A stretch of DNA of 64,000 nucleotides, taken from positions 1-64,000 of the forward strand of contig JABFRU010000058.1 of the NCBI GenBank assembly GCA_013140985.1, given 5' to 3'. Both the position numbers and the translations under genes were made by a program. Origin of the DNA: Chitinophagaceae bacterium (GTDB lineage: Bacteria; Bacteroidota; Bacteroidia; Chitinophagales; Chitinophagaceae). The notes under the pieces are model-generated. The model ran no database searches. It was not told the origin of the DNA and worked only from the letters and a program-made list of their open reading frames with translations. Shown here in pieces: positions 1 to 64,000 of the stretch (position 1 is its first letter; each line of letters starts with the position of its first letter).

Positions 1-575
1 GTACAGGGTGAAAAGCTATGGCGGTGATACTTCGTAAGCCCGTGTTTCTCTATGGCAGTTCGGTGTTCTTCTGTGCCATAACCTTTATTGGTGTTCCAGG
101 CATAATAAGGGAATTCATTATGCAGCTTCCGCATATATTCATCCCGCCAGGTTTTAGCCAAAATACTGGCAGCGGCAATAGAATTATAAAGGCCATCGCC
201 TCCGATAATGCAGCGATGGGGAACTTTTTTGTAAGTAATAAAACGATTGCCATCTATTAACAGGAAACGGGGCCTCTTTTTTAATTTGTCCAAAGCAAGG
301 TGCATGGCTTTAAAGGATGCTTTCAGAATATTTATTTTGTCTATCTCTTCGCTTTCCACTCTGGCCACGGCAAAAGAAATGGCGGATGCCTCAATAATTG
401 GTCTTAACTCATTCCGGCCTTTCTCTGTTACTTGTTTAGAGTCATTCAGCAAAGGATGATAGAAATCGGGAGGCAAAATAACAGCAGCTGCAAACACCGG
501 TCCGGCCAGGCAGCCTCTTCCGGCTTCATCACAGCCGGCTTCTGTATATTTTGTTTGGTAAAAAGAATTCAGCAC
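1..575 (-). CDS. rnhB: Ribonuclease HII (3' end cut by window edge)
   Basis: RNase HII removes RNA from RNA-DNA hybrids and single misincorporated ribonucleotides. The first visible residues read MLNSFYQTKYTEAGCDEAGR, where DEAGRG is the first catalytic motif; LLIDGN and the AAASILAKTWRDEYM block, which supplies the last acidic ligand, follow, as does the conserved NKGYGTEEH segment near the cut. No ATG lies in frame upstream before a stop, so the start is taken as GTG at 575, followed directly by CTG. About 190 residues are visible of a family length near 200, so only the last few are missing. Divergent from ctaA. Confidence 0.93.
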   Translation of the reverse strand, partial: MLNSFYQTKYTEAGCDEAGRGCLAGPVFAAAVILPPDFYHPLLNDSKQVTEKGRNELRPIIEASAISFAVARVESEEIDKINILKASFKAMHLALDKLKKRPRFLLIDGNRFITYKKVPHRCIIGGDGLYNSIAAASILAKTWRDEYMRKLHNEFPYYAWNTNKGYGTEEHRTAIEKHGLTKYHRHSFSPC

Positions 576-602
576 CGAGCCGCAATTTCATAAATAAGTT
601 TC

Positions 603-686
603 AAAGTGTAAAGGTTTAAGAGTTTAAAGTTGGTCTCACAAAATGTGTAACGTCTTAAACTCTTGAACATTTAAACCATTAAACTT
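603..686. repeat. Imperfect intergenic inverted repeat upstream of ctaA
   Basis: The left arm (about 603-629) is built from the words GGTTTAAGAG and TTTAAAG. The right arm (about 653-686) carries their complements CTTAAACTCTTG, TTTAAACC and TTAAACTTT. A TAnnTTTG box follows 7 bp later. This belongs to the arm-repetitive inverted-repeat class described in the findings. Confidence 0.6.
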
Positions 687-692
687 TCCCTC

Positions 693-700
693 TAACTTTG
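693..700 (+). promoter_or_regulatory. Bacteroidota -7 box (TAACTTTG) for ctaA
   Basis: TAACTTTG matches the Bacteroidota -7 consensus TAnnTTTG and lies 7 nt before the ctaA ATG. The start codon would fall at or beside the expected transcription start, so the mRNA is probably leaderless. No clear -33 TTTG is seen at the usual 19-21 bp spacing. Confidence 0.6.
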
Positions 701-707
701 CACCCGC

Positions 708-1796
708 ATGCAAAAAGAGATTCGTCAACGTTCATCCGGGCCTGTTGCCATTTGGCTGCTGGTGGGAGTGGGTATGATAATGGTGCAGGTTTTATTGGGT
801 GGAATCACAAGGCTAACCGGTTCGGGCCTTTCTATCACAGAATGGAAACCCATTATGGGCACATTGCCGCCAATGAATGAACAGGACTGGAATACAGCCT
901 TTGAAAAGTATAAACAGATTGCCCAATACAAATACATCAACTCCCATTTTTCTTTATCCGATTTTAAATCCATTTTTTTCTGGGAATGGTTTCACCGGCT
1001 TTGGGCCAGACTGATCGCTGTTGCCTTTGCTATCCCGTTCATTATTTTTTTAGTTCAAAAGAGATTTAAAAAAGAAATGGTGAGACCGATGCTGATCCTT
1101 TTCTTATTGGGTGCTTTGCAGGGCCTGGTAGGATGGATCATGGTACAAAGCGGACTGGAAGATTCGGAATTATTATATGTAAGTCATTACAAACTGGCGA
1201 TACATTTTATTCTTGCGTTGGGGCTATTATGCTATGCATTATGGTTTGCTTTGGAGCTATTGGTGCCGAAAGAACAGGTGATAGTCAATAAACCTTTGCA
1301 CAGGTTTACTGTTTGGCTTTTGGTGTTATTGACAATTCAATTGATCTATGGAGCTTTTATGGCGGGATTAAAAGCAGCCCCTGCTGCAGCTACCTGGCCT
1401 TTGATCAATGGCGATCTTATTCCTGGCGATCTTCATTCATTCGGTGCAAGAGAATTCAACGGACTTTCCTTTTTAACCGGCAATCCGCTGGTTGTTCATT
1501 TCATTCACAGGATCCTTGCCTATATTCTTACGATCCTTGTTTTTATTGCATACCTGAAAGCGTATAAGACAAGCGGAACAAAAATTTTTACCAAAACAAG
1601 AGCTATTCCTTTGCTGCTTGTATTGTTACAGGTATTGCTTGGTATTCTTACAGTTTTAAATGCTACAAATGGCGGATCATTTATCTGGTTGGCAGAAGCA
1701 CACCAGTTGGTAGCTATGTTGTTTTTGTTGTCGCTGGTGTGGATGTTATTTATTGTACGGAGAGCCCCCGGACACCGGAACTCCGTTCCGGTATAA
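708..1796 (+). CDS. ctaA: Heme A synthase (COX15/CtaA family)
   Basis: Oxidises the C8 methyl group of heme O to make heme A for aa3/caa3-type cytochrome oxidases; an inner-membrane enzyme. The 362-residue product has about eight hydrophobic segments in two homologous halves. The first half has GGITRLTGSGLS (31-42) and EWFHR (93-97, catalytic Glu and heme His); SHYKLAIH, VHFIHR and EAHQL give the other conserved histidines. Length fits the type-2 (COX15-like) family. The predicted mRNA is leaderless. Oxidase subunits and heme O synthase are not in the window, so the gene stands alone. It implies aerobic respiration. Confidence 0.95.
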   Translation: MQKEIRQRSSGPVAIWLLVGVGMIMVQVLLGGITRLTGSGLSITEWKPIMGTLPPMNEQDWNTAFEKYKQIAQYKYINSHFSLSDFKSIFFWEWFHRLWARLIAVAFAIPFIIFLVQKRFKKEMVRPMLILFLLGALQGLVGWIMVQSGLEDSELLYVSHYKLAIHFILALGLLCYALWFALELLVPKEQVIVNKPLHRFTVWLLVLLTIQLIYGAFMAGLKAAPAAATWPLINGDLIPGDLHSFGAREFNGLSFLTGNPLVVHFIHRILAYILTILVFIAYLKAYKTSGTKIFTKTRAIPLLLVLLQVLLGILTVLNATNGGSFIWLAEAHQLVAMLFLLSLVWMLFIVRRAPGHRNSVPV

Positions 1797-1821
1797 AAGA
1801 AGGACGGAACAGAGTTCCGTC
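1774..1821. repeat. Twin triloop hairpins after ctaA
   Basis: Two hairpins share a GGAAC/GTTCC core. ACCGGAAC-TCC-GTTCCGGT (1774-1792) lies inside the last codons of ctaA, and GACGGAAC-AGA-GTTCCGTC (1803-1821) lies just after the stop. Stems of eight pairs with 3-nt loops fit a transcription end or a REP-like pair; no long T-run follows. Confidence 0.6.
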
Positions 1822-1879
1822 TTCCATTTGACCAGACAGTCAATTATCACTATTTTTAGTAGCACTCATTTTATTTTTA

Positions 1880-4156
1880 ATGAAAGCCTGGCTAAAAGGT
1901 TTTTGGTATTCTTTCCCCATTCAACTGGTATTTCTGCACCTGCGCAAATACCAGGTGCTGTTATTATTCTGGTTCATACTCTTCAGTACTGTGAACGGCT
2001 CTTTCATGAAAACATTCGGCGCTGATTCGTTATTTCTTGCTCCGGAGTATTTGGGAAATGTCAATTCACTGAGTATGGCTATAGTTGGTGCAGCCATTGG
2101 CATGTTCATTATGAGCTGGAATATTTCATCGTTCATTTTATTCAGCCGTCATTTTCGGTTTTTGGCAGCGACTACCAATCCTTTTTTAAAATATTGCATC
2201 AATAACTCTGTTATTCCTGCAATCTTTCTTTTCTTTTATTTTTTTAAAGCGTACCAATTTGCACATTACCGGGAATTGATATCTTCCATAGAGATCATTT
2301 TTTTATTCGGAGGTTTTTTGTGCGGACTTATTTTCATACTGGCTGCTTCATTTATTTATTTCTTCCGGGCCGACCGTTCTATTCTGCGACGGATGATGCC
2401 GGTAATAAAAGATCCGGGTTCTTATATCACACATCTCGGACAGGTAAAAGAAGTTTCTCATGATGCGAAGATCATTACAGTAAGATCGTATTTTGAAACA
2501 CCATTCAAGCTAAGACCGGCAAGAGATGTATCTCATTATACCAGTGAATTTGTTGCCTCTATTTTTAAACGGCATCACTTTGCTGCTATTCTCTCAGTAT
2601 TTGCAGCCTTCCTTTTTCTCATGCTGATCGGGTTTTTGTTAGACAATCCTTTTTTCCAATTGCCTGCCGGAGCCAGCATCACCATTTTTTTTTCTATACT
2701 GATCGGGGTAGCCGGCGCCATCACTTATTTTCTGCAAAGCTGGAGTGTCCCTTATTTGATAGGCATCGTACTGCTTCTGAATTTTTTTTATAAACAGGAT
2801 TGGATAGATCCCCGCAACAAAGCATACGGGTTGAATTACTGGAATAAGAACGAAAGACCGCCTTATACTAAGGAAGGATTGCTTACACTGTGTAATAAGG
2901 ATGATATGGAGGCGGATAAGCAAAATATGATCAGCATCCTCGATGCATGGAAAAAAAAACAAGGTGAGGGCAAACCGCTGCTTGTATTTCTCAACACCAG
3001 TGGGGGCGGACATCGCAGCGCTACGTTTACTTTCAGTGTGCTGCAGCAACTGGACAGTATGACAAAAGGCGCTATGATGAAAAAAACATTTCTGATCAAC
3101 GGCGCATCGGGAGGAATGATTGGCGCTGCTTATTTCAGAGAATTATACCGGCAACGGGAACAAGGACAAAAAATTCACTTGCAGGATCAGAAATATGTGG
3201 ATGATATTGCAGGAGATCTTTTAAACCCGCTGTTCACCTCGTTTTTTGCCCGTGACCTGATCGCACCGGCACAAAAATTTAAGGTGGGTCCTTATACCTA
3301 TGTAAAAGACAGGGGCTATGCATTTGAGCAAAAACTCAACTCAAATACAAATGGTTTTTTGAATAAGCAATTGAAGGATTATGTAGCCGATGAAAAAGCT
3401 GCAAACATTCCTTTAGTGTTCTTTAATTCAGTGGTGACAAGGGACAGCCGCAAGATGATCATCAGCACACAGCCGGTTCGTTTTATGATGCGATTATCAG
3501 CAGACACGGCGCATATTCCCCCGATGGATCCCGATGCAATAGATTTTGTTTCTTTTTTTGCCAAACAAGATCCTTATAATATCAGGATACTGACAGCGCT
3601 GAGGATGAATGCTACTTTTCCAATTGTATTACCCAACGTCTGGCTTCCTTCCGATCCTGTAATTGATGTGATGGATGCAGGCCTGAGAGATAATTTCGGG
3701 CAGGAAACAACCTTACGTTTTTTATCTGTCTTTGAAGATTGGATCAGGCAAAATACAAGCGGGGTTTTACTGTTGCAAATAAGAGATCGTCAAACCGGCG
3801 CATGGGAGGTGCCTTATTTGTCAGATGATATAACCGATCATGCTACCAAACCTTTTTTGCTGTTGCAGCATAATTGGTTCAAGATGATGGAATTTTTTCA
3901 GAATGATATGCTGAGTTATTATACAACGCATACCGGTGTGCCGGTGTATAAAATAGATATTAATTACTCTGCCGATAAAGAACAGATCAAAGCTGCATTG
4001 AATTTTCACCTGACCAAACGGGAAGAAAAAGATATCATGCGGTCCATTAATTCACCGCAGAATGAGAAAAGTTTTGAAAAGATACTCGGTCTTTTTTCCA
4101 GGAAAAATGTTGTAGATACTAATTACATGTTCCTGCCATTCCCGGGTTGGAAATAA
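1880..4156 (+). CDS. Membrane-anchored patatin-like phospholipase
   Basis: Predicted lipid acyl hydrolase. The first 310 or so residues are strongly hydrophobic with roughly six to eight transmembrane segments. The C-terminal part is a patatin domain: oxyanion-hole element TSGGGHRS (about 373-380), nucleophile elbow NGASGG with Ser near 410, and an Asp motif DAGLRDNFG (about 599) in place of the usual DGG/DGA. The Ser-Asp dyad is therefore complete. 758 residues is long because of the membrane half. Substrate unknown; turnover of membrane lipids is an inference. Convergent with the lipid kinase gene 3 bp downstream. Confidence 0.85.
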   Translation: MKAWLKGFWYSFPIQLVFLHLRKYQVLLLFWFILFSTVNGSFMKTFGADSLFLAPEYLGNVNSLSMAIVGAAIGMFIMSWNISSFILFSRHFRFLAATTNPFLKYCINNSVIPAIFLFFYFFKAYQFAHYRELISSIEIIFLFGGFLCGLIFILAASFIYFFRADRSILRRMMPVIKDPGSYITHLGQVKEVSHDAKIITVRSYFETPFKLRPARDVSHYTSEFVASIFKRHHFAAILSVFAAFLFLMLIGFLLDNPFFQLPAGASITIFFSILIGVAGAITYFLQSWSVPYLIGIVLLLNFFYKQDWIDPRNKAYGLNYWNKNERPPYTKEGLLTLCNKDDMEADKQNMISILDAWKKKQGEGKPLLVFLNTSGGGHRSATFTFSVLQQLDSMTKGAMMKKTFLINGASGGMIGAAYFRELYRQREQGQKIHLQDQKYVDDIAGDLLNPLFTSFFARDLIAPAQKFKVGPYTYVKDRGYAFEQKLNSNTNGFLNKQLKDYVADEKAANIPLVFFNSVVTRDSRKMIISTQPVRFMMRLSADTAHIPPMDPDAIDFVSFFAKQDPYNIRILTALRMNATFPIVLPNVWLPSDPVIDVMDAGLRDNFGQETTLRFLSVFEDWIRQNTSGVLLLQIRDRQTGAWEVPYLSDDITDHATKPFLLLQHNWFKMMEFFQNDMLSYYTTHTGVPVYKIDINYSADKEQIKAALNFHLTKREEKDIMRSINSPQNEKSFEKILGLFSRKNVVDTNYMFLPFPGWK

Positions 4157-4159
4157 GTA

Positions 4160-5062
4160 TCATACAGGTTGAATAACACGGAAACATTTTTTCTTTATTT
4201 CAATTTTCAATGCTGCACTGGTTTCGGCAGGATCGCCGTCAATATGCAATGGAGCTAAGGAGGGGTTTAGAATTGTTAGTTTCTCTGTTTGAAAATAAAT
4301 AACCCCTTTATTATCTTTTATCAATGAGTCTGCCTGTAATTTATTCCAACCGGCCAATTGTCTCAATGTCTTCAATATGAAACTCAATTTGTTTTTACCG
4401 GTTACAATGACAATATCCAGCAAACCATCTGAGAGACTTGCTTTAGGAGCAATGGTGAAATTATTACCGAACTGGTTGCTGTTGGCAATACTGATAAACC
4501 ATGCTTCTGTTTCAATAGTGCGATGTTGTAATTGTAGTTGAAACGGATGAGGTTTCATCTTCATAAAATTCCTGAAAGCCATTTTAGCATACGTTGCTAA
4601 ACCTCTCTTAGGCTGATCCGCAAAATCATGCGCCACCTTTGCATCATAACCTAACCCGCAAAGCATGCAGGCAAATCTGTCATTGATATAAAATCCATCA
4701 ACAGCAATTGCTTTACCATTGAAAACAATATCCAATGCTTTGGAAACCTGTTTTGAAATTTTTGCAGAATTGGCCAAACCATTTCCCGAGCCGCAGGGAA
4801 TGATACCGAAGTTCACATCGCAATCCATCAGTCCTGCCACGGCCTGGTTGATAGTGCCATCACCGCCGGCAATAACAACATCCGTTATTTTTTGTTCTTT
4901 GATGATGGAATGAAGAAAAGAATAATCGCCGCTGGCAACAGAAGGAAATATTTCAAAGGGAAAACCTTTTGCCTTTGTTTCTTTTTCAATAAAAGATTGA
5001 AAATCCTTTTTGATTCTTGTACCTGAAATAGGATTGATGATATAGATGATGCGGCGTGACAT
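4160..5062 (-). CDS. Diacylglycerol/lipid kinase family protein (YegS/DgkB type)
   Basis: Cytosolic or membrane-associated lipid kinase that would phosphorylate diacylglycerol or a related lipid from ATP. The nucleotide-binding motif AGGDGTINQAV (DAGK catalytic domain) and the following CGSGNGLA are intact, and a C-terminal YegS-like beta domain with DGDP follows. The start is ATG at 5062 (MSRRIIYIINPISG), which opens exactly at the family N-terminus; a 14-residue upstream extension reads through non-conserved DNA next to an inverted repeat. About 300 residues, the usual length. Possibly expressed with fabH, 100 bp upstream, although an inverted repeat lies between them. Confidence 0.9.
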   Translation of the reverse strand: MSRRIIYIINPISGTRIKKDFQSFIEKETKAKGFPFEIFPSVASGDYSFLHSIIKEQKITDVVIAGGDGTINQAVAGLMDCDVNFGIIPCGSGNGLANSAKISKQVSKALDIVFNGKAIAVDGFYINDRFACMLCGLGYDAKVAHDFADQPKRGLATYAKMAFRNFMKMKPHPFQLQLQHRTIETEAWFISIANSNQFGNNFTIAPKASLSDGLLDIVIVTGKNKLSFILKTLRQLAGWNKLQADSLIKDNKGVIYFQTEKLTILNPSLAPLHIDGDPAETSAALKIEIKKKCFRVIQPV

Positions 5063-5088
5063 GGGAATAAAGATACAGTGATAGCTGG

Positions 5089-5164
5089 TTTCCCACAAAG
5101 ACACAAAGAGCTCAGTTAAGTTTTTATTGAGAAGCTTTGCGACCTCTGTGTCTTTGTGGGAAAA
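5089..5164. repeat. Inverted repeat with a TTTGTGTCTTTGTGGG-type arm, copy 1
   Basis: The left arm (5089-5110) begins TTTCCCACAAAGACACAAAG. The right arm (5144-5163) is its near-perfect complement, CTCTGTGTCTTTGTGGGAAA. The right arm ends at the fabH stop. A second copy of the same word pair is at 23267-23330. Confidence 0.75.
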
Positions 5165-5167
5165 ATT

Positions 5168-6220
5168 CTACCATCTCAGCAAAGCGCTGGCCCATGTAAA
5201 TCCACTTCCAAATGCCGCCAGGCAAACAAGATCACCTTCTTTTAGTTTTCCTTCTTGCCATGCTTCACATAAAGCGATAGGAACAGAAGCAGCGGTTGTA
5301 TTCCCGTATTTCTGAATATTATTATAGACCTGGTCATCTTTCAATCCTAATTTTTTTTGTACAAATTGTGCAATGCGAAGATTGGCCTGGTGAGGGATCA
5401 ACAACCTGAGGTCTGATGTCTGGAGGTTGTTGGCTTCCAGTGATTCTTTAATAACAGCCGGAAATTTCTCCACTGCCACTTTGAACACAGCTTGCCCATC
5501 CATATTCGGGAACAACTGTGCTTTATCGATCATCTGGTGACTCATGAACATTTCACCGATCTCAGCTTCATTAAAATCTGCGAGCTTTTGTTCTTTGATC
5601 CAGTGATTGGCGTGAGTACCCGGGTTATACATCGCCAATATTTCTGCATTAGCACCATCGCTATGCAGGTGGGTACTTAATATGCCACGATTGGGATCAT
5701 CGGTTGGTTGTAATACAACTGCACCGGCCCCATCACCAAATATCACCGACACATTCCTTCCTCTTGTACTGAAATCAAGTCCGAAAGAATGTTTCTCCGC
5801 ACCGACAACCAAAATATTTTTATACATACCCGTTTTGATGAACTGGTCGGCCACACTTAATGCATATACAAAACCGCTGCATTGATTTCTTACATCCAAT
5901 GCACCTACATCTTTCATCTGTATAGCTCTTTGTAACAGGACGCCACAACCGGGAAAATAATAATCAGGAGAAAGGGTAGCAAAAACAATGAAATCAATAT
6001 CGTCTTTAGTGATCCCGGCTCTTTCAATAGCGATCTTTGAAGCTTCCACTCCCATGGTAGTGGTGGTTTCGCCGGTGCGGTCAGCATATCTTCTTTCTTT
6101 GATACCGGTACGTTCCTGTATCCACTCATCACTGGTCTCCATGTATTTCACCAGGTCGTTATTGGTAAATACATTTTTGGGAACATACATACCAATACCG
6201 GCAATTTTACTTCTTATCAT
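5168..6220 (-). CDS. fabH: 3-oxoacyl-ACP synthase III (FabH)
   Basis: Condenses an acyl-CoA primer with malonyl-ACP to start fatty acid synthesis. The ketosynthase III triad is complete: Cys in NQCSGF (about 114), His in IPHQAN (about 277) and Asn in KYGNTTAAS (about 307); the C-terminal AAFGSGFTWAS loop is typical. The ATG at 6220 gives MIRSKIAGIG, the normal family start; a TTG three codons upstream is less likely. About 350 residues, slightly longer than E. coli FabH. Bacteroidota often have several copies, so this may be a housekeeping or a branched-chain or specialised starter enzyme. It is not in a fab cluster here. Confidence 0.95.
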   Translation of the reverse strand: MIRSKIAGIGMYVPKNVFTNNDLVKYMETSDEWIQERTGIKERRYADRTGETTTTMGVEASKIAIERAGITKDDIDFIVFATLSPDYYFPGCGVLLQRAIQMKDVGALDVRNQCSGFVYALSVADQFIKTGMYKNILVVGAEKHSFGLDFSTRGRNVSVIFGDGAGAVVLQPTDDPNRGILSTHLHSDGANAEILAMYNPGTHANHWIKEQKLADFNEAEIGEMFMSHQMIDKAQLFPNMDGQAVFKVAVEKFPAVIKESLEANNLQTSDLRLLIPHQANLRIAQFVQKKLGLKDDQVYNNIQKYGNTTAASVPIALCEAWQEGKLKEGDLVCLAAFGSGFTWASALLRW

Positions 6221-6286
6221 AGCAAGCAATTAAGCAAGGAAGTTAGGAAATAGAAGGGAAATGAAACTATTTCATACGTAACAGTT

Positions 6287-7090
6287 TCATCTGACAACTA
6301 TGGCTACGCAACGAAATCCAAGCCATCGTTCAGGTTTTGTATAATATTGATCATTGATGATCTTGCATTCTTCAAGAGTATGATCAAAGCTGCCGCCTTT
6401 AGCGATTCCTTTTTCTGATACCATTTCGGCAACATTGCCGATCATATTATAAGTATGAGAGGAATTACGAAAAAAAGCATTGATAGGCGTTGTGATCTGC
6501 TCTTCGGCTCCCCAGTGATGATAAACAAAAGGGTCTGAAAGAAACTTGCAGTTAAATGACTTCATATATGTTCTCCCGTTCCATTTTGTATAAACACTAT
6601 CACAACCATAAGGATATTTCTCAACGGATAGTTTACCGGCAGCTATACTTTCCCATTCTTGTTTTGATAAAAGCCGGTAAGTAATTTTTTTAAAGGATCT
6701 TTCATTTTCGGGCTTTTTGGAATTGAGTTCATTCACCCGGTCAGAACGCCATTGACAAAAAACTACAGCCTGTTCATAAGAAATTCCGACAACAGGGTAA
6801 TTATTGAAACTGGGTTGCCGAAGATAATAGCCTGTCAACGTTTCCGAAACGGTATTTCGCCAAACTGATGTATCCGGCAATGCTTTTTCAATAGAAGTTG
6901 AATCGAATTTTTCTAAATAAAATAAGTACTCTCTCCAGTGTAAATTGGATATTTCTGTTTCGTCAACAAACAAAGTATCATTCACTTTCACTGTTCCGGG
7001 AGGAACCTTTTTAGATATTTTATTTTTTTGGGAAAAAGAATAAAATGCCGGCAGACTAAAACAGGTAAGAATTAAAAACCGTGAAAGCAT
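6287..7090 (-). CDS. Secreted SUMF1/formylglycine-generating-enzyme-like protein
   Basis: The 267-residue product has an N-terminal signal peptide followed by a SUMF1 (FGE-sulfatase) fold. Seen: VDETEISNLHWREYL near the start of the domain, PVVGISYEQAVVFCQWRS, the calcium-site-like NMIGNVAEMV, AKGGSF and the closing GFRCV. This fold occurs in true formylglycine generators and in Bacteroidota gliding/secretion lipoproteins such as GldJ/GldK. The catalytic Cys pair of FGE is not evident, so a structural or binding role is more likely. Downstream of the alpha/beta hydrolase with a 23-bp gap; probably one operon. Confidence 0.8.
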   Translation of the reverse strand: MLSRFLILTCFSLPAFYSFSQKNKISKKVPPGTVKVNDTLFVDETEISNLHWREYLFYLEKFDSTSIEKALPDTSVWRNTVSETLTGYYLRQPSFNNYPVVGISYEQAVVFCQWRSDRVNELNSKKPENERSFKKITYRLLSKQEWESIAAGKLSVEKYPYGCDSVYTKWNGRTYMKSFNCKFLSDPFVYHHWGAEEQITTPINAFFRNSSHTYNMIGNVAEMVSEKGIAKGGSFDHTLEECKIINDQYYTKPERWLGFRCVAIVVR

Positions 7091-7113
7091 GATGAATAAA
7101 CGACAGGTGTTGA

Positions 7114-8103
7114 TTATTGTTGTGTTTGCTTCATTCCCAGCATTTCAATTGCAAACTTCTCACATTCATTCTGCACCGTCTGCAGGTCCTTTGATTTGAT
7201 ATAAGAACCTATCACATGATTGCCTGCATTCGGAACAGCTATCTGTCTTTTTAAATTCTCAGGAGTTCCTAATTGGCTAAACATTCTTTTCATTGCTGAA
7301 ACTTTCACCACTTTGTCCTGGTGTTTTTTGTCTTTATAATAATATAAAAGAAGGCTGGGTTGTTTTACTTTTCTGAAAGTTGATTCTTTCATGGTTCGTT
7401 CTATCAATTCTTCCAGCTGCACCAGCGACTTTGTTGAATAGCGGTTGTTCCAGTACTTAGCATAGATAGCTGTTGTATCATCCACCGTCCGGCTTTTTCC
7501 CTCTACCAGTTGTGCAATTTGCAATCCCCAGTGATTATTCAGCATCCATGCATTACCATCATTGATGGCAATGTTAGGAGATAACATGATGTTAGCTGTT
7601 ATCTCAGGATATTCAGCACAAAGTTTTAATGCCAGTGTGCCGCCGGTGGAAGTGGACATTAAAATAACTTTCTTCCCCAATTGTTTTCCGATGGCATACG
7701 CTTCTTTGGCAGAATTCCAAAGCCTGTCAGCCGTAACGTTGGCCAATGGATCTGTTGTATCCACACCATGATCTTCCAATCTTGCCAAATACAAATTGCA
7801 GCCAAACTTTTTTGCAAAATCAGTATGCACAGGATCGCCTTCTTCCTGCGAAGCGCTGAAACCATGCAGATAGACAACCGCATATTCCGTTTTTTCTTTT
7901 AATGAATCATTTAACCAATCTATCCGGGCTTCATTGTCAGGTTTCAGTTTATGCTGTGCCTCATGATCCTGAATATATTTTTCCAATTCAGAAGGGATAA
8001 CAGGCAAGTCTTTAGCCAGTTTGGGCGGAGATGGTTGCGGCCCAAGGAAATAGACTACGATCAACAACAAAAGGAAAATTCCAAAGCCTTTCAGGAATTT
8101 CAT
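7114..8103 (-). CDS. Alpha/beta hydrolase with N-terminal membrane anchor
   Basis: The 329-residue protein starts with one hydrophobic segment (about 5-22). An alpha/beta hydrolase domain follows: VVYLHGFSAS supplies the oxyanion-hole HG motif, and MSTSTGG supplies the nucleophile Ser in an S-x-S-x-G elbow where the first Gly of GxSxG is replaced. A C-terminal GNHVIGS probably gives the catalytic His. It resembles lysophospholipases/carboxylesterases. Substrate unknown. Likely first gene of an operon with the SUMF1-like gene. Confidence 0.82.
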   Translation of the reverse strand: MKFLKGFGIFLLLLIVVYFLGPQPSPPKLAKDLPVIPSELEKYIQDHEAQHKLKPDNEARIDWLNDSLKEKTEYAVVYLHGFSASQEEGDPVHTDFAKKFGCNLYLARLEDHGVDTTDPLANVTADRLWNSAKEAYAIGKQLGKKVILMSTSTGGTLALKLCAEYPEITANIMLSPNIAINDGNAWMLNNHWGLQIAQLVEGKSRTVDDTTAIYAKYWNNRYSTKSLVQLEELIERTMKESTFRKVKQPSLLLYYYKDKKHQDKVVKVSAMKRMFSQLGTPENLKRQIAVPNAGNHVIGSYIKSKDLQTVQNECEKFAIEMLGMKQTQQ

Positions 8104-8177
8104 GAATCCTATTTTCCTAAAACTACATTAATTCCTTGTTTTCAGCGAGTTTAAAGGCTGATTTAATGTTCATTTCA

Positions 8178-8209
8178 TTTGCTCCCCCCGCCTTAATGCC
8201 GTACCTTCG
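8178..8209 (+). promoter_or_regulatory. Promoter TTTG-N20-TACCTTCG for typA
   Basis: TTTG at 8178-8181 and TACCTTCG at 8202-8209 are 20 bp apart, matching the Bacteroidota sigma-ABfA promoter (one mismatch in the -7 box). The transcript would begin near 8215 and carry the whole inverted repeat 8221-8306 as its 5' leader. Confidence 0.6.
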
Positions 8210-8220
8210 CCGCTCGTTTA

Positions 8221-8306
8221 AAAACAGCTATTAGCAGTTAGCTATTAGCTATGAGCCGGGTCGATTTTTGCTCATAGCTCACAGCTCATGGCTAATAGCT
8301 AAAAGC
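8221..8306. repeat. Arm-repetitive inverted repeat in the typA leader
   Basis: Both arms are made of the words AGCTATTAGC, AGCTAT and CTATGAGC or their complements. The left arm is about 8221-8255 and the right arm about 8269-8306. It ends 7 bp before the typA ATG and could fold into a long imperfect stem covering the ribosome-binding region. Confidence 0.7.
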
Positions 8307-8313
8307 TTCACTC

Positions 8314-10125
8314 ATGGATATAAGAAATATAGCGATCATAGCCCACGTTGACCATGGTAAGACCACCCTGGTTGATAAAATATTACATACGACCAAGGTT
8401 TTCCGGGATAACCAGGAAACCGGTGAGTTGATCATGGACAGCAATGACCTCGAAAGGGAAAGAGGCATTACCATTTTTAGTAAGAATGCCGCCGTGGTTT
8501 ACAAGGATATTAAGATCAATGTAATTGATACACCCGGTCACGCCGATTTTGGTGGTGAAGTGGAAAGGGTATTGAAAATGGCCGATGGGGTGCTTTTGTT
8601 GGTGGATGCGTTTGAAGGTCCGATGCCGCAAACAAGATTCGTTTTGCAAAAAGCATTGCACCTGAATTTAAAACCGATCGTTGTTATCAATAAAGTTGAT
8701 AAACCTAACTGCCGTCCGGATGAAGTCCATGATGCCGTATTCGAATTGTTCTTTAATCTCGATGCATCCGAAGAGCAGCTGGATTTTCCGACATTTTATG
8801 GTTCCGGAAAAAATGGCTGGTTCAATGATTCACTGGAGCAGATCGATAATATCAACCCGCTGCTCGACGGTATTGTAAAATATGTACCGCCACCAAAGAT
8901 AAATGAAGGGCCTGTGCAAATGCAGATCACTTCATTGGACTATTCGTCTTTCCTCGGAAGAATTGCAGTAGGTAAAGTGAGCCGCGGCGTTTTGAAAGAG
9001 AACCAACAGGTTGTTTTGATGCAGGCTGACGGTACTATCCGGAAAACAAAAGTGAAAGAGCTATATGTGTTTGAAGGAATGGGAAAGAAAAAAGTAAGTG
9101 AGGTTGTGGCCGGAGACCTTTGCGCTGTTGTCGGTATTGAAGATTTTAATATTGGCGATACTATTGCAGATGCAGAGAATCCTGAAGCATTGCCGATCAT
9201 CAGTGTGGATGAACCGACGATGAGTATGCTGTTCAGCATTAACAACTCTCCTTTCTTTGGTAAAGATGGAAAGTTTGTTACATCAAGACATCTCCGTGAC
9301 AGGCTGATGAAAGAAACAGAAAAGAACCTGGCACTGAAAGTAGAAGATACCGATAGTGGAGATAGTTTCAATGTATATGGCCGTGGTATCCTTCATTTAG
9401 GAATATTGGTCGAGACCATGCGCCGGGAAGGATATGAATTGACAGTGGGCCAGCCGCAGGTATTGGTAAAAACAGTTAATGGCGTTAAATGCGAACCTTA
9501 TGAGAATTTGGTTGTAGATGTTCCGCAGGAATATGCCAGCAAGGTGATCGACCTGGTAACAAGAAGAAAAGGTGAAATGCATATCATGGAAACAAAAGGA
9601 GAGATGCAGCACCTTGAATTTGAGATACCATCAAGAGGATTGATCGGTCTTCGTTCACAAATGCTTACGAATACGGCAGGTGAAGCAGTAATGGCTCACC
9701 GTTTTATCGAATACAAACCATGGAAAGGAAATATACCCGGAAGAAATAACGGCGTATTGCTTTCAAAACTCCAGGATAAAACAACTGGTTATTCCATTGA
9801 TAAACTACAGGACAGGGGAACATTCTTTGTTGATCCGGGAGAAGAAGTATATGCAGGGCAGATCATTGCGGAGAATATCAAACCGGGCGACCTGGTAGTG
9901 AATGCAACAGAAGGGAAGAAGCTGACCAACCACCGTGCCAGCGGAAGTGATGATGCTACCAAGATCGCACCCAAAACTTTGATGACACTGGAAGAATGTA
10001 TGGAGTATATCCAGCAGGATGAGTGTATTGAAGTAACGCCGAATTTCATTCGTATGCGTAAAGTGATACTGAACGAGGACGAAAGAAAGAAAGTGCAGAA
10101 GAAGATGGAAGCAGAAGCAGTTTAA
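8314..10125 (+). CDS. typA: Translational GTPase TypA/BipA
   Basis: Ribosome-associated GTPase of the EF-G/LepA class, linked to ribosome assembly and stress adaptation. The 603-residue protein has G1 AHVDHGKTTL (about 10-19), the switch I RGITIFSK, G3 DTPGHADFGGE, G4 NKVDK, then domains II, III and V and the BipA-specific C-terminal domain with MTLEECMEYIQQDE. Full family length. A recognisable promoter lies about 130 bp upstream, and the intervening leader is occupied by an inverted repeat. Single-gene unit; a separate promoter precedes the next gene. Confidence 0.97.
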   Translation: MDIRNIAIIAHVDHGKTTLVDKILHTTKVFRDNQETGELIMDSNDLERERGITIFSKNAAVVYKDIKINVIDTPGHADFGGEVERVLKMADGVLLLVDAFEGPMPQTRFVLQKALHLNLKPIVVINKVDKPNCRPDEVHDAVFELFFNLDASEEQLDFPTFYGSGKNGWFNDSLEQIDNINPLLDGIVKYVPPPKINEGPVQMQITSLDYSSFLGRIAVGKVSRGVLKENQQVVLMQADGTIRKTKVKELYVFEGMGKKKVSEVVAGDLCAVVGIEDFNIGDTIADAENPEALPIISVDEPTMSMLFSINNSPFFGKDGKFVTSRHLRDRLMKETEKNLALKVEDTDSGDSFNVYGRGILHLGILVETMRREGYELTVGQPQVLVKTVNGVKCEPYENLVVDVPQEYASKVIDLVTRRKGEMHIMETKGEMQHLEFEIPSRGLIGLRSQMLTNTAGEAVMAHRFIEYKPWKGNIPGRNNGVLLSKLQDKTTGYSIDKLQDRGTFFVDPGEEVYAGQIIAENIKPGDLVVNATEGKKLTNHRASGSDDATKIAPKTLMTLEECMEYIQQDECIEVTPNFIRMRKVILNEDERKKVQKKMEAEAV

Positions 10126-10127
10126 AG

Positions 10128-10219
10128 AAGGTCCGAAAGGCAGAAAAGACCGGAAGTCCGGAAGACAGGAACAACATTCGTTTCGTCTTCCGGACTTTCT
10201 GACTTCCGGACTTTCCGAC
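10128..10219. repeat. Arm-repetitive inverted repeat between typA and the glycosyltransferases
   Basis: The left arm (10128-10165) contains GGTCCGAAAGGC, GACCGGAAG and TCCGGAAGAC. The right arm (10185-10219) contains GTCTTCCGGAC, TTTCTGAC, TTCCGGAC and TTTCCGAC. The same short word recurs within each arm. The right arm ends 1 bp before the next -7 box. Confidence 0.75.
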
Positions 10220-10220
10220 T

Positions 10221-10228
10221 TACATTTG
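10221..10228 (+). promoter_or_regulatory. -7 box TACATTTG for the GT operon
   Basis: An exact match to TAnnTTTG, 5 nt before the ATG of the GT25 gene and 1 bp after the inverted repeat. It predicts a leaderless operon transcript. Confidence 0.6.
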
Positions 10229-10233
10229 TTACA

Positions 10234-11022
10234 ATGCCTGATCTTAAAAATATCAACGCAGTATTTCAAGAGTATTTCGATAAGGTACTGGTGCTGACCG
10301 TTCCCCGTTTTAAAGAACGGCAGGAAAAAGTAAAGCAGCGGCTCAACGGTATTTCATTTGATTTTTTTTATGGCGTTGACAAAAATGATCTGACCGAAGA
10401 ATTGATCCGCAACGATTATCATTACGATAAAAAGAATTCATTAGCTGTTCGTCAGTATTACCCGCCATTGAATAACGGGGAGATAGCCTGCGCATTGTCG
10501 CATCGAAATATTTACCAGGTGATGATAGATAACAACTGGAAACATGTGTTGATATTTGAAGATGATGTGGTGCCGGATGAGAATAATATTTCAATGTTGC
10601 CGGAGACATTAAAAGAATTGCCAGCCGATTGGGAATTGTTTTATCTCGGCTACCTTAAGAATGAAAAGATCAGCTTTGGTAATAAACTAAAAAATACCTG
10701 GTATAAAATAATGGCGTTATTCGGGGCAAGCAATATATCAATACGAATGCTGAACAACAGGCTGCCTCAGCATTTCAGCCCACATTTATTCAAGGCAGGT
10801 TTTCATGATTGCACACATGCTTATGCAGTGAGTTTATCAGCTGCAAAGAAATTGGTGGCAGCGCAAACACCGGTGATACAGAGAGCTGATAATCTTTTAT
10901 CAGTATTGGTACTGAAAGGAGGATTGAATGCATTTGCCAGCCAATCGTTTTTATTTAACCAGGAAGTGTTTACTGATCTCAGTGATCAATCCTATATCAG
11001 GGAAAAATGGGGGAAACTATGA
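10234..11022 (+). CDS. Glycosyltransferase family 25 protein
   Basis: GT25 enzymes add sugars to lipooligosaccharide or LPS core. The 262-residue protein has the family N-terminus (KVLVLTVPRFKERQEKV), the GEIACALSHRNIYQ motif (about 87-100) and the metal-binding FEDDVVP (about 109-115). A C-terminal DNLLSVL motif fits the family. First gene of a three-gene glycosyltransferase operon; its TGA overlaps the next ATG in an ATGA junction. The substrate cannot be read from the sequence; a surface glycan is inferred from the neighbours. Confidence 0.88.
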   Translation: MPDLKNINAVFQEYFDKVLVLTVPRFKERQEKVKQRLNGISFDFFYGVDKNDLTEELIRNDYHYDKKNSLAVRQYYPPLNNGEIACALSHRNIYQVMIDNNWKHVLIFEDDVVPDENNISMLPETLKELPADWELFYLGYLKNEKISFGNKLKNTWYKIMALFGASNISIRMLNNRLPQHFSPHLFKAGFHDCTHAYAVSLSAAKKLVAAQTPVIQRADNLLSVLVLKGGLNAFASQSFLFNQEVFTDLSDQSYIREKWGKL

Positions 11023-11846
11023 TCCCGAATATTCTACACTTTGTTTTCGGTATGGCTCCCGATTTCGGAGGCAAGCCTTTTTCATTGTGTCATTACCTGT
11101 CGGTAAGATCAGCAGTCGAATTGAATAATCCCGGGAAAGCATTATTTCACTATCAATATGAACCAACAGGTGAATGGTGGGAGAAGGTAAAACCATTTCT
11201 TACATTGAATAAAGTGGTAGCGCCGGATTCTTTCATGGGTCAGCCATTGTATCATGTAGCACATAAAGCAGATGTAATAAGATTACAAATGCTGAAAGAA
11301 ATGGGAGGTATATATATGGATCTTGATACCATCAGCATAAAACCATTGACATCGTTATTGAATAATTCATTTGCTATCGGGCAGGAATTAAAACCAAAAT
11401 GGGTTCCTAAGAACTGGCGGCAACGATTCAAGTATCAACTTGGCTTTATAAAAGATGTTTCGGGTTCTACGGGTTTATGCAATGCAGTGTTGTTGTCGGA
11501 GCAAAACAGTGAGTTTGTCAATCGCTGGCTGAATGAATACAAAACATTCCGTTCAAAAGGAAGAGATAAATACTGGAATGAACATTCTGTGTTGGTTCCG
11601 GAAAGATTGGCAGCTGCCCATCCCGAAACGATCACACAATTAAGTCCTTATGCTTTTCATTATCCATTGTATGATAAAGCCGGGTTGAGATCCATGTTTG
11701 AGGAGGCAACAGAATTTCCTGAAGCTTATCTTCATCATTTGTGGGAATCGTTTTCATGGGACAGTTATTTGTCAAAACTAACAGGTGAAGGAATAAAGAA
11801 TATTGATACGACCTATAATTTGATCGCCAGAAAATATTTATCATGA
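11019..11846 (+). CDS. GT32-type glycosyltransferase with DXD motif
   Basis: Predicted retaining sugar transferase of the GT32/TcdA-TcdB-like 'glycosyltransferase sugar-binding DXD' class. The start is ATG at 11019 (MIPNILHFVFG), overlapping the previous stop as ATGA; an ATG four codons upstream adds nothing conserved. The DXD motif lies in HKADVIRLQML...GGIYMDLDTI at about residues 84-107. About 275 residues, normal for the family. Its TGA again overlaps the next start, which implies translational coupling across the operon. Confidence 0.85.
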   Translation: MIPNILHFVFGMAPDFGGKPFSLCHYLSVRSAVELNNPGKALFHYQYEPTGEWWEKVKPFLTLNKVVAPDSFMGQPLYHVAHKADVIRLQMLKEMGGIYMDLDTISIKPLTSLLNNSFAIGQELKPKWVPKNWRQRFKYQLGFIKDVSGSTGLCNAVLLSEQNSEFVNRWLNEYKTFRSKGRDKYWNEHSVLVPERLAAAHPETITQLSPYAFHYPLYDKAGLRSMFEEATEFPEAYLHHLWESFSWDSYLSKLTGEGIKNIDTTYNLIARKYLS

Positions 11847-12982
11847 AGATCGGATTTGCAGCAAGATTTAGCCCACTCGATAAACGGTCATGGTCCGGCA
11901 CCACTCATTATACTTACCAGCAGATCAAAAAGAATTATGAAGTAGAGATCTTCAATTACAAGTGGACATGGAGGGTAAGAGAATGGCTTACGATGCAAAA
12001 AAGCCTGAACAGAAAGTTATTTAAAAAACATACGGTTGTTGAATTTTTAAAGAACTACGCAAAATTTTTCAGCAAGCAATTAGAAAATGATCTGAAGAGA
12101 AGGCCGGTCGATGTATTATTTGTTTCTGCTTCCTCACAAATGATCGCTTACCTGGAAACAGCTATCCCGGTCATTTACATGACAGATGCCACTTTCCGGC
12201 AATTGCAGGGCTATTATTCTTATTTCAGCAATCTTCCCGCCTATAATCTCCGGCAAGGAATAGAGTTGGATAGGAAAGCATTTTTGAAAACAGCGCATTG
12301 TATGCTGGCCTCGGAATGGTGCAAAAATTCTGCTGTGAATGATTATGGTGTCGATCCCAATAAAATTTCTGTGATCCCCTGCGGCGCTAACCTTGATGCG
12401 ATACCACAGCTAAGCGATCTGAATTTAAATGCACCGGGGCAATGCCGTCTTTTATTTTTAGGAGTAGAATGGGACAGGAAAGGCGGTGATATTGCATTGG
12501 AAACATTTCGTTTGCTGAAAGAAAAAGGAATAAACCCTCATTTACATATCATTGGCTGTGTACCGCCTCATGATCTTTCTGCTGAATCAGCAATCACTGT
12601 TATTCCTTTTTTAGATAAGAATGACCCAGCACAGTTTCAGCAATTGCAGCAGATATTTTTTCAAACAGATATTCTTTTATTGCCGACAAGAGCTGAATGT
12701 GCCGGCGTCGTTTTCAGCGAGTCGTCGGCTTATGGCATTCCATCTATCACAACCAATACCGGTGGCGTATCAACTTATGTAAAGGATGGCATCAATGGAT
12801 TTGCTCTTCCTGTTGAGGCTAATGCTGATGCTTATGCAAATAAGATCGGACAACTTGTTTCGGATCAACAGGCTATACAAAACTTAAAACTTTCCAGCAG
12901 AAAGCATTACGAAGAAAAATTGAACTGGGACCTTTGGGGTCAGCAATTTGCAGCAATTGCAGAACAATTGGTCAGGCACTAA
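11843..12982 (+). CDS. Glycosyltransferase family 4 protein
   Basis: GT-B fold hexosyl transferase. The 379-residue protein has an N-terminal acceptor domain and a C-terminal nucleotide-sugar domain with LFLGVEWDRKGGDIALE (about 209-225), HIIGCVPP and the E-x7-E-like motif around PTRAECAGVVFSES (about 284-297), followed by TNTGGVSTYV. This pattern is typical of GT4. It begins with an ATGA overlap on the previous gene and closes the operon. Likely to act on the same surface glycan as its two neighbours (inference). Confidence 0.9.
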   Translation: MKIGFAARFSPLDKRSWSGTTHYTYQQIKKNYEVEIFNYKWTWRVREWLTMQKSLNRKLFKKHTVVEFLKNYAKFFSKQLENDLKRRPVDVLFVSASSQMIAYLETAIPVIYMTDATFRQLQGYYSYFSNLPAYNLRQGIELDRKAFLKTAHCMLASEWCKNSAVNDYGVDPNKISVIPCGANLDAIPQLSDLNLNAPGQCRLLFLGVEWDRKGGDIALETFRLLKEKGINPHLHIIGCVPPHDLSAESAITVIPFLDKNDPAQFQQLQQIFFQTDILLLPTRAECAGVVFSESSAYGIPSITTNTGGVSTYVKDGINGFALPVEANADAYANKIGQLVSDQQAIQNLKLSSRKHYEEKLNWDLWGQQFAAIAEQLVRH

Positions 12983-12994
12983 GTGTTATCTTTG
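12968..12994 (+). promoter_or_regulatory. Promoter TTG-N16-TATCTTTG
   Basis: TTG (12968-12970) and TATCTTTG (12987-12994) straddle the stop codon of the GT4 gene. ATG follows 16 nt later, with AAGAAGA just before it. The small membrane protein thus has its own promoter inside the end of the upstream gene. Confidence 0.5.
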
Positions 12995-13010
12995 CCAAAA
13001 TTCAAGAAGA

Positions 13011-13229
13011 ATGAAGCGGTGGGCACTGACTTTTTTATTCCTTATTTCTCATTCCTTATTCCTTATTTGCTCTGCACAATGTTCCATCTGTACCAAAACG
13101 GCACAACAGCTCGGTGAAAAACCCGCCAAGGGAATGAACACCGGCATTATTTACCTCGCCTTTGCACCTTTTGCTATTGTCGGTTTTGTAGCGTATCGCT
13201 GGTGGAAGAATAACCACAGCAATTCATAA
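13011..13229 (+). CDS. Small exported membrane protein with CxxC
   Basis: A 72-residue product starting at ATG 13011, behind AAGAAGA. It has a hydrophobic signal-like segment (about 4-21), a Cys pair in AQCSICTKTAQQ, a conserved-looking GMNTGIIYL stretch, a second transmembrane helix, then a basic tail RWWKNNHSNS. I recall similar small Cys-containing proteins in other Bacteroidota but no function. The Cys pair just after the signal cleavage region could bind metal or form a disulphide on the periplasmic side; this is inference. Confidence 0.7.
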   Translation: MKRWALTFLFLISHSLFLICSAQCSICTKTAQQLGEKPAKGMNTGIIYLAFAPFAIVGFVAYRWWKNNHSNS

Positions 13230-13259
13230 TCTTTGACGCAATAAAGTTTACGTTGCTAT

Positions 13260-13325
13260 AGCTCCGCAGGAGTTTTATATTAGTAGAAAAATCGTATAAA
13301 ATATTCTCATAGCTCCAGCGGGGCT
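13260..13325. repeat. Pair of triloop hairpins between convergent genes
   Basis: AGCTCC-GCA-GGAGTT (13260-13274) and AGCTCC-AGC-GGGGCT (13311-13325) share the 5' half-stem AGCTCC and have 3-nt loops. They sit between the convergent small membrane protein and the GT2 gene, so they may be terminators or REP-like elements. Confidence 0.45.
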
Positions 13326-13348
13326 GCGAAAGGATCAATAAGAAAAAA

Positions 13349-14296
13349 TCACAGCAATCCTTTTTTGGCCATGCGCCTTGCATGTTTGAAATGCGAGAAA
13401 AACACAAACGGTTTTTTCTTGTAATGAAAAATAAGCTTACGATGTTTCATTATATAGTTGAACATCGGCCGGGAAAATGTTGAACCGTCCATTTCTTTCA
13501 ACAACGATGCATATTGAAGTAATGACTCCTTTTCTTTTTCTTTTGCGACAGGACGGGTAAAGAATGTTTCCAGAAAATGAACGGACTGTTGACGCAATTG
13601 CTGCTCTCTTTCTTCTTTGTCTTTGATCGAAGTAAGAGTGCGGGAACTATTGCTATCATGCACCCTGTGCCATGTCAGTGTTTGCGGAATACAACCGATA
13701 ATACCGGTGCTGGCCGCATGCATACTGATCCACCAGTCGTAAAAAATATCATCGGGAAAAGGAGTACAACTATTCAGCAATTCTTTTTTGAACATACAGG
13801 CATGTCCATGCACCGGGCTGTTGAAAACCAATTTATGAGTATCCTCAATATCACTGTAATAAATGTTGGGAGCTGCTTTTCTCGTTGAAAGATCATCGCC
13901 CCAAAAATCTCCTGACAAAGAATAAATAAATGACGAACTGGTCGGCCATTCCCTCATCATTATTTCTATCTTGTTCACTTCCCAACTATCATCCTGGTCA
14001 GAAGGAGCTATATAATTGCCTTGTGCTAAACTAAATGCCCTTTCAAAATTTTTATTGTAACCAAGATTTTTTTCATTGATGAAATATTTCACCCGGTTGT
14101 CTTTCTTTCGATACTCCTCCAATATTGAAACGGTATTATCATTTGAGGTGTCATCAACAACTACCAGTTCGATATTTTGCCAGGTTTGAGAAAGAATAGA
14201 GTCAATTTGCTGGCACAAATATTTTTCACCATTAAAAGTGCACATTACTACCGAGACAAGCGGTGAATTGTTTATTTGTTCATTGCTTACAGGCAT
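13349..14296 (-). CDS. Glycosyltransferase family 2 protein
   Basis: Inverting GT-A transferase. The 315-residue protein opens with LVSVVMCTFNGEKYL (about 13-27), has the nucleotide-binding VVVDDTSNDNT and a DXD-type SDQDDSW (about 98-104), then a HGHACMFKK region. It overlaps the start-proximal GT17 gene by 10 bp (14287-14296), so the two are translationally coupled with GT17 first. Likely to add a sugar to a surface polysaccharide. Confidence 0.88.
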   Translation of the reverse strand: MPVSNEQINNSPLVSVVMCTFNGEKYLCQQIDSILSQTWQNIELVVVDDTSNDNTVSILEEYRKKDNRVKYFINEKNLGYNKNFERAFSLAQGNYIAPSDQDDSWEVNKIEIMMREWPTSSSFIYSLSGDFWGDDLSTRKAAPNIYYSDIEDTHKLVFNSPVHGHACMFKKELLNSCTPFPDDIFYDWWISMHAASTGIIGCIPQTLTWHRVHDSNSSRTLTSIKDKEEREQQLRQQSVHFLETFFTRPVAKEKEKESLLQYASLLKEMDGSTFSRPMFNYIMKHRKLIFHYKKKPFVFFSHFKHARRMAKKGLL

Positions 14297-15162
14297 CTGT
14301 TGAATAAATTCTTGATACCAAAATACAGCTTATCCCAGAGATTGTCTTTGACTTTCAAATGAAGCAACTGGGGATATTGCAGCATGGCCTTCCGGAGAAA
14401 AGCCGGGTAATAATAAGTTGAAACAAATTTGTAATGGATCCCCGGTCTTTTAAAAATATCTTTTCCCTGTTCCATTGCTTCCATGATATTTTTATCATCC
14501 AGGAATTCTTCTTTATTGAATTCAGTGTGGGCAAATGAACGGATCTTCTGTTTGATCTTTTCTAATCCACCCAAATAAGAAAAATGCCAGCCGGCTTTTT
14601 TTATCACTGGCAGATCGTTTCGTTTATCTCTTAATTCCTGTGGCGTTGTGGCTTTGAATTGTTTTCCCGTTGAGGCGATTGTTCCGTTCCACCATCTTTC
14701 ATTCCCGATATTCTGGCAGTTCAGAAAATAATAGTGGAACAATAGGGACAAGGCAAGGGGACTTTCTCCCGGCTTTATTTTTTTGAGCAGGGAGGGATCG
14801 GGTATCTCATCAAGATCACTTACAAGCACAAGATCATCATCTGCAATAAGCGATACAGCTTCTTTCAAGGCATTGCGTTGACCATTCTCTAATTTCCAGG
14901 CGGAGCTTTGCGGATTGTAGGAAGTTTCGGTAGTAAAGACCAAACCTTCTGCGCTTTGATTCACCCGCAGGTAAATGATCTTTGGCAACCAGCGATCAAA
15001 TCTTTTTTTATTTGCTGAAAAATAAAATGGCTTGGGTTGGCCGGAATGAGTAATATTCGATTCGGCTATTACAAAATGATCCACATGACTGTCCAGTAAT
15101 TTCAACCGGAATTCAAGCAGATCCAGCTCATTGAAAAAAGTAAAACAGTCGATTATTTTCAT
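14287..15162 (-). CDS. Glycosyltransferase family 17 protein
   Basis: Related to the beta-1,4-N-acetylglucosaminyltransferase (MGAT3-like) family GT17, rare outside eukaryotes but found in some bacterial surface-glycan loci. Seen: the N-terminal IIDCFTFFNELDLLEFRL, HFVIAESNITHSG, LVLVSDLDEIPD (about 111-122, the acidic metal site) and GWHFSYLGG (about 190-198). 291 residues. Upstream partner of the GT2 gene in a two-gene operon. The sugar transferred is unknown. Confidence 0.85.
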   Translation of the reverse strand: MKIIDCFTFFNELDLLEFRLKLLDSHVDHFVIAESNITHSGQPKPFYFSANKKRFDRWLPKIIYLRVNQSAEGLVFTTETSYNPQSSAWKLENGQRNALKEAVSLIADDDLVLVSDLDEIPDPSLLKKIKPGESPLALSLLFHYYFLNCQNIGNERWWNGTIASTGKQFKATTPQELRDKRNDLPVIKKAGWHFSYLGGLEKIKQKIRSFAHTEFNKEEFLDDKNIMEAMEQGKDIFKRPGIHYKFVSTYYYPAFLRKAMLQYPQLLHLKVKDNLWDKLYFGIKNLFNRCL

Positions 15163-15254
15163 GCTGCTGCAATGTCGCTAAATAATCAAATTTAACCAGT
15201 AAATTTTTTAGACCAGGACAATAAAGTTGAGGGAAACCGGGTTAATGAAATGAT

Positions 15255-16307
15255 ATGAGAAAACTCCTTTCGCCAATACTGCTGCTTTTATGCTGTAAAG
15301 GAGGCGCCTGCATTTGTGTTAACTACCTGACGATTGACTCAGCTGCCAAACTATCCAATTTTATCGCACATGTAAAGGTGGTCGAAAAAATAAAACTCAG
15401 CAGGGAAGACAGTATTGGCTACGGCGGGTATTCCTGGTCTAAAAAATTGCGGTTTGAGATCATTGAATTGTTCAAAGGAGATACTTCTTCTCTTACAATA
15501 ATTGATAATGGAGAATTCACTTCGTGCAATATTGGTATCTGGCCCGGAGGTGAATACATTCTTTTTGGATATGCTTTTAACGAGAAGTATTCTATTGTCG
15601 ATTTTTGTTTCAAGTGGTTTATATTAAGAGACAGTAAAGGGCAAAGAAATTGGAACTATGAGCATGGCCTTTATGGATTAAAAGAATTAAGAAAAATATT
15701 TAACCATGAAGCGCCTGTTATACCAGATGGGGTCAAAACAACTTTTTATCCTAATGGGAATATCGAGTCTGTTGAAGAATATCTTGACGGAAGGTTGAAT
15801 AATAATCAAAAAATTTATTTTGCAAACGGCCAGTTGAGATATGACCGAAACTACAAGATTGGAAGTTGGGATGGGATCTCGAAAGATTATGCTGAATCCG
15901 GTCAGCTTTTAGAAGAAGGGTTATACAGATCGGGTAAAGAGATTAGAACAACCCAATGGTATGACACTTCCAGAAACTACTTTTCGTCTACGTTGGAGAA
16001 ATATTGGATCAGTGATATTGTTGTCAAAAGACAAGAATTTTATATAAGCGAAAAGGATAGTGTTTATTGTTACAAAGAATACTCGCCGAAGAAAAATTTA
16101 ATAGAAGAAGCTATCATCTATAACAAGGAGAAAGACGATTGTTATGTGAAATATCGCTACCACGAAAATGGCCGGTTAAATTATCAAATCGAGTATTATC
16201 GCAAGACAAAAAAAGAATATTATAAGCAGTGGAATAAAAGAGGGAAGCCTGAAATGGACAGGATATATATTGATGGAAAGCTTACACCTTCTACACCGAC
16301 CATGTAA
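15255..16307 (+). CDS. Secreted protein with NTR/TIMP-like N-terminus and MORN-type repeats
   Basis: A 350-residue protein with a signal peptide (about 1-19). The mature end is close to a Cys-x-Cys (CIC), followed by FIAHVKVVEKI and a later Cys pair, which resembles the tissue-inhibitor/netrin (NTR, OB-fold) arrangement. From about residue 160 come degenerate repeats with FYPNGNIESVEEYLDG, YFANGQLRYDRNYK, YAESGQLLEEGLY and YHENGRLNYQIEY, the MORN-variant pattern of YwqK-type proteins. Exported or surface protein; role unknown. No obvious operon partner. Confidence 0.7.
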   Translation: MRKLLSPILLLLCCKGGACICVNYLTIDSAAKLSNFIAHVKVVEKIKLSREDSIGYGGYSWSKKLRFEIIELFKGDTSSLTIIDNGEFTSCNIGIWPGGEYILFGYAFNEKYSIVDFCFKWFILRDSKGQRNWNYEHGLYGLKELRKIFNHEAPVIPDGVKTTFYPNGNIESVEEYLDGRLNNNQKIYFANGQLRYDRNYKIGSWDGISKDYAESGQLLEEGLYRSGKEIRTTQWYDTSRNYFSSTLEKYWISDIVVKRQEFYISEKDSVYCYKEYSPKKNLIEEAIIYNKEKDDCYVKYRYHENGRLNYQIEYYRKTKKEYYKQWNKRGKPEMDRIYIDGKLTPSTPTM

Positions 16308-16383
16308 TTTTCTCAAAGCTACAAAGCGGGTCAACCTGTAACTCGAACGATTTACTTAACTTGGAAGTACAAAATTTTCCTGC

Positions 16384-18813
16384 ATGAGAAAACTTCTCGC
16401 AGCATTTTTATTGCTGCCATTGTATTTATCCGCTCAAAAACTTCCTTCCATTGAAGAAAAAACTAAAGACCTGAAAAAGTATGAAGGCTTCTTCAATTTT
16501 TACTGGGATGAAAATACCGGGAAGCTTTTTCTGGAAGTAAACAGGCTTGACTCAGAATTCTTATATGCGATCTCATTGCCCGCCGGTCTCGGCTCCAATG
16601 ATATTGGCCTCGACAGGGGATTGACAAGCGGAGGAAGGATCGTAAAATTCTCCAAAGTGGGAAGAAAGATATTACTCATTCAACCTAATTATGATTACCG
16701 GGCTATTACAAATGATGTTGCAGAAAAACGGGCCGTTGAACAATCATTTGCCCAATCTACTTTATGGGGATTTACTGAAGAGGCTGAAACAGGTGATCGT
16801 TACCTGGTGGATGCTACTGATTTTTTATTAAGAGATGCCATGCAGGTGGTCAATAGAATAAGAAACAACCAGCAGGGAAATTATTCATTGGATAAAACCC
16901 GTTCTGCATTTTATTTACCGCATACAAAAAACTTTCCACTCAATTCTGAATTTGAAACAACAGTAACATTTGTGAACAATGATGGCAATACCGGCAATTA
17001 TGTAAATACTGTTACACCGTCTTCAGAAGCGATAACACTAAGAATGCATCATTCATTTGTGCAGTTGCCGGATAATGATTATCAGCCAAGAGTATTTGAT
17101 CCCCGCAGCAGTTTTTATAATATCTCTTATTTCGATTACAGTACACCGGTTTCGGAGCCTATCGCAAAATATTTTATATGCCGTCACCGGCTAAAGAAAA
17201 AAGATCCGAATGCGGCCATGAGCGAAGCGGTGAAACCCATTATTTATTATCTCGATAACGGAACACCAGAACCGATCCGCACAGCTTTAATGGAAGGAGC
17301 CGCATGGTGGAACCAGGCTTTCGAAGCAGCAGGATATAAAAATGCTTTCCAGGTAAAATTATTACCGGAAGATGCCGACCCGATGGATATCCGCTACAAT
17401 ATGATCAACTGGGTGCATCGTTCAACAAGAGGATGGAGTTATGGCGCTTCGATCACCGACCCGAGAACAGGAGAGATCATAAAAGGAAATGTAACATTGG
17501 GTTCTTTGAGAGTAAGACAAGATTATTTGATCGCACAAGGTTTGTTGGCACCATTTGAGAACGGGGTGCCTGCCGATGATAAGATGCTGAAGATGGCATT
17601 GGCAAGATTGAGTCAATTGTCTGCACATGAAGTGGGACATACACTCGGTATGATGCATAATTATATTGCCAGCACTAATGGCCGGGCCAGTGTGATGGAT
17701 TATCCTCATCCGTTGGTCAAAATAAATTCGGCAGGTGAAATAGATCTCAGCAATGCATACGATGACAAGATAGGTGCATGGGATAAAATTGCCATTACAT
17801 GGGGTTACCAGGATTTCCCTGCAAATACCAATGAAAAAAATGCGTTGAATAAAATAATTGGTGATGCACAAAAGAATGGATTGGAATTTTTGACTGACCA
17901 GGATGCAAGACCTGCAGGTGCCTTTCATCCCCGCACTCATTTATGGGACAATGGAACAAACGCCGTGGATGAATTAAAGGAGGCAATGAAAGTAAGAGCA
18001 AAGGCATTGAACCAGTTTGGCGAAAAGAATATCCGTGACGATATGCCAATGGCGATGCTGGAAGATGTATTGGTGCCGGTATATTTTTATCATCGCTATC
18101 AACTGGAAGCGGTGACAAAAGTAATTGGAAGCCTGTCTTACAATTATACATTGAAAGGAGATGGAAGAACAACAACGGAAACAGTAAGCAAGGCAGAACA
18201 AGTAAAAGCATTGAATGCAGTGATCGATTGTATTGACCCTGCAGTTTTAAGGATACCCGATAAAATTGCAAAGCTGATACCACCACGACCGGCAGGTTAT
18301 GATGCCTCCCGTGAATTGTTCAGGAAAAGAACGGGACTGGCTTTTGATATTTTGTCACCGGCAGAAACAGCCGCCGATCTTCCTTTTTCTTTTTTGTTCA
18401 ATGCAGAAAGACTGAACAGGATGGTGCAGTATGAAAAGAATGGCGGATTGGGTGTAGAGGAGATGATCAACAGGTTGATGGATAAGACATGGAGGAATCC
18501 AAGATATACAGGAATAGAAGGATTGATACAATTGCAAACAGAACAGGTATTGCTTACTTATCTTTTATCTGCCAGTGTGAACGATAATAATTCTTTTATT
18601 GTAAAATCCATTTTACAAAAAGTAGTGACCGATCTGAAAGCGTTTATTGAACAAAAAACTAAAACGACAACAGATGTAACTTATAAAGGGCATTTGTTAC
18701 TGGCATTAAAAAGAATGGAAGAGCCTGTCGCAGCAAAACCAACATTACATAAAGAAATACCACCCGGTGCGCCGATAGGGTGTGATGTGGAAGAATTGAA
18801 TTTTAATGAATAA
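16384..18813 (+). CDS. Secreted zinc-dependent metalloprotease (DUF5117/DUF4953 type)
   Basis: An 809-residue protein with an N-terminal signal peptide ending near SAQ. The zinc site is the extended metzincin-like SAHEVGHTLGMMHN (about 414-427: H-E-x2-H-x2-G-x2-H). The N-terminal beta domain resembles DUF5118/DUF5117 and the remainder DUF4953, a domain order common in Bacteroidota predicted metalloproteases. Full length. A -7-like TAACTTGG lies at 16357. Its last 11 bp overlap the end of the convergent glycine-rich T9SS gene. Confidence 0.88.
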   Translation: MRKLLAAFLLLPLYLSAQKLPSIEEKTKDLKKYEGFFNFYWDENTGKLFLEVNRLDSEFLYAISLPAGLGSNDIGLDRGLTSGGRIVKFSKVGRKILLIQPNYDYRAITNDVAEKRAVEQSFAQSTLWGFTEEAETGDRYLVDATDFLLRDAMQVVNRIRNNQQGNYSLDKTRSAFYLPHTKNFPLNSEFETTVTFVNNDGNTGNYVNTVTPSSEAITLRMHHSFVQLPDNDYQPRVFDPRSSFYNISYFDYSTPVSEPIAKYFICRHRLKKKDPNAAMSEAVKPIIYYLDNGTPEPIRTALMEGAAWWNQAFEAAGYKNAFQVKLLPEDADPMDIRYNMINWVHRSTRGWSYGASITDPRTGEIIKGNVTLGSLRVRQDYLIAQGLLAPFENGVPADDKMLKMALARLSQLSAHEVGHTLGMMHNYIASTNGRASVMDYPHPLVKINSAGEIDLSNAYDDKIGAWDKIAITWGYQDFPANTNEKNALNKIIGDAQKNGLEFLTDQDARPAGAFHPRTHLWDNGTNAVDELKEAMKVRAKALNQFGEKNIRDDMPMAMLEDVLVPVYFYHRYQLEAVTKVIGSLSYNYTLKGDGRTTTETVSKAEQVKALNAVIDCIDPAVLRIPDKIAKLIPPRPAGYDASRELFRKRTGLAFDILSPAETAADLPFSFLFNAERLNRMVQYEKNGGLGVEEMINRLMDKTWRNPRYTGIEGLIQLQTEQVLLTYLLSASVNDNNSFIVKSILQKVVTDLKAFIEQKTKTTTDVTYKGHLLLALKRMEEPVAAKPTLHKEIPPGAPIGCDVEELNFNE

Positions 18814-20674
18814 CCAGCTTCCTGGTCAGGCCATTATGTTGCAGAAGATATAAACCCCGAGATACTTTCGGCAACATGATTGGTGAATGATTGTTTACTA
18901 TTGTTTGCTGCCAGATAATTCTGCCTGACATGTCCAATAATTTTATCGGTGAGCCCGGTTGTAATTTTCCGCTGATAAATATTTTATCCGAAGCAGGGTT
19001 GGGATAAATGGAAAGATCATTATTCAAAGAACTGATCCGGACAGTACGGATATCAGAATAATAATTGGAACCATCTTTATCAATGATCTTTAGCCGGTAG
19101 AAATTATTTCCGAATAATGGGTTCGGATCCGTTGTTGCATATTTAAAACGATCGTCAGCAGCATTAATGCTCACAAGATCGGACCAGCCATTATCAGTGG
19201 CCCTTTTCTCAACAATAAATTTTTCTACTAATTCAGGATGATCCACCTGCCAGTTTACAATAACAGAATGACCATTCAATTGGGCTTTGAAATAAAGAAG
19301 TTTGGAAGGCAGCAATACCTGGCAATAACCGGCTTCATCCATTGATCGGAAAAAAGTATAGTTGGAAAAGATCAGGCCATTACTGCCTGTTGCTCCTGAA
19401 ACCACAGTATTGCAACCGGCATTGTCACGGTTTATTTCTGCACCACCGGCACCGCCATTGGTTGTTATGGTAACAGTTGGAGTAGCTCCTGTAAAATAAA
19501 TAGCGCCACCACTTCCACCACCACCACCGCCAAAACATCTTGCACCCACTAAACCATCATCCGATTGTCCGCCTGCTCCGCCCCTGGCAGTTATAGTAAC
19601 ATTGCCTGTATAATTGGTGACATGCATAATGATCGTACCTCCTGCACCACCTCCACCAGCACCATCTGATTGTGAAGCGCCGCCCATTCCTCCATTGGCA
19701 CTTATCGAATCGTTGTTACCAATTAAATTATTGGCCCAGATAAAGATGAGTCCACCACCATTACCACCATAATTGAATGCCGTACCGCCATTATTGGAAT
19801 GACCGGCACCACCACCGCCGCCCATAAATATTTTTTTACCAGCCCATGAGCTTAATGCTTTGCCGGCTCTTCCGTAATTATTGGAAACATTGCATCCGGT
19901 CGGTCCGCCGCTGCTGTTACCGCCGCCATTACCACCAGCAGTAAGATTAGCGCCGCCACCACCACTGTTGTTATGATTATTGCCACCACCACCTCCATTA
20001 GCAGGAGCACCCTTGGCTGCATTTTGTGCAGATGAAATGTTAGCTACTGATTCTCCTTTATATGCTCCATTAAGATTTGAAGTAGCGGTGATGTTATAAA
20101 CAAATCCTGTTCCGGCTGACTGTACAATATTGCAGGTGCCACTGTTACTATAATAAACGCCGCCTGCATACCCGGATGAGTCCGCATAGATCGGCGCATT
20201 CAATGTGATATTTTCTTCAGCATAGATGGCAATAACACCACCAAGACCGGCAACACTATCCCAGCTCATCGCTTTTACTGTATCCACTACAGTGGCGGAA
20301 AAGTATTCGCCAAACTGTACCAACTGCACTTTGGATGCTGTATCATAAGTATTCAGCAGATCATGAAAAAGAAAAACAGAATCGCCGATGATATAACAGA
20401 TAACGCCGATCTCGTAATTACCGGCACCATTCAGCGAAGCAGTGTCGCCGTAAGTAGTGTTGTTGGCTGTACTGATCGTTGCTCCTTTCATCTGCACTAC
20501 CATTACCAATGTGTTTACATTCAGCCCTGTTGGGTCGGCTACCCGTAAGCAAGCTTTTGATGGAACAATTTCAATGACTTTGTGATACGTATTGACGATA
20601 CCGCTGATATTCGTTTGACCAACGGACACAATACTTGCTACAATAAAAAACACACACAGGTAAATTTGTTTCAT
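18803..20674 (-). CDS. Glycine-rich surface protein with T9SS C-terminal sorting domain
   Basis: Exported by type IX secretion and probably anchored on the cell surface. The start is ATG at 20674 (MKQIYLCVFFIV, signal peptide); nine upstream codons look non-native. Residues about 220-410 are very rich in Gly, Asn and Ser with runs such as GGGGG and alternating beta-rich segments, as in adhesin-like proteins. A short Fn3-like region (about 455-540) precedes the type A sorting domain, marked by LSIYPNPASDKIFI, LLDMSGRIIWQ and GLYLLQHNG...KLVIH. The 3' end overlaps the convergent metalloprotease gene by 11 bp. Confidence 0.85.
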   Translation of the reverse strand: MKQIYLCVFFIVASIVSVGQTNISGIVNTYHKVIEIVPSKACLRVADPTGLNVNTLVMVVQMKGATISTANNTTYGDTASLNGAGNYEIGVICYIIGDSVFLFHDLLNTYDTASKVQLVQFGEYFSATVVDTVKAMSWDSVAGLGGVIAIYAEENITLNAPIYADSSGYAGGVYYSNSGTCNIVQSAGTGFVYNITATSNLNGAYKGESVANISSAQNAAKGAPANGGGGGNNHNNSGGGGANLTAGGNGGGNSSGGPTGCNVSNNYGRAGKALSSWAGKKIFMGGGGGAGHSNNGGTAFNYGGNGGGLIFIWANNLIGNNDSISANGGMGGASQSDGAGGGGAGGTIIMHVTNYTGNVTITARGGAGGQSDDGLVGARCFGGGGGGSGGAIYFTGATPTVTITTNGGAGGAEINRDNAGCNTVVSGATGSNGLIFSNYTFFRSMDEAGYCQVLLPSKLLYFKAQLNGHSVIVNWQVDHPELVEKFIVEKRATDNGWSDLVSINAADDRFKYATTDPNPLFGNNFYRLKIIDKDGSNYYSDIRTVRISSLNNDLSIYPNPASDKIFISGKLQPGSPIKLLDMSGRIIWQQTIVNNHSPIMLPKVSRGLYLLQHNGLTRKLVIH

Positions 20675-20810
20675 CTGCTTCAGAAAATTAAGCAGATCCA
20701 TCCGAATGGAGAATAGTCAAAATCCACCGGTCTTAATAACTATGCAATAAGGAAATTACTGGATGCAGAAATGGGTTATTTACGAAGTGTTTTGTGCCCC
20801 GGGATAAAAA

Positions 20811-21083
20811 TTATAAAATAACTTTTTTATGACTCCCGTCACAAAACGGTGGCGTCTTCGTTTGTTTGCATTGGCAAAACCAAACCTCTTCTGCTTTGTC
20901 GAATGACACTTTCACACTTTTAAATGGAGTGCCTTCAACCTTTTTATGACTACTGTCGCAAAAGGGAGTTTTTTCGGTAAGACCGCAGGTACACCAGCTA
21001 TAAACTTTACCGGGTTCTACCATGATGCCGGCAGGTTCGCAAAAATCAATACGGGGCAATCCTTCATTGGGAATTGTTTCCAT
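20811..21083 (-). CDS. Dual CDGSH iron-sulfur domain protein
   Basis: Binds two [2Fe-2S] clusters of the mitoNEET/MiNT type. The 90-residue protein has two copies of the C-x-C-x8-C-x3-H ligand set: C31, C33, C42, H46 and C70, C72, C81, H85. In the first motif the usual CDGSH reads CDSSH; all ligands are kept. Probable redox or cluster-transfer role. It starts 5 bp after the meaB stop, so the two are probably co-transcribed. Confidence 0.93.
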   Translation of the reverse strand: METIPNEGLPRIDFCEPAGIMVEPGKVYSWCTCGLTEKTPFCDSSHKKVEGTPFKSVKVSFDKAEEVWFCQCKQTKTPPFCDGSHKKVIL

Positions 21084-21088
21084 AGTCG

Positions 21089-21985
21089 TTATTTATCAGC
21101 AATGAATTTATATAAATTAAAATTTCCTTTTGTCCAGGCGGTTTCAATCTCTTTTTTCAATATTGTTTTGTCAACACCTTTCATTCTTTTTTGTTCGATC
21201 AGGTAATAAGCCCTCTCGGCCAGCAGCCAGAATTTTTTATCAGTATGATGAGCTTTCTGTAATTGATGAAGAACGACATCCAGCAACTCGTTAGTTCCTT
21301 CTTTTTGTGAAGCCGTTGTTTTTAATACCGGCACTTCATTATAATGATTGCTGAAGGCAGGAGCCAGCATCAGCCGCAGGTTCTTAACGAACATATCTGC
21401 ATCGGGCCGGTCACTTTTATTTACTACAAACACATCAGCGATCTCCATCAAACCGGCTTTCATCGTTTGCACTTCATCACCGGCTTCGGGAACAACAACT
21501 ACAACGGTGACATCGGCCAAACCTGCAATTTCAATTTCACTTTGTCCTACACCCACTGTTTCAATAATGATATGATCGAATTGAAATGCTTTCATCAGGT
21601 CGGCAATCTCAATGATCTTTGGATGCAAGCCTCCCATCGAACCTCTTGTAGCCAATGATCGTATAAAAACATTGGGATGAGTGTACCAGTCGCTCATTCG
21701 TATCCGGTCGCCCAACAAAGCGCCGAGATTAAAAGGCGAAGAAGGATCAACACAAAGTACACCCACTTTTTTCCCGGCATTGACCATTAACCCGATCAAC
21801 GAATCCACCAGGGTACTCTTGCCGGCTCCCGGCGGACCTGTGATACCAATGATCTTTGCAGGATTGGCAGGCAATGATTGTAACAAACTTTCATAACCGG
21901 GTTGTTCATTCTCAACAAAAGAGATACAACGGGCCAATGCTTTCGCATCACCTTGCTGCATTTGTTTTAGTAATTCCTGCCACAT
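21089..21985 (-). CDS. meaB: Methylmalonyl-CoA mutase-associated GTPase MeaB (ArgK)
   Basis: G3E-family GTPase that protects and reloads the B12-dependent methylmalonyl-CoA mutase. The 298-residue protein has Walker A ITGPPGAGKST (about 48-58), the CVDPSSPFNLGALLGDRIRM segment, IIETVGVGQSE and NKSD for guanine specificity. Normal length. The mutase genes are not in this window. Its start is 3 bp from the start of the divergent O-antigen ligase gene; a TACATTTG box on this strand (22019-22012) lies inside the annotated start of that gene. Confidence 0.95.
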   Translation of the reverse strand: MWQELLKQMQQGDAKALARCISFVENEQPGYESLLQSLPANPAKIIGITGPPGAGKSTLVDSLIGLMVNAGKKVGVLCVDPSSPFNLGALLGDRIRMSDWYTHPNVFIRSLATRGSMGGLHPKIIEIADLMKAFQFDHIIIETVGVGQSEIEIAGLADVTVVVVVPEAGDEVQTMKAGLMEIADVFVVNKSDRPDADMFVKNLRLMLAPAFSNHYNEVPVLKTTASQKEGTNELLDVVLHQLQKAHHTDKKFWLLAERAYYLIEQKRMKGVDKTILKKEIETAWTKGNFNLYKFIADK

Positions 21986-21988
21986 AGA

Positions 21989-23257
21989 ATGAACGGGATG
22001 TTGTACGTTTACAAATGTATGCAGGGAAAGTTACAGAATGACTGGAGAAGCCTCATCATTTTTACATTGATGATAATAATGGTGGGGGCAATATTTTATT
22101 CCCGGGCAATTTTATCTGCCAGCATTGTCGCCTTTACGGTCGTTTCTTTTTTTCATTCCCGGCCAAAGCAACATATCCGTAATTTTTTTTCATCGCCGCT
22201 TTTATGGGGCATGAGTTTATTATTTTTTCTTCCCTTGCTTTCAGGCTTATGGAGTGAGGATAAAACAGAATGGCAATTGATGATGTTTATCAAAGCGCCA
22301 TTGTTTTTGTTGCCGCTCGGTTTTGCAGGACCGGTTACCATTTCAAAACGACAATGGGAATGGCTGGCCTATATTTTTATTTTATGGGTGGTTTGGGCTT
22401 CAATAGGGAGCATGTTTCATTATGTAAATAATGCTGCGACAGTCAACGAAGGTTATTTGCGGGCAAAGACAATGATCACTCCCTTGGAAAACGATCATGT
22501 CCGTTTCAGCTGGCTCGTAAGTATTGCGATCTTATTGATGGGGTCATTATATTTTCAAAAAAGAGAAGATGAACAGTATGCTTATTGGCTATTGATTGTT
22601 GTCGCTTCCTGGCTGATCATCTTTCTTCACATCCTTGCTGCAAGAACAGGGTTGATCTCTTTTTATATCATGTTGACAGGATTGCTGGTATGGGTCATCA
22701 TAAAAAGATCAAAATACAGCATCGTATTATTGGCAATTCTTATTGTATTGCCTTTTGTTGCTTATAAAACATTGCCCACTTTTCACAACAGGATACAATA
22801 TTTTTTATACGATTTTGAATATTTCAAAAAAACAAATTACCTGCCCGGCGCTAATGATGCAGTAAGGATCATTTCTATAAAAGCCGGGTGGAATGCAATG
22901 CAGCAGCAACCGTTAACAGGCGCAGGCTTTGGCGATGTGATCAGCGAAACAAAAAAATATTACAACGAGAGTTATCCGCAAATGATAGAGGCTGACAAAA
23001 TTTATCCTTCCAGCGAATTCATCATGTATGGCGCAGGCTCTGGTTGGCCGGGGCTCATCGTTTTTATTTTTGCCATGACCACCCCTTTTTTTACAAAAAC
23101 AAAAAACAAAGTAGTTTGGTGGCTGTTGAATATAACTGCTGCTTTTAGTCTTTTATTTGATCCGGGTCTTGAAGTGCAGTTTGGCGTATTTATTTATTCT
23201 TTTATGGTTTTGTGGTGCTGGAAATGGTTTTCAGTGAAGAATAGTGAAACGGTTTGA
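21989..23257 (+). CDS. O-antigen ligase/Wzy-like membrane protein
   Basis: Polytopic inner-membrane protein with about ten to twelve hydrophobic segments and a Wzy_C/O-antigen ligase core: AARTGLISFYIML (about 208-220) and, after a periplasmic loop, GWNAMQQQPLTGAGFGDV (about 300-317). Ligases of this family join polymer to lipid A-core; polymerases look similar, so the exact reaction is open. ATG at 21989 is the longest start; ATG at 22019 is equally possible, because the meaB -7 box overlaps this segment. The GT2 gene downstream supports an LPS role. Confidence 0.82.
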   Translation: MNGMLYVYKCMQGKLQNDWRSLIIFTLMIIMVGAIFYSRAILSASIVAFTVVSFFHSRPKQHIRNFFSSPLLWGMSLLFFLPLLSGLWSEDKTEWQLMMFIKAPLFLLPLGFAGPVTISKRQWEWLAYIFILWVVWASIGSMFHYVNNAATVNEGYLRAKTMITPLENDHVRFSWLVSIAILLMGSLYFQKREDEQYAYWLLIVVASWLIIFLHILAARTGLISFYIMLTGLLVWVIIKRSKYSIVLLAILIVLPFVAYKTLPTFHNRIQYFLYDFEYFKKTNYLPGANDAVRIISIKAGWNAMQQQPLTGAGFGDVISETKKYYNESYPQMIEADKIYPSSEFIMYGAGSGWPGLIVFIFAMTTPFFTKTKNKVVWWLLNITAAFSLLFDPGLEVQFGVFIYSFMVLWCWKWFSVKNSETV

Positions 23258-23266
23258 ACAAATACA

Positions 23267-23330
23267 TTTCCTACAAAGACAAGAAGGACACAAATGATTT
23301 TTTTAATGCTCTTTGTGTCTTTGTGGGAAA
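23267..23330. repeat. Inverted repeat with a TTTGTGTCTTTGTGGG-type arm, copy 2
   Basis: The left arm (23267-23293) begins TTTCCTACAAAGACAAG and contains GGACACAAA. The right arm (23309-23330) reads CTCTTTGTGTCTTTGTGG then GAAA. The right arm differs from that of the copy at 5144-5163 at a single position over 20 bp. Confidence 0.75.
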
Positions 23331-23361
23331 CAACCTTGAAAAAATGTAATCTTGCAATCAA

Positions 23362-24129
23362 ATGAAAGGGTTCTCCATCGTCATAATTTGTAAGAACGAA
23401 GCGGACATCATTGCCAATACACTTCAGAATCTGGAAGGGATAACAGACGATATTGTTGTATATGATAATGGCAGCACAGATGGTACAATAGAAATTGTGC
23501 GACAACATGCTGTTCATCTTCACCAGGGAAAATGGGAAGGGTTTGGTAAAACAAAGAACAAAGCCAATGCATTGGCAAAATATGACTGGATATTAAGTCT
23601 TGATGCCGATGAATCAATGGATGAAGAATTAAAAAGATCGTTGCTGGAATCAGATCCCCCTTCGGTTTCGATTGCGTATGAAATGAAATTCAAAAATTTT
23701 CTTGGAAATAAATTTTTAAGACACGGCGAATGGGGCAGGGACGATCATATCCGGTTCTTTAATCGTACTGCAGTGACATGGAATGACGCACCGGTACATG
23801 AGGAATTATTATTGCCGGTCGGCTCATCAGTAAAAAAACTAAAAGGATATGTGCTTCACCAGACGATGAAAGACATGCAGGACTACGGTGATAAAATGAC
23901 GAAGTATGCCATGATGAATGCAGAGAAATATTATCAACTGGGGAAAAAAGCATCATGGTTCAAAATTCGCTTTGCTCCCGGCTTTGCATTTATACAGAAT
24001 TATATTTTGCGACTGGGGTTTTTAGATGGTCATGCCGGGTATGTGTGTGCAAGAATGACGGCTTATTATACATTTCTTAAATATGCGAGACTGAGAGAAT
24101 TAACAAAGGGAGTAGGAAGTAGCGGGTAG
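23362..24129 (+). CDS. Glycosyltransferase family 2 protein (WaaE/LpsBA-like)
   Basis: GT-A transferase of the LPS-core type. The 255-residue protein starts with FSIVIICKNEADIIANTL, has VVYDNGSTDGT (about 33-43) and the metal site LSLDADESMDEEL (about 74-86), then a WNDAPVHEELL motif typical of the WaaE/KdtX-like group. A TAATCTTG box lies 7 nt before the ATG, so it may have its own leaderless transcript. It follows the O-antigen ligase and most likely acts on LPS core or a related glycan. Confidence 0.88.
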   Translation: MKGFSIVIICKNEADIIANTLQNLEGITDDIVVYDNGSTDGTIEIVRQHAVHLHQGKWEGFGKTKNKANALAKYDWILSLDADESMDEELKRSLLESDPPSVSIAYEMKFKNFLGNKFLRHGEWGRDDHIRFFNRTAVTWNDAPVHEELLLPVGSSVKKLKGYVLHQTMKDMQDYGDKMTKYAMMNAEKYYQLGKKASWFKIRFAPGFAFIQNYILRLGFLDGHAGYVCARMTAYYTFLKYARLRELTKGVGSSG

Positions 24130-24170
24130 CAAGTAGGGGTTGACCTACTCGCTGTTTACTACTAGCTACT
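24111..24170. repeat. Arm-repetitive inverted repeat upstream of the LON-domain gene
   Basis: The left arm (24111-24138) is made of AGTAG and GTAGC words, and the right arm (24143-24170) of CTACT and GCTACT words; the two arms pair along about 27 bp with scattered mismatches. It starts inside the last codons of the GT2 gene and its last base is the first T of the next -7 box. Confidence 0.7.
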
Positions 24171-24177
24171 AACTTTG
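24170..24177 (+). promoter_or_regulatory. -7 box TAACTTTG for the LON/coaX/lptC operon
   Basis: An exact TAnnTTTG box, 4 nt before the ATG at 24182 and directly abutting the inverted repeat. A leaderless operon mRNA is predicted. Confidence 0.6.
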
Positions 24178-24181
24178 CCCT

Positions 24182-24823
24182 ATGACCAATTTCATTCCCA
24201 TATTCCCTCTTGGCGTTGTTGTCTATCCCGGTGAAAGTTTGCACCTGCATATTTTCGAGCCGAGGTACAAGCAACTGATCAATGAATGTCATACCCATAA
24301 AAGATCATTCGGCATTCCTACGGTGATCGAAAATAAATTGCAGGACTTTGGTTCGCTGGTGGAAATAACAGAGCTTTCCAAAGTGCATGATAATGGCGAA
24401 ATGGACATTAAAACTAAAGGAGTGAAAGTGTTTCGCATACTGGAAGTGGTAAAAGAAGTGCCGGAAAAATTATACAGTGGCGCTATTGTCAATTATCCCG
24501 ATACCTATGAGAAAGGAAATCCTGATGTGATGCGAAAGGTAATGAACAGTATCCGTGACCTTCACCGGTTGCTGAAAGTGAGTAAGGAATTTAAAAAAGA
24601 AGATGAGGAGATCAGGTGTTATGATGTGGCTCATCATGTCGGGCTATCGCTGCAGGAGGAATATGAGATACTGGGATTACTGGATGAAAGACAGCGGCAG
24701 GAATATTTGAAAAGACATCTGACCAAAGTGATACCAATGATCGCCGAAATGGAACAACTGAAAGAAAAAATAAAATTGAATGGTCATTTTAAAAATCTCA
24801 GCGGGTTTGATCTGAATAAATAA
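24182..24823 (+). CDS. LON substrate-binding (PUA-like) domain protein
   Basis: A 213-residue stand-alone Lon N-terminal domain with no ATPase or protease part. The fold markers are IFPLGVVVYPGESLHLHIFEPRY (about 6-28), the IPTV and TKGVKVFRI strands, and a long helical C-terminus. Proteins of this type may bind unfolded protein, but the function is not established. First gene of a tight operon with coaX, an outer-membrane protein and lptC, which points to an envelope or housekeeping setting. Confidence 0.85.
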   Translation: MTNFIPIFPLGVVVYPGESLHLHIFEPRYKQLINECHTHKRSFGIPTVIENKLQDFGSLVEITELSKVHDNGEMDIKTKGVKVFRILEVVKEVPEKLYSGAIVNYPDTYEKGNPDVMRKVMNSIRDLHRLLKVSKEFKKEDEEIRCYDVAHHVGLSLQEEYEILGLLDERQRQEYLKRHLTKVIPMIAEMEQLKEKIKLNGHFKNLSGFDLNK

Positions 24824-24836
24824 CTTTATAACAATT

Positions 24837-25565
24837 ATGTTAGCCACCCTCTGTTTTGATTTTGGCAATACCCGCAAAAAAGTAGCCGTATTTCATGATG
24901 CGGAATTAAAAGAAGTTATTGTAGTGCCCGATGATTCCGTTGAAGCGATACAGTCGCTCATCAATAAATTCAATCCGAAGAAATCTATCTTATCATCGGT
25001 TATTGATCATAACCCGGCTATGGAAGATCTGTTGAAGTCGGCGACCAAATTTCATAAGCTAAGCCATCTTACCAAAGTATCATTCACAACTCCTGTTGGA
25101 AAACCGGAAAGCATCGGTGCCGATCGTTTGGCATTAACAGCTGCAGCTGTTCATTATTATCCCGACAAAAATAATTTGGTCATTGGCCTCGGTACCTGCA
25201 TTACTTACAACTTCATCAATAAATATCATGAGTTCATTGGAGGCGCAATTTCACCCGGACTTGAAATGCGGCTAAAAGCATTGAATTATTACACCGCAAA
25301 GCTTCCTTTAGTGAAAGCAGAGAGCAATATTCCGCTGATCGGGTACGATACAAACTCCAATATCCTTACAGGAGCAGTGATGGGAATGGCAAAAGAGATC
25401 GATGGTTTTATAGAGGCATATAGAGAGAAGTACAGGAACTTTAACGTCCTCTTAACCGGGGGTGATATAGTGTATTTGGCTTCACACCTCAAAAACAAGA
25501 TATTTGCAGACCCTGATTTAATCTTTAAAGGTCTGTATGCAATTAGTGAAGTTAATAATCCCTAA
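24837..25565 (+). CDS. coaX: Type III pantothenate kinase
   Basis: Catalyses the first step of CoA synthesis, ATP plus pantothenate to 4'-phosphopantothenate. The 242-residue protein has the phosphate loop DFGNTR (8-13), GADR (94-97, catalytic Asp) and GGAISPGLEMR (135-145). The third motif, usually D-x-GTAxTxD, reads GLGTCITYN (117-125), so both flanking Asp residues are replaced; this may be a lineage trait. 13 bp after the LON gene; its 3' end overlaps the next start by 29 bp. Confidence 0.93.
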   Translation: MLATLCFDFGNTRKKVAVFHDAELKEVIVVPDDSVEAIQSLINKFNPKKSILSSVIDHNPAMEDLLKSATKFHKLSHLTKVSFTTPVGKPESIGADRLALTAAAVHYYPDKNNLVIGLGTCITYNFINKYHEFIGGAISPGLEMRLKALNYYTAKLPLVKAESNIPLIGYDTNSNILTGAVMGMAKEIDGFIEAYREKYRNFNVLLTGGDIVYLASHLKNKIFADPDLIFKGLYAISEVNNP

Positions 25566-26982
25566 GAGAATCAAGACGTTACACTGCTTATCCCTGGCGT
25601 TCCTGGTTTTATTTTTTGTGTCTGCAATGCCTGCTTTTTCGCAGGATAACTCGCCATACTCCCGTTATGGCATTGGTGATCTTGTGCCGGCAAGCAATAT
25701 CAATATAAGAGGCATGGGCGGTATATCTGCTGCTTATGCTGATTTTTTGTCTGTCAATTTCAATAACCCGGCTTCTTATTCTGCTTTTCAAAGTTTCATT
25801 GAATCCAAATCAAAAAGACTGATCTCCGGTCGTGCCGTATTGGATGTAGGATTGAATTTTGAAAGCCATACACTGCAGGAATCAAATCCGCCAAGGAAGT
25901 TTGCAACGGGTAATGCATTGTTTTCTTATGTGCAGGTAGGCCTCCCGTTGAAACAAAACTGGGGAATGAGCTTTGGCCTTCGTCCTGTTTCAAGGATCAG
26001 CTATAAGATATTTAACAGGCAAATGCTAAAAGATCCGAATACGGGTCTTCCTATTGATAGTGCTCTTACCCGTTTTGAAGGAACCGGTGGAACCTATCTT
26101 GCATCAGTGGGAACCGGGTTTGCTTTGATCGATAAGAACAAAGCTGGCGGAAAGATGAAAGAGAGATTGAGCTTTGGTGTGAATGCCGGTTACCTGTTTG
26201 GGAAAAAGGATTACAGTACAAAAAGAAGTCTTTATGCCCCCGGCGATACAGTGATCTATTACCAGGGCAACTTTGAATCAAGAACAACTTATGGCAGCCT
26301 CTATTTTACTGCCGGTCTGCAATATATGGTGCCGGTTGATACTACAAAGAGAATAACATTGGGATTAGGAGCCTATGGCAACTGGGGGCAAAAGGTCAAT
26401 GCATCACAGGATATTTTACGGGAAACATTTGTTTTCGATGATAATCTTGGTGATGTAAGACTGGACAGCGTATATGATCAGAAAGATGTAAAAGGAAAAA
26501 TTGTATTGCCTTCTTCATTTACTGTTGGTTTTATTTTTCAAAAACCAATGATCATGGAGAAAGACAGAAGAGAATCTGGTTGGACCATCGGCGCTGATTT
26601 TACCATGCAGAACTGGAGCAAGTATCGTGTGTTCGGACAGGCTGATTCTGTAAGAAACAGGTGGGAACTGCGTATTGGCGGACAACTCACTCCCGTTCCC
26701 AATAAGAATTATTTCAGCAACATAACTTACCGGGCAGGATTTTTTATGGGGCCGGACTATATCAAAGTAGGCAAGAACCTTCCGAATATCGGGGGATCAT
26801 TTGGTATGGGTCTTCCTGTTGCATTGAACCGCCAGGCGCCCAACCAGTTTACTATTATCAATATTGCTCTTGAGTATAATAAAAGAGGAACTACCAGTAA
26901 CTTGCTTCGTGAAAGCCTGTTCAGGTTCTCACTTGGATTCTCATTGAGTGACGCCTGGTTTGGAAAACGGAAATATGATTAA
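25537..26982 (+). CDS. Outer-membrane beta-barrel protein (FadL/PorV-like)
   Basis: A 481-residue exported protein. The start at 25537 lies inside coaX with AAAGG 6 bp upstream; it gives a basic N-terminus and a hydrophobic core cut near AFSQ. No later ATG would preserve the signal peptide. The mature part opens with NSPYSRYGIGDL and has the MGGISAAYADFLSVNFNNPAS pattern of FadL/PorV-type barrels, then alternating beta strands ending in a hydrophobic-aromatic terminus. Its place between coaX and lptC suggests an envelope-assembly or transport role. Confidence 0.8.
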   Translation: MQLVKLIIPKRIKTLHCLSLAFLVLFFVSAMPAFSQDNSPYSRYGIGDLVPASNINIRGMGGISAAYADFLSVNFNNPASYSAFQSFIESKSKRLISGRAVLDVGLNFESHTLQESNPPRKFATGNALFSYVQVGLPLKQNWGMSFGLRPVSRISYKIFNRQMLKDPNTGLPIDSALTRFEGTGGTYLASVGTGFALIDKNKAGGKMKERLSFGVNAGYLFGKKDYSTKRSLYAPGDTVIYYQGNFESRTTYGSLYFTAGLQYMVPVDTTKRITLGLGAYGNWGQKVNASQDILRETFVFDDNLGDVRLDSVYDQKDVKGKIVLPSSFTVGFIFQKPMIMEKDRRESGWTIGADFTMQNWSKYRVFGQADSVRNRWELRIGGQLTPVPNKNYFSNITYRAGFFMGPDYIKVGKNLPNIGGSFGMGLPVALNRQAPNQFTIINIALEYNKRGTTSNLLRESLFRFSLGFSLSDAWFGKRKYD

Positions 26983-27556
26983 TACGAATTTCAATAGAAA
27001 TTTTTTTTATACAGCAGCGCTACTCATAGGCTGCTTTTTTGTTTTGAGTTGTGAAAATGATGAACGAACGATCAGGACCTGGACGGATAAAGTAGTGCTT
27101 AAAGAAGAAGCGATTAATATTGAAAGCTTGCTGAGCCAGGACGGTAAACTGAAAGCAAAAATGACTGCCCCGCTCATGCAGCGGTATTTTGGAGATACGA
27201 TCTATGCTGAATTTCCTAAGTCACTTCACTGCGATTTTTTTGATGATAGTGCAAGAATAGAAACCTGGCTTGACAGCCGCAAAGGAAAATATTTCGAGAA
27301 CCTGAACAAAGTGTACTTGTGGGACAGTGTGGTGGTCATCAACCGGACCGGCGATACGTTGAAATGCAAGGACCTTTGGTGGGATCAGAACACCAAACTG
27401 TTTTACTCCGACAATTACGCTGAATATCTTACAAAAGATAAAAAGATCTATCCCGGTAAAGGGTTAGAGGCAACACAGGATTTCAGCCGGGTTACTTTCA
27501 GGGAAATCCTTCCCAACAGCACTATTATCTATTCAGGGAACGATTTCCCGAAATAA
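26975..27556 (+). CDS. lptC: LPS export protein LptC
   Basis: Periplasmic bridge component that passes LPS from LptBFG to LptA. The start is ATG at 26975 (MINTNFNRNFF), overlapping the previous stop by 8 bp. The lipobox-like LLIGCFFVLSC suggests a lipoprotein, as is usual in Bacteroidota, instead of the single transmembrane helix of E. coli LptC. The LptC beta-jellyroll follows, with SLLSQDGKLKAKMTAPLMQRY and KCKDLWWDQNTKLFYSD. 193 residues, normal length. Last gene of the operon. Confidence 0.88.
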   Translation: MINTNFNRNFFYTAALLIGCFFVLSCENDERTIRTWTDKVVLKEEAINIESLLSQDGKLKAKMTAPLMQRYFGDTIYAEFPKSLHCDFFDDSARIETWLDSRKGKYFENLNKVYLWDSVVVINRTGDTLKCKDLWWDQNTKLFYSDNYAEYLTKDKKIYPGKGLEATQDFSRVTFREILPNSTIIYSGNDFPK

Positions 27557-27608
27557 GTTCAGCATCTTCCTTTGATGAGTAGTGCTTCTTTAACTAACTT
27601 CAAACTTT

Positions 27609-27653
27609 GAATGCTGACGCTTTCGGTCAGCATCCCGGTATTTATCGCCGGGA
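27609..27653. repeat. Two hairpins between lptC and the aldo/keto reductase
   Basis: TGCTGAC-GCTTTC-GGTCAGCA and CCCGG-TATTTATCG-CCGGG follow each other directly. They precede an imperfect -7-like AAACTTCG that ends 4 nt before the ATG at 27677. They could end the lptC transcript or lie in the promoter region. Confidence 0.45.
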
Positions 27654-27676
27654 CATCAAACATCAAACTTCGCAGC

Positions 27677-28666
27677 ATGGAATATCGCCGCATGGGAAAA
27701 ACAGGATTGCAACTAAGCGTACTTTCATTCGGATCCTGGGTCAGTTTTCATAAACAAATAGATGATAGCATCGCCGATGAGCTGATGGGCATTGCTTATG
27801 ATAATGGTGTCAACTTTTTTGATAATGCCGAAGTGTATGCATTGGGTGAAAGTGAAAAAATGATGGGCCGGGTATTGAAAAAGAAAAATTGGGACCGTAC
27901 ATCCTACACGGTTTCTTCCAAAGCATTTTGGGGATGGAGAGGAAAAGAGAACAAACCCAATCAAACTGGGCTAAGCCGCAAACATTTGATCGAAGCCTGC
28001 AACGAAGCATTGCAGCGATTACAACTCGATTATCTCGATATGTATTTCTGCCATCGTCCTGACAAAGGAACACCGATAGAAGAAACGGTTTGGACGATGC
28101 ACAATCTTATTCAGCAGGGAAAGATTTTATACTGGGGCACCAGCGAATGGAGCGGGGTAGAAATTATGGAAGCACACCGGGTAGCACACCAGTATGGGCT
28201 CATTGGCCCTGCGATGGAACAACCACAATACAATTTACTGGAACGAAATAAAATGGAAAACGAATTCCTCATGGTATTCAAAACAGTGGGCATGGGCACT
28301 ACCATCTGGAGTCCGCTGGCATCAGGATTATTAAGTGGCAAATACAATGATGGCATTCCCGAAGGAAGCCGCTTTGGTTTGCAGGGCTTCGATTGGTTAA
28401 AAAACAGGTGGATGCAGGAAAACTTTTTGAATAAAGTAAAAGCATTGAACGGGCTCGCAAAGCAATTGGATATCTCCATGGCGCAATTAAGCATTGCCTG
28501 GTGTATCAAAAACCCCAATGTAACAACAGCCATACTCGGCGCAACAAATAAAGAACAGCTGATAGAAAATTTAAAAGCAGAAGCCGCTGCGGAAAAATTG
28601 ACGGCTGCTGTCATGCAGCAAATAGACGAGATCGTACAAACAAAACCTGTTCTTCCTGAGCATTGA
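27677..28666 (+). CDS. Aldo/keto reductase (Kv-beta/YghZ-like)
   Basis: NADPH-dependent carbonyl reductase with a TIM-barrel fold. The start is ATG at 27677 (MEYRRMGKTGLQLS), the conserved family opening; 22 upstream codons overlap hairpin DNA. The catalytic tetrad is visible: Asp and Tyr in FDNAEVYALGESE, Lys in SSKAFWG, His in YFCHRPD. The C-terminal AILGATNKEQLIENL cofactor loop is present. About 329 residues. Closest to the voltage-gated K+ channel beta-subunit/L-glyceraldehyde-3-phosphate reductase branch. Physiological substrate unknown. Confidence 0.9.
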   Translation: MEYRRMGKTGLQLSVLSFGSWVSFHKQIDDSIADELMGIAYDNGVNFFDNAEVYALGESEKMMGRVLKKKNWDRTSYTVSSKAFWGWRGKENKPNQTGLSRKHLIEACNEALQRLQLDYLDMYFCHRPDKGTPIEETVWTMHNLIQQGKILYWGTSEWSGVEIMEAHRVAHQYGLIGPAMEQPQYNLLERNKMENEFLMVFKTVGMGTTIWSPLASGLLSGKYNDGIPEGSRFGLQGFDWLKNRWMQENFLNKVKALNGLAKQLDISMAQLSIAWCIKNPNVTTAILGATNKEQLIENLKAEAAAEKLTAAVMQQIDEIVQTKPVLPEH

Positions 28667-28672
28667 GTTTGG

Positions 28673-28820
28673 GCCACGGATTACACGGATTACTTTTATA
28701 TGGCCACTAAATCACACGAACTAACACGAAAAAGGGTTAAAAAATTTGTGTGATTTTGTGCCTTTTCGTGGCAACAATTTTCTCTGACTTGCGAAGCAAT
28801 CTATCCGTGTAATCCGTGGC
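28673..28820. repeat. Nested inverted repeats after the aldo/keto reductase
   Basis: The outer arms are perfect over 18 bp: GCCACGGATTACACGGAT (28673-28690) pairs with 28803-28820. Inside is a second, imperfect pair rich in CACGAA and TTCGTG words (about 28702-28734 and 28747-28772). The words CACGGATTACACGGAT and TTTTCGTGGC are of a kind I recall from intergenic repeats in unrelated bacterial genomes. Confidence 0.75.
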
Positions 28821-28849
28821 TATCATTGATCATCTGTGGCTACAAAAGA

Positions 28850-28876
28850 AAACCCCGGCATTTGACCGGGGCTTTC
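28850..28876 (+). terminator. Rho-independent terminator
   Basis: CCCCGG-CATTTGA-CCGGGG (28853-28871), flanked by an A-rich 5' side and CTTTCAATTCCTTT downstream. It would end transcription from the aldo/keto reductase after the nested inverted repeats. Confidence 0.6.
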
Positions 28877-29188
28877 AATTCCTTTGAGTAGAGTCCTGTA
28901 GTTCATTACGGGGTATCCGTGGTTTTGGTTCACAGGTTGGTTTCAGCTCAAGGGTAGTTTTTCTTTGGACATGGATAATCAAAACGGTTTTTCTAAGACA
29001 TGGATCAATTAAACGGGACAGCTTTGTCAAAGTATGCCATTTTTTTTCCCATCTCCAAACCCGGAAACAAATAAAAGTCCTTGAATAAACAATTTACTAC
29101 GTAAGAATCCCGGTTGAACAAGGACAAAAACGAAACGATTAACTACCTTCAGCGAAAATCTTAATGCTTATCAATTTTATTTCCTGCT
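28877..29188. other. 312-bp gap with two direct repeats, possible IS end remnant
   Basis: No gene is seen. Two direct repeats of the form GACATGGAT-AATnAAACGG lie at about 28968-28988 and 28999-29019, the second followed by GACA. On the opposite strand this reads as a TGTCCCG end with internal repeats, which resembles multi-repeat ends of IS21-type elements; no transposase is nearby. A TACCTTCA box about 45 bp before the SDR gene is a candidate promoter. Confidence 0.35.
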
Positions 29189-30007
29189 ATGTCATTTCAA
29201 AATAAAACCGCCATCATTACCGGCGCTACAAGAGGGATCGGCAAAGCCATTGCACTGCGCCTGGCCGCCGAAGGCGCCAATATTGTTATTGCTGCCAAGA
29301 GTGTAGAAGAGAACCCTAAACTCGGCGGCACTATTTTTTCTGCAGCCGCTGAAATAGAAGCCGCAGGCGGCAAAGCATTGGCAGTACAATGCGATATACG
29401 TTTTGAAGATCAGATACAAAATGTAATTGATAAAACGGTTGAACAATTTGGTGGCATTGATATATTAATAAACAATGCTTCTGCTATTTCATTGACCACA
29501 ACAGAGCAAACAGAAGCCAAACGGTTTGACCTGATGCACAGCATCAATGTGCGGGGAACTTTTTTGGTAACAAAAGCATGTATCCCTCATTTGAAAAAAA
29601 GCAGCAATGCACATATACTTACTTTATCTCCTCCTATCAATCTCGATCCCAAATGGTTTGACAAGCATGTAGCTTATACGTTGACGAAATACAACATGAG
29701 CATGATGACCATTGGATGGGCCAAAGAATTTGCAAAGGAAAAAATTGCGGCCAATAGTTTGTGGCCAAGAACAACGATCGATACAGCTGCCGTAAGAAAT
29801 TTACTCGGCGGCACTATGCTGGCCAATATGAGCCGTACGGTTGATATACTCGCCGATGCGGCTTATTATATTTTACGGCAACCATCCGCAGAATGCACCG
29901 GCAATTTATTCATCGATGAACAGGTGCTGGCCAAAGAGGGTATTACTGATCTTGAAAAATATTCGGTAGTGCAGGGCGCAAAATTGTATAATGACCTTTT
30001 TGTATAA
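29189..30007 (+). CDS. Short-chain dehydrogenase/reductase (HSDL2-like)
   Basis: Rossmann-fold NAD(P)(H) oxidoreductase. The 272-residue protein has ITGATRGIGKA (about 9-19), NNASAI and the catalytic Tyr and Lys in YTLTKYN. LSPP supplies the Ser position. The C-terminal DLEKYSVVQGAKLYNDLFV matches the end of hydroxysteroid dehydrogenase-like protein 2 SDR domains. Full length, but without the SCP2 domain of HSDL2. Substrate unknown; lipid metabolism is likely. Confidence 0.9.
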   Translation: MSFQNKTAIITGATRGIGKAIALRLAAEGANIVIAAKSVEENPKLGGTIFSAAAEIEAAGGKALAVQCDIRFEDQIQNVIDKTVEQFGGIDILINNASAISLTTTEQTEAKRFDLMHSINVRGTFLVTKACIPHLKKSSNAHILTLSPPINLDPKWFDKHVAYTLTKYNMSMMTIGWAKEFAKEKIAANSLWPRTTIDTAAVRNLLGGTMLANMSRTVDILADAAYYILRQPSAECTGNLFIDEQVLAKEGITDLEKYSVVQGAKLYNDLFV

Positions 30008-30030
30008 AGAGCCTATTTTTTAGTGTCATC

Positions 30031-30047
30031 AAAGGGGTTACCCTTTT
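30031..30047. terminator. Short bidirectional terminator
   Basis: AAAGGG-GTTA-CCCTTTT between the convergent SDR and SET genes, with T/A-rich flanks on both sides. Confidence 0.4.
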
Positions 30048-30052
30048 ATAAA

Positions 30053-30466
30053 TTAATACCCTTCCACCACAGCAAGACTTTCATAATTAACCAGCAGCTC
30101 TTCGCCTGTTTTAATATCCCGCAACGCTTCAAACTGTTCGCCCTCGTTTAGAGAGATAATATTTGGCGCAGACGAATGATTCAGGTATAATACGAGATCT
30201 ACCAGTTTAAAACCATAATCGGGGACAAAATAATTTTCATCATCATACAGGCAATAGGTCTCAATATGCTGGCGGGAATGTGCCGGCAATTGCTCCACTT
30301 CGGCATAAGATAGTTTGATCCATTCCCCGACACCTTTTGAGAAAATGGTCCGGCAACCTTTTGTAATATCCTTTATGGCAAATACACCGATCCCATGCAC
30401 CGGTGAAGATCTCAGCATTACAAAATTATCTTGTTGCAATTCGAGGAGCAGTTGTTCACGGGTCAT
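30053..30466 (-). CDS. SET domain protein
   Basis: A 137-residue stand-alone SET domain. Seen: SSPVHGIGVFAIKDITKG (about 20-37), LNHSSAPNI (about 94-102, the NHS motif that binds S-adenosylmethionine) and the closing GEELLVNYE. The start is ATG at 30466 (MTREQLLLEL); 20 upstream codons look untranslated. SET domains are protein-lysine methyltransferases; bacterial ones may modify ribosomal or chromatin-like proteins, but the target is unknown. There is no post-SET Cys cluster. Confidence 0.82.
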   Translation of the reverse strand: MTREQLLLELQQDNFVMLRSSPVHGIGVFAIKDITKGCRTIFSKGVGEWIKLSYAEVEQLPAHSRQHIETYCLYDDENYFVPDYGFKLVDLVLYLNHSSAPNIISLNEGEQFEALRDIKTGEELLVNYESLAVVEGY

Positions 30467-30540
30467 AGTACGAAGTTGAATAAAAATTAAAAAAATGTCA
30501 GGCAGGAAAACAGCCCCGATAGTCACCGGTTCACCGATAA

Positions 30541-32088
30541 TTATTTTTCACCTGTTTCTTCTTTGGCTTCCTCATCCCTTTTCTCCGGCCGCATTTGCGG
30601 GAACAACAATACATCCTGTATAGAAACCTGGTTGGTGAGTAACATGCAAAGACGATCAATGCCGATACCAATACCTGAAGTAGGCGGCATACCATATTCC
30701 AATGCTCTTAAAAAGTCATAGTCAATGAACATCGCTTCATCATCACCTCTTTCCATCAGCCTGGCTTGTTCTTCAAAACGTTCCCGCTGGTCAATAGGAT
30801 CATTCAGTTCACTGTATGCATTCGCAATTTCTTTTCCATTGATCATGAGTTCGAATCTTTCTACCAATCCTCTTTTCTCCCGGTGCTTCTTTGTCAGCGG
30901 ACTCATCTCCACAGGATAATCAATAATGAAAGTGGGCTGCACATAATTCTTTTCGCATTTCTCACCAAAGATCATGTCAATGAGTTTGCCCTTACCCATT
31001 GTTTTGTCAGTATGGATATGCAATTGCTTGCAGACAGAACGCAGTTGTTCTTCTTTCATCTGGCTTACATCCGTGCCGGTGTGTTCCAGTATCGCATCAA
31101 AAATGCTGATGCGTTTGAAAGGCGCTTTGAAAGAAATTGTTTTGTCAGCAACAGGCACATCGGTCGTTCCGCAAACATCCAGCGCCGCTTTTTCCAATAG
31201 CTGCTCTGTTGTTTCCATCATCCAGAAATAATCTTTATAGGCTGTATAAAATTCAAGGATGGTGAACTCAGGATTGTGCGTACGGTCCATGCCTTCATTG
31301 CGGAAGTTGCGGCTGAATTCATACACCCAATCAAAACCACCAACGATCAATCGTTTCAAATAAAGTTCATTGGCAATACGGAGATACAATGGAATGTCTA
31401 ATGCATTGTGATGGGTAGCAAATGGTCTTGCCGCCGCACCACCGGGAATACTTTGCAGCACCGGTGTATCTACTTCCAGTGCGCCTTGTTTATCTAAAAA
31501 CTCACGGATAGAACTGATCAGCTTTGTTCTTTTTACAAAAGTTTCTTTTACTGCGGGGTTGATGATAAGATCTGCATAGCGCTGCCTGTATTTGAATTCA
31601 GGATCGGTAACGGCATCAAATGTTTGCCCCTCGGCTTCTTTTACTACCGGCAATGGCCGAAGCGATTTACTGAGCAGCGTTAATTCTTTTACATGCACAG
31701 AAGTTTCGCCGGTCTTTGTTATAAAGGCATAACCCTTTATACCAATGATATCGCCGATATCAATTAGTTTTTTCCAAACGATATCATAGAGTGTTTTATC
31801 CTCACCGGGGCAAATATCATCCCGGCGTATATATAATTGTATGCGTCCATGGCTATCCTGTATCACAGCAAAGTTGGCTTTGCCCATATCTCTCACACTC
31901 ATGATGCGGCCTGCAAGACAAACATCAGTGTATTGTTCTTTTGTTTCTTCCTTGAAATTCTCTTTGATAGTAACTGAGTTGCTATTGACAGGATAAAGCG
32001 GGGCAGGGTAGGGCTCAATGCCCATCATAATGATCTCAGCGAGTTTATCCCTTCGCAATTGTTCTTGTTCTGATAAATGTGTACTCAT
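30541..32088 (-). CDS. lysS: Lysyl-tRNA synthetase, class II
   Basis: Charges tRNA-Lys. The start is ATG at 32088 (MSTHLSEQEQLRRDKL), 35 bp after a TACCTTTG box; the 32 upstream codons run through a terminator and promoter. The N-terminal OB-fold anticodon-binding domain has VCLAGRIMSVRDMGKANFAV. Catalytic motif 2 (FRNEGMDRTHNPEFTILEFY) and motif 3 (GIGIGIDRLCMLL) are intact. 516 residues with an acidic tail; full length. Confidence 0.97.
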   Translation of the reverse strand: MSTHLSEQEQLRRDKLAEIIMMGIEPYPAPLYPVNSNSVTIKENFKEETKEQYTDVCLAGRIMSVRDMGKANFAVIQDSHGRIQLYIRRDDICPGEDKTLYDIVWKKLIDIGDIIGIKGYAFITKTGETSVHVKELTLLSKSLRPLPVVKEAEGQTFDAVTDPEFKYRQRYADLIINPAVKETFVKRTKLISSIREFLDKQGALEVDTPVLQSIPGGAAARPFATHHNALDIPLYLRIANELYLKRLIVGGFDWVYEFSRNFRNEGMDRTHNPEFTILEFYTAYKDYFWMMETTEQLLEKAALDVCGTTDVPVADKTISFKAPFKRISIFDAILEHTGTDVSQMKEEQLRSVCKQLHIHTDKTMGKGKLIDMIFGEKCEKNYVQPTFIIDYPVEMSPLTKKHREKRGLVERFELMINGKEIANAYSELNDPIDQRERFEEQARLMERGDDEAMFIDYDFLRALEYGMPPTSGIGIGIDRLCMLLTNQVSIQDVLLFPQMRPEKRDEEAKEETGEK

Positions 32089-32123
32089 GGAATGATTTGA
32101 TGCTTGATAGTATAAAACCGGCG

Positions 32124-32131
32124 CAAAGGTA
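32124..32131 (-). promoter_or_regulatory. -7 box TACCTTTG for lysS
   Basis: An exact TAnnTTTG on the minus strand, 35 nt before the lysS ATG. It lies 13 bp from the stem of the terminator of the preceding gene on the same strand. Confidence 0.55.
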
Positions 32132-32144
32132 ATAAAATACAAAA

Positions 32145-32171
32145 CCCCGTCTCGTCTTAGACGAGACGGGG
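32145..32171 (-). terminator. Rho-independent terminator of the OMP gene
   Basis: A perfect stem CCCCGTCTCGTC-TTA-GACGAGACGGGG, followed on the minus strand by TTTTGTATTTTATT. It ends the OMP gene upstream and insulates the lysS promoter. Confidence 0.85.
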
Positions 32172-32194
32172 TCTGTCTGACCAATACGGTACAA

Positions 32195-32866
32195 TTATTT
32201 TTTAGCTGCAGCGGCGTTCTTAAATAGATAACCTATACGAACACCGAAACAGATATTCTTGATCTTATTATCGGTACCATCAACAGGATAAAGATTTCTT
32301 GCACCCTGTGTATAATGAAGGGATACAAAAATTCCCATGCCAGTACGATAACCCATGATAGCATTAGCGCCAAAGTCAACACCCTTCATGTCATGTGCTA
32401 CTGTTTCTCCGAACATAACATCTGTCTCTACATCATTACCGGGTATATGCTCTACTTTTTTGGAAGGAAGATTAAAAGCAATATATGGACCGGCGCCTAA
32501 ATAGAAAGTACTTTGCTTGGATTTTCCGCATTTAAAATTGCGAACAAAATTCAACGGCATTTCTGCATAGCGTAATGCAGTATATTTTTTATTAACGGGA
32601 GCAGTAGCAACTTCAGCAGCTCCTTTTTGTACATAATCAACACTTGGTTGGAAAGACCATTGCTGTTTTTTTCCAAAAGGAAGATCAACCAGCATACCAC
32701 CTGCAATACCAATCCTGTAGTCACCATCTTCCCCTATACCGCCAATCGTCCGGCTCAGATTTGCAAAGGAAAGACCACCCGTAAGGCCCACCCTGGCTTT
32801 TTGAGCATTGCCGGTAAGTTGAAAACAAAACAAGAAAGCAATGAAAATAAAGATCGCTTTTTTCAT
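32195..32866 (-). CDS. Outer-membrane beta-barrel protein (PorT/OMP_b-brl_2 type)
   Basis: A 223-residue exported protein with a signal peptide (about 1-21, cut near GNAQ). The mature part has the porin-like pattern of alternating strands: VGLTGGLSFANL, QQWSFQPSVDYVQKG, YAEMPLNFVRNF, YLGAGPYIAFN and a final FGVRIGYLF. This fits the small 8-strand Bacteroidota OMP family. A TATCTTTG box on this strand at 33067-33060 implies an unusually long leader of about 190 nt containing hairpins. Function unknown. Confidence 0.82.
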   Translation of the reverse strand: MKKAIFIFIAFLFCFQLTGNAQKARVGLTGGLSFANLSRTIGGIGEDGDYRIGIAGGMLVDLPFGKKQQWSFQPSVDYVQKGAAEVATAPVNKKYTALRYAEMPLNFVRNFKCGKSKQSTFYLGAGPYIAFNLPSKKVEHIPGNDVETDVMFGETVAHDMKGVDFGANAIMGYRTGMGIFVSLHYTQGARNLYPVDGTDNKIKNICFGVRIGYLFKNAAAAKK

Positions 32867-33067
32867 AAACAGTTATTTTAGTTACCTACTCGTATCGCTT
32901 TTCGGTTGGCGGCGCCCTATTGTTGATTTACCGGGATGCAGGGACTCTCCCGGCCTGAAAAGTAGCTTAAAAATAAGGACTTTTAAAAAATAATGCCGGT
33001 CTTTTTTGCCCGGTCATTTATCCCATAAAAAAGGGTTTTTCAGAGCCTTATCAGGCCCGCAAAGATA
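32867..33067 (-). other. Long structured 5' leader of the OMP gene
   Basis: From the TATCTTTG box (33067-33060) to the ATG at 32866 there is about 190 nt with no ORF. On the minus strand it holds a GACCGGGC...GACCGGC direct repeat and a CCGGGA...TCCCGG stem (around 32942-32966). It could be a regulated untranslated leader; I do not recognise a known riboswitch. Confidence 0.4.
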
Positions 33068-33142
33068 AAGGAAGTGGGCATACAGGCAAATAAAACCCTT
33101 TGAATTAGCGGTGAAAGACAGGCTTTTGGAGTACCTGCATAC

Positions 33143-33517
33143 TTACAAATCAATTTTGATACTTATTGAAGCACAGGACCATTTACTGAGACTGCCGTTT
33201 TGAAGCAACGGTACTGTTTCGTTCTTAAAAGCCATTGACATCGCCCTTCTTTTATTTTTTCCAGATGCAAGAAATAAAGGAATACTGCCAATTACAAGGC
33301 CACCGCCACCAATCACTAATACAGGCAATATGTCGAAAGAAACTTTACCGGGAGCAGCAATAGCCAATAATGCGCCTCCTGTACCAAGCATTATCCAGGC
33401 TGCTTTCTTTTGGCTTTTACCTTTTGCGAGGTACTCTTCTTTTGTCAAAGTTGGTTTCTGACAAAATGAAATGGCAGACAATGCAAGTAATAAAAATAGC
33501 AGGCTGATTTTTTTCAT
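33143..33517 (-). CDS. Small membrane protein of unknown function
   Basis: A 124-residue product starting at ATG 33517 (MKKISLLFLLLAL), with a signal peptide cut near SFCQ. A basic stretch (KGKSQKKAAW) precedes two transmembrane helices separated by a short loop (MLGTGGALLAIA and LPVLVIGGGGLVIGSIPLF), then a basic tail with NKRRAMSMAFKNE. This layout is common in Bacteroidota hypothetical inner-membrane proteins. No catalytic motif is visible. Confidence 0.65.
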   Translation of the reverse strand: MKKISLLFLLLALSAISFCQKPTLTKEEYLAKGKSQKKAAWIMLGTGGALLAIAAPGKVSFDILPVLVIGGGGLVIGSIPLFLASGKNKRRAMSMAFKNETVPLLQNGSLSKWSCASISIKIDL

Positions 33518-33676
33518 GAACTGAGATTGTGGTGATTTTTGCAACTGTTTTTCGTACGAATACGTCGTTGCTTCCGAAAGCTACTTAAAAATCATAAGGT
33601 TTCGTAAAAGCATATATCCACAATTAATGGTCTTATATTTGGTTAGTAAATTGCGATGAGAACAATTCTTTATTAT

Positions 33677-34378
33677 ATGAAAAAAATTTATCCTGTCTTT
33701 TTAGCTTTTAGCCTCTTTATTAATTCATGTAATGTGATCTCCCAATTGCCCGGCACCGGGAATGGAGTAACAGAATCGGAAGCAGGAGCCGGCATCAAAG
33801 AAGCATTGAGCCAGGGACTGGCAAAATCCGTTTTACAACTCAATAAAGAAGATGGCTTTTTTAAAGATGCTTTGTATAAAATACTGATGCCTCCGGACGC
33901 AAAAAAGATCGAGAACACTTTACGAGACCTGGGTTTTGGTAGTATGGTGGATAAAGCGATCCTTCAGATCAACAGGGCAGCCGAAGATGCTGCGGGACAG
34001 GCCACACCCATTTTTGCCAATGCAATAAAAAGCATGACCCTTGCCGATGCGATCGGCCTGGTTAAGAATGGGGATACAAGCGCCACACATTTCTTCAGGA
34101 TTAAAACAACCGATCAATTGGTGGCAGCTTTCCTGCCGGTTATCAAAACCTCGCTGGATAAATTGAATGCGACCAAATACTATTCTGATATCGTAACCAA
34201 GTACAACAACTTTCCTACTACTTTTAAAAAATTAAACCCAGATCTGCCGGGCCATGTTACCAACAAAGCCGTTGAAGCTTTGTTTGACCTTGTTGCCAGG
34301 GAAGAAAGAAATATCCGCCAGAATATTGCAGCAAGAACAACAGACCTGTTGAAGAAGGTATTTGGTGCTAAATGGTGA
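33677..34378 (+). CDS. DUF4197 lipoprotein
   Basis: A 233-residue predicted lipoprotein: hydrophobic start then LFINSC as lipobox, mature end CNVISQL. The body matches the DUF4197 pattern: GIKEALSQGLAKSVLQLNKEDGF, ALYKILMPPDAKKIENTLRDLG, a two-helix repeat and the closing GLFDLVA/EERNIRQN-type helix. The domain is widespread in Proteobacteria and Bacteroidota; function unknown. Start chosen at ATG 33677, because the earlier ATG adds a poor signal sequence. A TATATTTG box lies at 33634. Convergent with the OmpA-like gene 5 bp downstream. Confidence 0.8.
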   Translation: MKKIYPVFLAFSLFINSCNVISQLPGTGNGVTESEAGAGIKEALSQGLAKSVLQLNKEDGFFKDALYKILMPPDAKKIENTLRDLGFGSMVDKAILQINRAAEDAAGQATPIFANAIKSMTLADAIGLVKNGDTSATHFFRIKTTDQLVAAFLPVIKTSLDKLNATKYYSDIVTKYNNFPTTFKKLNPDLPGHVTNKAVEALFDLVAREERNIRQNIAARTTDLLKKVFGAKW

Positions 34379-34383
34379 TCGAA

Positions 34384-35274
34384 CTATTCGGGGAACACAC
34401 TCCAGAAAAGTAATACTACCCTCCGGCGGGGATCATCCACTTTATAATCGGCGAGCTTAGGATTTGGGAATGATTCTCCTTTTCCTTCATGCAGGTACAA
34501 AATATTCTTTACACTACCGCCACTGATGGAGCGGCCTTTTGTATATTTTTCAAAAAGCTTTATCACTTCAGCCGATCTTCTCACCGATAATTCTTTGTTC
34601 AACTCTTTTGCATCTACTGTTTTTCCGGTGAGGTTTATTCCATCGGCAAGATCTTTATAAAGCGAAGTGCCTTCGGCAATAGTTGTTGCATCGGCATAAC
34701 CTTTTGCAGTGATCACCAGTGATAAAGGGAAGTCGGGATATTTCTGAGTGAACCGGTCAATCTCTTTGGCAAGTGGCTCGAAAAAATTTCCAATAGCAGT
34801 GGCAACGGCAGGTGTAACGGTGTATTTGCCGGGTTCAAATAAAACATCCTGGTCAAGCTTCACCACCATATTCCTGTTGATCAGGTCTTCCAGGAACATG
34901 ATCTTTTGATTGATGCGTTGTTCTGCTGTTCTTGTTGATGAAAGTGCTTTACGCAACTGGTTCCAATCGCTCTTGTCCACCTCTGTTCCCTGTATAATAA
35001 CGGTGTTTTGTTTAACCAATGAATCTATCTCGGCGCCTGTTTTATCAATGAATTTTTTGATACGGCTATTGGCGGCACTGTCTATCTCATTTTGATTTTC
35101 TTTGACCTTACGTTTCTCATCCAGGCTTTTCAGGCTTATGCTGTGTTTTTCGAGAAGGCTGTCTGTAGCAGCAAGGTCTTTTTTATGCATGACCGCTTTT
35201 TTCTGAGGCACACATCCTGCAATAAGAATGATCATGAAAAGCAGGAGAGGAAATATTGTTCCTTGTTTACGCAT
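34384..35274 (-). CDS. OmpA-like lipoprotein with coiled-coil linker
   Basis: A 296-residue predicted lipoprotein (hydrophobic segment ending IAGC). Residues about 30-130 are charged and helical, likely coiled coil. The C-terminal half has OmpA-domain features, with VVKLDQDVLFEPGKYTVTPA at its start, VITAKGYADA, LNKELSVRRSAEVIKLF and DPRRRVVLL at the end. OmpA domains bind peptidoglycan, so it may link envelope layers. The domain is divergent, with an insertion between strands. A TACCTTTA box lies 23 nt upstream. Confidence 0.75.
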   Translation of the reverse strand: MRKQGTIFPLLLFMIILIAGCVPQKKAVMHKKDLAATDSLLEKHSISLKSLDEKRKVKENQNEIDSAANSRIKKFIDKTGAEIDSLVKQNTVIIQGTEVDKSDWNQLRKALSSTRTAEQRINQKIMFLEDLINRNMVVKLDQDVLFEPGKYTVTPAVATAIGNFFEPLAKEIDRFTQKYPDFPLSLVITAKGYADATTIAEGTSLYKDLADGINLTGKTVDAKELNKELSVRRSAEVIKLFEKYTKGRSISGGSVKNILYLHEGKGESFPNPKLADYKVDDPRRRVVLLFWSVFPE

Positions 35275-35330
35275 ACAGAAGAACAAATGGTGTTCATTAA
35301 AGGTAGAAAAGTATCAGGAGAATAAAAATA

Positions 35331-36212
35331 TTATACTGATGCAAGAAGTACCTGCCATGCTTCCGTAGTTTTCCCTGCATCCAGCAGCTCTTTGCAATAA
35401 CTATGGACCTCTTTCTCCATTTCATCCGGGTTTACTGAATAGTATTGAATGATATCCTTCAGCCTGTCATCATCAAAAGAAGGGTTCACCACAGGCGTTT
35501 CATGTACATTGGCCAGCTGGCCAAGATTATTGCCCGTCAGGATATTACTGTTACGGACAGAAGCGGGCAAAGCATCTACTCCTATGCCGAGCTGTGTATT
35601 TGGTTTTTCAACAATAAAGAGATTGCTTTCATCCACCTTGCAATACCAATCGCCACCCAGCCTTGCTACATGATGGATCTTTCGCTGATCTATTTTTTTA
35701 TTTTCATCTAACAATGAATCATTAATGTGCAGTCTTACTACTTCGCAGATAACAAGATTGCCGGCGCCACCTTCCGTTCCCAATGGTTTTACTTCGATCA
35801 CTTTGCACTCCATCTTTACTTTGCTTTCTTTTACCATCGGCGGTCTTACCAATGTTGCAGGCTCTTCTGTAAAACCTGCTTTTATAAATTCACTTACTCC
35901 TTTCGGGAATTCACAACTTGCTAATGATGTTTGCTGCACCATATCCCAGGTAACGATATTGATAACTACTTCAGGAACTTCCAGCACATTTTGCAAAGTA
36001 TGTTTGGTTGTATTATCCCTTACTCTTCTTGCCGGGGAAAAAACAACAACCGGTGGATTGGAGGAAAATAAATTGAAAAAACTAAAGGGACTGAGATTGA
36101 TATTGCCTGCTTTATCAATAGTGCTGGCAAAACAAATAGGACGGGGAGCAATTACATGCTGCAGGTAATATTGCTTTTCGGCGGGCTTCAGATCGTGGAG
36201 ATCAAATATCAT
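35331..36212 (-). CDS. Flavin reductase-like (FMN-binding) protein
   Basis: A 293-residue protein with a flavin reductase-like domain in the first 200 residues: HVIAPRPICFASTIDKAGNINLSPFSFFN (about 19-47), the FSPARRVRDNTTKHT segment and VVINIV. A C-terminal extension of about 90 residues is mostly helical. The next gene upstream encodes a fumarylacetoacetate hydrolase family enzyme; this pair is seen near tyrosine/aromatic degradation genes in Bacteroidota (recalled, not tested). FMN-dependent chemistry is likely. Confidence 0.85.
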   Translation of the reverse strand: MIFDLHDLKPAEKQYYLQHVIAPRPICFASTIDKAGNINLSPFSFFNLFSSNPPVVVFSPARRVRDNTTKHTLQNVLEVPEVVINIVTWDMVQQTSLASCEFPKGVSEFIKAGFTEEPATLVRPPMVKESKVKMECKVIEVKPLGTEGGAGNLVICEVVRLHINDSLLDENKKIDQRKIHHVARLGGDWYCKVDESNLFIVEKPNTQLGIGVDALPASVRNSNILTGNNLGQLANVHETPVVNPSFDDDRLKDIIQYYSVNPDEMEKEVHSYCKELLDAGKTTEAWQVLLASV

Positions 36213-36223
36213 AGAGATATGTT

Positions 36224-36341
36224 TAGATAAAAACTAATAGATAATAGTTGAGAACCCGGGGTTCACGGAGTTCTCATTTTTTCCGGGAGTTTCCGATAAG
36301 CAAAGAGGCCGGTTTTTATCTATTAGTTTTTAGTTATTATC
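36224..36341. repeat. Inverted repeat with ATAAAAACTAATAGATAA words
   Basis: The left arm (36224-36248) and right arm (36313-36341) both consist of variants of AGATAAAAACTAATAG. The right arm runs over the stop codon of the FAH gene (36323). Between the arms are a smaller GAGAAC...GTTCTC pair and a CCCGGG palindrome. It shares words with the repeat at 42544-42640. Confidence 0.65.
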
Positions 36342-37339
36342 TTTTTTTTCAAGATACTCCAATCCGTTTCTTCGGCAACAATAGCATTGCTGAGTTTTCC
36401 CAGGCCGGCAATTTCCATTTCCACCACATCACCTGCCTGCAGCCATTGTTCAGGATAACTGGGATCGTTTAATTTACCGGTACCATTCAATTCAAGAAAA
36501 CAGCCGGTGCCGACAGTCCCGCTTCCTATTACATCGCCGGGATAAAGATCGACACCATATGATGCTCTTTCAATGATCTCGGCAAATGTCCAGTCCATAT
36601 CTCCAAGATTTCCTTCGCTCACTTGTTTACCATTTACCCAGCATTTCATTGATAAATTCCAATTAGTCCCGGTATGATTTTCCTTTGCCGCTATTTCAGC
36701 TTCTTTTAATTCATCTAATGTGACCAGCCAGGGACCGATAACCGTTGAAAAATCTTTTCCTTTTGCAGGACCGAGGTTCAATAACATTTCTTCCATTTGC
36801 AATCTTCTTGCACTCAGGTCATTCATGATCATCAATCCGCCGATATATTCATCCGCTTCTTCTGCTTTTATATTTCTTCCATGTTTACAGATAACGATAG
36901 CAGCTTCCAGTTCAAAATCCAGTTTTTCAAAATGATCAGGCATGCACCGCACATCACCCGGGCCTTGAATGCTATGATGATTGGTAAAATAAAAAATAGG
37001 ATACTGATCGAACTCCGGTATCATATCTACTTTGCGGTTTCTTCTTGCAGCTGCCACATGCTGGCGAAAAGCATACCCATCACGGCAGGAAGGAGGAAAC
37101 GGAACCGGCGCCAGCAATTGAACATCTTTTAAAGCCACGGCTTTATTGCTTGTTCTTGTTCCTTCTTTTAGCAATAATTCGCCGGCTTGTGCAACAGGAT
37201 AAGCATCTTCCCAATAATTCAGAAACATATTCATGCTATTAGGAAGATCGGGATGCAACACATCCATATCATAGATCATATTATCGATCAGCACACCAAG
37301 TTGTTCTCTTTCTTCTTTCAGGTAAGAAACCAGTTTCAT
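36323..37339 (-). CDS. Fumarylacetoacetate hydrolase family protein
   Basis: A 338-residue enzyme of the FAH family, which cleaves C-C bonds of beta-diketo acids; true FAH finishes tyrosine degradation. Seen: FFTNHHSIQGPGD, the metal-binding DFELEAAIVI (E-x-E, about 141-150), MIMNDLSARRLQMEE (about 171-185) and GDVIGSGTVGTGCF near the end. Longer than YcgM-type members and close to Bacteroidota FAH. A TACCTTAG box lies 20 nt upstream. Confidence 0.88.
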   Translation of the reverse strand: MKLVSYLKEEREQLGVLIDNMIYDMDVLHPDLPNSMNMFLNYWEDAYPVAQAGELLLKEGTRTSNKAVALKDVQLLAPVPFPPSCRDGYAFRQHVAAARRNRKVDMIPEFDQYPIFYFTNHHSIQGPGDVRCMPDHFEKLDFELEAAIVICKHGRNIKAEEADEYIGGLMIMNDLSARRLQMEEMLLNLGPAKGKDFSTVIGPWLVTLDELKEAEIAAKENHTGTNWNLSMKCWVNGKQVSEGNLGDMDWTFAEIIERASYGVDLYPGDVIGSGTVGTGCFLELNGTGKLNDPSYPEQWLQAGDVVEMEIAGLGKLSNAIVAEETDWSILKKKIITKN

Positions 37340-37470
37340 ATAAAATAATTAAAGAGCCGCTAAGGTAAATATTTTACGGGCAAAAGGCTATCAGTTTCAA
37401 AGAGTTGGCAGGCTGCTAAAAGATGATTAAAATCGGGCAGTTGCTGGCTTAACCCCCGCTTTTCATTCCT

Positions 37471-37478
37471 TATCTTTG
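37471..37478 (+). promoter_or_regulatory. -7 box TATCTTTG for the fatty acid hydroxylase gene
   Basis: An exact TAnnTTTG, 4 nt before the ATG at 37483; a leaderless transcript is predicted. No inverted repeat precedes this one. Confidence 0.6.
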
Positions 37479-37482
37479 CGCT

Positions 37483-38154
37483 ATGCATTTTGAAAAAATT
37501 CATAATAAAGGCCAGGCTCGTTTATTCAAAAGCGATTTCCTCGAAGCGCTGACAAAAGCACATCCGCTGGTGATCTGGGGTATGTATATCCCGATCATGG
37601 GGTTTCTTATCTATACCGGCGCTACAAAATATAATTATGGTACAGGCAGGATATTGCTGATCTTTTTGGCAGGGATGATGTTCTGGACCCTTTTTGAATA
37701 TATAGCTCACCGCTTTATTTTTCACTGGATGCCCAAAACTCCCGGCGCTACAAAATTTGTTTACACGTTACATGGTAATCATCATCATTATCCCCGTGAC
37801 AGGCAAAGATTGTTTATGCCTCCGTTGCCCAGCATTATTATTTCATCTACCCTATTTGGGTTGATGTACCTGATCATGAAAAGCTACGCATTCATGTTCT
37901 TTCCCGGTTTTTTATTTGGTTACCTGATGTATGGCACTATGCACTATGCTATTCATGCATGGAACCCACCATTTAAATGGATGAAACCTTTATGGAGAAA
38001 TCATCACCTGCATCATTATAAGAATGAACATAACGGGTACGGCGTAAGTTCGACATTATGGGATCATGTATTCGGCACTATGTTCGATCTGAAAAGAGAA
38101 AAAGAAGATAAAGAGAAGGTAAAAGAATTGATGTTTGAAAAGAAAGAAAAATGA
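37483..38154 (+). CDS. Fatty acid hydroxylase superfamily protein
   Basis: A 223-residue integral-membrane di-iron enzyme. Four hydrophobic segments surround the His clusters: EYIAHRFIFH (about 70-79), HGNHHHYPRD (about 92-101), MHYAIHAW (about 155-162) and RNHHLHHYKNEHNGYG (about 173-188), followed by WDHVFGT. This fits the fatty acid 2-hydroxylase branch, which acts on sphingolipid acyl chains; Bacteroidota make sphingolipids, so a 2-hydroxylase of ceramide or similar lipids is likely. No cytochrome b5 domain. Confidence 0.9.
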   Translation: MHFEKIHNKGQARLFKSDFLEALTKAHPLVIWGMYIPIMGFLIYTGATKYNYGTGRILLIFLAGMMFWTLFEYIAHRFIFHWMPKTPGATKFVYTLHGNHHHYPRDRQRLFMPPLPSIIISSTLFGLMYLIMKSYAFMFFPGFLFGYLMYGTMHYAIHAWNPPFKWMKPLWRNHHLHHYKNEHNGYGVSSTLWDHVFGTMFDLKREKEDKEKVKELMFEKKEK

Positions 38155-38238
38155 TGTCTGAGGTTTGATGTAAAAAGTCAGAGGAGTCAGATAGCAGAAA
38201 ATATCTGACATCATACTTCCGGCATCTTACCTCATCAC
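38151..38238. repeat. Arm-repetitive inverted repeat upstream of the lipase gene
   Basis: The left arm (38151-38193) contains ATGATGTCTGA, TTTGATG, GTCAGA and AGTCAGAT. The right arm (38202-38238) contains ATCTGACATCAT, GGCATC and CCTCATCA. It starts at the preceding stop codon. Confidence 0.6.
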
Positions 38239-38247
38239 TTTCCCCAT

Positions 38248-39270
38248 ATGCAAAAAACTTTCATTTATTTTTCGGCTGTCTTCCTGTCAATACTAACAGC
38301 CTGTAACGCTAATAAGAAAAAAGAAGCTGTTTCTTTTTTATCTTCAAAAGAAACTATCCTGTTTAACCAGGTTGTTTATAAAGTCAATCATAAAGATTCA
38401 TTTGCAAAGTATGCCCCCGGGTATGATATTGTTTTTTTACCTCAACCTGTTAATGGCAACCTTGCCCTTATCGTAAAAAATAAGAATACTGAACAATACG
38501 CATTGGTGATAAGAGGTTCCCTGATCGAATTCAGCAATGCAGGGTTCCAGAATTTTATTCTCCAGGACTTCAACATCTTTACTATAAAAAAATGGCAGTA
38601 TGCCGATACAGTAAAAGAGGCGTATATAAGTAATGGCACTCATACTGGCTTTCAAAACCTGTTACAATTAAGAGATAGTAGCACAGGTCTGACAATAAAA
38701 GAATTTATAGAACAAAAAATACCTGCCGGCGCAAGTATAGTGATAACAGGCCATAGTTTAGGGGGCAACCTTGCTTATCCACTGGCCGGGTATTTAAAAA
38801 AGGAGTTGCCTGTTGAAAAGAAGAACAGGCTGCAACTGGTAACTTTCGGCGCACCGGCCGCCGGCAACGCCGCTTTTGTTCAGGACCTGGAAGAAAAGTT
38901 TCCAACTGCAGAACGTTATGTAACAGATAAAGACATTGCCCCTGTGTTCCCGGATTTGGACAGGATAAATGAGATGGCTAAGCTGATTGGACTGGACAGT
39001 GTTTTGCAACTTGCTAAATTAAATATCGGGGGAAGCGAAATAGATGCAGCTGATCTGTTGAACATCGGAAGTGAAATTTTGGGAAAGACCAACATAATAA
39101 ATAAAACCAATAAGTATGTACAGAGTCAAAAGCATCTGCGGATACTGACCATTAATAATCCTGCTTCTGTCAATAGCCCACTGTCTGTTGATGCGATTTT
39201 TGAAAATGCTTACCGGTTTCATAAGGTTGATATCTATGCGGAGCTGCTGGGTGGAAAAGCGTTGAATTAA
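38248..39270 (+). CDS. Lipase class 3 family lipoprotein
   Basis: A 340-residue protein with a lipobox (SILTAC) and a class 3 lipase domain. ALVIRGS gives the oxyanion region; ITGHSLGGNLA (about 168-178) is the nucleophile elbow with Ser near 171; YVTDKDIAPVFPD supplies the acidic residue and YRFHKVDIYAELL near the end the His. Likely outer-membrane or periplasmic esterase/lipase. Substrate unknown. Confidence 0.88.
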   Translation: MQKTFIYFSAVFLSILTACNANKKKEAVSFLSSKETILFNQVVYKVNHKDSFAKYAPGYDIVFLPQPVNGNLALIVKNKNTEQYALVIRGSLIEFSNAGFQNFILQDFNIFTIKKWQYADTVKEAYISNGTHTGFQNLLQLRDSSTGLTIKEFIEQKIPAGASIVITGHSLGGNLAYPLAGYLKKELPVEKKNRLQLVTFGAPAAGNAAFVQDLEEKFPTAERYVTDKDIAPVFPDLDRINEMAKLIGLDSVLQLAKLNIGGSEIDAADLLNIGSEILGKTNIINKTNKYVQSQKHLRILTINNPASVNSPLSVDAIFENAYRFHKVDIYAELLGGKALN

Positions 39271-39289
39271 TTTTTAAACAATAGAGAAA

Positions 39290-39616
39290 TTACCACCGGT
39301 CCTCATCAGGTATCGAATCGTCTTTTGAAGATTTCTTTCTGCTCTGCATTTTTTGCAATTGTCTTTCAATGACGAGGTCTGCAATATACGGGGCAACATC
39401 TTCTCCTTTTTTTTGTGCCAGCAATGTCCTCAATGTTTTTTCGTTCACATCGACACGGTAAAGAAGAAAGACCAGCTTTTCAAAGTCGGATTGAATCAGG
39501 TAATTGATATGCACTAAGAGCTTTTCTTTCAGTTCTTCCATTGATATATTGCCGGGCAATTCAATATTGAACGATTGTTTTATTAATGGAATTAAACCTG
39601 TGTTTATCTGTGTCAT
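39290..39616 (-). CDS. Conserved hypothetical protein (helical, 108 aa)
   Basis: No domain recognised. A soluble, mostly helical product with ISMEELKEKLLVHINYLI, FEKLVFLLYRVDVNEKTLRTLL and a basic-acidic tail KKSSKDDSIPDEDRW. I recall short proteins with the 'LVxLLYRIDVxExxL' pattern in Bacteroidota with no known role. It lies 9 bp downstream of the TIGR02757 gene on the same strand, so it is probably co-transcribed. Confidence 0.65.
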   Translation of the reverse strand: MTQINTGLIPLIKQSFNIELPGNISMEELKEKLLVHINYLIQSDFEKLVFLLYRVDVNEKTLRTLLAQKKGEDVAPYIADLVIERQLQKMQSRKKSSKDDSIPDEDRW

Positions 39617-39625
39617 TGGTGAGAG

Positions 39626-40399
39626 TTACATTTTTTCTACAATACCAAGATTGAATAATGCAAGATCGTATTTAACAGGATCGTCTTTATCCAAAGTTCG
39701 CAGTTGTTCAGTTAATTCGATCGCTGCTAACCAATCCGTTTGTTTTCTTTTTAATAAACCAAATCTTCGGGCCACTCTGGCTACATGCAGATCTATGGGG
39801 CAGATTAACTGCGACGGGGGAATGTTTTTCCAAATCCCAAAATCAACTCCATTGCTATCTTTCCTCACCATCCATCGGAGATACATATTTAATCTTTTGC
39901 AGGTCGATCCCCGTTCAGGAGCAGCAATATGTTTCTTTGTTCTTGCAGGCACATGTTCCAGCGAAAAAAAATACTGATGAAAACCATTCAACATATTCTC
40001 AATTGTGTTTCCATGGGCTGTAAACGCATTTTCAAGACTTTTATTTTGATTGTAATGGGCTTTAAGGAATTCAATGAAATAAAGAAGGTCGGTGCTATTG
40101 AATGTACGGTGCTTGAAATTCAGCAATCGTTTCAATTCTTTGGAAGAATGATGAAGACAAAAATCGTGTGGACTCATCTCCATCAGCTGCATTAATTCCT
40201 TTGATTTCTGTATGATAGTGGTGCGGTTTCCCCAGGCAAAAACAGCGGCAAAAAAACCGGCGATCTCTATGTCCTTTTTTTTGGTAAATAAGTGAGGAAT
40301 GGAAATAGGATCATTCTTAATAAAAAAAAGCTGATTGTACTGTTCAACTTTTTTGTTCAGGTAGCCTGCCAATTCTTTTGCAGGTATCTTAGTCGGCAT
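39626..40399 (-). CDS. TIGR02757 family protein (DUF2400)
   Basis: A 257-residue protein related in fold to helix-hairpin-helix DNA glycosylases (endonuclease III-like) but lacking their Fe-S cluster. Seen: FFAAVFAWGNRTTIIQKSKELM (about 49-70), HRTFNSTDLLYFIEFL, LNMYLRWMVRKDSNGVDFGIWK (about 170-191) and LICPIDLHVARVARRFGLL (about 197-215). Function unproven; a role in DNA or RNA metabolism is guessed from fold. It overlaps the upstream M23 gene by 11 bp, which implies translational coupling. Confidence 0.88.
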   Translation of the reverse strand: MPTKIPAKELAGYLNKKVEQYNQLFFIKNDPISIPHLFTKKKDIEIAGFFAAVFAWGNRTTIIQKSKELMQLMEMSPHDFCLHHSSKELKRLLNFKHRTFNSTDLLYFIEFLKAHYNQNKSLENAFTAHGNTIENMLNGFHQYFFSLEHVPARTKKHIAAPERGSTCKRLNMYLRWMVRKDSNGVDFGIWKNIPPSQLICPIDLHVARVARRFGLLKRKQTDWLAAIELTEQLRTLDKDDPVKYDLALFNLGIVEKM

Positions 40400-41357
40400 T
40401 TTTTATCCGATCATTTTTAACAGGAGAATAGTCTGTTTTTACTACAGCATTCACCAATATTTTTTCGAAATAACATTTTATGCCCGTTGAGCTCATCATG
40501 TTTTCTTTATCCTGTATATGGAAATGCAAATGCGGTTCAGAAGAATTACCGGAGTTGCCGCAAAGACCCAATAACTCTCCCTGCTTTACTTTATCGCCAA
40601 CTTTTACTTTAATAGTGTTCATCTTGAAATGGGCATACAAAATATATTCATTAGCGGCTGTTTTTAAAACAACACTGTTGCCGGTTACCTGGGCAGGATT
40701 CATTTCGCCGGGGTTATTATCTTTTACTCCCTCGATCACTGTTACAACTTCCGCATCGCAGGAAGCTATTAGTGGTTGGCCAAAAGCATAATAATCTTCG
40801 TTGGTCTTTCCGTTTGTTTTAAAGGATCTTCCTTTTTCATCCATTATTACAATATCAAATGCATTTTTCTGTGCCTTATTTACTACATGGTAGTTTTGTT
40901 CTTTCGTATCACCACCCCAGAATACGAACCATTCTCCCTCGAATGGCAATATCATTTTTGTGGTATTCCGGGCTGTTGATGATGCAGCGTCCGTGCCATC
41001 ATACACAGTAAAGTATAAACCATCGATCTCTCCCTTTGTATTTTCAGAAATACTCATCCAATAGATATCGTTTGAAAAAACAGTTTTATACCGGCTGGCT
41101 GTTTGTACCTTTTCTTTGAATTCATATTTCATGATCTCGCCGGATGCTTTTTGCATCTCTGAAAAAAACTCGTTTGTTTTTTTTAATGGAAGCGCCTTTT
41201 TCATTTCCGGATCAAATAAATGAAAGATACTGTCGTAATGTGCCCGGTTATAATAACCAACCAATTTATCGGCAACTGAAGTTTTACCAGGGGATTCTTT
41301 TTGCCCTTTGCAGGAGATCAAGGCAAAGAAAAATGAAATGAAAAGCAGTTGTTTCAT
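40389..41357 (-). CDS. M23 family metallopeptidase lipoprotein with DUF3887-like N-terminus
   Basis: A 322-residue lipoprotein (lipobox FALISC). Residues about 30-125 resemble DUF3887: VADKLVGYYNRAHYDSIFHLFDP. The C-terminal half is a lysostaphin-type M23 domain: YILYAHFK, GLCGNSGNSSEPHLHFHIQD gives the H-x-H zinc ligand (about 290). The first zinc ligand, usually a His some residues before the D of NEDYYAFG, is not apparent in GRSFKTNGKTNEDYY, so catalysis is uncertain. Likely periplasmic and peptidoglycan-related. Confidence 0.83.
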   Translation of the reverse strand: MKQLLFISFFFALISCKGQKESPGKTSVADKLVGYYNRAHYDSIFHLFDPEMKKALPLKKTNEFFSEMQKASGEIMKYEFKEKVQTASRYKTVFSNDIYWMSISENTKGEIDGLYFTVYDGTDAASSTARNTTKMILPFEGEWFVFWGGDTKEQNYHVVNKAQKNAFDIVIMDEKGRSFKTNGKTNEDYYAFGQPLIASCDAEVVTVIEGVKDNNPGEMNPAQVTGNSVVLKTAANEYILYAHFKMNTIKVKVGDKVKQGELLGLCGNSGNSSEPHLHFHIQDKENMMSSTGIKCYFEKILVNAVVKTDYSPVKNDRIKNAD

Positions 41358-41373
41358 ACAGCAAGATTTAGAG

Positions 41374-42513
41374 TTACCCGATCGCTTTATTCAGGTCTTC
41401 GATAAGATCATCTGCATCTTCGATACCGACACTCAATCGTATCAGTGAATCGCTCAATCCATTTTTAATTCTTTCTTCTCTTGGAATAGAAGCATGCGTC
41501 ATACTGGCCGGGTGATTGATCATACTTTCCACACCGCCTAAACTTTCTGCCAGTGAAAATAAATGAGTAGAGGATAAAACTCTTTTTGCTTCATCTACAC
41601 TGTCATTCTTCAATTCAAAAGAGATCATGCCGCCGAAATCCTTCATTTGTTTTTTTGCTACAGCATAACCGGGATGATCTTCAAAACCCGGCCAATACAC
41701 TTTTGCTACTTTCGGATGTTTGCGGAGCCAATTGGCAATGATCTTCCCGTTCTCACAATGCGCTTTCATCCGTACACCTAATGTTTTTATTCCACGCAAT
41801 ATCAAAAAACAGTCCATTGGTCCGGGTACAGCGCCACAACTTTTTTGAATGAAATATAATTCCTCTCTCAGGTCTTTATCATTCATCATCAATGCGCCTT
41901 GTATTACATCACTATGACCGCCGAGATACTTGGTGGCAGAATGCATTACAATATCAGCGCCGAGGTCCAGCGGATTTTGCAAAGCAGGCGATGCAAATGT
42001 ATTATCAACTGCCAGTAAAATATTTTTAGGTTTGGCAATCGCAGCGATCGCAGCAATATCAGAAACATTCATCAACGGGTTAGTAGGTGTTTCAACCCAG
42101 ATCAGTTTTGTTTTACCTGTTACTGCATGCTGCACATTTTCTGTTTTAGTTGTGTCGATGTAAACGAATTTTATTCCAAATTTTTCAAATACTTTGGTGA
42201 ATAAGCGATAAGTACCCCCATACATATCATTGGCGCAGATCACTTCGTCACCCGGCTCTAATAATTTAATGACAGCATCCGTAGCCGCCACACCACTGCT
42301 GAATGCCAATGCATATTTCCCATTCTCTATAATGGCATAAGCATCTTCCAATGCTTTACGGGTTGGATTCTGGCTTCTTGCATATTCATAACCCTTATGT
42401 TTTGCGGGAGCTTCCTGCACATAAGTGCTGGTTTGATAGATAGGTGTCATGATAGCACCGGTAGAAGGATCAGGCTCCATGCCTGCATGAATGAATTTTG
42501 TAGCTGGTTTCAT
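41374..42513 (-). CDS. Cystathionine gamma-synthase/lyase family PLP enzyme
   Basis: A 379-residue Cys/Met-metabolism PLP enzyme. YARSQNPTRKALE (about 44-56), ALAFSSGVAA, WVETPTNPLM, AVDNTFASP and the PLP-Lys in HSATKYLGGHSDV (Lys near 195) are all present, with a C-terminal LIRLSVGIEDADDLIEDL. Sequence alone does not separate gamma-synthase from gamma-lyase. The promoter TATCTTTG lies 17 nt upstream. Single gene, 16 bp after which the M23 gene starts on the same strand. Confidence 0.93.
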   Translation of the reverse strand: MKPATKFIHAGMEPDPSTGAIMTPIYQTSTYVQEAPAKHKGYEYARSQNPTRKALEDAYAIIENGKYALAFSSGVAATDAVIKLLEPGDEVICANDMYGGTYRLFTKVFEKFGIKFVYIDTTKTENVQHAVTGKTKLIWVETPTNPLMNVSDIAAIAAIAKPKNILLAVDNTFASPALQNPLDLGADIVMHSATKYLGGHSDVIQGALMMNDKDLREELYFIQKSCGAVPGPMDCFLILRGIKTLGVRMKAHCENGKIIANWLRKHPKVAKVYWPGFEDHPGYAVAKKQMKDFGGMISFELKNDSVDEAKRVLSSTHLFSLAESLGGVESMINHPASMTHASIPREERIKNGLSDSLIRLSVGIEDADDLIEDLNKAIG

Positions 42514-42530
42514 TTGTGAGATTTAATGAG

Positions 42531-42538
42531 CAAAGATA
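42531..42538 (-). promoter_or_regulatory. -7 box TATCTTTG
   Basis: An exact TAnnTTTG on the minus strand, 17 nt before the cystathionine gamma-synthase-type gene and just downstream (minus direction) of the inverted repeat 42544-42640. Confidence 0.6.
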
Positions 42539-42543
42539 GCGGA

Positions 42544-42640
42544 GATAAAAACTAAAAGATAACAGATAAAAGCACGTCTGTAATTGGAAAGAATTCCCGG
42601 GCTGGAAAAATTTTTAGCTATTAGCTTTATCTTTTAGTTG
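42544..42640. repeat. Arm-repetitive inverted repeat with AACTAAAAGATAA words
   Basis: The left arm (42544-42573) contains ATAAAAACTAAAAGATAA and AGATAAAAG. The right arm (42610-42640) contains AGCTATTAGC, TTTATC and TTTTAGTT. The right arm covers the stop codon of the DUF2911 gene (42634). The left arm ends 6 bp from a -7 box on the minus strand. Confidence 0.6.
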
Positions 42641-43278
42641 AACCTGACCGGCAGTCTTGCCTCAAGATCATCCCATGCCATTATAATATCTGCACCACTT
42701 TCTGTTTTCTGAAACAACATCGTATAATATTCAAGACGATCAGCAGTTTGTTTGACAGGTATTATAAACCTGGCCAGGTCTTTCGACGGATCGGGATGCA
42801 AACCCCAGCTGTCAATATTTGTATTAAGAACGATCGTCCAGTTATCTTTTTGAGGGATGCAATACAAAACATAACGGCCGGCTTTTATTTTTTTACCTTG
42901 TATTTCGGCATCGGCATACAGCTCAAGTTCGGTTGATTCATTGGCGCCTAATCTCCAGGGCTCGTCATATTTCAGCAAATTCTGAAATAACCGGCGGCCC
43001 TGCAAATGCGGACGGCTGTAAACAATTCTTGCAAGAGGTGGAGTGCTGCTCGTCTTTTCCATTTTTAAGATCGGGTACTCTACCGGGAAATAGCTTATAT
43101 CCATCGGCGATACATCTACAATAACATAGGGATTCGGTTTCTTAACTGGTATATTTATTCTTGTTGTGTCCGGAGAAGAAGTGGCTGACCCTTCCTCCGG
43201 TTTTTTCTTTTTACTGTTACACCCAATAAAAAGAAAAAAACATACAAAAACAGGCAGGCAGGACATGATTCTTTTCAT
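42634..43278 (-). CDS. DUF2911 lipoprotein, paralog 1
   Basis: A 214-residue lipoprotein (lipobox FLFIGC). A Lys/Glu/Pro/Ser-rich linker (about 22-60) precedes the DUF2911 domain: SPMDISYFPVEYPIL, ARIVYSRPHLQGR, EPWRLGANESTELELY, GRYVLYCIPQKDNWTIVLN and AWDD near the end. The function of DUF2911 is unknown. Next to, and clearly a tandem duplicate of, the gene upstream (3-bp gap), from which it differs by the lipoprotein signal and linker. Confidence 0.85.
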   Translation of the reverse strand: MKRIMSCLPVFVCFFLFIGCNSKKKKPEEGSATSSPDTTRINIPVKKPNPYVIVDVSPMDISYFPVEYPILKMEKTSSTPPLARIVYSRPHLQGRRLFQNLLKYDEPWRLGANESTELELYADAEIQGKKIKAGRYVLYCIPQKDNWTIVLNTNIDSWGLHPDPSKDLARFIIPVKQTADRLEYYTMLFQKTESGADIIMAWDDLEARLPVRFN

Positions 43279-43281
43279 ACA

Positions 43282-43845
43282 TCAGAAATTAATCGGGATG
43301 GCAACTTTTACTGCATCCCATGCAACAATAAGGTTTGAACCGGTTGTTGTTTTTTCAAATACCATTGTCAACGATTCAACAGGGCTGTCTGTTTTTTGTA
43401 CCGGCACTTCCGTTCTCACCAGATCTTTTTTTGTATCGTATTTAAAAGAACCCCATGTATCCGTTTCTTTATTTACAATGATCGTCCAGCTGGTTTCGTT
43501 GGCAATAGCATATAATGTATAACGACCGGCTTTGACCTTTTTGCCTCCGATCCTTACATTTTTATAGAACTCTATCTCAGTAGCTTCATTGGCACCAAAG
43601 CGCCAGACTTCACCATACTTTACCAACCCTCCGAAAATAGTCCTTCCCGATTTTTGCGGACGACTATAGATCACTCTTGCTACCAATGGTTCTGTTATCT
43701 TGTCCTGTATTTTCAACACAGGATAATTGCTGGGATAATAACTCATATCCATCGGCGATTTATCAACAGGAGGCAATACAGTTGATTGTGCACAGATGAT
43801 CACTGATGTACAAATGGCAAAGAGGCAAAAAATAATTTTTTTCAT
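43282..43845 (-). CDS. DUF2911 secreted protein, paralog 2
   Basis: A 187-residue protein with a signal peptide (cut near CAQS) and the same domain as its neighbour: KSPMDMSYYPSNYPVL, ARVIYSRPQKSGRTIFGGLVKYGEVWRFGANEATEIEFY, GRYTLYAIANETSWTIIVN. No lipobox Cys at the cleavage site, so it is likely free in the periplasm. Promoter-proximal member of the pair. Confidence 0.87.
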   Translation of the reverse strand: MKKIIFCLFAICTSVIICAQSTVLPPVDKSPMDMSYYPSNYPVLKIQDKITEPLVARVIYSRPQKSGRTIFGGLVKYGEVWRFGANEATEIEFYKNVRIGGKKVKAGRYTLYAIANETSWTIIVNKETDTWGSFKYDTKKDLVRTEVPVQKTDSPVESLTMVFEKTTTGSNLIVAWDAVKVAIPINF

Positions 43846-43908
43846 GTGTTACTATTATTAATTTTTATAGCTCATTTCATAGCATTTCAATGTATGTGCA
43901 AAAGTAAT

Positions 43909-44517
43909 TCATTCAGCCTTCCGGTCATTTGATACAAGCATTTCAAATTCTTTGCGGGCAAAGGGTTTCAGGTCAGCCCAAAAATGACGGTAGCAATCCT
44001 GCAATGGTTGGTAGTTTTCTTCAAATAAACGATAGGCGGTATCACTTTCTTTCAAATAAAGGGAACGCCTTACCACACCACCCAGGCTTTTTTCTGTTCC
44101 CGATTTTTCCCGGTAATTATATAGCCAGTTATGTTGTTTCATGTAAGGATACATGTGGCCGAATCTTTCGGGGAATAAGGAAACATAGTTATCCATCGTT
44201 TCATAGACCTGTTGAGAAAAATCAAAAAGCGATTGCTCCGCAAATTCATTGGCATCTGTTGCTAAAAAATGATCATACACAACATCCACAAAAGCGCCGG
44301 CATATAACCGGTAATCTGGACGAAAAATTTCTTTAGCTTGTTTTGTTGCGGCATGAGCATCTGTAAATGTATCAATGGACCGGTGAAGGGCAATTCCTTT
44401 TTGTATAGCACCGGGATAGCCGAACTTCTTTTTGCCTTTTACAAAATCACTGATCATATTGCCCACCATTATCTCAGGATGGCCAAATGAGAGATATGCA
44501 TGTGCGAGGAAATTCAT
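43909..44517 (-). CDS. acpH: Acyl carrier protein phosphodiesterase family (AcpH/YajB)
   Basis: The start is ATG at 44517 (MNFLAHAYLSFGHPE). Family motifs: NFLAHAYLS (about 2-10), GNMISDFVKG, GIALHRSIDTFTDAH (HD-like residues, about 42-56) and FVDVVYDHFLATD (about 75-87). E. coli AcpH removes the phosphopantetheine arm from ACP; in Bacteroidota the role has not been shown. 202 residues, normal length. Separate from the sdpI gene 39 bp upstream on the same strand. Confidence 0.87.
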   Translation of the reverse strand: MNFLAHAYLSFGHPEIMVGNMISDFVKGKKKFGYPGAIQKGIALHRSIDTFTDAHAATKQAKEIFRPDYRLYAGAFVDVVYDHFLATDANEFAEQSLFDFSQQVYETMDNYVSLFPERFGHMYPYMKQHNWLYNYREKSGTEKSLGGVVRRSLYLKESDTAYRLFEENYQPLQDCYRHFWADLKPFARKEFEMLVSNDRKAE

Positions 44518-44556
44518 GAAGGCACAAGATACAAGGAACACCGGACAGGAAGATCG

Positions 44557-45222
44557 TCACTTACCTGCGTCCTTTTTTTGTTCTTTATACAGCCGGTAAG
44601 AATAAACAAATGGAATAACTGTCATCACAATTGTTACAGTAAAAAAAACGATGATGGCGGCGACCGGCGGAAGAAAAAGACAAATGATAGCAAGAAATAA
44701 ACCTCCGGCAAACCACAAGCGTCCGGCGAGCAAATGGGTCTTTCTCCAGTTGTCCGCATTCTCCAATGCCCATGGAACACGGAAACCTGCAAAATAATTC
44801 GGCTTAATATTGACCATATAATTGCCGATAACAGCAAACAAAAGCCCCACAGCGGCAAATAGTACACTTATAGAAAACTCAACACTTCCTTTCATACTAC
44901 TGTAAATGATGAGCAGTAAAATCGCTGACATGAAAACAGCTAAAGCAAATGCTATACGGAGTAACCTGCTTTTATTTTCAACGGCATGTTTTTTCGGATC
45001 GATGCGATGAATATTTGTCAATAAAATATAGATAAGGATATTCAGTACGATAAGCACAGCTGCGACACCCAACAATTCCTTTTTGCTGCCATACCTGTCA
45101 GGATTACCCTGCAGATCGAAATGAACAGCGATAGTGTCCGGTAATTGTTTCCAGATAATGGCCAGGTAAGCGACAGGTGCAAAAATGACCGGCCAGAAGA
45201 TGTTTTTAAGTAATTTATCCAT
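44557..45222 (-). CDS. SdpI family immunity-like membrane protein (DUF1648)
   Basis: A 221-residue protein with six predicted transmembrane segments. The DUF1648 motif WKQLPDTIAVHFDLQGNPDRYGSK (about 25-48) is followed by the SdpI motif NYMVNIKPNYFAGFRVPWALENADNWRKTH (about 139-168). In Bacillus SdpI gives immunity to the SdpC toxin and controls SdpR. It starts 2 bp after the stop of the ArsR-type regulator. No sdpC-like toxin is nearby. Start chosen at ATG 45222. Confidence 0.88.
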   Translation of the reverse strand: MDKLLKNIFWPVIFAPVAYLAIIWKQLPDTIAVHFDLQGNPDRYGSKKELLGVAAVLIVLNILIYILLTNIHRIDPKKHAVENKSRLLRIAFALAVFMSAILLLIIYSSMKGSVEFSISVLFAAVGLLFAVIGNYMVNIKPNYFAGFRVPWALENADNWRKTHLLAGRLWFAGGLFLAIICLFLPPVAAIIVFFTVTIVMTVIPFVYSYRLYKEQKKDAGK

Positions 45223-45224
45223 GG

Positions 45225-45488
45225 CTACTTCTTTTTTGATTTGAACTGCATGAACCACTTCAATATCTCATCTACAACAGTTGTATTTAGTGAATAGTAA
45301 ACATATTGTCCTTCCTTCTCTGATATAACCAGTTTGGCTTGCTTCAGGATATCGAGATGATGGGAAATGCTGGGAAAGGAAATATTGAAACGGTCAACGA
45401 TTTCCCCGGCAGTCATATCTTTTTCCTGCAACAGGCTAAGAATTTCACGACGGGTAGGATCATTCAGCGCTTTAAAAACAGAATTCAT
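45225..45488 (-). CDS. ArsR/SdpR-type transcriptional regulator
   Basis: An 87-residue winged-helix repressor starting at ATG 45488 (MNSVFKALNDPTRREILSLL). The recognition region is DRFNISFPSISHHLDILKQAKLV (about 33-55), and the wing YVYYSLN. No Cys metal site, as in SdpR. It is the first gene of a two-gene operon with the SdpI-like protein; a 9-bp perfect palindrome sits just upstream and is the probable autoregulatory operator. Confidence 0.9.
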   Translation of the reverse strand: MNSVFKALNDPTRREILSLLQEKDMTAGEIVDRFNISFPSISHHLDILKQAKLVISEKEGQYVYYSLNTTVVDEILKWFMQFKSKKK

Positions 45489-45503
45489 GCAACTTGTAAT
45501 TAC

Positions 45504-45527
45504 ATATTTAGACAAATATCTAAATAT
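45504..45527. promoter_or_regulatory. Probable SdpR operator palindrome
   Basis: ATATTTAGA-CAAATA-TCTAAATAT, a perfect 9-bp inverted repeat with a 6-bp spacer, 15 bp upstream of the regulator's ATG. ArsR-family operators typically look like this, AT-rich and overlapping the promoter. Confidence 0.7.
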
Positions 45528-45673
45528 TTTACCGGTAAAAAAAATATTTCTTTTTGTTTTTATTAATTCGGCCAAAGTGAGCTGATAAACGGCATTTAAA
45601 AATGCCCGGCGGTTTGCATTGGATAGCATCTGTTAACTGCTGTTAACACTCACTTCCATTAATCACAATTGGC

Positions 45674-45704
45674 TTGACCCCGGCTGTAACACGGGATACA
45701 TTTG
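45674..45704 (+). promoter_or_regulatory. Promoter TTG-N20-TACATTTG for PepSY-like gene 1
   Basis: TTG at 45674-45676 and TACATTTG at 45697-45704 are 20 bp apart, a full match to the Bacteroidota promoter. The leader is about 55 nt. Confidence 0.7.
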
Positions 45705-45767
45705 TATCGTTATACTATCAATAATGACAAACCAATTGAATTAATAAACTTTAAATAAACCAACAGT

Positions 45768-46205
45768 ATGAAAAAGATGATCTTAAGCCTCGCAATCGCT
45801 TTTACCACACTCAGTGCCTTTGCGGGAGAGGAAAATGTAAACCAGAAAGTCCTGAATGCTTTTAGAAACGAATTTACAAATGCCAGCCAGGTAGAGTGGA
45901 CCGTTAGCGATGATTATTATAAAGCATCATTTATCTATAATGATAATTATGTATTCGCTTATTATAATACAGACGGCGAATTGCTTGGTATGACCCGGTA
46001 TATCAGCACAACAGATCTGCCGATACACCTGCAGATGAACCTGAAGAAAAAGTACAACAGTTATTGGGTGAGTGATCTTTTTGAAGTAGCGAAGAATGAT
46101 GTCACTTCTTATTATATCACTGTTGAGAATGCCGACACAAGGATCGTATTGAAATCAACAGGCGGTAGTGAGTGGAGTGTATTTAAAACAGCAAAGAAAG
46201 CATAA
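45768..46205 (+). CDS. Secreted PepSY-like protein 1
   Basis: A 145-residue exported protein: signal peptide cut near AFAG, then one PepSY-like/BLIP-type unit: VLNAFRNEFTNASQVEWTVSDDYYKASFIYNDNYVFAYYNTDGELLG, where the F-x-NA-x-x-V-x-W and Y-x-A-x-F features are typical of Bacteroidota PepSY-like proteins. The next gene is a paralog with the same signal/domain order. Periplasmic role unknown. Confidence 0.82.
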   Translation: MKKMILSLAIAFTTLSAFAGEENVNQKVLNAFRNEFTNASQVEWTVSDDYYKASFIYNDNYVFAYYNTDGELLGMTRYISTTDLPIHLQMNLKKKYNSYWVSDLFEVAKNDVTSYYITVENADTRIVLKSTGGSEWSVFKTAKKA

Positions 46206-46233
46206 CAATAGTTTTGGTGTGTGGTAAAACAAG

Positions 46234-46268
46234 CCCCGATCTCGCCCCAGGCGAGGCGGGGTTTTGTG
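46234..46268 (+). terminator. Rho-independent terminator
   Basis: Stem CCCCG-AT-CTCGCC with GGCGAG-GCGGGG (46234-46261), followed by TTTTGTGTTT. It ends PepSY-like gene 1. Confidence 0.75.
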
Positions 46269-46430
46269 TTTCAAAGGAGGTTTAAGATGTTTCAAAGGCT
46301 TATCCTGCTATCCTGGAGAGTAATAGTATAATGAGACCGCTGGCCTCTTAAACTTTTTGAGCCTCTTGAACTTCTAAAACCTTCCTCTTCGTTAAGTCCT
46401 TTAACATCCGCTTCCGCCCCTCACAAACCG
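46269..46430. other. Intergenic stretch with no gene
   Basis: This lies between the terminator of PepSY gene 1 and the promoter of gene 2. It holds only word repeats such as CCTCTTAAAC and CCTCTTGAAC (about 46345-46371); no ORF or clear hairpin is supported. Confidence 0.5.
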
Positions 46431-46462
46431 TTTGACGAAGTCTTTCGTAGTAAATACATTTG
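46431..46462 (+). promoter_or_regulatory. Promoter TTTG-N20-TACATTTG for PepSY-like gene 2
   Basis: TTTG at 46431-46434 and TACATTTG at 46455-46462, spacing 20 bp, the same -7 word and spacing as the promoter of PepSY-like gene 1. Confidence 0.75.
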
Positions 46463-46503
46463 AAATGTATTAAACAATCATTTCAATGTTTAAAACTAAA
46501 GCC

Positions 46504-46944
46504 ATGAAAAAGATTTTTTTATCACTGTCATTGATAATGACAGTAGCAACAGCATCATTTGCGAATGATGCCCGGGACCCTGATCCGGAAGTAAAAGAAG
46601 TTTTCAAAAAAGAATTTCCCGGTGCACAAAGTGTAGTGTGGAGTGAGCAGGATGGTTTCTATAAAGCCACCTTCATACTGGCCAATCACCGCACCATTGC
46701 TTATTTCGACCGGTATTATGAGCTGGTGGGTTGTGTCCGTGATATTTTTTACGATCAGTTGCCGATCACTGTAATGAAAGCGATAGACAAAAAGTTTCCG
46801 ACCGCTTCTTTTTCGGAAGTAAGAGAGATCACTAATGATGACGGAACTTCTTATTTGCTGAAGATAGAAGAGGGCTCTAAAAAATATAAAGTAAAGGTCA
46901 CTTCGGAAGGAAGCTTTACGGAAATAACCAAAGTAAATAAATAA
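46504..46944 (+). CDS. Secreted PepSY-like protein 2
   Basis: A 146-residue exported protein starting at ATG 46504 (MKKIFLSLSL), signal peptide cut near SFAN. The domain reads VKEVFKKEFPGAQSVVWSEQDGFYKATFILANHRTIAYFDRYYELVG and then a second half with KFPTASFSEVREITNDDGTSYLLKI, i.e. the same fold as its neighbour. The two are divergent duplicates with separate but similar promoters. Confidence 0.85.
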   Translation: MKKIFLSLSLIMTVATASFANDARDPDPEVKEVFKKEFPGAQSVVWSEQDGFYKATFILANHRTIAYFDRYYELVGCVRDIFYDQLPITVMKAIDKKFPTASFSEVREITNDDGTSYLLKIEEGSKKYKVKVTSEGSFTEITKVNK

Positions 46945-46980
46945 GCAGTCCGTTCCCGATAGCCATCAGGATGACCCGGT

Positions 46981-47020
46981 CAAAGCTTTGCATTGCTTTT
47001 AGCAGCGCAAGGCTTTTTAT
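46981..47020 (+). terminator. Terminator-like hairpin after PepSY-like gene 2
   Basis: AAAGCTTTGC pairs with GCGCAAGGCTTT across an AT-rich loop, followed by TTATTTAT. A moderate-quality rho-independent terminator just before the next promoter. Confidence 0.5.
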
Positions 47021-47033
47021 TTATACAATCATG

Positions 47034-47041
47034 TATTTTTG
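47034..47041 (+). promoter_or_regulatory. -7 box TATTTTTG for the DHS-like gene
   Basis: Matches TAnnTTTG. The leader of about 70 nt carries a CTCCGA...TCGGAG hairpin (47060-47079). Confidence 0.5.
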
Positions 47042-47111
47042 CGGCTCTTTCGCAAAGTCCTCCGACGCTTCGATCGGAGTCAGAAGGCGGTAACCTTTAA
47101 AAAATTTAAAA

Positions 47112-48086
47112 ATGAACAAAGGACCCGTTTCCAAATTTATCGAACATCATTACCGCCACTTTAATGCAGCCGCATTGATGGATGCCGCCAAAGGTTATGA
47201 AACACATTTGAATGAGGGTGGGAAGATGATGATCACTTTAGCAGGAGCCATGAGTACCGGTGAATTGGGTATCTCATTGGCAGAAATGATCCGCCAGGGA
47301 AAAGTGGATATCATCAGTTGTACCGGCGCCAATTTGGAAGAAGATGTAATGAACCTTGTTGCCCATTCTCATTACAAAAGGATCCCCAATTACAGAGATC
47401 TTACACCGAAAGAAGAATGGGATCTACTGGAAAATCATTACAACAGGGTTACTGATACCTGCATCCCCGAAGAAGAAGCATTCCGCCGTTTGCAAAAACA
47501 CCTGGTGAAACAATGGAAGGATGCCGAAGCAAAAGGAGAAAGATATTTTCCTCATGAGTTTTTATATAAAACAGTATTGAGCGGCGATCTGCAACAGTAT
47601 TATGAAATTGATCCGAAAGACAGCTGGATCGTAGCGGCTGCTGAAAAAAATATTCCTATCGTTGTACCCGGTTGGGAAGACAGTACTACCGGAAATATTT
47701 TTGCCAGCTATTGCATCAAAGGGGAATTAAAAGCATCTACTGTAAAAAACGGGATTGAATACATGGTGTGGCTGGCGGATTGGTATAAGAATAATTGCAG
47801 CGGAAAAGGTGTTGGCTTTTTTCAAATAGGGGGTGGTATTGCCGGCGATTTCCCGATCTGCGTGGTGCCGATGATGTACCAGGATCTTGAAATGCATGAT
47901 GTGCCTTTCTGGAGTTATTTCTGCCAGATCAGTGACTCAACAACTTCTTATGGTTCTTATTCCGGCGCTGTGCCCAATGAAAAGATCACATGGGGTAAGC
48001 TGGATATCAACACACCAAAATTCATTGTAGAAAGCGATGCAACAATTGTTGCTCCATTGATATTTGCCTGGATATTGGGCTGGTAA
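47112..48086 (+). CDS. Deoxyhypusine synthase-like protein
   Basis: A 324-residue NAD-dependent enzyme of the deoxyhypusine synthase (DHS) family. Seen: MITLAGAMSTGELGISLAEMI (about 40-60), DIISCTGANLEEDVMNLVAHSHY, IPIVVPGWEDSTTGNIFASY, and the catalytic-lysine motif ITWGKLD with Lys near 296, matching Lys329 of human DHS. Bacteria lack eIF5A, so this paralog probably acts on a polyamine or another acceptor (for example homospermidine-type synthesis); I infer this. Convergent with a small membrane protein gene, with a shared terminator between. Confidence 0.9.
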   Translation: MNKGPVSKFIEHHYRHFNAAALMDAAKGYETHLNEGGKMMITLAGAMSTGELGISLAEMIRQGKVDIISCTGANLEEDVMNLVAHSHYKRIPNYRDLTPKEEWDLLENHYNRVTDTCIPEEEAFRRLQKHLVKQWKDAEAKGERYFPHEFLYKTVLSGDLQQYYEIDPKDSWIVAAAEKNIPIVVPGWEDSTTGNIFASYCIKGELKASTVKNGIEYMVWLADWYKNNCSGKGVGFFQIGGGIAGDFPICVVPMMYQDLEMHDVPFWSYFCQISDSTTSYGSYSGAVPNEKITWGKLDINTPKFIVESDATIVAPLIFAWILGW

Positions 48087-48107
48087 ATTTTTCAGTAAAA
48101 AAGAATT

Positions 48108-48137
48108 AAAATAGCTGAACTCATGTTCAGCTATTTT
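48108..48137. terminator. Bidirectional terminator
   Basis: A perfect stem AAAATAGCTGAAC-TCAT-GTTCAGCTATTTT between convergent genes. The right arm includes the stop codon of the downstream minus-strand gene. Confidence 0.85.
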
Positions 48138-48595
48138 CTATTAAGGTCCTCCCAGGCTTTGGCCGGCTTTAATGCGCTTATAAGATTGACAAGAATGATG
48201 ATCCTTACAATAATACCTCCCGTAATAGCTTTCGTTTTATCTTCCGATAATAAAACGGCTAAGACCCATAAAAGAACAAATAAAATGATGCCGGCAACAA
48301 TTGCAGTATAAGGTCTTGTTTTTGTCCAAAATGCAAGTGCAATAAAAGAACCGATTTCAGCCACTACTATTGCTATATATGACGGAGGCAGTAAGGATAG
48401 CGGAATGCCGGCACGGCCAATGGCAATGGCTTCCCATACCAGGAATAATCCGGCAGTGATGAATAAGGCATTTCTTGCTTTTCTGATTCCTGTCTCATGG
48501 CCTTCTCTTTCCAATTGCTTCACACCTTCATAGTAGTCTGAGATTACATCTTCAGGTGGCTTTTGCTGTTCTTCAGGCTTTTGTTCCTCTTGCAT
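48131..48595 (-). CDS. Membrane protein of unknown function (four TM segments)
   Basis: A 154-residue protein starting at ATG 48595 (MQEEQKPEEQQKPPED). The N-terminal about 45 residues are charged and cytosolic (YYEGVKQLEREGHETGIRKAR), followed by four transmembrane helices. No catalytic motifs are visible. The 3' end overlaps the shared terminator. A weak TATCTTAA box lies at about 48619. Confidence 0.65.
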   Translation of the reverse strand: MQEEQKPEEQQKPPEDVISDYYEGVKQLEREGHETGIRKARNALFITAGLFLVWEAIAIGRAGIPLSLLPPSYIAIVVAEIGSFIALAFWTKTRPYTAIVAGIILFVLLWVLAVLLSEDKTKAITGGIIVRIIILVNLISALKPAKAWEDLNRK

Positions 48596-48628
48596 GATCA
48601 AAATTTTCTTTAAGATAATAAAAAAAAG

Positions 48629-48659
48629 AATCCCGCCTCGTTTGTAGCGAGACGGGATT
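48629..48659 (-). terminator. Rho-independent terminator downstream of the M28 gene
   Basis: Stem AATCCCG-C-CTCG with CGAG-A-CGGGATT, loop TTTGTAG; on the minus strand followed by CTTTTTTTTATT. It lies 274 bp after the M28 peptidase stop, so the transcript would include the region 48660-48932. Confidence 0.75.
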
Positions 48660-48932
48660 TGTTTTATAAGGAAAGGTATGGATAATTGTTTTCAGAGAGT
48701 TAGAACCCCGACATCAATGACTTCAGTACTAACAACGCAAAATAGACTATGCCGGTTGCCGGGGGTTTAATGAGCATAAAAAAACCTTACGGTCCGGGAA
48801 AGTTTTTCGTAGTGTTTCAGTTTGAAATTTGAGTTGATAGTATGGCCACAGAGGTTCATAGAGATATTGAGAACCACAGAGTAATTCTCTCTGCGTAACT
48901 CTTATCCTCTGCGGCTCTCTGTGGGCTAATTT
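48660..48932. other. Gap with an inverted repeat and a 25-codon ORF
   Basis: Contains the inverted repeat 48844-48926 and, on the minus strand, a 25-codon hydrophobic ORF (ATG 48777 to TAA 48700). No other gene is seen. Being upstream of the terminator, it could be the 3' UTR of the M28 peptidase mRNA or a separate small transcript. Confidence 0.35.
48844..48926. repeat. Inverted repeat with GCCACAGAG/CTCTGTGGGC arms
   Basis: The left arm (48844-48881) has GCCACAGAGGTTCATAGAG and GAACCACAGAG. The right arm (48886-48926) has CTCTCTGCGTAACTC, CCTCTGCGG and CTCTCTGTGGGC. The same word recurs twice per arm. It ends at the M28 peptidase stop. Confidence 0.65.
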
Positions 48933-50531
48933 TCAGAAACCCCTTGCAGGCACATCGAGTTTCATATCCCGCTTTACCATTTTATCCCTGTTGGCCATTT
49001 CCCAGCCGGTATAAAATACCAATTGTGCCCGGCGGGCATAGAGCTCATAGTTGATCTTGTCGGGTGTGTCTGTAGGACGATGATAATCTCTATGCACCCC
49101 ATCAAAATAAAAAATGATAGGAACACCTTTCTGTGCAAAATTGTAATGATCGCTGCGGTAATAAAAGCGGTTTGGGTCTTTCGGATCATTGTAGCGGTAA
49201 TCCAATTTGAGATTGATAAATTGATTATTGGCCAATTCGCTTATGGGCCGCAGGTCAGTGCTTAATTTATCGTCACCAATAACATATACATAATTCAATG
49301 AATCGGCATATTCCGCTTTTACAGAATCTTTACCTTTTGTATAATCAGAACCAATGCGGCCGATCATATCAATATTCAGGTTCACTGTGGTTTTTTCCAA
49401 TGGGAACAAAGGATTGGAAGTATAAAATTCACTGCCCCACAATCCCATCTCTTCCCCGCTTACCGTCATAAAAAGGATACTGCGTCTTGGACCATTGCCT
49501 GCTTTTTTTGCTGCAGCAAATGCTTCTGCAATTTCCATAACAGCACAAGTGCCGCTGCCATCATCATCAGCGCCATAATAGATCACCGTATCTCTTTTAC
49601 CCAAATGATCCATGTGGGCAGTGATGACAACATATTCATCTTTAAGGTCAGTGCCCGGTAAAATACCTACTACATTGCTGGTTGTTGCTTTGAATTTTTT
49701 TATTGCACAACTCATAGCAATATTTTTTGCAAACACCTGCGGAACTAATGATTGGTTAGCTTTTGCTTTTGACCTGATATCAGTCAATGCATCTAAGCCA
49801 ACTATAGCCATGGCAACGGAATCTGAAATATTGAACTGGTTGATGGCCGGTCTTTCCGATGCCGCCCTGAAATCAGGATACAAAGGCCCTCTTGTGATCT
49901 TCCTGTTGGGATCATATTTTGGAAAAGTATTTTGAAGCAATAAGACAGCAGTTGCACCATACTTCTGTGCAGCGTTTATTTTCCTGGAAGTGCCACTACT
50001 CCATGGTGATCTTCTCGAAGTACCTGTAACAGCATAGGCTGTATCATTTATTTTAGGCTCACCTTCTACTATCAAAACGATCTTTCCTTTTACATCCGTT
50101 TCTTTATAGTCGCTGTAAGCAGGATCATCAATACCATACCCCATAAAAACGATCTCATTTCCTTTCAGTGATTGATTGATCGCCGACCTTATATTCGGAT
50201 TGAAATGACGGCCAACAAAAAAATTCATATCATCTATAACAATACCCGCTTCCTCCAGTGAATCCTGCACCAAAGGATAATGATATTGATAACTGTCTTT
50301 ATTACCGGGTAACAATCCAATACTTTTAAATTGCTTTTCAATATAAGCCGCTGCTCTTTCCAATCCCGGTGTGCCGGTGCCACGGCCTTCCATTTCTTTT
50401 CCGGCAATGATGTACAAATGCTTTTTCAGGTCGTCAACAGTGATTGTTTTGCCAAATTGTTCCGGCGATGTTTTTTGTGCTGCTGCTCCCACAGCTAGCA
50501 ACAAGAACAATGCTCCTATTATTTTTTTCAT
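48933..50531 (-). CDS. M28 family metallopeptidase
   Basis: A secreted zinc aminopeptidase with a PA (protease-associated) domain inserted. The start is ATG at 50531 (MKKIIGALFLLLAV, signal peptide cut near AAAQ); the 33 upstream codons overlap an inverted repeat. The five metal ligands are seen: TAHMDHLG, YYGADDDGSG, SGEEMGL, NIDMIGR and YYRSDHYNF, all in the second half (about 320-490). The PA-like part (about 110-260) has KGNEIVFMGYGI. 532 residues, normal for the family. Confidence 0.93.
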   Translation of the reverse strand: MKKIIGALFLLLAVGAAAQKTSPEQFGKTITVDDLKKHLYIIAGKEMEGRGTGTPGLERAAAYIEKQFKSIGLLPGNKDSYQYHYPLVQDSLEEAGIVIDDMNFFVGRHFNPNIRSAINQSLKGNEIVFMGYGIDDPAYSDYKETDVKGKIVLIVEGEPKINDTAYAVTGTSRRSPWSSGTSRKINAAQKYGATAVLLLQNTFPKYDPNRKITRGPLYPDFRAASERPAINQFNISDSVAMAIVGLDALTDIRSKAKANQSLVPQVFAKNIAMSCAIKKFKATTSNVVGILPGTDLKDEYVVITAHMDHLGKRDTVIYYGADDDGSGTCAVMEIAEAFAAAKKAGNGPRRSILFMTVSGEEMGLWGSEFYTSNPLFPLEKTTVNLNIDMIGRIGSDYTKGKDSVKAEYADSLNYVYVIGDDKLSTDLRPISELANNQFINLKLDYRYNDPKDPNRFYYRSDHYNFAQKGVPIIFYFDGVHRDYHRPTDTPDKINYELYARRAQLVFYTGWEMANRDKMVKRDMKLDVPARGF

Positions 50532-50548
50532 GAAAGGGGATTTGTTTA

Positions 50549-50685
50549 TATGTGAAAATATGAAAATGTGGAGATGTGGAAATACGGAAATACGTGAATG
50601 GTCTTTACCTGTATTAATAAGACGTTTCACACAGGAGATATTATCACTTTCATATTCTCACATTTCCATACTTTCTCATTTGCAT
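50549..50685. repeat. Arm-repetitive inverted repeat between rpiB and the M28 gene
   Basis: The left arm (50549-50595) contains ATATGTGAAAATATGAAAATG and GTGGAGATGTGGAAATAC. The right arm (50645-50685) contains CACTTTCATATTCTCACATT and TCCATACTTTCTCAT. It touches the rpiB stop codon (50685) and lies upstream of the M28 start on the same strand. Confidence 0.65.
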
Positions 50686-51140
50686 TAAGCGCAGGCTATC
50701 TTTTCTACTCTGCGGCTATGACGGCCACCTTCAAAATCAGTGGTCATAAAAATACCGACCATTTTTTCTGCATCGCCTTCCCGCACAAAACGGGCAGGAA
50801 TGCAAATGATATTGGCATTGTTATGTTCTCTTGCCAGTTGCGCCAGTTCTTCGCCCCAGCAAATAGCCGCCCGGATGCCCTGGTGTTTATTCGCAGTGAT
50901 AGCTACACCATTGGCGCTGCCGCAAATTAAAATACCAAAAGCCGCTTTGCCATTTTCTACAGCGGATGCAACAGGATGGGCATAGTCAGGATAATCAACA
51001 GAGTCTTTACTATGTGTGCCAAAATCTTCAAAGGCCAAACCCTTTCCTTCCAAAAAAGAGATCAGGTCTTCTTTGTAATCAAATCCTGCATGATCGCTGC
51101 CGATGGCAATGGGTTTATGAAGATCAAATGGAGAATGCAT
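50685..51140 (-). CDS. rpiB: Ribose-5-phosphate isomerase B
   Basis: Interconverts ribose-5-P and ribulose-5-P in the pentose phosphate pathway. The 151-residue protein has the RpiB markers: IAIGSDHAGFDYKEDL (about 10-25), DYPDYAHPVASAV, LICGSANGVAITANKHQGIRAAICW (about 71-95) with Cys and the anion-binding loop, and NIICIPARFV. The promoter TACCTTTG is about 45 nt upstream. Full length. Confidence 0.95.
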   Translation of the reverse strand: MHSPFDLHKPIAIGSDHAGFDYKEDLISFLEGKGLAFEDFGTHSKDSVDYPDYAHPVASAVENGKAAFGILICGSANGVAITANKHQGIRAAICWGEELAQLAREHNNANIICIPARFVREGDAEKMVGIFMTTDFEGGRHSRRVEKIACA

Positions 51141-51147
51141 GAGGAAA

Positions 51148-51236
51148 GTTTTAGGTTATAAGTTTTAAGTTATAAGGGAGCAACTCAAAGGTACAGAACT
51201 CTGAACTTAGAACTTATTACCCGTGACTTACAACTG
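51148..51236. repeat. Arm-repetitive inverted repeat upstream of rpiB
   Basis: The left arm (51148-51178) contains TTTTAGGTTATAAGTTTTAAGTTATAAG. The right arm (51200-51236) contains TCTGAACTTAGAACTTATTA and GTGACTTACAACT. The rpiB -7 box TACCTTTG (51193-51186, minus) lies in the spacer, so the arms flank the promoter. It ends at the tatC stop. Confidence 0.65.
51186..51193 (-). promoter_or_regulatory. -7 box TACCTTTG for rpiB
   Basis: An exact TAnnTTTG on the minus strand between the arms of the inverted repeat; leader about 45 nt. Confidence 0.6.
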
Positions 51237-51239
51237 CTA

Positions 51240-52097
51240 TTAACTCCATTCTTTCTGTTCATCTTTCGCCTGCCGCTTATTGATGCGGGCCGCAATGATG
51301 ATACTTGCTTCAAACAACAAATACAATGGAATAGTGACAATAGCAAGACTAAAAGGATCTGTGGAAGGAGTAATGATCGCCGCTGCAATCAATATGATGA
51401 CAAAAGCATGACGCCTGTATTTTCTTAAAAACTTTGCTGTCACAAAACCAATTCTTGCCAGCACAGATACCAGCAGCGGCATTTGAAATAATATCCCCAC
51501 ACCTACTGTAGTGTAAATGAGGTTTTCGATGTAATCGGAAAAATTAGGAAGGTTTATTATTTTATCACTCAGCGTATAGGTAAAATAGAAATTGATCATG
51601 AAAGGGGTAAGGATATAATAACCAAATAGCACACCGGAAAAAAACAATAAGGAGACCCAAAAAATGACCCCTTTTGTTTTCTTTAGTTCTTTTTGGGAAA
51701 GGGCAGGCTTTACAAATTTCCAGAACTCCCAGAACACATAAGGAAAAGCAATAATGAAACCGCCAATAAATGCTATTGTAAAAGTTGAAATGAACTGCCC
51801 CGTCATTGTATTGCTCTGGAATTTGGCATCTACACCGCCCATGCAAATAGCATCGCCGGCCCCTATGAAATGACTGAAATCACAAAGCCATTTATAAGTG
51901 ACAAAACTATTGTCGGCCGGGGCAAACAGTACCTTATCGACAATTTCTTTTGCATAAATAAAAACAACCACAGCACCTATCAATATAGCGATCACCGACC
52001 GTATCAAATGGCCGCGAAGCTCTTCCAGATGCCCGATAAAAGACATTTCGCCGGCTTCACCTTTTTTTCGTTTACCTAAAAAATCAAATAATCCCAT
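51240..52097 (-). CDS. tatC: Sec-independent protein translocase TatC
   Basis: Twin-arginine signal receptor of the Tat translocon. The 285-residue protein has SFIGHLEELRGHLIRS (about 19-34) with the conserved Glu, six transmembrane helices, GGFIIAFPYVFWEFWKFVKPALSQKE in the second and third helices, and FGYYILTPFMINFY. Slightly longer than E. coli TatC because of a loop with CMGGVD typical of Bacteroidota. tatA/tatB are not in the window. The promoter TATCTTTG lies 19 nt upstream. Confidence 0.96.
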   Translation of the reverse strand: MGLFDFLGKRKKGEAGEMSFIGHLEELRGHLIRSVIAILIGAVVVFIYAKEIVDKVLFAPADNSFVTYKWLCDFSHFIGAGDAICMGGVDAKFQSNTMTGQFISTFTIAFIGGFIIAFPYVFWEFWKFVKPALSQKELKKTKGVIFWVSLLFFSGVLFGYYILTPFMINFYFTYTLSDKIINLPNFSDYIENLIYTTVGVGILFQMPLLVSVLARIGFVTAKFLRKYRRHAFVIILIAAAIITPSTDPFSLAIVTIPLYLLFEASIIIAARINKRQAKDEQKEWS

Positions 52098-52116
52098 TGT
52101 TTGTTGCGTAGAATGA

Positions 52117-52124
52117 CAAAGATA
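52117..52124 (-). promoter_or_regulatory. -7 box TATCTTTG for tatC
   Basis: An exact TAnnTTTG, 19 nt before the tatC ATG and 4 bp downstream (minus direction) of the inverted repeat 52129-52202. Confidence 0.6.
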
Positions 52125-52128
52125 GGAG

Positions 52129-52202
52129 GTGAATGGTGAATAGTGAATAGTGAATGGGGGGTTGATGTTTTATTATTCACTATTGACCATTGACTATTCA
52201 CT
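52129..52202. repeat. Arm-repetitive inverted repeat upstream of tatC
   Basis: The left arm (52129-52156) is GTGAATGGTGAATAGTGAAT-type tandem words. The right arm (52173-52202) is TATTCACTATTGACCATTGA and CTATTCAC. Each arm repeats the 8-mer GTGAATAG or its complement. It ends at the stop of the CNNM/CorC gene. Confidence 0.7.
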
Positions 52203-53452
52203 TATTTTAGTTTTTTCATCCGCACCATTTCGATCCTTGTATCACTCACCATCATAATGTCGAATTCATAATCGTCAATAATGATCCGCTCCTTCTGGTA
52301 AGGAATGGTTTCATGGTAATTGATAATATACCCGGACAGGGTCTCCGTTTCTTCTTCACCAAAATCAAAGCCGTATTTTTGGGAGAGATAATCAAGTTCC
52401 AAACGGCCGGAGAAGATATATTCATTCTCGTTCACTACTTTTTCTTCAAATTCTTCGGTGTCATATTCATCCTGTATCTCGCCAAACAATTCTTCCAGCA
52501 CATCTTCCATGGTAATGATGCCGGCGGTGCCGCCAAATTCATCCACCACCCAGGCAATGCTTTTTCTTTCACGGGTAAACTTGCTGATAAGATCGGTAGC
52601 ACTCATGCTTTCAGGTACCGCAGGGATCGGCAATAAAATAGTTTGAAGGGTAGCAGGATGCTTAAAAAGATCCAGCTGGTGAATATAGCCGGTGATGTTG
52701 TCAATATTCTTTTCATACACCAGCAGCTTGCTCAGCTTTGTTTCAATGAATTTCTTTTTTACATCTTCGATTGACGATGTGTTCTCCACACCAACGATCT
52801 CTTTGCGGGGAACAAGGCATTGCCGTATCCTCACTTTCGGAAGCTCCTGTGCATTCTCCATCAGTTGTGCATTGCGTTCCTGCCTTTCTTCATCCGCATA
52901 TTGTTTAAAGAGATGTTTAAGGTCGCTGCGCTTCAACGGATCTTTGTTTTTATTCAGCCTGATATTAAAAACATATTTCAGTATCCATTCTGCCAGGTCA
53001 ATGAAGACAGCGGCAATGGGGAAGAACATCTGGTAAAAGAAATCAGTGACATGGGCCAGCCGCAACAGCCATGTATTGCTGCGGGCACGGAAGACAGCAC
53101 GGGGAATGAACTCAGCAAAAACTAATACGATCAATGTGGTGAAAGCTATTTCTGCAATGATGTGAACCGTATTGGAGCCAACGTTCAAATAATCCCAGAT
53201 AGGGGCCATCACCGAACTGATCTGCAATCCCAAAAAAACAAGGAAGATCGTAAAACCGATCAGCGTTGTACCCAGCAGCCGGGCTGGTGATTGTGCAAAC
53301 TTGGCCAGCAATTCCATCGAAGAGCCGCCATGTTTTTTCTTGATCTCGATGCTCAGCCGGTTGGCGCTGTAGAACGCCATTTCGATGCCGGAAAAAAATC
53401 CCATCAGCAACAAAGTGAGGATAAAGAATAATATCGAGTTCCATTCGATCAT
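52202..53452 (-). CDS. CNNM/CorC (hemolysin-type) transporter-associated protein
   Basis: A 416-residue membrane protein with an N-terminal DUF21/CNNM domain of four hydrophobic segments (about 5-130, with ANRLSIEIKKKHG), two CBS domains (about 200-330, with LVPRKEIVGVEN and VDEFGGTAGIITMEDVLEELFGEI), and a C-terminal CorC_HlyC domain. Related proteins act in Mg2+ homeostasis; in Bacteroidota one member is GldE of gliding motility. The promoter box TATCTTCG lies 4 nt upstream, so the mRNA may be leaderless. Confidence 0.92.
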   Translation of the reverse strand: MIEWNSILFFILTLLLMGFFSGIEMAFYSANRLSIEIKKKHGGSSMELLAKFAQSPARLLGTTLIGFTIFLVFLGLQISSVMAPIWDYLNVGSNTVHIIAEIAFTTLIVLVFAEFIPRAVFRARSNTWLLRLAHVTDFFYQMFFPIAAVFIDLAEWILKYVFNIRLNKNKDPLKRSDLKHLFKQYADEERQERNAQLMENAQELPKVRIRQCLVPRKEIVGVENTSSIEDVKKKFIETKLSKLLVYEKNIDNITGYIHQLDLFKHPATLQTILLPIPAVPESMSATDLISKFTRERKSIAWVVDEFGGTAGIITMEDVLEELFGEIQDEYDTEEFEEKVVNENEYIFSGRLELDYLSQKYGFDFGEEETETLSGYIINYHETIPYQKERIIIDDYEFDIMMVSDTRIEMVRMKKLK

Positions 53453-53456
53453 GCTG

Positions 53457-53464
53457 CGAAGATA
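53457..53464 (-). promoter_or_regulatory. -7 box TATCTTCG
   Basis: One mismatch to TAnnTTTG, exactly 4 nt before the CNNM/CorC ATG, and adjacent to a repeat rich in CCCCTAAAGGGG words. Confidence 0.45.
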
Positions 53465-53575
53465 CCCCCAAACCCCCTAAAGGGGAGTTTAGAAGACTCT
53501 GAAAAATCGTAGTGACCTTAATAATATAGGAGTTTTACGAAGTCTCCCTTTAGGGAGATTTAGAGGGTAGGGTTT
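53463..53575. repeat. CCCCTAAAGGGGA-type repeats between gmk and the CNNM gene
   Basis: The palindromic words CCCCTAAAGGGGAGTTTAG (53474-53492) and CTCCCTTTAGGGAGATTTAG (53542-53561) are mirrored around a 50-bp AT-rich spacer. The second overlaps the gmk stop codon (53560). The first is adjacent to the next promoter box. Confidence 0.55.
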
Positions 53576-54138
53576 AAGAATTTCCGCACTATCTCCTCCG
53601 CCTCCTTACAAGCCTCTTCCAGCACATCATTCACAATAATATGATCGAAACGGTCCTTGAATGTCATTTCAACCGAAGCTTTTTCAAGCCTTGCTTTCAA
53701 TGATTCAGGAGATTCGGTGCCCCTTGCTTTTAATCGTCTTGCCAGTTCTTCCATCGAAGGCGGCTCAATGAATAAAGACAAAGACTGCTGCGGGTATTGT
53801 TTTTGAATACTGATACCGCCCTGCACATCCACATCCAGTAAAGGCGCTTTATGTTGTTTCCAGATGCGGTCGAGTTCTTTTTTGAGGGTGCCGTAATATT
53901 TTCCTTCATACACCATTTCCCATTCGGCAAATTCTTTTGTATCAATGCGGCGTTTGAATTCATCCGCCGAAATAAAATAATAATCCACGCCATGCTTTTC
54001 ATGGTTGCGGGGCGGGCGGGTAGCGCAGGAAATAGAAAAGATCAGCTGGGCCGGGAATGCTTTCAGCAAATGTTTGGTCACCGATGTTTTACCGGCGCCA
54101 GAGGGAGCTGCAATGATGATAAGTTTGTTATTGCTCAT
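53560..54138 (-). CDS. gmk: Guanylate kinase
   Basis: Phosphorylates GMP to GDP. The 192-residue protein has the P-loop IIAAPSGAGKTSV (about 7-19), the GMP-binding SCATRPPRNHEKHGVDYYF (about 38-56), LDVDVQGG (about 96-103) and the lid ARRLKARGTES. Full length. The promoter box TACATTTG lies 14 nt before the ATG. Confidence 0.96.
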   Translation of the reverse strand: MSNNKLIIIAAPSGAGKTSVTKHLLKAFPAQLIFSISCATRPPRNHEKHGVDYYFISADEFKRRIDTKEFAEWEMVYEGKYYGTLKKELDRIWKQHKAPLLDVDVQGGISIQKQYPQQSLSLFIEPPSMEELARRLKARGTESPESLKARLEKASVEMTFKDRFDHIIVNDVLEEACKEAEEIVRKFLNPTL

Positions 54139-54152
54139 TGATGGGTAATGGG

Positions 54153-54160
54153 CAAATGTA
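54153..54160 (-). promoter_or_regulatory. -7 box TACATTTG for gmk
   Basis: An exact TAnnTTTG on the minus strand, 14 nt before the gmk ATG. Confidence 0.6.
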
Positions 54161-54171
54161 ATGAAAGGAAG

Positions 54172-54204
54172 TTCTTTACTTTTTTTCTTGGCAAAAAAAG
54201 TAAC
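54172..54204. repeat. TTCTTTACTTTTTTTCTTGG...AAAAAAAGTAA hairpin
   Basis: A near-perfect stem between GTTACTTTTTTT-type and AAAAAAAGTAAC words around CTTGGC, upstream of gmk. A related hairpin begins the long repeat at 54297. Confidence 0.55.
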
Positions 54205-54296
54205 AAAAATCTCAGGAAATGCAATCGCATAATGAACGCACTGTCATGCTGCCTGCCCCGATGAATATCGTGGGAGGCTCTCGAAGCATGAATTAT

Positions 54297-54650
54297 TCTT
54301 TACCTTTTTTCTTGACAAAAAAGGTAACCAAAAAGTCAAGCCAATTCGATGAACGGGTCTTTACTGCCAGCTCACTTTGCGAATTGGCATCCGGAAAGTC
54401 TTGCCCTGCGGGGATCATTTGAAGATAATGCTGCTTGTTATGTGAGGATGCTGAAGCGCTGGCTTTTTCGCATGGAAATATTTTGTCGGGATAAACATTT
54501 GTTGATGCGAAAAAGAGGCGCAGGGAAATTTACTTTGATCGTAATCTCTATCGTATAATAAAAAGGGTTTGCTATTCGAATAACTACAAAGCATTTTCAA
54601 AGTATCAGGGTCTAAAACCCCTCCTTGGGAGGGGCTTGGGGAGGCTTTCT
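54297..54650 (+). repeat. Composite ~350-bp repeat, copy 1
   Basis: In order: a TTCTTTACCTTTTTTCTTGA/CAAAAAAGGTAAC hairpin; AAGTCAAGCCAATTCGAT; CTTTGCGAATTGGC; a block ending in a 66-bp hairpin whose arms are GCGCTGGCTTTTTCGCAT and ATGCGAAAAAGAGGCGC (54456-54521); TTTGATC; and a CCCCTCC-TT-GGGAGGGG hairpin followed by GAGGCTTTCT. All blocks recur in the same order in copy 2 (60712-61063, opposite strand). It ends at the stop codon of the deacetylase gene. It fills most of the 510-bp gap between gmk and that gene. Confidence 0.8.
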
Positions 54651-55518
54651 ATCTCGGCCGCTTCATTGACTGCAATCCCTTCTCCTCATTCATCATCCTG
54701 TAATTCACCAACCGGAATTTTGGATCAATCAATAATTTTTGAATAGAAGGAGAGAGTAATGCAATCAATTCACCATTGCGGTGCTTACTCATATCTTTTG
54801 GTCCCCATGGATTGGCATCTTCCATCGCAGCCATTTCCGGGCTATCCAAACCAATATGCAACACAAATAATTTGGTGCCGCCCTGTTTCATCGTTTGTAA
54901 TTGCAGCAGCATGGAATCCAGTTTATGTTCCGGTGTGGCGAAATACCATCCTGCCACATCCACTTCATCATAGTAGCGGGAGATGCCGAGTTTGTATTCG
55001 GCGGCGAGTTTTTCCACGATGGCCCTTGTCTCTAGTGTTTGTACGGCAGCGCCCATATGGTAGTCGAGGTAATCTAATTTCAATCCTGCTTTGAGTGCCT
55101 TATCTATTTGTGCCCGCAATTCTGTTTCTATTTCTGACAGTGATGGATGGTTGCCGAACAGTGCGCCTCTCGACGGAAAGAAATTTCCCAATGAATCTAC
55201 CAGTGAAGGAACGGTGCTGACCCCGCTGACCGGGCCCCAGCGGTATTGTTTCCATTCGGAGTTGAGGGTAAGGTGTATGCCTACCGATACATTCTTGTAT
55301 TGTTTCAGCATCTCTGCTGCTTCGGTGAACCAGGGACAGGGCACCATTACCGACATAGAAACAGGATGACCCGTTTCCAATACTTGTTTGGCCGCTACAT
55401 TTACTGAATGGCACATGCCGATATCATCAAGACGGAGAAGGATGGGGATCTTTTCTTCTTTTTGTGCAAAGGCGATTGTTGAGATGAAGAAGCTGAGCAG
55501 GGTTAGCAGTTGTTTCAT
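54649..55518 (-). CDS. Secreted YdjC/ChbG-type carbohydrate deacetylase
   Basis: A 289-residue protein with a signal peptide (cut near AFAQ) and a YdjC fold: LLRLDDIGMCHSVNVAAK (about 28-45) with the metal-binding DD, SVGIHLTLNSEW (about 98-109, H ligand), KLDYLDYHMGA (about 148-158) and FVLHIGLDSPEM. ChbG removes an acetyl group from chitooligosaccharides; the substrate here is not defined. Export is unusual for ChbG but common for Bacteroidota homologs. A TACCTTCA box lies 4 nt before the ATG. Confidence 0.85.
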   Translation of the reverse strand: MKQLLTLLSFFISTIAFAQKEEKIPILLRLDDIGMCHSVNVAAKQVLETGHPVSMSVMVPCPWFTEAAEMLKQYKNVSVGIHLTLNSEWKQYRWGPVSGVSTVPSLVDSLGNFFPSRGALFGNHPSLSEIETELRAQIDKALKAGLKLDYLDYHMGAAVQTLETRAIVEKLAAEYKLGISRYYDEVDVAGWYFATPEHKLDSMLLQLQTMKQGGTKLFVLHIGLDSPEMAAMEDANPWGPKDMSKHRNGELIALLSPSIQKLLIDPKFRLVNYRMMNEEKGLQSMKRPR

Positions 55519-55915
55519 TGATTGAAGGTAAAAAAATTTATTAGCCCGCCAGCAGTTCTCGCCCTGGCGGCGGTTTAAAATGGTAAAGAAATTTTTTACT
55601 CAGCTGCAGTACTACTATCATCGTCCCTTGCGTCGCACTCTTGTGCTGCAGGAATTCTATTCAGCATTTGCAGGGTTTTGCCAAAAGCAGCACGCCGTTG
55701 CTGTGTGTTGAGTGCTGATAAAGCAGCTGAGTAAAAACACCAGCAACATCGAATGAGATTATTGGGTGTCTTATATTCGTTTGTTGGTGTTTTTGCTATT
55801 ACACAAGCCGGCACGCAACACACAACAAAGGCCGCTCAATGATTCGGAAGACCAACAACGGCGTGAACAAGTCCTGAACGCCATGTTGTGTGTCTTCACG
55901 CAACACTTTTACGCC
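55519..55915. other. Non-coding stretch dense in hairpins
   Basis: No convincing gene. Seen: perfect arms TTTACTCAGCTGC (55595-55607) and GCAGCTGAGTAAA (55723-55735), then AAAAACACCAGCAAC (55733-55747) with GTTGGTGTTTTT (55783-55794), and repeated GTGTTG/CAACAC words. It leads directly into hairpin element A. It could encode a structured RNA. Confidence 0.45.
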
Positions 55916-56090
55916 GTGGCGGGTGTTTTTCTTTCACCCGCCACTGTTCTTTAGTAAATTTCTTAGATGTATAAAGCAGTGGGAGATGGGTGTCTTTACT
56001 TTGCTGTGGTCGGTGGAAGAAAACACCGGCCATGGCGTGTTATTTTTTGCCTGTCCCGCACTATGCGGGGGGAACACCCGCAAGGGCGGA
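55916..56090. repeat. Composite hairpin element A (hairpins 1 and 2)
   Basis: Hairpin 1 (55916-55944, minus) is GTGGCGGGTG-AAAGAAAAA-CACCCGCCAC. Hairpin 2 (56006-56033, plus) is GTGGTCGGTG-GAAGAAAA-CACCGGCCAT followed by GGCGTG. They are separated by 61 bp starting TGTTCTTTAGTAAAT. The tail has a CCCGCA-CTA-TGCGGG triloop and GGAACACCCGCAAGGGCGGA. Same layout as element B. Confidence 0.8.
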
Positions 56091-56099
56091 GATGGTTTA

Positions 56100-56459
56100 T
56101 TATCTCATTCTAATCTCAACTACTATATCTGGCTCTCGATAGTTTCCCATTTTTATAAATTTTTCGCATGAGCCAGTAGCGCCTCTTGTGTCGGCTAATG
56201 TTACTGTGTAATTCAGCTTTTCAATTAACTTACCTTCATAAAAAAACAAAGCCAAAAATTCATCAGCGCTCATTCCAGTTTTACAATAATGCCATTCTTC
56301 AACATTTTTCCTAAAATCGCTTTTAGTAGGAGAGCCCATAATTGTTTCTACATCAGCTTTTGTCATACCAGGACTCAATTTATGCGAGGCGCTTAATTTT
56401 TGTTGGACCCCGCAGGAATGCAGCAGTGCGATTAATAATATACTTAAAACAACTTTCAT
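56100..56459 (-). CDS. BamE/SmpA-like lipoprotein
   Basis: A 119-residue lipoprotein (lipobox LLHSC). The SmpA/OmlA pattern is clear: LSPGMTKADVETIMGSPTKSDF (about 28-49) and EEWHYC. BamE stabilises the BAM outer-membrane assembly complex in Proteobacteria, but many small Bacteroidota proteins share the fold with other roles. The C-terminal segment runs close to hairpin element A, 10 bp from its end; the last residues may therefore be affected. Lies downstream of the interrupted small gene on the same strand. Confidence 0.72.
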   Translation of the reverse strand: MKVVLSILLIALLHSCGVQQKLSASHKLSPGMTKADVETIMGSPTKSDFRKNVEEWHYCKTGMSADEFLALFFYEGKLIEKLNYTVTLADTRGATGSCEKFIKMGNYREPDIVVEIRMR

Positions 56460-56490
56460 ATTTGGGTTCGATTATTGGTGAGTTTAGTAT

Positions 56491-56817
56491 TTAAGTAGCA
56501 AATTTTATTTTTACACCGTGGGGGGGGGTGTTTTTTCCTTCACCCGCCACTGATCTATAGTAAATATTTGTTGAGTAGGGTTTCCGTATTTCATGTGGTC
56601 GGTGGAAGAAAACACCGACCACGGCGTGTTGTTTTATTTGGAACACCTGCAAGGGCGGAAAAAAAATAAGAAGACCCGTAGGGTTTTTTTCAAACTCGCT
56701 TTCATCATAATTTTCTTCGAGTCGGATATTAACTTCAGTAACAATATCACTAAAAGAATTTTCATTTAGTTGCTTTGTTAAGTGCTCTCTGAGATCTATT
56801 GCTTGAGTTGAAGTCAT
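56491..56817 (-). pseudogene. Small gene whose 3' part is hairpin element B
   Basis: The first about 48 codons look like a real soluble protein (TSTQAIDLREHLTKQLNEN...VTEVNIRLEENYDESEFEKNP). After about position 56665 the frame reads straight through element B (FFPPLQVFQ... EGKNTPPH) to a stop at 56491. The native C-terminus seems to have been replaced or lost when the element arrived. The start is 14 bp after the stop of the GGCT-like gene, so the two were probably one operon. Confidence 0.5.
56518..56659. repeat. Composite hairpin element B (hairpins 3 and 4)
   Basis: Hairpin 3 (56518-56550, minus) has CACCCGCCAC on one arm and an expanded GTG-G9-TG arm on the other. Hairpin 4 (56595-56622, plus) is GTGGTCGGTG-GAAGAAAA-CACCGACCAC followed by GGCGTG. 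The spacer starts TGATCTATAGTAAAT. The tail GGAACACCTGCAAGGGCGGA matches element A at 19 of 20 positions. Confidence 0.8.
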
Positions 56818-56830
56818 ACAAAAACTTTTA

Positions 56831-57382
56831 TCAGTCTATATGGGTCCATCCAAATTCTTTTTCAATTTTTCGCCTGTAATTTGTGTCAATTTGCATTGGT
56901 GTTTTTCTAATATACTCCTCAGCAAAGGCTGTTTTATTTACATCAAGTGAACGTAAGTACAAAATAACTTCATTTTCAGTAGGAACTCGCTCCTCTTCAC
57001 CAATTCGTGGCGGAAGATTAGTCCATATAGCCGCGTCTAATTCTAAACTTATTAACCAATTCTTTATTAAAGCCTTAACCTCTTCTGTCGTTTCCTCATC
57101 TTTTGTCACCGAAAGAATTTTATTTCCAGTATTGTTCTTGCCAATACCTTCACGAATTCGAAGTGATTCAATTGCTTCTACAGGATTTTCAGTTGCCATC
57201 AAAGCCCAAAGAGTTCGTACTGGCTTTGCTTCTGCTGTGATTACAAGAGTTATTCTTCCATTGTCTGATTGTCTTGCAAATTCTACTCGCAATAGTGGCC
57301 CATCTGTAAACCACTTTCGTCTAATAAGTAAATTTTCTGGCCTCCAAATTAGAGACCCCCAACCAATGCAAGCAATTTTCAT
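56831..57382 (-). CDS. Gamma-glutamylcyclotransferase-like protein
   Basis: A 183-residue cytosolic protein. The N-terminal KIACIGWGSLIWRPENL resembles the YGSL motif that binds the gamma-glutamyl group in GGCT/ChaC folds; GPLLRVEFARQSDNGRITLVI follows. I recall a widespread uncharacterised family with the GWGSLIW...EFAR pattern. A catalytic Glu cannot be assigned with confidence. It starts 14 bp after the stop of the AAA_13 gene and so is probably co-transcribed with it. Confidence 0.72.
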   Translation of the reverse strand: MKIACIGWGSLIWRPENLLIRRKWFTDGPLLRVEFARQSDNGRITLVITAEAKPVRTLWALMATENPVEAIESLRIREGIGKNNTGNKILSVTKDEETTEEVKALIKNWLISLELDAAIWTNLPPRIGEEERVPTENEVILYLRSLDVNKTAFAEEYIRKTPMQIDTNYRRKIEKEFGWTHID

Positions 57383-57396
57383 ATTACAATGTGTGT

Positions 57397-59955
57397 TTAA
57401 TTTAAAAAGTTATTTCTTATTGTTTTAAATTCCTCAAGATCTGTTTTTAGTTCTGCTATTTTGGGAGTTGTATGTATTTCCTCTGGACTACTATGTCCGT
57501 CAATAGAAACGCAACATTTTTCGTAAATGTCGTTCAGTTTTGATTTATGCTCATCTATTTTACTCCCTTTAACTCGAAGTAAGGAGGGAAATGCAACTCC
57601 TTTTTTATAGCGTTTAATTGTTTTCTGAAATAAGGAATCTTCAACAGTAATTTCTACCATTGAACGTAGATGCCCATATCCTTGCGCTGCAATTTTAGCT
57701 TCTTCCTGATCTTGATGATTTGCATTTAAAAGTGCGTTTAATTTCTTTTCATAATAGGAATAAGAGTTTATTTCTTCAACCTCATCCAACACTCCTGTTT
57801 CGCCGAAATTTTCCTTGACACGATGAAATGCAAATGAAACTCCTGCTTGTTTATGATGTTCTAACTCTTTTTGCTGTAGAAAACTATGTAATAATAATAT
57901 GCTGTGAGTAAATACAATAACTTGGCGATGTTTTGATAATTCAATAAGTCTCTTAACCACTTCATCAATTATTCTATGGTCAAGGGAATTTACGGGATCG
58001 TCAAAAACGATTGGTGCTTTGATGTTGTCAAGTTGTAGTTCGGTTAAGAATTCCGCTAAAGCAATTGCCTTTTGTTCTCCTTCACTTAAAATGTCTGCCA
58101 AAGCATGGTGGCTTATTTTTTGAAAAACTTTTGAGCTCCCTCTGTCTGTTCCAAAACTCAGGTCTATTTTTAGATTTGCTTTTCTCAATGCGGACAATTC
58201 TTTTTTGAAAAGGGCTTCAAAATCTTGCCTTACTAATTCTTCTCTCGCCGATGATGTTTTTCGACTGATAGCAGCCGTATTGAAACTGTTTGCATTGTTG
58301 TTAAGTTTATTTACAATTATATGATTTGATATTGCAGTTTTAATCTCAGGGACTTTTCCTGAAAGAAGTTTTCTGTCTTTCAACTCATCAATTTCTTTTT
58401 TTAGGACTGTTTCTCGTGTAGCAAGGTTTGCAAGTGCTTCTGATCTTTGAGTTAAAACACTATTGATCGCTGTTCTCTTATTAGTTAAAAAAGAAATCAC
58501 AACTTGATATTCAAAAATGAAAGTAGAATCTTGTGCAACTGCACCATCAATAAAAATAGTTTTTAATTTGCCTAAATTTTGGTTGTATTCGATAATTTCT
58601 TGTGGCTGAACTGCAGCTTGATTTTCACTTGTTCCAAAAGAGGGTTGATGAAAAGTTAGGTTGGTGTCTATTTGTGAAACCTGTTGAATCAATCTTGTTT
58701 TTTTTTGTCGCAAAGCATTTAGGCTTTCTTGTGTCTTGTCATTAAGGAGTATTCTGTAATTTTTCAGCAATTCTTTTGCAGAAACATCAAGAGGCTGCAA
58801 ACAGTAAATGCAGGTATTGCCTTCTTCGGGATATTCATCCTTGTTTATAATCTTAATGTAGTTCTCAGCAGCTTGAATGAAAGAATTGAATTCTGCAGTT
58901 TGATAAAATTCAATTCCTCTTTGCTCAGCGATATCCTTGATTCCTGTCTGAGTTTTCTTTTCCAACTCGGAAATTTCCTTGTTGAATATTATCAGGGATT
59001 CCCAATTTGTTGAGTTGAACAGGTTTTGAGCATTTTGAATTTTTCCAATTAAGGAATCAAACTCCTGAATCTGGCTTCTCATTGCCTGAATTTCGGCTTG
59101 CAACAATGTCTTGTTCAGGTTTGCAAGTTCGGACACTTTTGCTGTCAAGGTTTCTTGATGTGCCTGTGTGAAATCAGAAAGTTGAGTTAGCTTTTGTTCA
59201 GACGAATTTCCAGAAAGTGTTGTAATGAAATTGCATTGAGGTGTTACTGGTGTCAGGTTAATTACCCAAAGCAGTGATGTAGGATGTGCTATAACTTTTG
59301 CTTGAAGCAACTGACTAAGTTTATTCAGTTCGTTACTGACAAGTTGAAACAAATGAAATCCAATTGGTGAAACGATTAAATTTCTGTCGCTAATTGAGAA
59401 TTGAACGCAACTGCTGTTGAATACGGAAATATTTTCAAGTTCAGAATTAGTGTTAGCTCCATTCCAGATAAAAGTTTGTGGAGTTCCGTTTGACTTGAAG
59501 TTGATTGTTGCTGACTTAGGTTCGGTTGCACCATAGATATTTGGCAAAATGGTTTTGTTTGTATCGTAACTAAAACCAAGTGTTTTCAAAATTCTGCTGT
59601 AACCAGTCTTACCAGTTCCGTTCTCTCCATAAATGACTGTAATATTTTTTGCAAAATTGACTGTCTGATTCTTCGCAAGACGGTTTACACCTGTAATAGC
59701 TGAAAGGGAATCCAACTCTATTTGTTTTGTCGTTGGTGTGTATGTTGGTTTCGCTATTGAGAGTGTTGGCAAACCTGAGTGAAGGTTAATTGATTGAAGA
59801 AAGTAATTGAATACTTCATCTCTGTCGACAGTAGAAAGGGGGCTTTCTGTAATTACAATTTTGCTGATAAGTAATTTACCCCAGTCTCCTTGACTTGCTG
59901 CCCATTCCCAAAGGAAATCAACTATTGCTTTTTTATTTGTTGTAGTCGAAGCCAT
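57397..59955 (-). CDS. AAA_13 / RloC-like SMC-type ATPase
   Basis: An 852-residue ABC-type ATPase. Walker A is GENGTGKT (110-117), the signature LSEGEQ (623-628), Walker B PIVFDDP (648-654) and the H-loop His at 684. Between the ATPase halves are coiled coils (about 200-600) with a CIYC pair (382-385) like a zinc hook, as in Rad50 and RloC. The C-terminal about 150 residues carry YGHLRSMVEITVED with R764-x3-E768 and later DGH with H821, the order reported for the PrrC/RloC anticodon nuclease triad (R, E, H). An anti-phage tRNA nuclease is plausible but not proven. First gene of a likely three-gene operon. Confidence 0.82.
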   Translation of the reverse strand: MASTTTNKKAIVDFLWEWAASQGDWGKLLISKIVITESPLSTVDRDEVFNYFLQSINLHSGLPTLSIAKPTYTPTTKQIELDSLSAITGVNRLAKNQTVNFAKNITVIYGENGTGKTGYSRILKTLGFSYDTNKTILPNIYGATEPKSATINFKSNGTPQTFIWNGANTNSELENISVFNSSCVQFSISDRNLIVSPIGFHLFQLVSNELNKLSQLLQAKVIAHPTSLLWVINLTPVTPQCNFITTLSGNSSEQKLTQLSDFTQAHQETLTAKVSELANLNKTLLQAEIQAMRSQIQEFDSLIGKIQNAQNLFNSTNWESLIIFNKEISELEKKTQTGIKDIAEQRGIEFYQTAEFNSFIQAAENYIKIINKDEYPEEGNTCIYCLQPLDVSAKELLKNYRILLNDKTQESLNALRQKKTRLIQQVSQIDTNLTFHQPSFGTSENQAAVQPQEIIEYNQNLGKLKTIFIDGAVAQDSTFIFEYQVVISFLTNKRTAINSVLTQRSEALANLATRETVLKKEIDELKDRKLLSGKVPEIKTAISNHIIVNKLNNNANSFNTAAISRKTSSAREELVRQDFEALFKKELSALRKANLKIDLSFGTDRGSSKVFQKISHHALADILSEGEQKAIALAEFLTELQLDNIKAPIVFDDPVNSLDHRIIDEVVKRLIELSKHRQVIVFTHSILLLHSFLQQKELEHHKQAGVSFAFHRVKENFGETGVLDEVEEINSYSYYEKKLNALLNANHQDQEEAKIAAQGYGHLRSMVEITVEDSLFQKTIKRYKKGVAFPSLLRVKGSKIDEHKSKLNDIYEKCCVSIDGHSSPEEIHTTPKIAELKTDLEEFKTIRNNFLN

Positions 59956-60113
59956 TTAATTTACCATTTATCTGAATGTTCTTGGTTAGTGTCGTTTCTA
60001 GCCAAACTACAAAGCGTTTATAGCAAACAAAAAAATATTCCCCCTTCTTCAACTTTATCAATAAAATCCTGCAACTTTTTCTAAGAAAGGTTTCTCTTGT
60101 CAAAAACTACAAA

Positions 60114-60632
60114 TCACTTCATCACTTCCTTCACCCAATCCTCCAACTTTCCTTCTTTATCCGCAACAATCGCTTTGTCAAGATCTTCATCAGCATTTAT
60201 CTGTCCGCCGAGTTGGTAACAATTAATAGCAGCTTTCACTCCTGCTGTATTAGCTTTTAGCGGATCGAAAGCATTATTGTTTCCCAGGCATTGCCGGGCA
60301 ATACCTCCCAGCCACACCATCATCAGGTCAGCATTCTTATCAAAAAGAACAGTGCTGATATTGGCATCAATACTAAAAGTGATATAAGGACAATCGCTCA
60401 TCCACATCAATACCCAGGCATTCATGGTAGTACGCTTTAACGAACCCGTATCGATAGGAGTGGTCTCCAACCACAATACGGCTTTCAAAAGATCGGCTTC
60501 TGATTTCTTAAATTCTTTTTCAGACTTGGGATTTTTCTTCGGCGCTTCAAAATCTTTTACTGAAGGATCTTGCGCAGCTACAATAACAGACAGCAACAGG
60601 AAGCAAACGAGGGTGGAGGTTCGTTGTCTCAT
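60114..60632 (-). CDS. Secreted protein of unknown function
   Basis: A 172-residue protein with a signal peptide (cut near VAAQ). The mature part has a Lys/Glu-rich start (KDFEAPKKNPKSEKEFKKSEADLLKAVLWLE), then NAWVLMWMSDCPYITFSID, LMMVWLGGIARQCL and DEDLDKAIVADKEGKLEDWVKEVM. Two Cys may form a disulphide. I do not recognise the family. The gene lies inside the block bracketed by the composite repeat copies. Confidence 0.65.
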   Translation of the reverse strand: MRQRTSTLVCFLLLSVIVAAQDPSVKDFEAPKKNPKSEKEFKKSEADLLKAVLWLETTPIDTGSLKRTTMNAWVLMWMSDCPYITFSIDANISTVLFDKNADLMMVWLGGIARQCLGNNNAFDPLKANTAGVKAAINCYQLGGQINADEDLDKAIVADKEGKLEDWVKEVMK

Positions 60633-60711
60633 AGCAGATAAGGGTTGGTGGCTACCCTAAGCTAAGAAAGGTTTTTTATAGTACAAAAAGAGGCTCCCAG
60701 CCTTCCATAAG

Positions 60712-61063
60712 AGAAAAGCCTCCCCAAACCCCTCCGCAAGAGGGGCTTTAGACTCCGCTAACTTGGAAATACATTTATTATTCGGCAGAGTCTATGATCA
60801 AAATGAATTTCCCTGCGCCTCTTTTTCGCATTGACAAATGCTTATTTTTTATACAACACTTCCATGCGAAAAAGCCAGCGCTGCGGCATCTGCAAATAGC
60901 AAGCAGCATTATCTGCAAATGATCCCGGCAGAGCAAGACTCTCCGGACGCCAATTCGCAAAGGGAAATTTGTGATATAAGAACCCCCGTTATCGAATTGG
61001 CTTGACTTTTTTTTCGTAATCCTATCGGATTACCTTTTTTTGTCAAGAAAAAAAGTAAAGAAG
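60712..61063 (-). repeat. Composite ~350-bp repeat, copy 2 (inverted)
   Basis: Read on the minus strand it has the same blocks in the same order as copy 1: a TTCTTTACTTTTTTTTCTTG...GGTAATCC hairpin, AAGTCAAGCCAATTCGAT, CTTTGCGAATTGGC, the GCGCTGGCTTTTTCGCAT...ATGCGAAAAAGAGGCGC hairpin (60817-60881), TTTGATC, and a CCCCTC-TTGCG-GAGGGG hairpin followed by GGGGAGGCTTTTC. The two copies bracket the 6-kb block 54651-60711. Confidence 0.8.
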
Positions 61064-61076
61064 ATCATCTGGTTCG

Positions 61077-61105
61077 GTGGTTGGTGGAAGAAAAACACCA
61101 ACCAC
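61077..61105 (+). repeat. Hairpin 5 of the GAAGAAAA-loop family
   Basis: GTGGTTGGTG-GAAGAAAAA-CACCAACCAC followed by GGCAT. A perfect 10-bp stem; its central pairs (TTG/CAA) differ from those of hairpins 1, 2 and 4 but remain paired. It lies 13 bp beyond composite copy 2 and is a single copy, not paired as in elements A and B. Confidence 0.8.
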
Positions 61106-61421
61106 GGCATTATAACACCCACCCCGGTTCCTGATCATATATAGATCATGTTATTCGCCCCTCCGGGGAGGGGATGGTGTATCATCTTCACGGCGTAAAA
61201 AAAGTAGAAGAAGCTTTAAATTATAGGAACTCACTTAAGTCAAGAGTCTTGAGATACCTCGTTCCTCGGTATGACAAGACCCTGATTGATAAAGAAACTC
61301 CGCAAATGCTGAATAGAATTACCGAACGATGAAGTGAGTGACACAAGGGACGATGAGTAGAGAACGGGACGATGGCAAAATAAAAATCGTGGAGATTGCT
61401 TCGGCTTCGCCTCGCAAGTGC
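61106..61421. other. Non-coding stretch with fragments of widespread repeats
   Basis: No gene is seen. It contains a CCCCTCCGGGGAGGGG palindrome (about 61159-61174), GAGATACCTCGTTCCTCGG...ATGAC (61251-61274) and GAGATTGCTTCGGCTTCGCC...GCAA (61392-61417). The last two words are of a type I recall from intergenic repeats of many unrelated bacteria. The final fragment abuts the stop codon of the TPR gene. Confidence 0.4.
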
Positions 61422-62279
61422 TTATTTAATCGTCCCAAACCCCACCGGTATCATTGGCTCTTTATAATCATACATGGAGATAAAAATAATAACAGTAGCA
61501 GGCTTGCCGTCTTTGTCGGTATATTTTACTTCGTACCTGTCAAGCATAGCATAACCCATCGGAGCATTGTCACTTTTATACGGGCAACAACTTCCTGACC
61601 TGTTATATTGAACAGGGTTGCCATGACTATCTCTCAGTAATTGAAGAAAAGCTCTTTGATTGGCCGGTCCGCCAAAAGGCCCGTTGCCAACCATTACAGG
61701 GTCTTCCTGCGTATAACCATATTTATCGGAAGTGGCAGTTTGTGTAAGCTTTAATATGGAATGCAGTTTTTCATTGGGTGGCTCACTGCACATTTTCATT
61801 TTGGCTTCCATCTTTTCTGCACCGGCTTCTTTGGCCATGGTGTAATCATAGCAGGCAGAATCTCTTTTGCCGATCCACTCATACACTGTTGCCCGGTTAT
61901 ACCATGCATCTGCATAACCGGAATCAGCTTCGATCAACTCACTATAGATGCGGATAGCGCCATCATAATCGGTGAGATAACGTTTGGCAATACCACAATT
62001 GAGATAAGCTCTTTTAAAAGAGGGATTCAATTTTATCGTTTGCTGGTAATCACTCAAGGCTTTTTCATACTGGTTGAGCATGGCATGGGCAATACCACGG
62101 TTGAACCATGCGATATAGACTTCGCCATCCAGTTCAATAGATTTGGTAAGCAGGGTGATCATCTCATCAAACTTACCAGCCTTTCCTTTTTCCATGGCCT
62201 GGTTATAATATTTTTCTGCATCCTGTGCAGAAACAGAAATGGTGATGCATGACAGCAGGAGTGGTATAATGAATTTCAT
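61422..62279 (-). CDS. Secreted TPR protein
   Basis: A 285-residue protein with a signal peptide (cut near VSAQ) and four tetratricopeptide repeats (about 20-160: AEKYYNQAMEKGKAGKFDEMITLL, AWFNRGIAHAMLNQYEKALSDY, AYLNCGIAKRYLTDYDGAIRIY, AWYNRATVYEWIGKRDSACYDY). The C-terminal half carries GNGPFGGPANQRAFLQLLRD and a SGSCCPY double Cys, a pattern I recall in other Bacteroidota proteins without known function. A TATCTTTA box lies 4 nt before the ATG. Periplasmic scaffold likely. Confidence 0.8.
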   Translation of the reverse strand: MKFIIPLLLSCITISVSAQDAEKYYNQAMEKGKAGKFDEMITLLTKSIELDGEVYIAWFNRGIAHAMLNQYEKALSDYQQTIKLNPSFKRAYLNCGIAKRYLTDYDGAIRIYSELIEADSGYADAWYNRATVYEWIGKRDSACYDYTMAKEAGAEKMEAKMKMCSEPPNEKLHSILKLTQTATSDKYGYTQEDPVMVGNGPFGGPANQRAFLQLLRDSHGNPVQYNRSGSCCPYKSDNAPMGYAMLDRYEVKYTDKDGKPATVIIFISMYDYKEPMIPVGFGTIK

Positions 62280-62316
62280 GTATTAAAGATATTCTTTTCT
62301 TCTTCTATTTTTTCTT

Positions 62317-62464
62317 TGTCCCAGAGGGACAGTTGGTGGGTGGCTGTAGATTTTCAGAATCATCTCGTTCCGTAGGAACGATTGGTGCCGGCACGAGATG
62401 TCCCTACGGGACATTGCGCTAAAAAAGTGACATTGTTTTACCCATGAAGCGTCCCGATGGGACG
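62317..62464. repeat. Cluster of GTCCC-N3-GGGAC hairpins
   Basis: TGTCCC-AGA-GGGACA (62317-62331), CGTTCC-GTA-GGAACG (62366-62380, inside CATCTCGT...ACGAGATG), ATGTCCC-TAC-GGGACAT (62398-62414) and CGTCCC-GAT-GGGACG (62450-62464). They are REP-like: short perfect stems with 3-nt loops, four in 150 bp between two genes on the same strand. Confidence 0.7.
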
Positions 62465-62472
62465 GGAAAAAA

Positions 62473-64000
62473 TTAAAATCCTTTGGCGTTCTTGCTATAC
62501 GCTGCATTGATGTATTCCAAAATTTTTTCAGCGCCGGAATTCAACAGTTCTTTTTGTTGCTGTTTGTCGAGACCGTGATAGCTTTTGCATCCTTCCAGTA
62601 ATATCTCCCAATTATTGTCACTGGCTTTTGCTATTTCACCTGTGCGGGTATCAATAATGAAAAAATCATTTCCTTTTTTGGAACGGTAAGGTTCGCCGCC
62701 TGGTTTTCCTTTACCAAATTTATTGATAATGGTAGCCAGTCTTTGGCCAGTGCCTTTACCGGTATTGTAAGCATCGCTCAGGTTCATCCCTGCGCCCAGC
62801 GCTACACGCATGGTAGCTGAGTTTACGAGATTTTGAAACTCGGATGAATTAGCCAGCTCAACCAGCGTTTTGGATAGAAATGAGGAATTTTCGGGATATG
62901 GATTATTGTAAACGGCAAGCGGGGAGCTCATCTTTTCCGCTTTCATAAATACTGTTTCATGTTGAATATATAAGTTGCCATTCACCACACAGTAAGAGAT
63001 TCTCTTGTTCTCGCCGCCGAATTTAGATGCCTGGTTGTTTTTGTCAACAAAATCAATACCCGCACACCAGAATTCTTTATCGCCGGTGAGTGTTACCGTG
63101 CCTTCAAATTTTGTTCCATCCAGCGCCACAATATATCCATTGATATTGCTGTTGGTACTGGTAGTTTTTTCTGCCGGGGCGGTGGGATCAAATTCTTCGA
63201 TCAGCGAGATGTTCTGCTCTACTTTGTCGATCTCTTTCATGTTGATGATGGTAACAGGGCTATCAAATTTTGAAGCCACATATACACCATAATAACTACC
63301 CGGGTTGGGGAAGAAAGCTACAAAGCCTTCATATTTCTTTCCATCTTTAGTAGTAACAGAACCGGGATGAAAATTCATTTCTTCCACACTGTAACTTTTG
63401 TCCTGGTTATTGGTGAGCATATTGATAGTAAGGTTGCTGAGACCGTATGCAAACACATCATCCATATCTACCTTGTTATCACCAATACGGATCTCGTCCA
63501 CCATATCGGTCTTTATTTTATTGGCTTTTTCATCAGCATTCATGGTATTGATGCTTACGAGCTGGATCTTTCCTTCGAGTTTTCTGCCGTCATTCATAAT
63601 AACAAGTCCCCCGTCCTGCGCTTTGGTCCTTCTTTTTCCCATGGTTACACTGGCTTGCCATGCAAATAATTCAGCAGGCGCCAGCGTCCAGGGGAGTATT
63701 CTCCCATATTCTTTTACCTGTTCTTTTGTATAAACTGTTTTTGCGCCGCTCTTGTCAACGAATGTCAATTTTTCCAATGCAAAAAAATCATTGGCGCCGG
63801 GAAGCGACTCGTCGGAAGATTCCCCTTCTATTTTTATTTTTCCATCTTTTACTTCTCCGTTTCTTAATACAACAAAACCCCTTTCGGCTTCTTTATTTTC
63901 TTTTTGCCTGACGCTGCTCCATTCAAACCATGAAAGGGGTGACACACAAACAGGCGTAACCATATTAAGACCCCAGCTGGATAAGGATCTTACATCTACC
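62473..64000 (-). CDS. Large protein with four beta-type DG-K repeats (5' end cut by window edge)
   Basis: The frame is open to the right edge: residues before the first in-window ATG read VDVRSLSSWGLN without a stop, so the start lies outside. Four repeats share G-[FLSY]-V-x3-[DN]G-x-K-x-[EDx]-G: GFVVLRNGEVKDGKI, GLVIMNDGRKLEGKI, GSVTTKDGKKYEGFV and GYIVALDGTKFEGTV. The C-terminal about 170 residues are helical with KKGNDFFIIDTRTGEIAKAS. No known family recognised. It may be an exported surface or scaffold protein. Confidence 0.65.
   Translation of the reverse strand, partial: VDVRSLSSWGLNMVTPVCVSPLSWFEWSSVRQKENKEAERGFVVLRNGEVKDGKIKIEGESSDESLPGANDFFALEKLTFVDKSGAKTVYTKEQVKEYGRILPWTLAPAELFAWQASVTMGKRRTKAQDGGLVIMNDGRKLEGKIQLVSINTMNADEKANKIKTDMVDEIRIGDNKVDMDDVFAYGLSNLTINMLTNNQDKSYSVEEMNFHPGSVTTKDGKKYEGFVAFFPNPGSYYGVYVASKFDSPVTIINMKEIDKVEQNISLIEEFDPTAPAEKTTSTNSNINGYIVALDGTKFEGTVTLTGDKEFWCAGIDFVDKNNQASKFGGENKRISYCVVNGNLYIQHETVFMKAEKMSSPLAVYNNPYPENSSFLSKTLVELANSSEFQNLVNSATMRVALGAGMNLSDAYNTGKGTGQRLATIINKFGKGKPGGEPYRSKKGNDFFIIDTRTGEIAKASDNNWEILLEGCKSYHGLDKQQQKELLNSGAEKILEYINAAYSKNAKGF

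Follow-up and report, generated by a model that had tools for sequence, protein, structure and literature searches.

The stretch of DNA analysed here (64 kb, hereafter the window) contains two inverted hairpin pairs (REPINs), one solo REP and one copy of a REPtron without the transposase gene. A REP is a repetitive extragenic palindrome, REPIN is the term for two REPs in inverted orientation, RAYT stands for REP-associated tyrosine transposase, and a REPtron is a REP/RAYT system. The individual features are the following, with scores from the R1 model:

55686-55867, plus strand: RAYT-less REPtron copy, with matches to both flanks of the C52 RAYT gene
55692-55747, minus strand: long-loop REP (ACGCC, stem GTTGCTG, long loop, CAGCAAC), aligning to the C52 RAYT flank
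55780-55832, plus strand: long-loop REP (TTTGTTG, long loop, CAACAAA, GGC), from the sequence and its alignment with the C52 RAYT flanks
55911-56038, no strand assigned: REPIN 1, inverted REPs with outward tags and a linker homologous to that of other pairs in this genome
55911-55944, minus strand: REP, arm A of REPIN 1 (60.9 bits, model seed)
56006-56038, plus strand: REP, arm B of REPIN 1 (54.9 bits, model seed)
56071-56090, plus strand: putative half-REP beside REPIN 1 (GGAACACCCGCAAGGGCGGA), repeat family D3
56513-56627, no strand assigned: REPIN 2, overlapping the 3′ part of a 108-aa ORF (56491-56817, minus strand)
56513-56550, minus strand: REP, degenerate, arm A of REPIN 2 (29.2 bits, E 0.0019, not a seed)
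56595-56627, plus strand: REP, arm B of REPIN 2, perfect stem and GGCGT tag (58.3 bits, seed)
56640-56659, plus strand: putative half-REP beside REPIN 2 (GGAACACCTGCAAGGGCGGA), repeat family D3
61077-61110, plus strand: solo REP, perfect stem GTGGTTGGTG (61.2 bits, seed)

The 108-aa ORF is perhaps a truncated gene, and the first of the two presumed half-REPs would read as a right arm and GGCG tag only.

Hairpins are indeed present at all five positions where the earlier note had placed them. On the plus strand, the first consists of ACGCC (55911-55915), a perfect 10-bp stem (GTGGCGGGTG) and a 9-nt loop; that is, in the minus reading the order is stem, loop, stem, GGCGT. The hairpin at 56006-56033 includes two wobble pairs (GTGGTCGGTG/CACCGGCCAT) and is followed by a GGCGT tag at 56034-56038, the one at 56518-56550 is degenerate, with an expanded G run, the loop AAGGAAAAAA and the tail GGTGT (ACACC replacing ACGCC), and the solo REP has the loop GAAGAAAAA and the tag GGCAT. 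Three of the five stems are perfect over 10 bp (55916-55944 on the minus strand, 56595-56622 and 61077-61105), and these are the only perfect 10/10 stems adjoining GCC in the window, in which 13 GCC-adjacent candidates with at least 9/10 pairs were counted as compared with 0-7 in 20 block shuffles. The loop, previously described as constant, is exactly GAAGAAAA(A) in three of the five copies and deviates in the other two. Allowing up to three mismatches, the pattern GGTGGAAGAAAANCACC has seven matches in the window against 0.53 expected, four of the seven being hairpin copies.

Both the inverted pairing with a homologous linker and the sorting of stem types by element end had gone unnoticed in the earlier note. 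The linkers of six inverted pairs in this genome can be aligned, and CGG stems lie on the arm A end, with TCG or TTG stems on the arm B end. The long-loop set at 55686-55870 and extra copies on contigs C34, C65, C72 and C79 had likewise been missed. Twin copies are identical at 144 of 147 nt, with the identity stopping at the GGC tag. Searching this genome with the R1 model gave 19 matches at E≤1 and 15 at E≤0.002, 12 of the latter being the seeds, with 150 of 4966 candidates scored; the count can be too low, and it is small for a REP, which speaks against the explanation favoured below. Of the 15, 11 overlap an ORF of at least 60 aa in one of the six frames, a possible gene in each case.

The stretch 55686-55870 matches solely itself and the flanks of this genome's own RAYT gene (contig C52, 20371-20886), colinearly and with the gene absent between them. 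The matching segments are C52:20921-20984 (89%), C52:20268-20373 (80%) and, on the other strand, C52:20924-21007 (74%). Dispersed copies of the REP flanking the gene are present in this genome, few in number. The C52 RAYT scores 78.1 bits on the NCBIfam RAYT model, just below the cut-off of 80, and 22.5 bits on the IS200 model against a cut-off of 55, while two relatives reach 93.2 and 92.9 bits on the RAYT model; all 26 members of RAYT set A3 matched NF047646 at E≤1e-5. The best PDB fold match of the AlphaFold2 model of one relative (L125, pLDDT 95.2) is 4er8, a TnpAREP with a REP hairpin (E 1.4e-9, 18% identity), which was also the sole match at E≤0.01 when a RAYT profile was run against PDB sequences. 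The HxH and YIHxNP motifs are retained and the W motif is mostly WER. The REPtron gene is one for a RAYT-family HUH/Y1 transposase, whose hosts are Bacteroidota, plus two Ignavibacteria/Ignavibacteriae records.

The surroundings of such genes were then compared between RAYT types, the flanks being read from behind the 10th pair or, where the stem was shorter, from behind its foot. With a GGCG tag accepted if at most 2 nt inside or 1 nt outside the stem foot, both here and in the 80-locus count, 36 of the 93 hairpins within 500 nt of the gene were tagged at the best 30 loci returned by the search for the C52 type (18 of the 30 loci), as against 3 of 62 hairpins (2 of 30 loci) at the best 30 returned for the other RAYT type. 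Thirty-two of the 36 tags pointed outward and four inward, and both sides were tagged in 10 of the 30 loci; in the far flanks, tagged hairpins numbered 3 of 15 for the C52 type and 0 of 12 for the other type. Among the named loci, which are the best 80 of at least 556 confirmed stretches, 70 of 229 hairpins were tagged, 64 of the 70 outward, with a tagged hairpin in 40 of the 80 loci and on both sides in 16. That the other 40 have none by this criterion and that 64 are not two-sided, some loci reaching a contig end, counts against the explanation favoured below; the inverted REP-RAYT-REP layout is a trend of the C52-type subfamily. Hairpin-bearing loci with GGC behind the stem number 41 of 63 in the C52 type, against 1 of 18 in the other (p 5.6e-6). 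What stays constant is the 10-bp stem with its GGTG/CACC closure, the richness of the loop in A and the GGC behind the stem, or, on the tag strand, (C)GCC at the 5′ foot, the 10-bp stem with loop-side GGTG/CACC, and a T-rich loop.

On a tree of 78 RAYTs, loop-side REP types were clustered (12 changes versus a shuffled mean of 14.8, none of 200 shuffles being as low). With good support at 13 of the 75 inner branches and 14 rows lacking a label, no strict co-evolution of RAYT and REP is claimed. Three of the 80 named loci (L128, L146 and L193) are missing from the tree, their matches running across an insert. Separately from the tree, 15 of the 80 were dropped for stops, frame or length, and four of the remaining 65 were excluded from RAYT set A4 by choice.

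The earlier note had read the concerted changes of the inner stem pairs as the signature of selection on a folded strand. The five window copies by themselves prove little in this respect, as the CGG and TCG stems distinguish one end of an element from the other and do not speak for independent compensation. Compensation inside the window copies was dropped as proof, double-sided changes being no more frequent than in shuffles: in 12 copies from this genome (11 distinct), double-sided change was seen at 2 of the 10 pairs, a number that 338 of 500 shuffles also reached. In the same 12 copies 99.1% of cells are paired, and both the paired cells and the covariation score lie above all 500 shuffles. 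It is the other genomes that support selection on the folded strand. Of 87 hairpins near RAYT genes in a sequence-only selection, 65 had all six outer pairs and 18 had five; in 150 of the 1004 pattern matches the corresponding numbers were 34 and 11, versus 1.7 and 3.4 in shuffles. Identical stems elsewhere, or a lack of covarying pairs, had been named as outcomes speaking against selection; what was found is covariation of the outer six pairs, as judged by shuffles that ignore kinship, and 24 stem sequences among 67 locus-distinct hairpins at 33 loci near RAYT genes. Covariation might nevertheless be inherited from a few ancestral stems, with no selection for pairing. This would agree with the stem types of this genome sorting by element end and with their double-sided changes not exceeding shuffles, as well as with the 0.33-0.42 bits that positions 5 and 6 each have in common with the partner of the other, which linked descent would produce. 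Given the 24 stem sequences, the occurrence of every Watson-Crick pair at position 1 (GC 22, CG 15, AT 9 and TA 9 of 67), and a mutual information with the true partner of 1.10 bits at position 1 and 0.58 at position 2 versus 0.02-0.13 with others, we consider inheritance without selection scarcely credible.

Single-stranded DNA is favoured over RNA as the strand under selection, because the hairpins flank the gene of a single-stranded DNA transposase, T tracts are few and G-T mismatches are not in excess. Of the 152 hairpins at RAYT genes, 13 have TTTT no more than 12 nt from the stem foot, the T tract of a terminator thus being generally absent, and the 24 mismatches on the tag strand comprise 5 G-T and 8 A-C, G-T being no commoner. 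RNA hairpins with an RNA function, for example as terminators or in stabilising mRNA, that had multiplied through chance duplication would fit the T-rich stretch (GGCGTGTTATTTTTT) behind some B arms in this genome and the effects of REPs on mRNA stability and termination reported in accessible parts of PMC6006769 and PMC3733652. Such a reading leaves the strict hairpin layout at the transposase gene unaccounted for, and the T tract and mismatch counts as well as the lack of any Rfam match above the gathering score in the window also oppose it; we judge it highly improbable, with a side role as RNA being possible. A new RNA family was rejected for the missing Rfam match, the rare T tracts and the lack of wobble bias. 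Also to be weighed is the RAYT on contig C79, which adjoins two of the copies, is of a type other than C52, and has its stop codon about 40 nt upstream of one hairpin pair. It was our initial hypothesis for the cognate enzyme and was rejected because its relatives lack the hairpin: in the best 30 C79-type loci there were two R1 matches at E≤1, both in its own locus. Moreover, the C79 type carries AGC-tagged hairpins (7 of 18 loci, versus 1 of 63 C52-type loci), and 1.7 kb beyond the pair there is another copy of it, next to a different gene. It is therefore very unlikely that the pairs belong to the C79 RAYT.

Over 195 genomes, the top count of the strict pattern was 55, a number that can be an undercount. 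The median excess of the pattern was 3 in 29 genomes with a C52-type RAYT, chosen by identity and length from 66 with a RAYT match, and 1 in the other 166 (p 0.008), genomes with RAYT fragments or weaker matches being tallied as RAYT-less. The modest size of this difference counts against the favoured explanation, as do pattern-rich genomes for which the RAYT search gave no match (G172, with an excess of 53, G005, G089 and G166). No empty site was found at the one REP locus compared in two genomes of one genus, which gave repeat matches only.

Although the earlier note knew of no name for them, the hairpins are very probably Bacteroidota REPs, mostly arranged in REPINs, with the tag GCC instead of GTAG, and nonautonomous partners of a C52-type RAYT. 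A small transposase whose gene lies elsewhere in this genome has apparently spread them. The end tag makes them a distinct REP variant recurring across Bacteroidota. One point against this assignment is that the C52 RAYT itself is flanked by long-loop REPs and none of the GAAGAAAA type, which leaves it no more than a candidate for the enzyme that moved the short-loop REPs here. In genome G086, a RAYT 67% identical to it has window-like GTGGCGGGTG and GTGGTCGGTG hairpins directly at both sides. The RAYT may bind the single-stranded hairpin at the loop and the loop-side stem, GCC may guide cleavage beside the REP, and replication would be the stage at which the element is copied or moved. Any outer stem pair could then vary so long as pairing was kept, hence the covariation. 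We lean, if slightly, towards at least two Bacteroidota RAYT subclades having left the GTAG code, each with its own guide, which would be GCC in the C52 type and GCT in the C79 type. If so, the phylum offers a natural series of re-coded single-stranded DNA transposases. In the pairing rule of GTAG REPs, A3G4 chooses CT and GTGG gives CC (accessible text of PMC8266576); should it apply here, one would expect the cleavage dinucleotide GG for GCC and AG for GCT. As the REP/RAYT biochemistry in that text concerns proteobacterial systems with GTAG tags, natural variation has given little insight into the guide code, and GCC- and apparently GCT-tagged REPs at separate RAYT subfamilies make the guide rule directly testable. 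In addition, dispersed Bacteroidota hairpins that could be mistaken for orphan RNAs or terminators gain a name and a search model.

GTAG REPs with their RAYTs (TnpAREP) are short palindromes with a 5′-foot tag and inverted pairs (PMC2817692 and PMC3733652, in part), and the present elements resemble them in being tagged palindromes in inverted pairs, with two inverted REPs around an HUH/Y1 transposase gene. As in the GTAG REPs of Stenotrophomonas, pairing persists while stem sequence varies (PMC2817692, in part). They differ in the tag, (C)GCC and not GTAG/GTRG, the GTGG of the window copies sitting within the stem and not at its 5′ foot, in stems of 10 bp with mostly loop-side GGTG/CACC, and in being few, whereas GTAG REPs usually exceed 100 copies per genome (same source). 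Bacteroidetes do not figure among the GTAG REP phyla listed in the available part of PMC3733652. In that of PMC6006769 they belong to TnpAREP subclass 2.6 (RAYT group 5; motifs NH[LIV]H, WQ and YIH[QN]NP), which has 'atypical secondary structures' without GT[AG]G and copies elsewhere in the genome, and also to subclass 2.4, with canonical REPs. The phylum, the dispersed RAYT-flanking structures and the NHxH and YIHxNP-like motifs agree with subclass 2.6, compared here by description only; its structures are weaker and hand-identified, with no tag given in that text, and its W motif is WQ as against mostly WER here. CGTC REPs have a tetranucleotide tag one letter from CGCC and often form head-to-head pairs, but their stems are of 8-9 bp, nearly always starting with A-T, with CCA-like tails and no dedicated transposase (PMC3733652, in part), unlike the mostly 10-bp stems, any pair at position 1 and GCC tag found here. 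IS200/IS605 elements (IS608, ISDra2) share the HUH/Y1 transposase fold. The hairpins of their ends lie on one strand, whereas those described here are inverted, and the C52 RAYT is closer to the RAYT than to the IS200 model cut-off. Hairpin-guided single-strand cleavage is described for IS200/IS605 in parts of PMC6006769 and PMC8266576. The RepRanger paper lists three Bacteroidota genomes, and the words 'RAYT' and 'tetranucleotide' are absent from its accessible text (PMC12306157). No GCC- or GGCG-tagged Bacteroidota REP was found in the accessible literature, a prior listing being possible in Table S1 of PMC6006769. Thus, REP/RAYT systems and 'atypical' structures at Bacteroidetes RAYTs are already known, and what is apparently new is the GCC tag together with its RAYT clade.

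All five hairpins reported in the earlier note were found on inspection of the window sequence, and the family, for which that note had no name, is ordinary in kind: the hairpins are REP elements, which in inverted pairs form REPINs and which go with REP-associated tyrosine transposases (RAYTs). Three of the five have perfect 10-bp stems, and no other such stems adjoin GCC in the window; of the remaining two, one contains two wobble pairs and the other is degenerate. The features of this region are as follows.

54519 (minus) and 60817 (plus): two related sequences (GCGCCTCTTTTTCGCAT, ~35 nt, GCGAAAAAGC), a possible further family of dispersed hairpins
55618-55678 and 61295-61356: long-range inverted repeats, two arm pairs, 84 and 92% complementary; by eye, a similar stretch lies near 4440-4500 in locus L011
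55686-55870: long-loop REPs
55916-55944 (minus): REP hairpin
56006-56033: REP hairpin
56518-56550 (minus): REP hairpin
56595-56622: REP hairpin
57397-59955 (minus): 852-aa AAA_13-type ATPase, situated after the REP cluster and before the solo REP; full-length match to candidate defence model PDC-S06 (1264.5 bits)
61077-61105: solo REP hairpin
62367-62412: palindromes with CCCTACGGGAC/CCGTAGG, perhaps GTAG-type REPs; by eye, similar ones surround two further Y1 transposase genes in this genome (L014, L015)

Alignment of 12 copies from this genome gave the consensus GTGG-NN-GGTG, an A-rich loop of 8-9 nt and CACC-NN-CCAC, mostly followed by GGC. The paired cells and the covariation score were above all 500 shuffles; changes on both sides occurred in two of the ten pairs, by that measure no better than shuffles. 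A model seeded with these copies (R1) had 19 matches in the genome at E<=1 and 15 at E<=0.002, 12 of the latter being the sequences from which it was built. Most copies are arranged as inverted pairs with the tag, i.e. GGC(G) after the stem, facing outward at both ends. Six pairs (two each from the window and contig C79, one each from C65 and C34) could be aligned over their length including the linker, and within a pair one arm has CGG/CCG and the other TCG/CGA or TTG/CAA. What the earlier note read as compensatory change in the stems is therefore, for the most part, how one end of the element differs from the other. The two C79 copies share 144 of 147 positions, with identity starting at TCCGCC and ending at CCACGGC; that is, the repeated unit ends at the tag.

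Pairing was also apparent in hairpins chosen by sequence alone. In 195 family genomes, CGCC-N6-GGTG-N3-11-CACC-N6-H had 1004 matches vs 352 for the reversed pattern. Among 150 of the 1004 that were listed, outer pairing was 6/6 in 34, 5/6 in 11 and 4/6 in 4, against 1.7, 3.4 and 11.8 with shuffled arms; the remaining 101, with 0-3 paired positions, represent either chance matches or copies that have decayed. Scanning named genomes yielded 556 confirmed stretches, and near the RAYT genes of the best 80 of these, GGTG-N3-9-CACC-N6-GGC had 87 matches at 33 loci (70 outward and 17 inward relative to the gene), pairing at 6/6 in 65, 5/6 in 18, 4/6 in 3 and 2/6 in 1. They reduce to 67 distinct by locus, with 24 stems and, on the tag strand, AA at the loop end in 65. 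Mutual information with the true partner was 1.10, 0.58, 0.58, 0.11, 0.61 and 0.64 bits at outer positions 1-6 (the shuffles ignore relatedness) and 0.02-0.42 bits off the diagonal, with a peak between positions 5 and 6; pair 4 hardly varies, and its value lies inside its shuffle maximum.

The RAYT model NF047646 matched all 26 members of a set of RAYT relatives at E<=1e-5, and 65 stop-free RAYT proteins keep the motifs [ND]HxH (62) and Y[ILV]HxNP (63). For the L125 protein, 67% identical to the RAYT on contig C52 of this genome, the AlphaFold2 model (pLDDT 95.2, pTM 0.90) had as its nearest structure 4er8, TnpAREP bound to a REP hairpin, which was also the only match at E<=0.01 in a PDB sequence-profile search. 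Phylum-wide, 54 of 296 genomes matched the RAYT profile at E<=1e-30, a figure that includes other RAYT types.

Five PF01797 matches were found in this genome, three of them RAYT-like (C79, C37 and C52). At 30 loci for each of the subfamilies named after the C52 and C79 copies, hairpins with contiguous stems of at least 8 bp were counted up to 500 nt from the RAYT gene. C52-type loci had 93, of which 36, at 18 of the 30 loci, were GGCG-tagged (32 outward, 4 inward; outward REPs on both sides at 10 loci), and C79-type loci 62, with 3 tagged at 2 of the 30; of the hairpins in the far flanks, 3 of 15 (C52-type) and 0 of 12 (C79-type) were tagged. At the 80 named loci (the best 80 of the 556 confirmed stretches), 70 of 229 hairpins were tagged (64 outward, 6 inward), at 40 loci and on both sides at 16; the hosts include Chitinophagaceae, Pontibacter, Mucilaginibacter, Rufibacter, Arcicella, Cytophaga, Lutibacter, Winogradskyella, Flavobacterium and others, and two of the records are from Ignavibacteria/Ignavibacteriae. 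In one genome (G091; L072 1490-2062), the RAYT frame extends past the point where it normally ends and across the downstream REP, making the hairpin the coding sequence of the C-terminus.

Near the C79 RAYT of this genome there are two hairpin pairs; across the 30 C79-type loci R1 matched at this locus only and at none of the others, and across the 30 C52-type loci it had 53 matches at E<=1, spread over 20. The C52 RAYT of this genome is flanked by long-loop REPs, and in genome G086 a RAYT 67% identical to it is directly flanked on both sides by GTGGCGGGTG and GTGGTCGGTG hairpins. The short-loop REPs here may therefore have been spread by a lost G086-like RAYT.

In a search of the whole genome, window positions 55686-55870 matched only themselves and both flanks of the C52 RAYT, in colinear order with the gene missing (89% and 80% identity; local alignment scores 57 and 63, against random maxima of 15 and 16 in 200 stretches each), besides a weaker 74% match to the same flank on the opposite strand. 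Thus, a copy of the REPtron (the RAYT gene with its flanking REPs) without the transposase gene adjoins two REPINs in the window.

What the data establish is the enzyme's family and fold, the arrangement of hairpins around the gene, the tag, the covarying stem, the ends of the repeated unit and a REPtron copy lacking the RAYT gene. Beyond these, the RAYT would bind the single-stranded hairpin, and GCC would guide cleavage. Against such a mechanism stand the low copy number, the modest pattern excess in RAYT-bearing genomes, the long-loop type of the REPs beside the C52 RAYT of this genome, and pattern-rich genomes without a RAYT match in the search of family genomes (G172, G005, G089 and G166); a single attempt found no empty REP site.

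It is in the tag that this otherwise ordinary element class is unusual. Read without prior choice as the first three bases outward beyond the stem, the tag was G (62%), G (74%), C (51%) in 162 hairpins of C52-type loci and A (63%), G (53%), C (50%) in 30 of C79-type loci. By locus, counting those with hairpins, GGC occurred at 41 of 63 C52-type vs 1 of 18 C79-type loci (p 5.6e-6) and AGC at 1 of 63 vs 7 of 18 (p 6.4e-5); the C79 locus of this genome carries a GGC hairpin. AGC is a second non-GTAG tag, in another Bacteroidota RAYT subfamily (C79-type, L019-L048; e.g. CTGCAAGGCT-AAA-AGCCTTGCAG-AGC). On the opposite strand, GGC and AGC become GCC and GCT at the hairpin 5' foot, which passages of PMC6006769 and PMC8266576 describe as the site of GTAG in classical REPs and of guide sequences in IS608-type elements. 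For Bacteroidetes RAYTs of subclass 2.6, PMC6006769 reports atypical structures that lack GT[AG]G and were identified manually. As far as the literature consulted goes, what is apparently new here is the GCC tag in combination with its RAYT clade; the tag may already figure among those structures. Where GTAG REPs have GTAG at the 5' foot, hairpins often have GCC at C52-type loci and GCT at C79-type loci.
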